NCBI RefSeq assembly: GCF_000003605.2
Contig: NW_003153251.1
Location: 79,159-104,005 of the forward strand
Origin: Saccoglossus kowalevskii
Lineage: Eukaryota > Hemichordata > Enteropneusta > Harrimaniidae
Direction of reading: 5' to 3'
DNA: 24,847 bases
Both the position numbers and the translations under genes were made by a program. This document shows positions 1-24,847 of this stretch, piece after piece. Each line of letters opens with the position of its first letter. Position 1 is the first letter of the stretch. The notes beneath the pieces were generated by a model that worked only from the letters and a program-made list of their open reading frames with translations, was not told where the DNA came from and did no database searches.

Positions 1-52
1 GCACACACACACACACGCACACACACACACGCACGCACACACACACACGCGC
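1..52. repeat. CA/TG microsatellite
   Basis: Alternating CA units interrupted by occasional G for A (CGCA), running off the left edge. Confidence 0.95.
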
Positions 53-913
53 TCATCTCTTTAGCTACCTTATAATATCAAAAAGCGATAACATGCAAAC
101 CATGGATTAAAATCAGTCGTATAGTGAGGTAATATCACACCTATTATGCGATTTTTTACAGCATTTAACAGGAACAAATGCAGGATGTTTAGTTAGAAGG
201 GGCGCATTTTTACATCATCGTCATTGTCGCACTGCATATACATGTATAGGTAACTACGGTTTTAGAAAGGGCGCTACTTCACTGATAAACATGAGTTTTC
301 AGCTGACGGAAAAAAGTACAATATTTATGAGAACATGCAAATTATACTATTGTTTGAGACTGCACATCGGATATCTAAAACACTTATGCACCAAAATGCA
401 CTATACATCGAAACACGAGCAGCGTTGAACCATTATAGTTCTAAATTTCCTTTATGTGACGTGGTCAAAAAATACGCCCTAGTTTCTGATGTGTGATATG
501 ATAAATGGCAAGTGTTTTTGTGAAATACCCGAGCATTGTATCCGACCTAATATTGAAATCAGCAAATACGACTATCGTTCTTGTGACTCAAAAGATCTAT
601 GGTATGTTTAAATTTATTCTAGAAATTTACACGTGTGTCAGTAAGTAGTTCAATTCTGGAGAGAGGCCGGAGAATACAACTTCCCAATAAATTGCGCCCT
701 CTAGTAAAAACGCTTGTTACTTCAACATGACGTAGATGGCATGGTTCAGTTATAGCTCGTCATACAGAACATATTATGTCTTCAAAATTACAAATTTTAT
801 TGACAGGCAACTACAGGTCAAATCAATATCTATGATAAGAACGTCATTCTGATCACCCATTACGTTACAGAATCGTTTTGTCGCTAGAGGGCGCCAAAAC
901 GAATTTAAAATGT
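53..913 (-). other. Start of intron 11; no exon seen
   Basis: Sequence following the exon 11 donor. I read the minus strand for the expected C-terminal ACE segment and found none with splice sites. It contains the small inverted-repeat element at 694-894 and otherwise unremarkable AT-rich sequence. Confidence 0.6.
694..894. mobile_element. Short inverted-repeat element with GCGCCCTCTAG ends
   Basis: About 200 bp bounded by GCGCCCTCTAG (694-704) and its exact reverse complement (884-894), with no coding capacity. Similar GCGCCCTC motifs recur at 6891, 6935, 7448 and (weaker) 23746, so these are probably ends of one MITE-like family. Target duplication not clear. Confidence 0.6.
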
Positions 914-919
914 ACTCAC

Positions 920-1048
920 GCGAGAAGATCACCAGCTTCGTGAGACTCGTACACGTCGCAATGGTGCAGTGGTTTAGCAGGGTACTCGCCAGCAGCCTCG
1001 CATATGGCTTCGTGGAACTGAAATTGCAAAATGTGACTCACGAAGTAC
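920..1048 (-). CDS. ACE: ACE-like exon 11, last exon in the window
   Basis: Encodes residues 518-560: [43 protein letters not shown] plus two bases. Arg518 and Tyr519 match human Arg522 (chloride ligand) and Tyr523 (transition-state residue). The two cysteines form the last ACE disulfide, with a two-residue longer loop than in human. The acceptor is CAACTGTAG and the donor GC|GTGAGT (914-919). No following exon is visible between 1 and 913, so the C-terminal ~60 or more residues lie off the left edge. Confidence 0.93.
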
Positions 1049-4000
1049 CTACAGTTGAAAAACATACATACTTAATAATTAGACGACACGATAAGACGAC
1101 ACTTATGACTCGTTTGCGACTTTTTCGCGAGATTCCCGAGTCCATTGAGTTGTCCACGCGACTATCACGCGCCAAGACGACCTGGCGAGAATAGCATTCA
1201 TAGCTCTTTGTGGTTTTGTTCGCTTATGTGATACAAGTAGACCACTTTTCCGGGAGTCAAAGATACCGCGTTTTAGTTGTATGCGCGCCCGCCAAAACAT
1301 GCACGCGTGATATTGTGCTTCAGAATGTACCAATCGACGCCACAAAAATATAATTCCCTTCTATCGAATATCACTGAGCAAACTGACATGTTTGTATTTT
1401 CCGCCATAACAAAGCAGGCGTATTCTGCACCCCAGTCTTGCTACTTTCGGGAAAGTGGTCCGTAGAAAGTGAAATCTTGCAGCAAGTTACATCCAACATA
1501 CTGTGTCTGAGAAGGAGGTTTTAGTTTTCGGCGTTCGAAACTCTTACTAATTTTTAGTTTAGTTCGCCGTCGACTCTTTTCATTGGTTGCGTTTAGTTGC
1601 TTGTGCACGATTAGTAAACACTTCATAAAACATACCACAACACAACACGACATGGCATGACGCAATAAATACTAGTAGTAACCAAAATTCGTAAACAACG
1701 ACACTAACCTGATGTAGGGAACGTCGGCCGGAACGTGGTATTTTGCGCCAGCATCAAAATCACCCGCCAAATCGGAACGTTTGACTGGCTCCACCACACC
1801 CTGAATACCAGTTCTGAAACAACCGGGCACATGACGTATTTGTTAAATAACAACTTCATGATGATGACGTCAGTCAAGACAATTCCGCGAAAAATTAAAA
1901 GTTGAATAAATCAAAGACGCAATGGGCGCCGAAATCCCGCTGAGAGCGAGAGAGCGACGAGACTTGTTTTGCACCTTGAATGGTGTTCCTTTTTTCAGTC
2001 ATCGCGTCTTCTATTTGTCTGGTATATGTTCATTCTCCTTCCCAGAGTTCCTTGCGGTTAGATCACCGAAAGTATCTCTGCCACCACACACCGCCATTTT
2101 ACTTTTACTACGCCTATTTGTCTCACCTCATATGCCACCACCTTTCATTATAGTTGTATTCAGTAATGGTGCCGTCAAAGATTTCCCATCTCCAGAGGTC
2201 AATGAGTAAACCGAAAGGCAGGAAAGCTACTTTCTGCAAAGCCATCGACATCAGGTAATTCAGATCCGACTCTAGAGAAATGAAATGAGGACATGGTTTG
2301 TTATTTTCCGTCCCAAAGTTAGGAGCAAATATACACACTAAACACATTCAACAATCTTAACGCGAACATGAAAGGGAGTGTTCCACATTCCCTGTAATAT
2401 AGCGTCCAATATTCGAAATATGATGGTTAATTAACCCATGCTAAGGGAGATGCTACTAGTATTTCGTTTTGTGTGCATTTCAATCATGATTGAGAGAAAT
2501 TAGCGAAATATGGGAGTGGTAGTAACGGAAAGCATGTGTAGAGTGGGCTTTTTTTCGAGACACGACCAAGGGGACCCGTTTATCTGTGCAACAGTCAAAG
2601 TCATCATCTTTGTTCATATGAGACTCGTGTCCCGCACATGCTTGGCGCGACGACCACCACCCTAGAATTTTGTTTGGAAGTCTTCAAAAAATAATACGTT
2701 ATTCCTACCCCGAAAAATGATTCGCAAAGAAAATTGAGCCATACATTCGTGCCTTTGAAAACCACTTTAATTACAAGTTTGAAAACTTCAATGACTGGAT
2801 TTCACCTGATTTGTACCTTGGATGTATTGTTAACATCGTTGGTTCACTTGGCTCAGTAAGGAAACGCGGTGTCTAACAGGCTTGCATCCGAATGTGCCAG
2901 ATTAGATTTTTAGGAGATTTAATTAAAATATGTACCAGGCCAAATACAATGTCCAAGGAGGCTCGGGTGCATTTGATTGTCACTCGCTTGAACACTTCCT
3001 TGTTGCATCTCTTGTTATCGCCTTTATTTATTATTCAAACATTATATTAAAGCGGAGGAGTCGTCACCTACGCATGCGCCAGGTGGCCATAGCGTGTCAT
3101 TGTTTACAAACAAGCGTCTACCCATGAGCCTTTGCGTTCATAGCGTGTGTTATCGTCGCTTGGGATTCAATTCTCGCGCATGCGCAGGTGACAACCCTTC
3201 CGCATTAATATGTAGTTACTTGTTGTTCCAAATATGCAAATTATTGTGATGTGACAGACTCCAATATGTCACTTGCCAGCATCATTTGCTGGTTAATTCT
3301 TTAAGACTGGTTGTTCTGAAGCCTTACTAAGCCGAGAAAACTAACTACTCCTAAAGGTTCTTGCCATTTGTAACAGAAGAAACTAGACCGAGAACATGTT
3401 ACAGTGGACGGGAAACTTTCAATTGGATGCTTGTGATGTACTACTATACGGAGGAACTCTGACGTCATAGTCACAGCCTTCCCGTTACCTATTTTCAACA
3501 ACGTGACTTGATGGCTGAATAATTCTACCGCATAGTAAAAACAATATCACACAACAATTCCTCAATATTGATGAAGCGACCGACCTACCCTGATCTTGGA
3601 CAAGTTCCGGTAGTAAACCAACCTCGTAGAGATGTTCCGGTGTCTGGACAGACAGAGATATGGTGTCACCGAGCGCCTCGTGGAAGCCATTGTTGGCGCC
3701 ATCGCGGTATTCAACGGGCTGTGGTGCGTATTGGTAGTAATACTGAGTGTGTCCCATCTCGTGATGAATGGTGATCAAATCCTCGTGATTTACACGTGTA
3801 CACATCTTGATTCTGTCAAATATGCCGGGAAAAATTAGACCTAGCGACCGATGACGTGACGTCATTTAATGCGGTAAGGTGCCAAGATGAACTCGGTCAA
3901 ATATGGTGAATACAATGCGCATGCGCATACAATGGTCTAATTAGTGTGGACAACCTCGTTTTGAAAAACACTAGCGCGCGCATTGCATAAATAAATACGA

Positions 4001-7000
4001 TTCGCGGCGCTAAACTTCTTAGGTTGTGGTTCGTTTTAGATTTTATTATCGACGAATCGTATGCGCAGATGAGATGGGACACACTACTACCAAGTGACGT
4101 ACCATTATACTTCCGTACCTTTATGGTAACCATCTGAATAGGTTGTGCACTCTCAGCCCCGTGACCAGACTCAAATTTTAGAAACGACGCCCACATTTGC
4201 GAAAGGACCCCAAATTATAAGTCGATATTCCACTAGGAGTTGACCAAACATCAAGTCAGGGCAACATAGATTGTTTTTTGTTGTCTAACGTTAACATTTA
4301 GCAACTCAAAATTTTCACCAAAATTTCAACCAAATATCCTCGGGGGCGGAGCTACGTCACAGACGTTCCACGTTGCTAAGACGCGCACCACTGTACCATG
4401 CATTTCTATGGGCTCTGTGCGCGCTGCTGTGGAACGCCGGTCGAGCCGGTGAAAATTCGAGAAAACGACACAAACTCAACTTTGAAGTAATCCATAACAA
4501 TCAAATTTATATATGTTACACACGTAGGGCTAATCTTGTTGCACTGTTCAGAGGAGTCTCAACAATCACCCCAAAGTACCGTTTTCTGTGAGTTTTGGGC
4601 CTTTGTTTTCACCGCCGTGGGTTGCCAGGCGGTGAAAATGCCCGGATGTCCGCCCCCGAGGATTGAGTTATTGGCGACCTATGGTAGATTTTTTAATCTC
4701 TTTGTGACCACCCGGTATGATTGTCTGTTTCAACCTTTGATCTTAGTCATTTGTGAAAGCTTAAACTAAAAAAAATCTAGATTGCCTGTAACTGTTTTCT
4801 CTAATCTGTTAGTTGAATATCAAATTGTAATATTGTGTGGTTTCGCAGAAGAGGGTGTGGTTCCTAAAACTACGCAAAGGGTTGCAATAACATTGTAACT
4901 AGAAATAACTGGATTTCTATTAAAATGCATGCTGTATCCTTGGCAACAAGCTCACCTTGATCTTGGACAAGTTCCGGTAATAAACCGACTTCGTAGAGAT
5001 GTTCCGGTGTCTGGACAGACAGAGATATGGTGTCACCGAGCGCCTCGTGGAAGCCATTGTTGGCGCCATCGCGGTATTCAACGGGCTGTGGTGCGTATTG
5101 GTAGAAGTACTGAGTGTGCCCCATCTCGTGATGAATGGTGATCAAATCCTCGTGATTTACACGTGTACACATCTTGATTCTGTCAAATATGACAGACGAG
5201 TTTAGATGCATGAATGCACAACTACAGCCGAGGACAGAATAACGTGTATATGCGTGTACGCTGAAATTCCGGATACGCGTTTCGAATGACGTCACTAGGC
5301 AATACGTTACGACGACGTTCGATTGGGAGGAACAAATGAGTGCACGAAAACTAATATAGTGGCATTTCAATGTATTCTCAAGGACATCGCGCGTTCCAGG
5401 GAATACACTTCTCCAAGATATAAAACAAATCACCGAAAATCAGAGAAACGTAAGGCAGTTTGGGTTTACCCAAGCGTTTTTCTAATTTCATGCGCGCAAT
5501 TTGAATTATTGTACAATGTGTAGACAACGCGCGCGTGCGTGGCAATCGTTTCAATAGTCGGAACAACCATGCGATTCTGTCCTCGAGTGTAACGTGCTAA
5601 ATGGTTTTTGCAGATGACACGTGGTACAGGATGATGGTACAATGTGGTTTACACTATGGAATTGTAAAGGTAATGTACATTTAATAATATCCGAGGTCTA
5701 TAAACATGAACTTGAATATACAGTGAAAGTCATGAATCTAAGAATGTTTTAAACCTTTTATAAATATATATTTGTAAAAATCAAAATGACTGGTAGAATT
5801 CAAATTGACCAATCCAGAAACGATATGACGACATCATCGGGAGTTCTATTTAATATTAATGAGTTAGTTCAACATCACCAATTAGCAAGTTATACATTTT
5901 GAATAAGTGCGCAGTCGCAGTTGCTACGTCACTTGCAGGTTTGCGCGCGCATTATGGACGCGGACTATGTGAAGCTCTCGGGCCAAATTGGAAGCTGATG
6001 ATCGGTAATTACAAATTGTTTAAAAATATTTTTATAAACCAAATACTGCTTTCACAGTGCTGAACGGTTTTAGTGTTTTGATGACATCCAGTATTTGAAA
6101 CAGCCCAAAGAAGGGTCATAGGTTACAATGATGACGCATAGTCGGGTGCGTATAACGATGTTCAAACCACTCAAGTCATTGGGAAAACGACAAAGAATGT
6201 GATGTCGTCCGAACCACCCAAGTCATTAAGAAAACGAAAAATGATGTGATGACGTCATCTTCAGGAAGTAAGGCTATAAGAAAGGCATAGTTACAGACGT
6301 CTGGCGTGGCGACGTTAATAACACCGTGAGTTTTTTAAACATGTATGTTTTAACAGTAAATATACAACAAATCATCTTGAACATATAGGAAGCAAGTGTA
6401 CAGATAAGGGATTGACCATTGACAATTTTGAGTGTGTATGATGGAAAAAAAATAATGCAGGGAACAATAACAAAATACTGTATGCCTAAATCTTGGTGAA
6501 AAAAACATTCTACGAAGTGTAAAAATAACTTATACTAGCATTATGGGGAAATAGCATAACACTATTTGAAGAAAACAATTATTAGATGGAAGACAAATAT
6601 TTCCGATAATATTTATCACACTAGTACTTTTGCTTAACCCAATCTTTCTGACGTCATAACAATGCATTGTGGGTATATCAATATTTAATACCTGAAATCT
6701 TTCCTGTTGAAAAAATCCCACGCTGAAGCATGGCACGTGACCTCTCGTCCATCATCTGGTTTTTCAAACATGGAATCCTCCCAGAAACTCTGTGGCGATG
6801 GAATCAATCCCATGGATACAAAGAAATCTTCTGATAGTTGGAACATCTGCAGAGCATCGTAACCCTGTAAAATACACAGTTCATATAAATGCGCCCTCTA
6901 GCGACTAATCGTATCGGTAAAACGATTCATAAGTGCGCCCTCTGGCGAAAAATTGCAACGGTAACGCTCAGTTGGCTGGTTTCCGCCTCAGGTGTCATGG

Positions 7001-10000
7001 CGAACCAAGCCACAAGAGGCCGGTAACGAGTAATGAATCCGGCATTCTGATTGGTCAATCACTTTCTTGTTCCTTGTTATATTTCCCTTGGTTACCTGAC
7101 GTCAGCGTTTACGCTCGTGGCCCGAGACCATGGGTTTCCTTTTCCTCTCGAAAGTTGGGTTTCTTTTGTTATAAATTTGCACAGAAACAACGAGAAATGC
7201 CAGAAACATCTCAAATATGCAAGTCTGGGCAGACAGAATGTATGAGCATGGCTTTATTGTAGTATTATAGACACGTTTACGCAAAGCGAAACTTGGAATG
7301 TTTTCAAATTATGTAACACAGTCACGTGCGGAAAACCGGCCCAGTGGAACAATATGGCGATTACCAGTTACCTGCGTTCTACTTGCCATTCGCAGGGAAC
7401 GCCGGGAACCAGCGAATAACGTAGAAGAAATAAAACGATTCATAAGTGCGCCCTCAGTATAAGGAAATAACATTTCCTAAACTACAGGATTAGTGTAATT
7501 CTCTTCCCATTTTGAAGTATTTTTTCTATGACGTTATATGTGCTTGCTGTGTTTGATTAAATTGGGTTATATCGCCCTCTATGGTTGAATTGTGTAAATA
7601 TTTGGGCAGATGTGAATAAATAGTTCTCTTAAATGTTTAAGCCTTGCGTAAGGTGATTTTTTTATTTACTTAAAACAGCTCACAAACTTTGCAGATTTAA
7701 TCAATTCGTCAACAGTTGTATTGGTGGTAAACACGCTGACCAGAACATTATTTTAAGCCTCAGTTACCATTTTTAGATTTTCACTGAACTCGACTGTGGG
7801 GCGAAGTTCAGAATACGATTTTCCTTCAGGCGCTTCAGAGCACACTGAATGTCTGTGTTGTGTATTTGTGACCGAACTATGAACAAACGTATTTAAAGTT
7901 TCTGAACGAGTCTATATTATCACGAACACTTACCTGGTTAATTAATTCGTCTGTAACATCAATGGATGAAGCATTAGGGAATGGTAACACGATGTCGCTG
8001 ATACTCATCCAATCCTGTGCCCACATATTACCTACAAAAAGAAATAATAATGTCAGAAGATGGTTTACATTGACTATTAAGGTAGAATCCTACTCATCCG
8101 GTTAATTTAAGGATATTGACTTAAAACAAAGTTGGGGTCATCTGATTAATTTCCCCAAAAATGATGTTTTTATTTTAGTGAATAATGGCATTTCGGCAAT
8201 GTTATAGTGTTTTACCATGGGTTGCTATGGCAGCGATATTATACCATATCTCAAATTGTAGCCTGGTGACATATTGTCAATGATGGGGTACTTTTTGTTT
8301 CCCTCAATTATTTCAAAACACTGGGTTTTAAAAAGTGCCAAAAAATGCAATTTTTCTTTAACACTGTGTTCTATGGAATTGTTCTAAAAATAGCATTTTT
8401 TGCAAAATAATAGGACAAGTTACCCAAAATACGTCACTGTAACACACAAAAGAATGCTAAGTCGGTTTCGCGTGGGCGCGGCCAATCAGAATTGGCGTAA
8501 CTTACCGTAATGAAATAAAACAAAATGGCGGGTTGTCGAACCAAGGTATTCTCGGACCTACTTCAAAGAAAGTTCTATGCTGCTAAGACGCGCACCACTG
8601 TACCAAACTTATTTTCTTAGACTTAGAGACTTAGAAGTTCTGTATGGCATCAGATTAGTTTTGGCGGTACCACTTTCGCGGATGCCCTGCGGTGTTTGGT
8701 GCTGGTGGTTGTTTCGGCAAAGCGCGATGCCATACAGACATATTTGTTCACTTATTGATTAATAAGCTATATTTAACACCGATTTGTATTAACTTTCATA
8801 TTCATTTCTTTAGTTATTTATCAATTTGGTTAGTTAATCTTCATATTAATATACTTATTTTTGGCCCTCTACTATATACGTTATAATTTACTTCCAATGT
8901 ATATAGGAAATCAGACTAGACTAGCAGTAAGCTATTTTCTGATTTCCTTTTTACCCAATATATATGTGTATTTTTCTTACCATTTGTTTTTTTGTATGGC
9001 TTACTTTTTTTTGCTTTGTTTTGTTTTTTCAGTGTTTCTTATTGTTATTATTATTATTATTGGGTAAATAAATAAATATTGTATATTATATTATGTATTT
9101 CTATGGGCTCTGTGTGAGCTGTTGAGGAACGCCAGTCGTAGAGCCGGTGAAAACAGCAAAAGTCGAGGAAGACAGCACAAACTCAACTTTAATTTGAAGC
9201 AATCCTGAGCAATAGAATGTATATATGTAATCTTCTTCCAACGTTCGGATTTGTTTTAATATCAGTACATCAGCCAGTAAAAGGCCACAAATTGTTCTGA
9301 CATTCCGTGACATGACCTCTAACTTTGACAGATACTTAATATATTACTATTAAATTTACTCACCGGTGATGTGTGCCGGGATGGCTCCGGTTAAACTAAC
9401 GTGTTCTGTTCCATAAACCCCGCTCAACTTTCTTCGTACGTATGCATGTAACTGCTCGTACATAGGCAACACTTCGTCCCACAGTCTCATTACTTCAGCC
9501 TCGAAATCTTCCATTTCATACCAGGATCGCCAGAAGGCACCCATGTCCGGTTGGTCTAGAGACGATGAGACAATAAATCATAATGTAGTTATTAGGTATA
9601 ATACTTAACAGACCTTTGAAGCAAATGACTGCCGAAATCTCGCCGAGATCTCGGCGGCCATTTGCGTGAAGCATTAGCCCCAAGTTACATTCCAACATAA
9701 TAATGACTCACAGAGCAAAACTCCAAATCCAGAGATGACGTCATCATTGTTCACCTCTCAGCAAACCACATGAAGATATCGAACTCGCAATATTTTAATT
9801 GTTGTCGTCAAAGAAACCAATGCTCCAATAAAGTGAACGAGATCATCACATCTTTTGAAACCTGAGACAACATCGGCGAGAAACCTACCACCTGATTCAA
9901 GTCAGTGACGTCGTACAACGTCAATAACTCTTAATCTAAGAGTGCATTCCAATGAGTGAATAGAAAGTGACAAATTAAATTCCAGGGCATCAAATAATAG

Positions 10001-13000
10001 TGAAAGTTCAAAACAGTTGATTTCAATAATTGATTTAATTGGAATGATTTTGTGAATAAAATCATGAATGTAGGCACCTTTATGTAGCTAGTTGCATTTA
10101 CTCCAAGACAAGTACATTATTTTCAAGTTAAGTTGTAAGTTGGATGTAGCACGCAGCCACGTATGTACATTAAACCCAGTCGAAAAGTTGAAATGACCGC
10201 CAACCTTAATTCATCTGCTATTCATTGGTGAGATGTTCACTTTAGAAGTTTTTAAATTATTATCAGCGAATAACGGTGGGCGAATATGATGTGGGTCTAT
10301 TAACACAAAATTCGAAAGCGTGCAGCAGGACGACTACTAGTATAATGCTTTAAATGGCCACACGCGTAATGTTGAAACGAGCTGTTCCATTGGCTAATTC
10401 ACATATACCGTTGAAACGAGCTGTTTTATTGGCTAATTCTTAATTATCGTTGAACAGATCTGCTTCATTTGATACTTTACATATACAATTAAATAGAGCT
10501 GCTCCATCGGCTAATTCACATATATCGTTGAAACGAGCTGTTTTATTGGCCAATTCATACTTACCGTTGAAACAAGTTGCTTCATTGGCTAATTCACACT
10601 TACCGTTCAGAAGAGCTGCTTCGTTGGATAATTCAACATATCTCGGGTACATTGGTTTCATGGGAGGACCACATGTATCACGCCATCCTTCCCATGCCCA
10701 TACCAGTTCACTCCAGTTGCGACTATTGGCCATTACGTCATACAGATCTGTTCGATAGCACACACATACAAAATAGTTTACTTATGCTATTCCATATGAT
10801 GTACAATTGCCCAATGTATCATTTGCATTAAACACAATATCAACGTTCAATGGCGGTGGTCGTCGCGATGCGTCCTGTTCGATATGGGACTCATAGCGAC
10901 GTACACGACACGTGTAAAATACGTTGTTTGTTTATATGAAATTTGAAGAGGCGCTGCGCGACTACCACCACCCCTTCATCAATGTCTCAAAGCGTATAAA
11001 ATAATGTAATACTATAACATTTGATCATTTTTCATTTAAGGGATATCCGTTTCGACTGTTTCAGTAATTTATACGTTCACGATCATCGCAGCGTTATTGC
11101 GTAAGTTTGCAACACTAAACATCACATGTGGTGTAGTTATCGTGATGGTTATTATATAATTATTTGGTTGCTTTGATTGCAGCTCGTTGGTGAAGTGGGC
11201 AATAAGTGGGCACCGATAAACTGTGCGATTCGGACGATGGTCTGTCTGTAATCTAGGCAAGGCAAGTGGCGTATTTGATGACTTGAGTGTACTAATTTGT
11301 GTAATGCCAAGATCAGGAAAATCATCGGTTTGAAAGATCTTAGATTGCAAATGGCCGCCGACATCTCGTTGAGCGCGAGAGCGCCACGACTCGTGATTTT
11401 GTCCCAGAAATACTAGTACTATAGAATTTCAGTCTCCCCGTCATCCCGTCTGCTTTTATATTGAATTGTGTATCCGATCACAGTCCCTCAGGACTGTGCA
11501 TGGTATTTGGAGCATTATTCAAGAGGGAAAAACAAGTATCGTGGCTCTCTCGCGAGATCTTGGTGTACTGCACGCTGTGCCCGAAATCCCATTGTTAATG
11601 TGTGGTATACCGTACAATACCGTTTGTTCTCGGTGTAGTTTACATAGTTCATAAACGCTTTACGAGCTGGTTACCGCGACTTGATGACGTCATAAACGCA
11701 ATTACACGCATGCGCACCGGTACCAGACACCCATGCACGGTGGACTGTTCGCATTCGACACTGGAACCAGTACTAACCTGGGTCCAATGGGTAACATGCA
11801 TCTGGATTTGGATCCCCTGGTTTGTCACATACCTCACCAGTGTTGTAAATAGCCGACATGTCAGCAACTATTTGGTTAAACTAGAAAGTAGTTCAACATT
11901 AGTAGCTCCATTATACAACATACCACAGGCTTTAGAGAATGGGGTTAAACACTTTTCCTTTGATATTATGTAGCATGTAATTTGATATACATTGAAAATG
12001 CTACTTAAGTCAAGTTTTGAGAAAAGCATCACGTGTTATCTTTGAATTGAAAATTAAGTTATGTTCGCCATACTTTCTATACTTTCTATGAGCTCATGCC
12101 ACCGGGATACCGAAAATGAAAAAAATGAGGTCACCAGACATTTTTAGAGATAAAAAATAGAGTCCGAATGGTCATGAAAACTAGTCAACATTATCATTTT
12201 GACACTGGTTTCTAAAACCAAAAGGTTTTATTCATGGAATGAAATTGTCATTTTTGACATGAATAATATTTTGGAAATATTTCAAAAATCGACATATAAT
12301 TTAGTTATTTTTTACTGCCATAGTAGTTGTTTTCTATAATATACATTGTATACGGCTCAAAACGCCCCAACTTACCTCATCGAACTTTTCATCATCCAGC
12401 GCCGCTGCACCGATATAGATGAGGTTCTCTAATCGTCTGTTTGTATCAAATGTGAAATCAGTTCTGTCGAATACCAAAGCACACGTTCGCATGTCCCTGT
12501 CAAAACCACCAGCGACGGATATAGCATCTAACTGATAGAAAAGAAAATAGCACGATATTAAAGCGCAGGGGGTAGTCACCTGCGCACGCGCGGGAATCGA
12601 ATCCCAAACAACAATAACAAGGCATGCTGAAACGCAAATGCTCATGGGTAGACGCTTGTTTGTAAACAATGACACCCTATGGCCACCTGACGCATGCGCA
12701 GGTGACGACTCCCCGCTTTAAGCCTAGTCTGAGTTAATGATAAGGTGAAAAGATGTATCGCTATATCACGATAAAACAGCTGCTGATGTTGAGTAGTTTA
12801 CTCAACATACGTGTGTGCGTACATGATCTGTTTTTTTTTACAGCGACTCAACAAACCCCCTCTACCATATTGTAATAGACATTTCACGATTGCTACACTT
12901 TAGATGTGAACAAATGTTAGAAAATAATTAACGAATTTACATATTTGCAACTTAAATATATTCAAAAATAGACAAATAGTATAATCAATGTTATGCAGCG

Positions 13001-13984
13001 TTAAAGATATGATTTGAATATACTTTTGAATATACCGTCGTTGGTAGCTGCATGCGCATATTCAAACTGCCATACGTTAATTAATTAAATGTTTTGGATT
13101 CGTTAAAAACGCGAAACTTTCACGAATTTTGGAGTGTAAAATAAGTGGTCAAAACTACAAAAACTATACATAGTTAAATCTGATATAATTTATCTGGAAT
13201 ACACTTGGCCATCATTCACGGCGGTGGAATATTGTAAAATCAATACGACTACAAAATAAAACAATTTATTCGAAAATAGATCAAAAAATAGCATATAGAC
13301 TATATTTAGTTGTACGAAAACGGTTTCTGAACTTGTTTGGAAGTCATTTGCGCTTCTTAGTGAATTGTAATTAAGAATAATCTTCATCAACTTTATCGCT
13401 ATTAATTACGTCCAAGGTTGGTTGGTAGATCGGTCAGACCAATCACAGAGAAGCTTGTTTGTTGACAGTTTTTTTTTCGACGAATTAAATTCCGCCTTGT
13501 ATAAATGGTTCGACTCAACTGTAACTGTATTGTAACCCCGGTCTACCTATGTTACGTTGAAGCAAAAAAACTATTGTCATTACTCATCGCGATAAAGTAT
13601 CGACAATATGCAATCATATAAAAAGTCGAAAAAAAACCATGTGCACTCTGAAATGTGCAAGGACGACAGACGATAAAAAAATATTTTCTTATATGTATTC
13701 TGTCTGTACCTGCCTACCAACTTCTTACAAGATAAAATTCACGAAAAGAATTCATTTATTACGTAACTCACCATCACTTGTTGGTTGTACTCGGTGATGT
13801 TAGTCTCATAGTCCCAAGACGCACTAATGGCGGTTGAGTAAATGATCTCTGCATTGGGGTTGTACGTATTATTCAACCAGAGCACGGCCTTAGATTCGTC
13901 TGCAACCGACCCAGCGGGTGCACCGCAGTCTATTTGCGCACGCACAGCGACCAGGGCTGCGCTGAAAAGCAGTAGATAACGCAT
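920..13984 (-). CDS. ACE: ACE-like peptidase M2 gene, 11 exons with duplicated exon 8, 3' end off the window
   Basis: Secreted or surface zinc dipeptidyl carboxypeptidase of the angiotensin-converting-enzyme family, which removes C-terminal dipeptides from peptides outside the cell. Joining the exons below with one exon 8 gives about 560 residues in one frame. It starts with a signal peptide ([16 protein letters not shown], cleavage likely after Ala16). HEMGH is at residues 377-381, the third zinc ligand Glu at 405 in GFHEALGD, and HASAW at 347-351. Lys507, His509, Tyr516, Arg518 and Tyr519 match the substrate and chloride pocket of human testis ACE (511, 513, 520, 522, 523). Cysteines 141/152, 346/364 and 534/548 match the three conserved disulfides. 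All splice junctions are GT-AG and phase-consistent. One catalytic domain is visible. The final ~60 or more residues and any membrane anchor lie beyond the left edge. Family certain; orthology to a particular vertebrate ACE not established. Confidence 0.95.
1709..1813 (-). CDS. ACE: ACE-like exon 10
   Basis: Encodes residues 483-517: [20 protein letters not shown] followed by [14 protein letters not shown], with an Arg codon split at each end. GAKYHVP carries Lys507 and His509, the residues that hold the substrate C-terminal carboxylate in ACE (human Lys511, His513), and Tyr516 matches human Tyr520. The acceptor is TTGTTTCAG and the donor GTTAGT. Found by reading the minus strand between exons 9 and 11. 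Confidence 0.93.
1918..2050 (+). mobile_element. Family C MITE, partial (left end)
   Basis: Begins ATGGGCGCCGAAATCCCGCT followed by GAGAGCGAGAGAGCGACGAG, matching the left ends of the elements at 11348, 15962 and 23806. The right GGCCGCC end is not recognisable; the right limit given is approximate. It lies in intron 9, close to the exon 9 donor. Confidence 0.55.
2127..2271 (-). CDS. ACE: ACE-like exon 9
   Basis: Encodes residues 435-482: [40 protein letters not shown] and YNERWWHM, then two bases of an Arg codon. It matches human DINFLMKMALDKIAF...[22 protein letters not shown]. The acceptor is TTTCTCTAG (AG 2272-2273) and the donor GTGAGA (2121-2126). The frame continues past the acceptor for about 20 codons, but that part has no ACE homology and is intron. 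Confidence 0.94.
2587..2668 (+). mobile_element. Family B element, right-end fragment
   Basis: Matches the right ends of the family B elements at 18041-18310 and 23018-23650: AGTCAAAGTC, TTTGTTCATATGAGAC, then GCGCGACGACCACCACCCT. The left part is not convincing. Confidence 0.5.
3047..3208 (+). mobile_element. Family A MITE, copy 1 (TTAA ends)
   Basis: 162 bp from TTAA (3047) to TTAA (3205). Imperfect terminal inverted repeats AAGCGGAGGAGTCGTCACCT and the complement of GCATGCGCAGGTGACAACCC. The core contains TTGTTTACAAACAAGCGTCT and CCCATGAGCCTTTGCGTT, shared by all five copies. No coding capacity. TTAA target sites suggest mobilisation by a piggyBac-type transposase. Located in the intron between exons 8B and 9. 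Confidence 0.85.
3589..3812 (-). CDS. ACE: ACE-like exon 8B (downstream copy): zinc site, Tyr variant
   Basis: Second copy of the zinc-site exon, 1,143 bp downstream of 8A in transcription order, with the same length, phases and encoded segment. HEMGH and the third zinc Glu are intact, so it is not a decayed copy. The only protein difference is Tyr for Phe at residue 385 (HTQYYYQY here, HTQYFYQY in 8A). The acceptor shares 12 bp with 8A (CATATTTGACAG). The donor is CAGG|GTAGGT instead of GTGAGC. Beyond these edges the two loci are not alignable by eye. It is best read as a mutually exclusive alternative exon. Confidence 0.9.
4338..4661 (+). mobile_element. Family D MITE, full-length, between exons 8A and 8B
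   Basis: 324 bp bounded by exact 13-bp inverted repeats CCTCGGGGGCGGA (4338-4350) and its complement (4649-4661). The interior GTTGCTAAGACGCGCACCAC, GAACGCCGGTCG and CACAAACTCAACTTTGAAGT recurs at 8570-9222 and 21753-22059. No protein coded. Confidence 0.75.
4956..5179 (-). CDS. ACE: ACE-like exon 8A (upstream copy): zinc site, Phe variant
   Basis: Encodes the catalytic core, residues 360-434: [49 protein letters not shown] and [15 protein letters not shown]. It contains both zinc-binding histidines (377, 381), the catalytic Glu378 and the third ligand Glu405. The residue matching human Phe391 is Phe385. The acceptor is ATATTTGACAG (AG at 5180-5181) and the donor CAAG|GTGAGC. The length is 224 nt, entering in phase 2 and leaving in phase 1, so it cannot be combined with 8B in one open frame. 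8A and 8B differ at 7 bases by eye, only one of them changing a residue. Confidence 0.94.
6163..6256 (+). repeat. Two-copy tandem repeat, 47 bp
   Basis: ACCACTCAAGTCATTGGGAA and ACCACCCAAGTCATTAAGAA lie 47 bp apart, each followed by AACGA...ATGTGATG. The second copy ends in a TGACGTCA palindrome. In intron 7. Confidence 0.7.
6692..6864 (-). CDS. ACE: ACE-like exon 7: HASAW segment
   Basis: Encodes residues 303-359 and two bases of 360: [65 protein letters not shown] is the substrate-backbone-binding strand of ACE (human C352-H353-A354-S355-A356). The acceptor is TTTTACAG and the donor a weaker GTATTA. It ends in phase 2, which either copy of exon 8 accepts. The weak donor precedes the duplicated exon choice, which is a plausible setting for regulated splicing. 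Confidence 0.93.
6918..6942 (+). repeat. Left copy of an exact 25-bp direct repeat
   Basis: Identical to 7431-7455 (starts TAAAACGATTCATAAGTGCG, ends CCCTC). The pair encloses 488 bp of intron 6 immediately beyond the exon 7 acceptor. Confidence 0.85.
6943..7430. other. 488-bp segment between direct repeats in intron 6
   Basis: No protein similarity or transposon termini recognised. A 109-codon plus-strand frame (6933-7262) crosses it but has no features of a gene. Confidence 0.4.
7431..7455 (+). repeat. Right copy of an exact 25-bp direct repeat
   Basis: Identical to 6918-6942; both end in the GCGCCCTC motif of the short element family seen at 694-894. Confidence 0.85.
7934..8031 (-). CDS. 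ACE: ACE-like exon 6
   Basis: Encodes residues 270-302: [20 protein letters not shown] followed by [18 protein letters not shown] and the VPFP-like segment are hallmarks of peptidase M2. The acceptor is TTTTTGTAG and the donor GTAAGT. Its in-phase (1) and out-phase (0) agree with exons 5 and 7. It is a 98-nt exon found from its splice sites and family homology. Confidence 0.93.
8570..9222 (+). mobile_element. Family D element split by a ~490-bp insertion
   Basis: The left part (8570-8605, GCTGCTAAGACGCGCACCAC) and right part (9093-9222, GTATTTCTATGGGCTCTGTG and CACAAACTCAACTTTAA) match the 4338 element. About 487 bp (8606-9092) sits exactly where that element continues. Outer ends are decayed. 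Lies in intron 5. Confidence 0.65.
8606..9092. other. AT-rich insertion within family D element
   Basis: Contains a 100-bp sub-segment (8639-8738) bounded by exact 13-bp inverted repeats TCTGTATGGCATC, and a second hairpin GGAAATCAG...CTGATTTCC near 8906-8948, then a very AT-rich tail. No clear target duplication or known transposon ends. Confidence 0.45.
9364..9555 (-). CDS. ACE: ACE-like exon 5
   Basis: Encodes residues 206-269 plus a split codon: [20 protein letters not shown], then a helical stretch with [14 protein letters not shown] and AIPAHITG. It matches human SWRSMYE...LHAYVRRALHRHYG...GPIPAHLLG. The acceptor is CTCTAG (AG at 9556-9557) and the donor GTGAGT (9358-9363); phase 1 at both ends (192 nt). 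Confidence 0.94.
9623..9667. mobile_element. Collapsed family C element: two ends joined as a palindrome
   Basis: About 44-bp near-perfect palindrome, CAAATGACTGCCGAAATCTC joined to CGAGATCTCGGCGGCCATTTG (ends only). Each arm equals a family C terminus, so this looks like an element that lost its whole interior. Located in intron 4 close to exon 5. Confidence 0.65.
10362..10634 (-). repeat. 39-bp tandem repeat made from the exon 4 end and its splice donor, 7 units
   Basis: Seven consecutive 39-bp units on the minus strand, starting at 10634, 10595, 10556, 10517, 10478, 10439 and 10400. Unit 1 is real coding sequence plus the functional GTAAGT donor; the others are diverged copies. Unit 2 keeps GTAAGT, unit 6 has GTATAT, and units 3, 4, 5 and 7 have lost the GT. 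The frame is open from exon 4 through units 1-5 and ends at a TAA (10440-10442). The translated unit reads like [13 protein letters not shown], repeating every 13 residues. Confidence 0.92.
10604..10747 (-). CDS. ACE: ACE-like exon 4, with tandemly repeated 3' end
   Basis: Encodes residues 158-205 (split codons at both ends): [20 protein letters not shown], then [20 protein letters not shown] and SNEAALLN. It matches human [24 protein letters not shown]. The acceptor is CGAACAG. The donor at 10598-10603 is GTAAGT. The last 31 bases plus the donor form unit 1 of a seven-unit 39-bp tandem repeat (10362-10634). A second intact donor exactly 39 bp downstream (exon end 10565) would extend the exon in frame by 13 residues, [13 protein letters not shown]. 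Confidence 0.92.
10849..10980 (+). mobile_element. Short family B-like inverted-repeat element
   Basis: About 130 bp bounded by GGCGGTGGTCGTCGCGATGCG and GCGCTGCGCGACTACCACC, imperfect inverted repeats resembling family B ends. The interior has TTGTTTATATGA as in the 18041 copy. Lies in intron 3 near exon 4. Confidence 0.5.
11348..11568 (+). mobile_element. Family C MITE copy in intron 3
   Basis: Left end CAAATGGCCGCCGACATCTC and GTTGAGCGCGAGAGCGCCACG. The right end keeps CGTGGCTCTCTCGCGAGATCT but has lost the GGCCGCC terminus. Interior TGGTATTTGGAG matches the 15962 copy. Confidence 0.65.
11778..11880 (-). CDS. ACE: ACE-like exon 3
   Basis: Encodes residues 124-157 plus one base: [18 protein letters not shown] through ACYPLDP. 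It matches human LLDMETTYSVATVC...LEPDL, and the two cysteines (141, 152) correspond to the first ACE disulfide. The acceptor is CTTTCTAG and the donor G|GTTAGT. This exon is too short and fragmented to stand out as an open reading frame; it was found by reading the minus strand between exons 2 and 4. Confidence 0.92.
12376..12531 (-). CDS. ACE: ACE-like exon 2
   Basis: Encodes residues 72-123, from LDAISVAGG to [13 protein letters not shown], the helical region before the first disulfide (compare LERAALPAQELEEYN in human ACE). The acceptor is TTTTCTATCAG and the donor GTAAGT; both ends are phase 0, so this 156-nt exon could be skipped without a frameshift. The reading frame also runs upstream into a MITE, but the acceptor and homology place the exon start at 12531. 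Confidence 0.9.
12558..12721 (-). mobile_element. Family A MITE, copy 2, abutting exon 2 acceptor
   Basis: 164 bp, TTAA to TTAA, core in reverse orientation to copy 1. It ends only 25 bp before the AG of exon 2; its terminal CTTTAAT matches the animal branch-point consensus. Confidence 0.85.
13431..13505 (+). repeat. Dispersed repeat F, copy 1
   Basis: GGTCAGACCAATCACAGAGA, AGCTTGTTTGTTGACAGTTT and TTCGACGA parallel 15268-15322. In intron 1, close to exon 1. Confidence 0.55.
13772..13984 (-). CDS. ACE: ACE-like exon 1: signal peptide and domain start
   Basis: Encodes residues 1-71. The ATG at 13982-13984 is followed by a short basic-hydrophobic signal peptide and the mature start QIDCGAPAG. 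The exon ends with [17 protein letters not shown], which aligns with the ANWNYNTNIT segment of human ACE. NNT and NIT are possible N-glycosylation sites. The donor is GTGAGT (13766-13771), phase 0. The start was chosen because it is the only ATG giving a signal peptide and it lies just below a TATA box. Confidence 0.93.
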
Positions 13985-14021
13985 GATGGTGAACTATTGA
14001 TGACTCGGCGTGGCTGTAACG

Positions 14022-14028
14022 TTTTATA
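14022..14028 (-). promoter_or_regulatory. TATA box of the ACE-like gene
   Basis: TATAAAA on the minus strand, 38 bp before the ATG. A start site about 25-30 bp below it would fall near 13995-14000, giving a 5' UTR of only about 10-15 nt. The start codon context (CACCATCATGC) has A at -3. Predicted from sequence only. Confidence 0.6.
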
Positions 14029-14044
14029 GTGGACCAAATTGATA

Positions 14045-14583
14045 ACTGAAAACACGCCTTCTTGATAACCACCTGCCGATTCACTCAGTGTTTTTTCCAG
14101 ATCGCGATTCGTATTAATTTATCAACTTGATAACTGATATTTCTCATCGTTCTGGTGCATTTAAGGTCACTGGAACCAATGTAACTTCAAGCGTTAGCGT
14201 AACACCTGTTTACGTTTTGCGCGCGTGCGCAGTTACTGGTTGGCAAGAACCGGTCGTTCGCATCCGAAGATAAAACGGCGTTCAACACTGTTTCTGTCAT
14301 TAAAATACATGTATGTGTCCATTTTAATAAAACTTATGGACAATGTTGTCACAGCAGATCGCGAGCAAGTGTTGACCCGTGAGCGACATTTGTTATCGTA
14401 TATTTGCAAGATGGTTCGCAAAAACGTAAACATGTGACGTCACAACGCGTGTACATTGTTTGGAACAGAACTTGCATGTGTGGAACTTACATGTGTGTCG
14501 GTGATTAGTTTCTTGATATAAATATCAGGTCAAATAACGTTTTATTTTTAATAATGAATGTCAATCACTGAAATAGTCACAGT
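14045..14583. other. Upstream flank of the ACE-like gene
   Basis: No coding sequence seen. Contains the TGACGTCA at 14435 and GCGCGTGCGC near 14220. Probable promoter-proximal region of the ACE-like gene, or between divergent genes. Confidence 0.4.
14435..14442. promoter_or_regulatory. TGACGTCA palindrome upstream of the ACE-like promoter
   Basis: Perfect CREB/ATF-type palindrome about 410 bp upstream of the TATA box. It is one of ten in the window (others at 1865, 3460, 3857, 5287, 6250, 6649, 7097, 9736 and 11685), all between 1.8 and 14.5 kb and all but this one in introns. Binding is inferred only. Confidence 0.4.
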
Positions 14584-14737
14584 TTAAAACGGGAGGGTCG
14601 TCCCCTGCGCACGCGCGGAAATTGACGATAACAACACCTCGCTAAAACGCAAAGGTTCATGGGTGGACGCTTTCTTGTAAACAATGACACGCCATGGCCA
14701 TCTGGCGCATGCGCAGGTGACGACTCCCCCGCTTTAA
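14584..14737 (-). mobile_element. Family A MITE, copy 3
   Basis: 154 bp, TTAA to TTAA, same inverted ends and reversed core. It lies about 550 bp upstream of the ACE-like TATA box and carries an NRF1-like TGCGCACGCGCG at 14606. Confidence 0.85.
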
Positions 14738-15263
14738 TGAAAGGTGAAGGTTGAAATTTATTTATATGCAAATGTGTTTACGGGTAGGATACAGGTTCAA
14801 GTTTTGCCCGCAATGTATGCATTATCACATATTCATCAGTACACATCAGAATAATAAAACTGAATGATTCATTTACGCTCCCGAGTGTATACTTGTTTTT
14901 CTGTTCCGTTAAAATTTCAACTTTGTCGCAACCTTGTTATCGGATATCCGAATAGTGTAGCGGAGCGGCACGTTCCATGTGAAGTGTTGTTTACGTTTTG
15001 AGTGTGTTTATTACACCTGTATCTTAGTTCAAACGGCCAAACTGATGCGAAATTGTCAGTGATAACCGAAATTATTCCAAAATATTTCGCATATTAATAT
15101 TCATGTTCTTAAAAAATGTGTTTCTTCTTTTTCTTTTGCGAAAAAAAATACCTATTAACGTAATAAATAGCTGCCCATGCCAAGTGTATCGGTACGGTTT
15201 CAACCATCTTCGAATCTTCTTGTAAGATTATGTCTGATTGGCCAGCCAACCCAAACACCAAAC

Positions 15264-15352
15264 GGTCTGACCAATTGGAGAACAGCTTATTTGTTGATAG
15301 TTTTTGTTTCGACGTGTATTTGCACGTATATATATATACACATCGACTCAGC
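15264..15352 (+). repeat. Dispersed repeat F, copy 2
   Basis: GGTCTGACCAATTGGAGAAC, AGCTTATTTGTTGATAGTTT and TTTCGACG match copy 1 at 13431. Both are followed some bases later by TCGACTCA.CTG. Nature unknown. Confidence 0.55.
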
Positions 15353-15961
15353 TGCCATTGATTTCCGCCATCTTGTCCACTCTACATTTTACCATAATGT
15401 TAATAACCTAAGAAATACATCGCGGATGCTGTCCATTTCCATACAATCGCTTGTGCGTTTTTCATAGCTTTGATAGTAAAACTCATACAGTCTTTTCGGG
15501 GTTATACTATTCACATTGATTGCTACGGGTCAAATGCTGTATACTGGCGTGCACATACGCACGTTTCTCTTTGTGGTTATCGCGAATTATAATTTGGCTA
15601 CTCAGATGTCTAGATAGACCTGTCATGTCCATATGTCAGGGTTCCCATTGGTAACCATTTTGACTTAACCATTTCTGAAAAGGGTGTGGTTCAGACATTT
15701 AATTAACGATATCTTGAAAACTGCAATAATAGTACATAATATACTGCACACGCATACTGAACACATTAAATATCCGTACTTGACACAAGCCGTGAGGTCA
15801 CAGTTGTAGGGTCGTATGTAAGGATATGACATTGAACCTTACGCTGCAGCTACCTACAGTCCCACAGTACCGAACAATTTTGAAAACTGGTAGCGAGTAC
15901 GTTTCACACACACACGCCTGAGATAACGAGTCGAAAACACAATGACAATATTGCTTATTTG

Positions 15962-16192
15962 CAAATGGCCGCCAAGGTCCCGTTGAGAGCGAGATAGCCA
16001 CGGGAGACCCCCCCCCCCGTATATAGTGTACCATTCTCTAATGTCGTCGCGTCCGCTGTTCTCTTGACCTTTATAACCATGGTATTTGGAGTAGTTGACG
16101 CGATGACGACAGAGAATGGAATACTATTAGTGCGAGGGGCAAAAAAAAAGTCACGCGGCTCTCTCGCTTTCAACGTGATCTCGGCGGCCAAT
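15962..16192 (+). mobile_element. Family C MITE, full-length copy
   Basis: About 230 bp. Left end CAAATGGCCGCCAAGGTCCC, right end GATCTCGGCGGCCAATG, inverted repeats. It contains a run of about 11 C near 16008 and a run of A near 16141. No coding capacity. Confidence 0.75.
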
Positions 16193-16465
16193 GAGGTTTT
16201 GACTAGATATTACGTATTTGGCTTTTGTCTGAGATCTAGTTTATGAATGATAAACAGGCAGGACGCAATTTGTAGCACAGTAATTACAGTAGGTTAGAGA
16301 AAAAAAAAAGATATCCCACAAAAGTTGTAAAGGGGGACTGGTTCTGTGGAGAGGATACTGTAGAATATTAGGGTAAGGACTTTGTCCTGCAGAGCCGGGA
16401 CTGTCTCTATCTGTTGATGATGATATCAGATTTATTATAAATGACAACATGAAATAACGTCAACA

Positions 16466-16490
16466 GATTTGATTTGATTTGATTTGATTT
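16466..16490 (+). repeat. (GATTT)5 microsatellite
   Basis: Five perfect GATTT units, 27 bp left of family A copy 4. Confidence 0.95.
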
Positions 16491-16516
16491 GGCAGATAAA
16501 CGTACATTAATGAGTT

Positions 16517-16681
16517 TTAAGGCGGGGAAGCCGTCACTTTCGCATGCGTCAGATGGCCATAGCCTGTTGTTGTTTACAAACAAGCGTCTGTCCATGAGCC
16601 TTTGCGTTTTTAGCATCCGTTGTTATCGTCGCTTGGGATTCAATTCACACGCATGCGCAGATGACGACCCCTACACGTTAA
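16517..16681 (+). mobile_element. Family A MITE, copy 4
   Basis: 165 bp, TTAA to TTAA, core in the same orientation as copy 1. It starts shortly after the GATTT pentanucleotide repeat. Confidence 0.85.
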
Positions 16682-18040
16682 ATACTTAGCCACGACTGCA
16701 AATTTATGTTTAAAAATGGTCTATAATTACACTTTCCAAACAAATTCAATCAGACTTTATTAGCTCAAACGATATTTATTTTAAAATTATTATCAAACGA
16801 AGTCGACAAAACTATACAAAACTACATTCGTAAGTTAATGGCAGTATGTAGGTACAGCCGGAACGCAGCTGAGCGATTTGACCGTTATTTCGCGCGATTA
16901 TTAGATTGGAAGAGCGCCACCAACGGCACGAAAGCATGTTTGTATAGTATAAGAGAAAGTGATGTGGTAATTTCCCGCGGCATTTTCTTTTTGTGTTTTT
17001 TTAGAATCTCGGGGAAAATATTACAATTTAAAGTGGTGAACTAATATGCAGGTCTCAAAATGTAACGAATTTTCATTGATTTTAGTACAAAAATATACTA
17101 ATAAAGTGAAATATTATGCAATACACAGTGACCCCTCTTGTTAAACTTTCAAAATAAAATCTAAAATTGGCATTTTCATTTTCTGTTTTCACTAAAAAAA
17201 ATATGACTAAAATCATAATCTAAAATAAAAATATTAGTGCTACAGTCAGCGGGCATTGCAATTTCGACCTTTGCAGTGATGTACGTGACACTTTCTCTCT
17301 ATCTGACGTTTTTACCCCAGCAACGACATAGCATGACTTGTTTGACGAGCGGACTCAGAATTGCACAGTGTTTGACTGTCTTTTCGCCGAATTTAATATA
17401 AACCTTTAACCAAAGAGAGCAGTATTTGCTTATTACCAATCGTATTTTGGTGTTTTGAGGTCACGTTTAGGGTTCAGTTCCGGGGATTTTAGTTAGTTCG
17501 TCCTCATCTCTGGGTTAACGTACCCGACGTACATGGCATACGTTTATTTTCTTGATCCCAAGTTCCCCTTTTTGGAATTTCTTGTTATGAGTATATTATA
17601 ACCGTTAAAATTCCAGTAAAACACATGCTATCACAATTTTGAGTGCCACATCTTCCAGGTTTAGTATTTGAAAATTGTTTTCTGGAAAAAAATCCGCCCG
17701 TTACAGTCAGTGTTCAAGCTAAAAGCTTATTTGTTTGTCTAAAGGTTATTAAGGTGAAAGACTGAAGTAGCATACTTGAACGTGATTAATTTTTCTTCTG
17801 AATTGGGCTTCTTAATGACTTGTGTACACAAATTAAAATATATATAAATATAAAATTCATCCTATTCCTTATAAACTAGAGGGTTGTTTCGATTTACATT
17901 TATTTATTTTATTTAACTTTTTTTATTATCTATTGTGTATTTGTCTATTAGTCTATGTTTTTGTAATCGTATTTCTGTTCGTAATATAAGTTGTCCCGTG
18001 TATTTCCACATGCATCCCGTATCTGGGAGGCATAGTTCCC
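16682..18040. other. Intergenic sequence, nothing recognised
   Basis: AT-rich, only short open frames on either strand, no exon with splice sites and family resemblance, no transposon ends found by eye. Confidence 0.5.
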
Positions 18041-18310
18041 TGAAGGGCTGTGGTCGTCGCGCTGCGCATGTGCGACATTTGTGTTGATAAACATTGATTT
18101 TCCCACATCCCAATAAGCTCTTCAAAACGTGACTTGCACTAATGACCACCGGTTACTATTTCGATACTTTCCAATGATCTAAAAAATACAAAATTAAAGC
18201 TTGGTAACGTCTCCGCTTGTACTCGTTGATCTGTAGTCAAAGTCGCCATTTTTGTTTATATGAGACCGTATATCTCGCGCATGCGTGGCACGACGACTAC
18301 TGTTCTTTAA
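18041..18310 (+). mobile_element. Family B MITE, full-length copy
   Basis: About 270 bp. Left end TGAAGGGCTGTGGTCGTCGC, right end GGCACGACGACTACTGTTCTTTAA (first position from 18287), which are imperfect inverted repeats. The right end has TTAA; the left has TGAA, one base off. The interior matches the copy at 23018, including TTGCACTAAT and TTAAAGCTTGGTA-like segments. Confidence 0.7.
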
Positions 18311-18647
18311 CGGAAACAATTGATAGAGTTGGGAACGTTTCATTGAATGAAATTAAACACATGTATGTTTCCACGTATTGTTTTAAAGGACACTGACTGT
18401 TTACTAAGCAAAGATCAGTTGAACAATACGCAGCTGAGAGCTTTATCGATCTGACGAGCTTGGAGTTTATACAAGAAATTATGACACGGGGTCAAATAGT
18501 TATTCAATCAAATCCACGCATCAAGTCAACGTGGCATTCATATATGGAGGCGATAAAATTTCAGCTTTTCATATCTCTTTAATGTGGTAGTTTGGTACCA
18601 TTGAAACAAATGTTCGTTTTCCCTTTGCGTTTACACTACGGTTTAAT

Positions 18648-18798
18648 TTAAAGTGGGAGGGTCGCCACCTGCGCACGCGCGGGAATTGAGTTCAAAAGGA
18701 CGCTAAATCGCAGAGGCTCATGGGTAGACGCTTGTTTGTAAACAATGACACGCTATGGCCATTTGACGCATGCGCAGGTAACGACTCACCCGCTTTAA
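18648..18798 (-). mobile_element. Family A MITE, copy 5
   Basis: 151 bp, TTAA to TTAA, reversed core with a short deletion where copies 1, 2 and 4 have the GTTATCGTCGCTTGGGATTC segment or its complement. Confidence 0.85.
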
Positions 18799-19308
18799 TG
18801 TCATTGTTCACAAAACCCAGATAAAAATATACTAGTATGGTTACAGAACAACTTTTCGCAAAGGTCACACATCAATGAAAATGTTCATTTTGGGCCAAAT
18901 ACCATTGATTCCCGTAGTGAAAAGTTTTTCAACATCTATCAAGTGTCATTTTGTTGCTTATGGTGGGAACACTATCTGTAGTTATAAGTTGGATACTTGC
19001 GGTTGTCAGGAGATATCAGGACATTCTGGTGACTACGTTTCATTTGCTATGAAATTACGCCTACATGATGGCTCGCGATGGAAATTGTTCCCTAAAAAAT
19101 ATTTCGAACTGTGAAAAAAAGTCAATAAATCAATAATTATGTGATTAATTAATAATTATTACTTTTAAATCAAACGAATGTGGTAATTTTTTGGCCCTTT
19201 GTGAGATCGAACCCCTGCGATCGACTTTGACATTCGGATGCTCTGTGACCTCTGTTGTAATTACTCATCAAATACATGTAGGTGTCATTTGTAAATGCAT
19301 GGACACAT

Positions 19309-19374
19309 TGTATTTCACCGTTGACCGCATATATTATTCATTTCTGCAGTGAAACCAATCGTGACAAATTCAAT
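19309..19374 (+). repeat. Dispersed repeat G, copy 1
   Basis: TTGTATTTCACCGTTGACCG ... AAACCAATCGTGACAAATTC, matching 22741-22807. Nature unknown; edges set where similarity fades. Confidence 0.6.
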
Positions 19375-19699
19375 GCTAGGGGCATTTAGGATATTAACGT
19401 CATACGCGTGAAGTTAAATACAACATGTAGTGCTTTATCCTTGTATTGTCATCTACAAATCGCCTTTCATTCTTGTTCGTAAAATTATTTACCATGATAC
19501 AAATATTCTCAACATGGTACAAATATTTTCCACGCCCTTTGGACTGTTAGAGCTCGTTGCTAGTGATTTCAACTCTCCGTGAATTGTTCTTTGTACAATG
19601 CGTACCAACTCACACTAATTAATGACAGAATGGTGAACGGCACGAATCAGATACGGTCCACATATTTATTTTCATTACTATTATTCATTTTTATAATAT

Positions 19700-19812
19700 T
19701 GTGTTTTTTTTTGTCAGCTTGACATCCGACAATATTCGGGATTCAAACTCACGACCACGAAAAAGCACGTTGCCAATGTAAGCATACGCACATCCACTAC
19801 GCCACACTCAGT
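19700..19812 (-). mobile_element. tRNA-derived SINE with short A-tail
   Basis: On the minus strand: a perfect RNA polymerase III A box TGGCGTAGTGG (19794-19804), then a B box GAGTTTGAATCC (19739-19750) with one mismatch, 55 bp apart. A brief body follows, ending in a run of nine A (19704-19712). Size and layout fit a short tRNA-head SINE rather than a working tRNA gene. Confidence 0.6.
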
Positions 19813-20059
19813 ATAGTGTCCAATACGAAAGCGCGTAACAATCGCGAACCTACAGCGACTTGTCGGACATGCGCATATCAAGACTTTGACATCCTATACA
19901 GTACATTAGATGTTAATCAAATGCTAGTTGTATTTTATCGATGGTAGTCTGCTGTATCGCGGAATTCTACCTTCGAAGTTACTTAGCATTATAATTTATG
20001 AAATGATAGTTCCATAACCAAGGTTCCCCCAAAGTCGCATTCGCTAGTGAATGAATCTC

Positions 20060-20205
20060 GGCCAGTGGAATTGGCCTTCCCATTGAGTCTGTGGCACACT
20101 CACCCAGGGTAGGGGTCGACCATTTTGATGTTCAGCCTAAGGTAGGATTTGAACTTGGGTCTACCGATCATGAGTCTGATGCGACAACCACTATGCTACC
20201 AGTGA
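20060..20205 (-). mobile_element. tRNA-derived SINE or tRNA relic (Met-like head)
   Basis: On the minus strand: A box TAGCATAGTGG (20188-20198, perfect), anticodon-loop-like CTCATGA, and B box AGTTCAAATCC (20145-20155, two mismatches). The anticodon stem pairs poorly and the CTACC acceptor end is followed by unrelated body sequence, so a SINE head is likelier than a functional tRNA-Met. The left limit is approximate. Confidence 0.55.
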
Positions 20206-20369
20206 CCGGTACGGTTCATTACCCTTTCTATGTCAGTTTACTTGAAGATTTTCATAGATACGGAAGCAACCTCTTGATTCATGTGCTGCGGATGAAGCCG
20301 AAGAAACAGTTCTATCTCCCATTAATCTCAAGTTCAAGACTTAATACATCATTGAAAGATGATTACTAA

Positions 20370-21752
20370 ATTTAAAATTGTAGATGTAAAGTACATCATC
20401 AATATATCTGAATTTGAAATTAAAGAATTTTACTTCATCAAACTTGTTTTCTTTTTTACCCAGTCTCTTGATTAATCGCCTAATTAAATTACCTAATTCC
20501 ATCGTTTGCTGCTATGAAAATGAATGAACACGTTCATAGAAGAGACGTCATTTTCAATTGCTGTCCATTACAATCACAAAACAAGTGTCCAGTTAAAAAA
20601 ATCGCCCTGTTTAGTCATAAGCTCACGCTCGGAAGATCACTGCGCTATGTTATTGAGAAAAACAAAATTTATTTTCAATCCCAACTCATACCACTCTGGA
20701 ATACCAGCTTTGAGATGATACAGCCAACTCCTGCTGTCAATTACTCGCTATTTATATTTATATTTACGTTTATCAAAGTATCAAACCATAATCAGGTAGG
20801 TAAATATTTTAGTCAGATGGTGATTCCATCTTTTTTTTTTATTTGATTTCCATTAAAATGCCGAATGACAACTTGAAAACTTATCTGTATTTCAAATTTC
20901 GAAATTTTTATTGTACGCTTCTAAACATAGAGAAAATCTACTTAACCAGTTATGACTTGTATATTCAACGATTATTTAAAGGAATCCCTCTTTATGCATT
21001 TTTTTCTATTTTTGATTTATCGTACCAAAGGCCTGAGGCCATTGTACTGAATAAAATTCATATTCAAAATGCCAAATGTGAAAATTGACCGCACGCTAAA
21101 GTTAATTGCGTATTGTAAGCGACCTCGACCTACAATACACATGTAAAGTGAAAGACCATGCCCTCATGCAAGCAAAATATTATTTAAAAAAAAATAGAAA
21201 ACATCCTATGACAATATGTCATGTATAAATTGCAGCACAGCTGTTAAGCAGCTAAGCACACGTGCTGGTTTTAAATTCGCTTATTTTGTACTTTTGCCGA
21301 TGATGGTATTACTGCGCATGCGCATTTCCACAGGATAGTACATCGCCTCATTGATTTTACCCATGATCCATTATGATTTGTAGCGTCGAATTTTTGAAAC
21401 TCTGATAAGCCCACCGGTATATGACATTCATAAATTCATATTTTTTTTTTTATTTTGCGATAACCTAATAGCTTGACAGTCAGTAGTGTCGGTATTTCTG
21501 CACACTACTATGCCTAAATTTGTGTGCATAATAGTGCCCAAATTGTATTAAAATACCCGGATGCTGGATTTGTCTTCAGAAAATACAACCTTCAAACAAA
21601 TCTAGCTGACATGTGGTGACAATCATGCCGGTGAAGACCTCTAGAATGATTGCTAATTTAGAACCTGCATACATTGTTTTTCATTATGCTTTGAAGTCAA
21701 TTTGATGATTTGATTCAGAGTTGATGCAAGATGTACTATTGGAAACATATCT
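20370..21752. other. Intergenic sequence, nothing coding recognised
   Basis: AT-rich. The frames at 20514-20846 and 20843-21088 have low-complexity, phenylalanine/isoleucine-rich translations with no recognisable domain. An NRF1-like TGCGCATGCGCA lies at 21313-21324, and a short ACCCGGATGC stretch near 21556 recalls the right end of family D. Confidence 0.5.
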
Positions 21753-22059
21753 TTAGGGGCGTTCCACGTTGCTAAGACGCGCCCAGTGTACCACGTATTT
21801 CCAATGGGCTCTGCGCGAGCTGCTGTAGAACGCCGGTCGAAGCTCCGGTGAAAACAGCCAGTCAAGGAAACAGCACAAACTCAACTTTGAAGTAACCCCG
21901 AGAAACCAAATTAATATATGTTGCACAAGCAGTGGTAATCTTGTTACACTGTTCAAGGGAGTCTTAACAACCATCCCAAAATGCATGTTGATAGTTATCG
22001 GCCTTTGTTTTCATCGTGATGTTTGCTAAACGGTGAAAATACCCGGATGCCCCCCCGAA
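21753..22059 (+). mobile_element. Family D MITE copy, upstream region
   Basis: Matches the 4338-4661 element along its length (GTTCCACGTTGCTAAGACGC, CACAAACTCAACTTTGAAGT, GGTGAAAATACCCGGATGCC). The left terminus is shortened by about 18 bp relative to that copy; the right terminus CCCCCCCGAA is imperfect. Confidence 0.7.
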
Positions 22060-22740
22060 TCACAACATTTCAGATAGATCATTTACGGGTTCTTGTGTCA
22101 CGTTGTATTTGTGTTCTAATACGTGACAATTATCCGCTATTTTGTAGTTCTTGTTCGTAGTTGGGGTTACAAAACAGCAAAATATCAACCAATAACCAAT
22201 ACCTATAACACGAAGTGTTTCAGGTAAACGTTTGACTTATAGAACTTGCCCTGAACTTCTGAAAAATTCACAAACTGCGATTGCGATAAAATGAGCTGCT
22301 GACTGCGCGCCACGCATGCACAGACAGAAATCGTGGCGCACACCACTCGCGCACTACTTGAAAGTTACTTGAAAGTTATCTGCCCAGTTAATAAAATATA
22401 CATATTGAGATGACTTGGTGGAGTGGTCTATGGATGTTGGCGAGACAGAGATAGAACACTTTGTCAGGATGTGCGTGATGTGGGTTTGGGGATTTTTTCA
22501 CGCGGGGAAAGACAAACAAAATGTTGTTTTCTGCTGAGAAATCTGCGTCACTAAGATGGTTTCAACTGAGCATGCTGAATTTCAAAAATGTAACTATAGT
22601 TATAGAATATTTATAAAACAAGCTAGATAAAACCATTAATGTTAACACTACGATAAAATGTGACCCGTTTGCCGACAGTTAGTCATCGCCGGAAGTACGT
22701 CACAAGTTAAGAACAGAATAATGTGTGAGTTGTTGGAGCT
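22060..22740. other. Intergenic sequence, nothing recognised
   Basis: No supported gene, RNA or element found on either strand. Confidence 0.45.
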
Positions 22741-22807
22741 TTGTATTTCACAGTTGACCGCAAATATATTTTATTTATTGAGCAAAACCAATCGTGACAA
22801 ATGCAAT
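22741..22807 (+). repeat. Dispersed repeat G, copy 2
   Basis: TTGTATTTCACAGTTGACCG ... AAACCAATCGTGACAAATGC, matching 19309-19374. Confidence 0.6.
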
Positions 22808-23017
22808 AAAAACACAACTAAGTCGATTCAGTATTATCACAACGGGCGTGGATTTAGATGGCACATGGATTTGTTTTACTTTGTTAATTTCACCGTGTGT
22901 AATTGCAGGCACCATGTGTATCATTATTATACTCACTCTTGTCAATTTCAATAAGTCACCGCTCTGGCATTGTAGCGAAAACACAAAAATGGCGTATAGT
23001 AGCTAGATGTAATTTCG

Positions 23018-23650
23018 TTAAAGGGCACTGGTCGTCGCCCGCTCATTTGCGACATTTGCGCTCTTTTTATTGAACTCACAAGTACGAGGGTTGACCTGGG
23101 CGCACCTTGCACTAATTACTATCGGCGACCTTTTAGATACCTTACTATAACCTCAATAAAATTCCTAATTGAAGCTTGGTATCCTCCCAGCACTCGTTAA
23201 TAGACCATTTTCCGTACACTGCGAGAATCACGCGTTATGCGTGAAATCGAACGTAAAAACAGGACAAACAAAGGTCATAGCGTCGTAGTCGCGTCAAACA
23301 TCGCGCGGGATTCGACAAACGCGAAAGTATTTCGGGGACATTTCCATGCTTAATAATGTGCTGTCCACATTTGATGATAGGCAATTTCGATTAAGTAAGG
23401 GTATTCGGAAGCAATATTCCTCTGTCGAAGATCGGCCGGTCAATGTAAGCTGCGAAATAAAAAAATTCAAGTTCAAAATCAAATCGTTCGATTTTTGCGG
23501 CAGACGTTCGACGCGCGTCTTTCATGCATTTCGCGAGATCTCGCAATTGTTCGGAAAATCACCTATTTGCACAACAATCAAAATCGCCGTCGTTGTTCAT
23601 AAGAGACTCATAAATTGCGCTTGCGTGGCGCAACAACCACCGCCCTTTAA
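23018..23650 (+). mobile_element. Family B MITE interrupted by a nested insertion
   Basis: Begins TTAAAGGGCACTGGTCGTCG (23018) and ends CAACAACCACCGCCCTTTAA (to 23650). The two halves align with the 18041-18310 element, broken between about 23202 and 23564 by extra sequence with its own inverted ends. Confidence 0.65.
23203..23563. mobile_element. Nested short element inside the family B copy
   Basis: About 361 bp with imperfect inverted ends: GACCATTTTCCG...TGCGAGA on the left and, reversed, GGTGATTTTCCG...TTGCGAGA on the right. It is flanked by TA on both sides, as in Tc1/mariner-type insertions. Open frames across it show no family resemblance. Confidence 0.5.
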
Positions 23651-23805
23651 GATTGACAAATATCTAAAATAAAAATAAAATATTATTGTCACACAATTCC
23701 ACATCATTCAATACGCCGTCCTTTTCAACAATATAAATCTCGTTGCTAGAGGGTGAAACCTCGGTATCTACATTCATTATCTGCCACGAGTTAGCCATTA
23801 GACGT

Positions 23806-24036
23806 AAATGGACGCCAAGTTCTCGAAGAGAGCGAGAAAGCACGATACTTTATTTGTTTTGTCTCTGGAATATTATTTCATTCTCTCGATTCCGCTGTGC
23901 CAAAGAATGCCCGTCCGCATACAACAATTAAGATAAGAGGAGCAGTGGACATGATAACAAGAAGAAATGAAATACTAATCAAGGAGAAAATACAAATCTT
24001 GTGGCTCTGTCTCTCTCAACGTGATCTCGGCGGCCA
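23806..24036 (+). mobile_element. Family C MITE, full-length copy
   Basis: About 230 bp from AAATGGACGCCAAGTTCTCG to GTGATCTCGGCGGCCA. Subterminal GAGAGCGAGAAAGCACG and, inverted, GTGGCTCTGTCTCTCTC match the other copies. Confidence 0.75.
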
Positions 24037-24440
24037 GTAAAGTCTAACGTCTATTACGACGGTACATCTATTTTGTTTTTGACTTGCTATGGGCGTTATT
24101 CACTTAACAGGGCTGCTACAAAACACATATACACTGTGTCGTGCTAACATATTCTCAACCACGACGCACACATATCTCAACGCAATATTCAGAGTTAGTG
24201 GAATACATGAGGGGCCTATGAAATTGTAAAACTAAATTTGAGACTAAGAGCAGGTCAACACAAAAAGGAAACATATGTATGATGCATTCACGACATTACA
24301 AAGGATTTTTATATTCAAATAATAGTATTTTTAACCATGTGTATGAGTCATTTGATTCTATATATGCTTTACGATTTGTGGTCAGAAATGAAATACAAAA
24401 CACGATTAATGGATTATTGCAGTCACGATTGCCACAACGT
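24037..24440. other. Spacer between family C element and minisatellite
   Basis: No supported feature seen. Confidence 0.45.
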
Positions 24441-24847
24441 ACTTTCTTCATGCTACACTGTACTACCACTATAATACACTGCACTTTCTCCATGCTACAC
24501 TGTACTACCCCTATAATACACTGCACTTTCTCCATGCTACACTGTACTACCACTATAATACACTGCACTTTCTCCATGCTACACTGTACTACCACTATAA
24601 TACACTGCACTTTCTCCATGCTACACTGTACTTCCCCTGTACTAAACTGTAGTATCCATATGCTACATTGTACCACCTGTATGCTACACTGTACTACCTT
24701 TATGCTACATTGTACTACCTTCATGTTATACTGTACTACCTTCATGCAGAATTGTACTACCTTCATGCTACAATGTATTCTCTATTCTACAATGTACTCT
24801 CTATTCTACACTGTACTACCCCTGTGCTATACTGTACTACCCATATG
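24441..24847. repeat. 21/42-bp minisatellite running off the right edge
   Basis: Units resembling CTACACTGTACTACCTTCATG (first 20 shown as pattern) repeat every 21 bp. From about 24441 to 24630 two variant units alternate as a 42-bp higher-order repeat (about 4.5 copies). To the right it is a plain 21-bp array. Because 21 is divisible by 3, the minus strand stays open for 156 codons (24296-24766), but that frame has no sign of being a gene. Confidence 0.92.

Follow-up and report, generated by a model that had tools for sequence, protein, structure and literature searches.

Two near-identical copies of the zinc-site exon in an ACE-like gene of Saccoglossus kowalevskii, a candidate for mutually exclusive splicing of an S2 subsite residue

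Can one gene for an ACE-like enzyme supply two versions of its active site by choosing between two copies of a single exon? The question is raised by a gene on the minus strand of the 24,847-nt stretch of Saccoglossus kowalevskii DNA analysed here (the window), which occupies positions 79159-104005 of contig C4306. Exons 1-11 of this gene run from position 13984 to position 920, and exon 8, which encodes the zinc site, is present twice, as 8A and 8B. The window contains no N, and every exon other than exon 8 has one match within it. The features of the gene are listed below, and all are on the minus strand.

Exon 1, 13772..13984, minus strand: begins with ATG and ends at a GT donor, 213 nt; N-terminus signal-peptide-like by eye
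Exon 2, 12376..12531, minus strand: 52 of 52 residues present in the NCBI predicted protein P0241
Exon 3, 11778..11880, minus strand: exact match in P0241
Exon 4, 10604..10747, minus strand: from the gene-model join; its 3' end and donor are part of a 39-nt tandem array
Exon 5, 9364..9555, minus strand: from the gene-model join and comparison with P0241
Exon 6, 7934..8031, minus strand: from the gene-model join and comparison with P0241
Exon 7, 6692..6864, minus strand: donor CAG|GTATTA, common to both exon 8 choices
Exon 8A, 4956..5179, minus strand: 224 nt, the Phe copy
Non-silent site of 8A, 5105, minus strand: middle base of TTC (Phe), exon position 75
Intron between the copies, 3813..4955, minus strand: 1143 nt
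Exon 8B, 3589..3812, minus strand: 224 nt, the Tyr copy and the one present in P0241
Non-silent site of 8B, 3738, minus strand: middle base of TAC (Tyr)
Exon 9, 2127..2271, minus strand: 49 of 49 residues in P0241
Exon 10, 1709..1813, minus strand: from the gene-model join and comparison with P0241
Exon 11, 920..1048, minus strand: the final exon inside the window

The product is predicted to be an ACE-like metallopeptidase (PF01401, peptidase M2). It has the HEXXH zinc motif, the downstream Glu ligand and similarity over the full domain. Residues H377, E378, H381 and E405 are invariant in alignment A1, which comprises 14 sequences, and comparisons with single human ACE domains give E values of 1e-171 to 1e-180 with most of the model covered.

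Among proteins, the gene was found only as P0241, a prediction of 1119 residues from S. kowalevskii that belongs to a cluster of two members. P0241 starts at the last codon of window exon 1 and agrees with the window gene at 490 of 490 residues when 8B is used and at 489 of 490 when 8A is used. It bridges exons 7, 8B and 9 only and, although a prediction, is the sole hint of copy use. The prediction also fuses the window gene with ACE-b, a second ACE gene that lies in tandem downstream. Exact matches in the window and the fetched neighbouring sequence account for 957 of its 1119 residues, and the longer missing stretches are expected in N runs. The residues that follow exon 11 have no match in the flanks fetched; their expected place is an N run past window base 1. 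Nothing in P0241 matches the stretch of fetched sequence that carries a separate signal-peptide-like start for ACE-b, and parts of the prediction may therefore be wrong. Proteins of 118-376 residues resembling exons 7-10 include none above 62% identity among the best 120 of 1023.

The two copies of exon 8 are identical at 217 of 224 nt and are arranged in tandem between single exons 7 and 9. Each is preceded by AG and followed by GT, is entered in the same phase, and is open in the same frame; a separate repeat search of the window recovered the same pair. A 224-nt repeat that is 97% identical and matched in phase cannot be produced by chance. Each copy encodes IKMCTRV ... HEMGH ... GFHEALGD ... 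VQDQ, so that the catalytic core, including HEMGH and GFHEALGD, is present in both. A preliminary description of this DNA had reported two intact 224-nt exons of the same phases at these positions, each with the catalytic core, and the borders, frame and motifs found here confirm it on both counts.

The seven differences between 8A and 8B are at exon positions 61, 73, 75, 190, 193, 200 and 223. Six are silent, and the seventh changes TTC to TAC. The encoded peptides are consequently a single residue apart, Phe in 8A and Tyr in 8B, directly after HEMGHTQY, and the zinc site is unchanged. Nei-Gojobori (NG86) estimates are dN 0.006 and dS 0.14, and the probability of one non-silent change or fewer among seven random changes is 0.0007, or 0.0013 with a transition bias. 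This pattern argues that both copies have probably been under selection since their last common sequence, but the same silent bias would result if one functional copy had converted the other. The differences fall in two clusters with an identical run of 114 nt (P ~0.05 when all sites are considered, 0.15 for third positions).

How could a message accommodate two such exons? Their length is a multiple of three plus two, and for this reason inclusion of both copies, or of neither, shifts the frame and brings an early stop; enzyme would come from single inclusion only. In scripted joins, a message with both 8A and 8B terminates at codon eight counted from the 8A/8B junction, and a message that skips both stops in exon 9. 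Exclusivity at the protein level is thereby predicted to be ensured by the reading frame itself. Criteria for mutually exclusive exons are given in PMC3228551, and the pair has similar length, conserved splice sites and phase, and sequence similarity, and consists of neighbouring internal exons. Joint inclusion, which should be absent or frame-breaking, is frame-breaking as judged from the sequence. The proposal in the preliminary description that the copies are mutually exclusive is thus borne out as to their arrangement (length, phase, splice-site type, homology and adjacency) and as to the frame, which is kept by single inclusion only.

Splice sites scored in bits with a small in-gene matrix differ between the copies: the acceptors score 7.5 for 8A vs 3.2 for 8B, and the donors 8.1 vs 5.8. 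These scores would favour 8A over 8B. The exon 7 donor is the lowest in the gene by the same matrix (1.1).

Two known means of enforcing exclusive choice do not fit the locus. Steric interference and U2-U12 incompatibility were set aside, the intron of 1143 nt being too long and all four borders being GT-AG. Choice by docking and selector pairing in RNA structure, of the Dscam type, was also rejected, as competing intronic complementarity was not found in the one species analysed: the longest complementary runs between introns are within the range of 8 shuffles per pair, and whole-intron duplex energies, in a test of poor design, are equalled or bettered by most of 18-20 shuffles.

The strongest rival to alternative use of the two exons is that a single copy is in use. 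The other would be a recent exon, unused or rarely spliced, that either has had no time to decay or is kept intact by conversion. The NCBI model contains one copy only (8B), and with 7 differences in 224 nt decay need not show yet; the clustering of the differences and the long identical run are weakly compatible with conversion. Against this, six of the seven differences are silent (P ~0.001 if one copy were unconstrained), a bias that conversion could nevertheless mimic, and splice sites and frame are kept in both copies. On balance we regard use of a single copy as rather unlikely, though a real contender to alternative use of 8A and 8B.

If both exons are used, the residue at which they differ gains interest from its position. 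Aligned to human ACE, the variable site is occupied by Phe in the C-domain (QYFMQY) and by Tyr in the N-domain (QYYLQY). The human residues, Phe391 and Tyr369, belong to the S2 subsite, and the substitution Y369F reduced binding of an N-selective inhibitor 36-fold (PMC3875237). A key part in ligand selectivity is ascribed to the same position (PMC4585900), and a table of subsites lists both residues under S2 (PMC12025037). The portions of PMC11880972, PMC4585900 and PMC12025037 consulted concur on the location and the selectivity role of Phe391/Tyr369. The effect of the exchange may be small, because the N-domain preference of Ac-SDKP is just ~2-fold (PMC4585900) and some inhibitors designed for Tyr369/Arg381 contacts bind the C-domain more strongly (PMC11880972). 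At the second selectivity position of S2 (Arg381/Glu403) both copies have Asp, and 8B is therefore not N-domain-like there. The preliminary description had spoken of two catalytic variants; the peptides do differ, and the distinction is narrowed to one Phe/Tyr exchange in the S2 pocket.

Both residues are common at this site. Among the best 120 of 7955 homologues, the 123 motifs have F in 82, Y in 38 and D in 3, four proteins being without the motif by the pattern used. All 360 proteins fetched, which come from best-hit lists with much redundancy and include two without the motif, contain 502 motifs with F in 230, Y in 190, Q in 73, D in 6 and others in 3. Proteins with exactly two motifs have Y then F in 100 of 110 cases, in a redundant best-hit list that is mostly vertebrate by name. 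Since Phe and Tyr are the two common residues at the site and are one base apart, the single difference between 8A and 8B may have arisen by chance; the variable residue was looked at after the difference had already been seen.

A protein search of the S. kowalevskii genome gave 26 matches, located in the window gene, its tandem neighbour ACE-b (C4306), C2039, C3898 and a partial match, C357. ACE-b, C2039 and C3898 each have a single exon 8 of exactly 224 nt, which shares the phase of the window copies and encodes Phe at the variable site. The partial match adjoins an N run and no exon 8 was seen in it, so that the comparison covers four readable loci. The single 224-nt exon 8 of the paralogues implies that the unit of duplication was the ancestral exon, found twice in the window gene alone among the four. 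The C3898 paralogue corresponds to a second NCBI protein of S. kowalevskii: nine of its exon stretches are letter-identical to P0065 residues 203-648 (445 of 446, the remaining one at an exon junction). P0065 residues 1-202 have no exact stretch of at least 12 in the two loci fetched, the first of which opens with an N run.

Another S. kowalevskii protein, P0002, is 73% identical to the window model; it lacks a near-identical counterpart in this assembly, where it matches the window gene best, at 82%. Compared with P0002, 8A and 8B have 13 differences in common over 74 residues (61/74 and 60/74 agree), from which it follows that the copies were duplicated, or last homogenised, after the split from P0002.

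The borders of the duplicated segment are sharp. Homology between the copies starts in the upstream intron, 12 nt before the exon, and runs through to the donor GT; the longer flanks of 8A and 8B do not align. At a dS of 0.14, a simple tandem duplication should have left neutral intron flanks that can still be aligned; that the flanks here do not align means either that the duplication was exon-exact or that conversion renewed the exon within older flanks. Within the intron between the copies, positions ~4160-4659 are a dispersed repeat. The ~350 nt of that intron nearest 8B gave no other match in the genome (40 of 63 candidates scored, very common words skipped), nor did the ~530 nt upstream of 8A (40 of 207 candidates scored, very common words skipped). 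Carriage of 8B by a repeated mobile element was rejected, as no other match was found among the candidates scored, either near 8B on its 8A side or upstream of 8A.

A 9-nt direct repeat, with one unit starting 39 nt before 8B and the other 5 nt past it, resembles a target-site duplication (P 0.02 by mononucleotide shuffling). Its reading as a possible target-site duplication is only a lead, because ~18 nt inside the repeat have no match at 8A.

The unrelated flanks also bear on whether the pair could be an assembly artefact in which two haplotypes of exon 8 were placed in tandem. Exon divergence of 3% is within the range of heterozygous marine animals. A haplotype pair would share its introns, however, and those beside 8A and 8B are unrelated as far as the exon borders; moreover, the window is free of N, and a genome DNA search with 8A returned these two copies only, on one contig. 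We reject such an artefact as very improbable. Equally improbable is an origin of the copies from different genes, or from a chimaera of tandem ACE genes, as might be suspected from the tandem neighbour and its fusion to the window gene in P0241: exon 8 is the only exon of the window gene with two matches in it, and the exon 8 of ACE-b as encoded in P0241 matches 8A at just 53 of 77 residues and 8B at just 50 of 74.

Taken together, the best explanation, and in our judgement a probable one, is that the zinc-site exon of this gene underwent a lineage-specific, exon-exact tandem duplication and that a message takes either 8A or 8B, yielding Phe or Tyr versions of the S2 subsite in one domain. 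Both copies would be used in RNA. A mature message would contain one of them; messages with both or neither would shift frame, stop soon afterwards, and presumably be lost by nonsense-mediated decay or give truncated protein. The two productive messages would encode the same metallopeptidase domain save for the S2 residue, Phe from 8A (C-domain-like) or Tyr from 8B (N-domain-like), and this choice might tune peptide preference. A bolder version, which we consider doubtful, is that exon choice reproduces the N-/C-domain distinction of vertebrates by splicing, with the remainder of the exon kept identical by selection and conversion, and maybe with read-through into the Phe-type neighbour to give Y-F or F-F two-domain enzymes.

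The preliminary description stated that no alternative catalytic exons were known in the ACE family, and no counter-example was found in the open-licence literature. In that literature we found no report of an ACE with mutually exclusive exons, exon duplication or invertebrate active-site splicing, nor of ACE exon structure in S. kowalevskii. Papers there that mention ACE together with hemichordates deal with tachykinins and serpins, and one that mentions both ACE and mutually exclusive splicing is, to judge by its title, on glucose metabolism in liver cancer. If the explanation is true, this would be the first case, as far as the open-licence literature reaches, of an ACE-family enzyme whose active site is switched by exon choice, and nature would have isolated the very S2 residue (Phe391/Tyr369) that designers of inhibitors exploit to tell the two human ACE domains apart. 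The youth of the pair could also make it possible to examine how frame incompatibility gives rise to mutually exclusive splicing.

Tandem duplicated mutually exclusive exons are already known, and it is the ACE case that would be new, with its unusually pointed difference of a single residue. With the known cases the pair has in common that the exons are homologous, neighbouring and internal, equal in length and phase, and frame-breaking when included jointly. Among human clusters of mutually exclusive exons, 377 (60%) have frame-breaking exon lengths (PMC5740500), and human tandem-duplicated-exon events are mostly ancient, more than 90% having bony fish orthologues (PMC9741552). The acorn-worm pair, in contrast, is nearly identical, is absent from the three other readable ACE loci, and is described here from genomic DNA. 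Within hemichordates, the ACE-like proteins P0004 (F) and P0005 (Y) of Glandiceps talaboti are closely related and have the same F/Y alternatives, but these are separate annotated proteins with many other differences. The two-domain somatic ACE of vertebrates likewise has Y (N-domain) and F (C-domain) at the same S2 position. There the alternatives are in two domains of one chain, the result of domain duplication, whereas in the acorn-worm gene they would be offered for one domain by duplication of an exon.

At 10371-10645 lies a tandem array of 6.9 copies of a 39-nt (13-codon) unit, the first of which is made up of the 3' end of exon 4 of the ACE-like gene (10604..10747, minus strand) together with the GTAAGT donor of that exon. 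The sequence ACG|GTAAGT recurs at 10565, in the second unit, and the reading frame that runs from exon 4 into the array is open as far as 10440. Because the donor is repeated in the next unit and the frame stays open, alternative donors within the array could, judging from the sequence, add 13 residues per step to exon 4. In P0241, the protein predicted by NCBI for this gene, the donor taken is the first one of the array.

Other repeats in the window are as follows.

5223-5240 and 5574-5591: inverted repeat, 18 nt, 89% complementary, in the intron preceding exon 8A
3046-3211, 12555-12721, 14583-14739, 16517-16671 and 18647-18800: five members of one dispersed repeat family, in both orientations, about 82-89% alike
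24441-24841: tandem repeat with a period of about 42 nt, at the window's high end

The 8A acceptor is separated from one arm of the inverted repeat by about 43 nt, and the two arms might pair into a hairpin close to that splice site. The first two members of the dispersed family are inside introns of the ACE-like gene.

P0002, a further S. kowalevskii protein, is 73% identical to the window gene. A genome-wide search of this assembly found no near-identical place for P0002, whose gene may be in an assembly gap, such as the run of N just past the window's high end. A second ACE gene is present downstream, in tandem with the window gene, at about 53.3-72.9 kb of the contig (C4306; loci L003, L004 and L032), and has a signal-peptide-like first exon of its own. 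The NCBI prediction P0241 joins the window gene to this second gene, minus the latter's signal-peptide-like exon.
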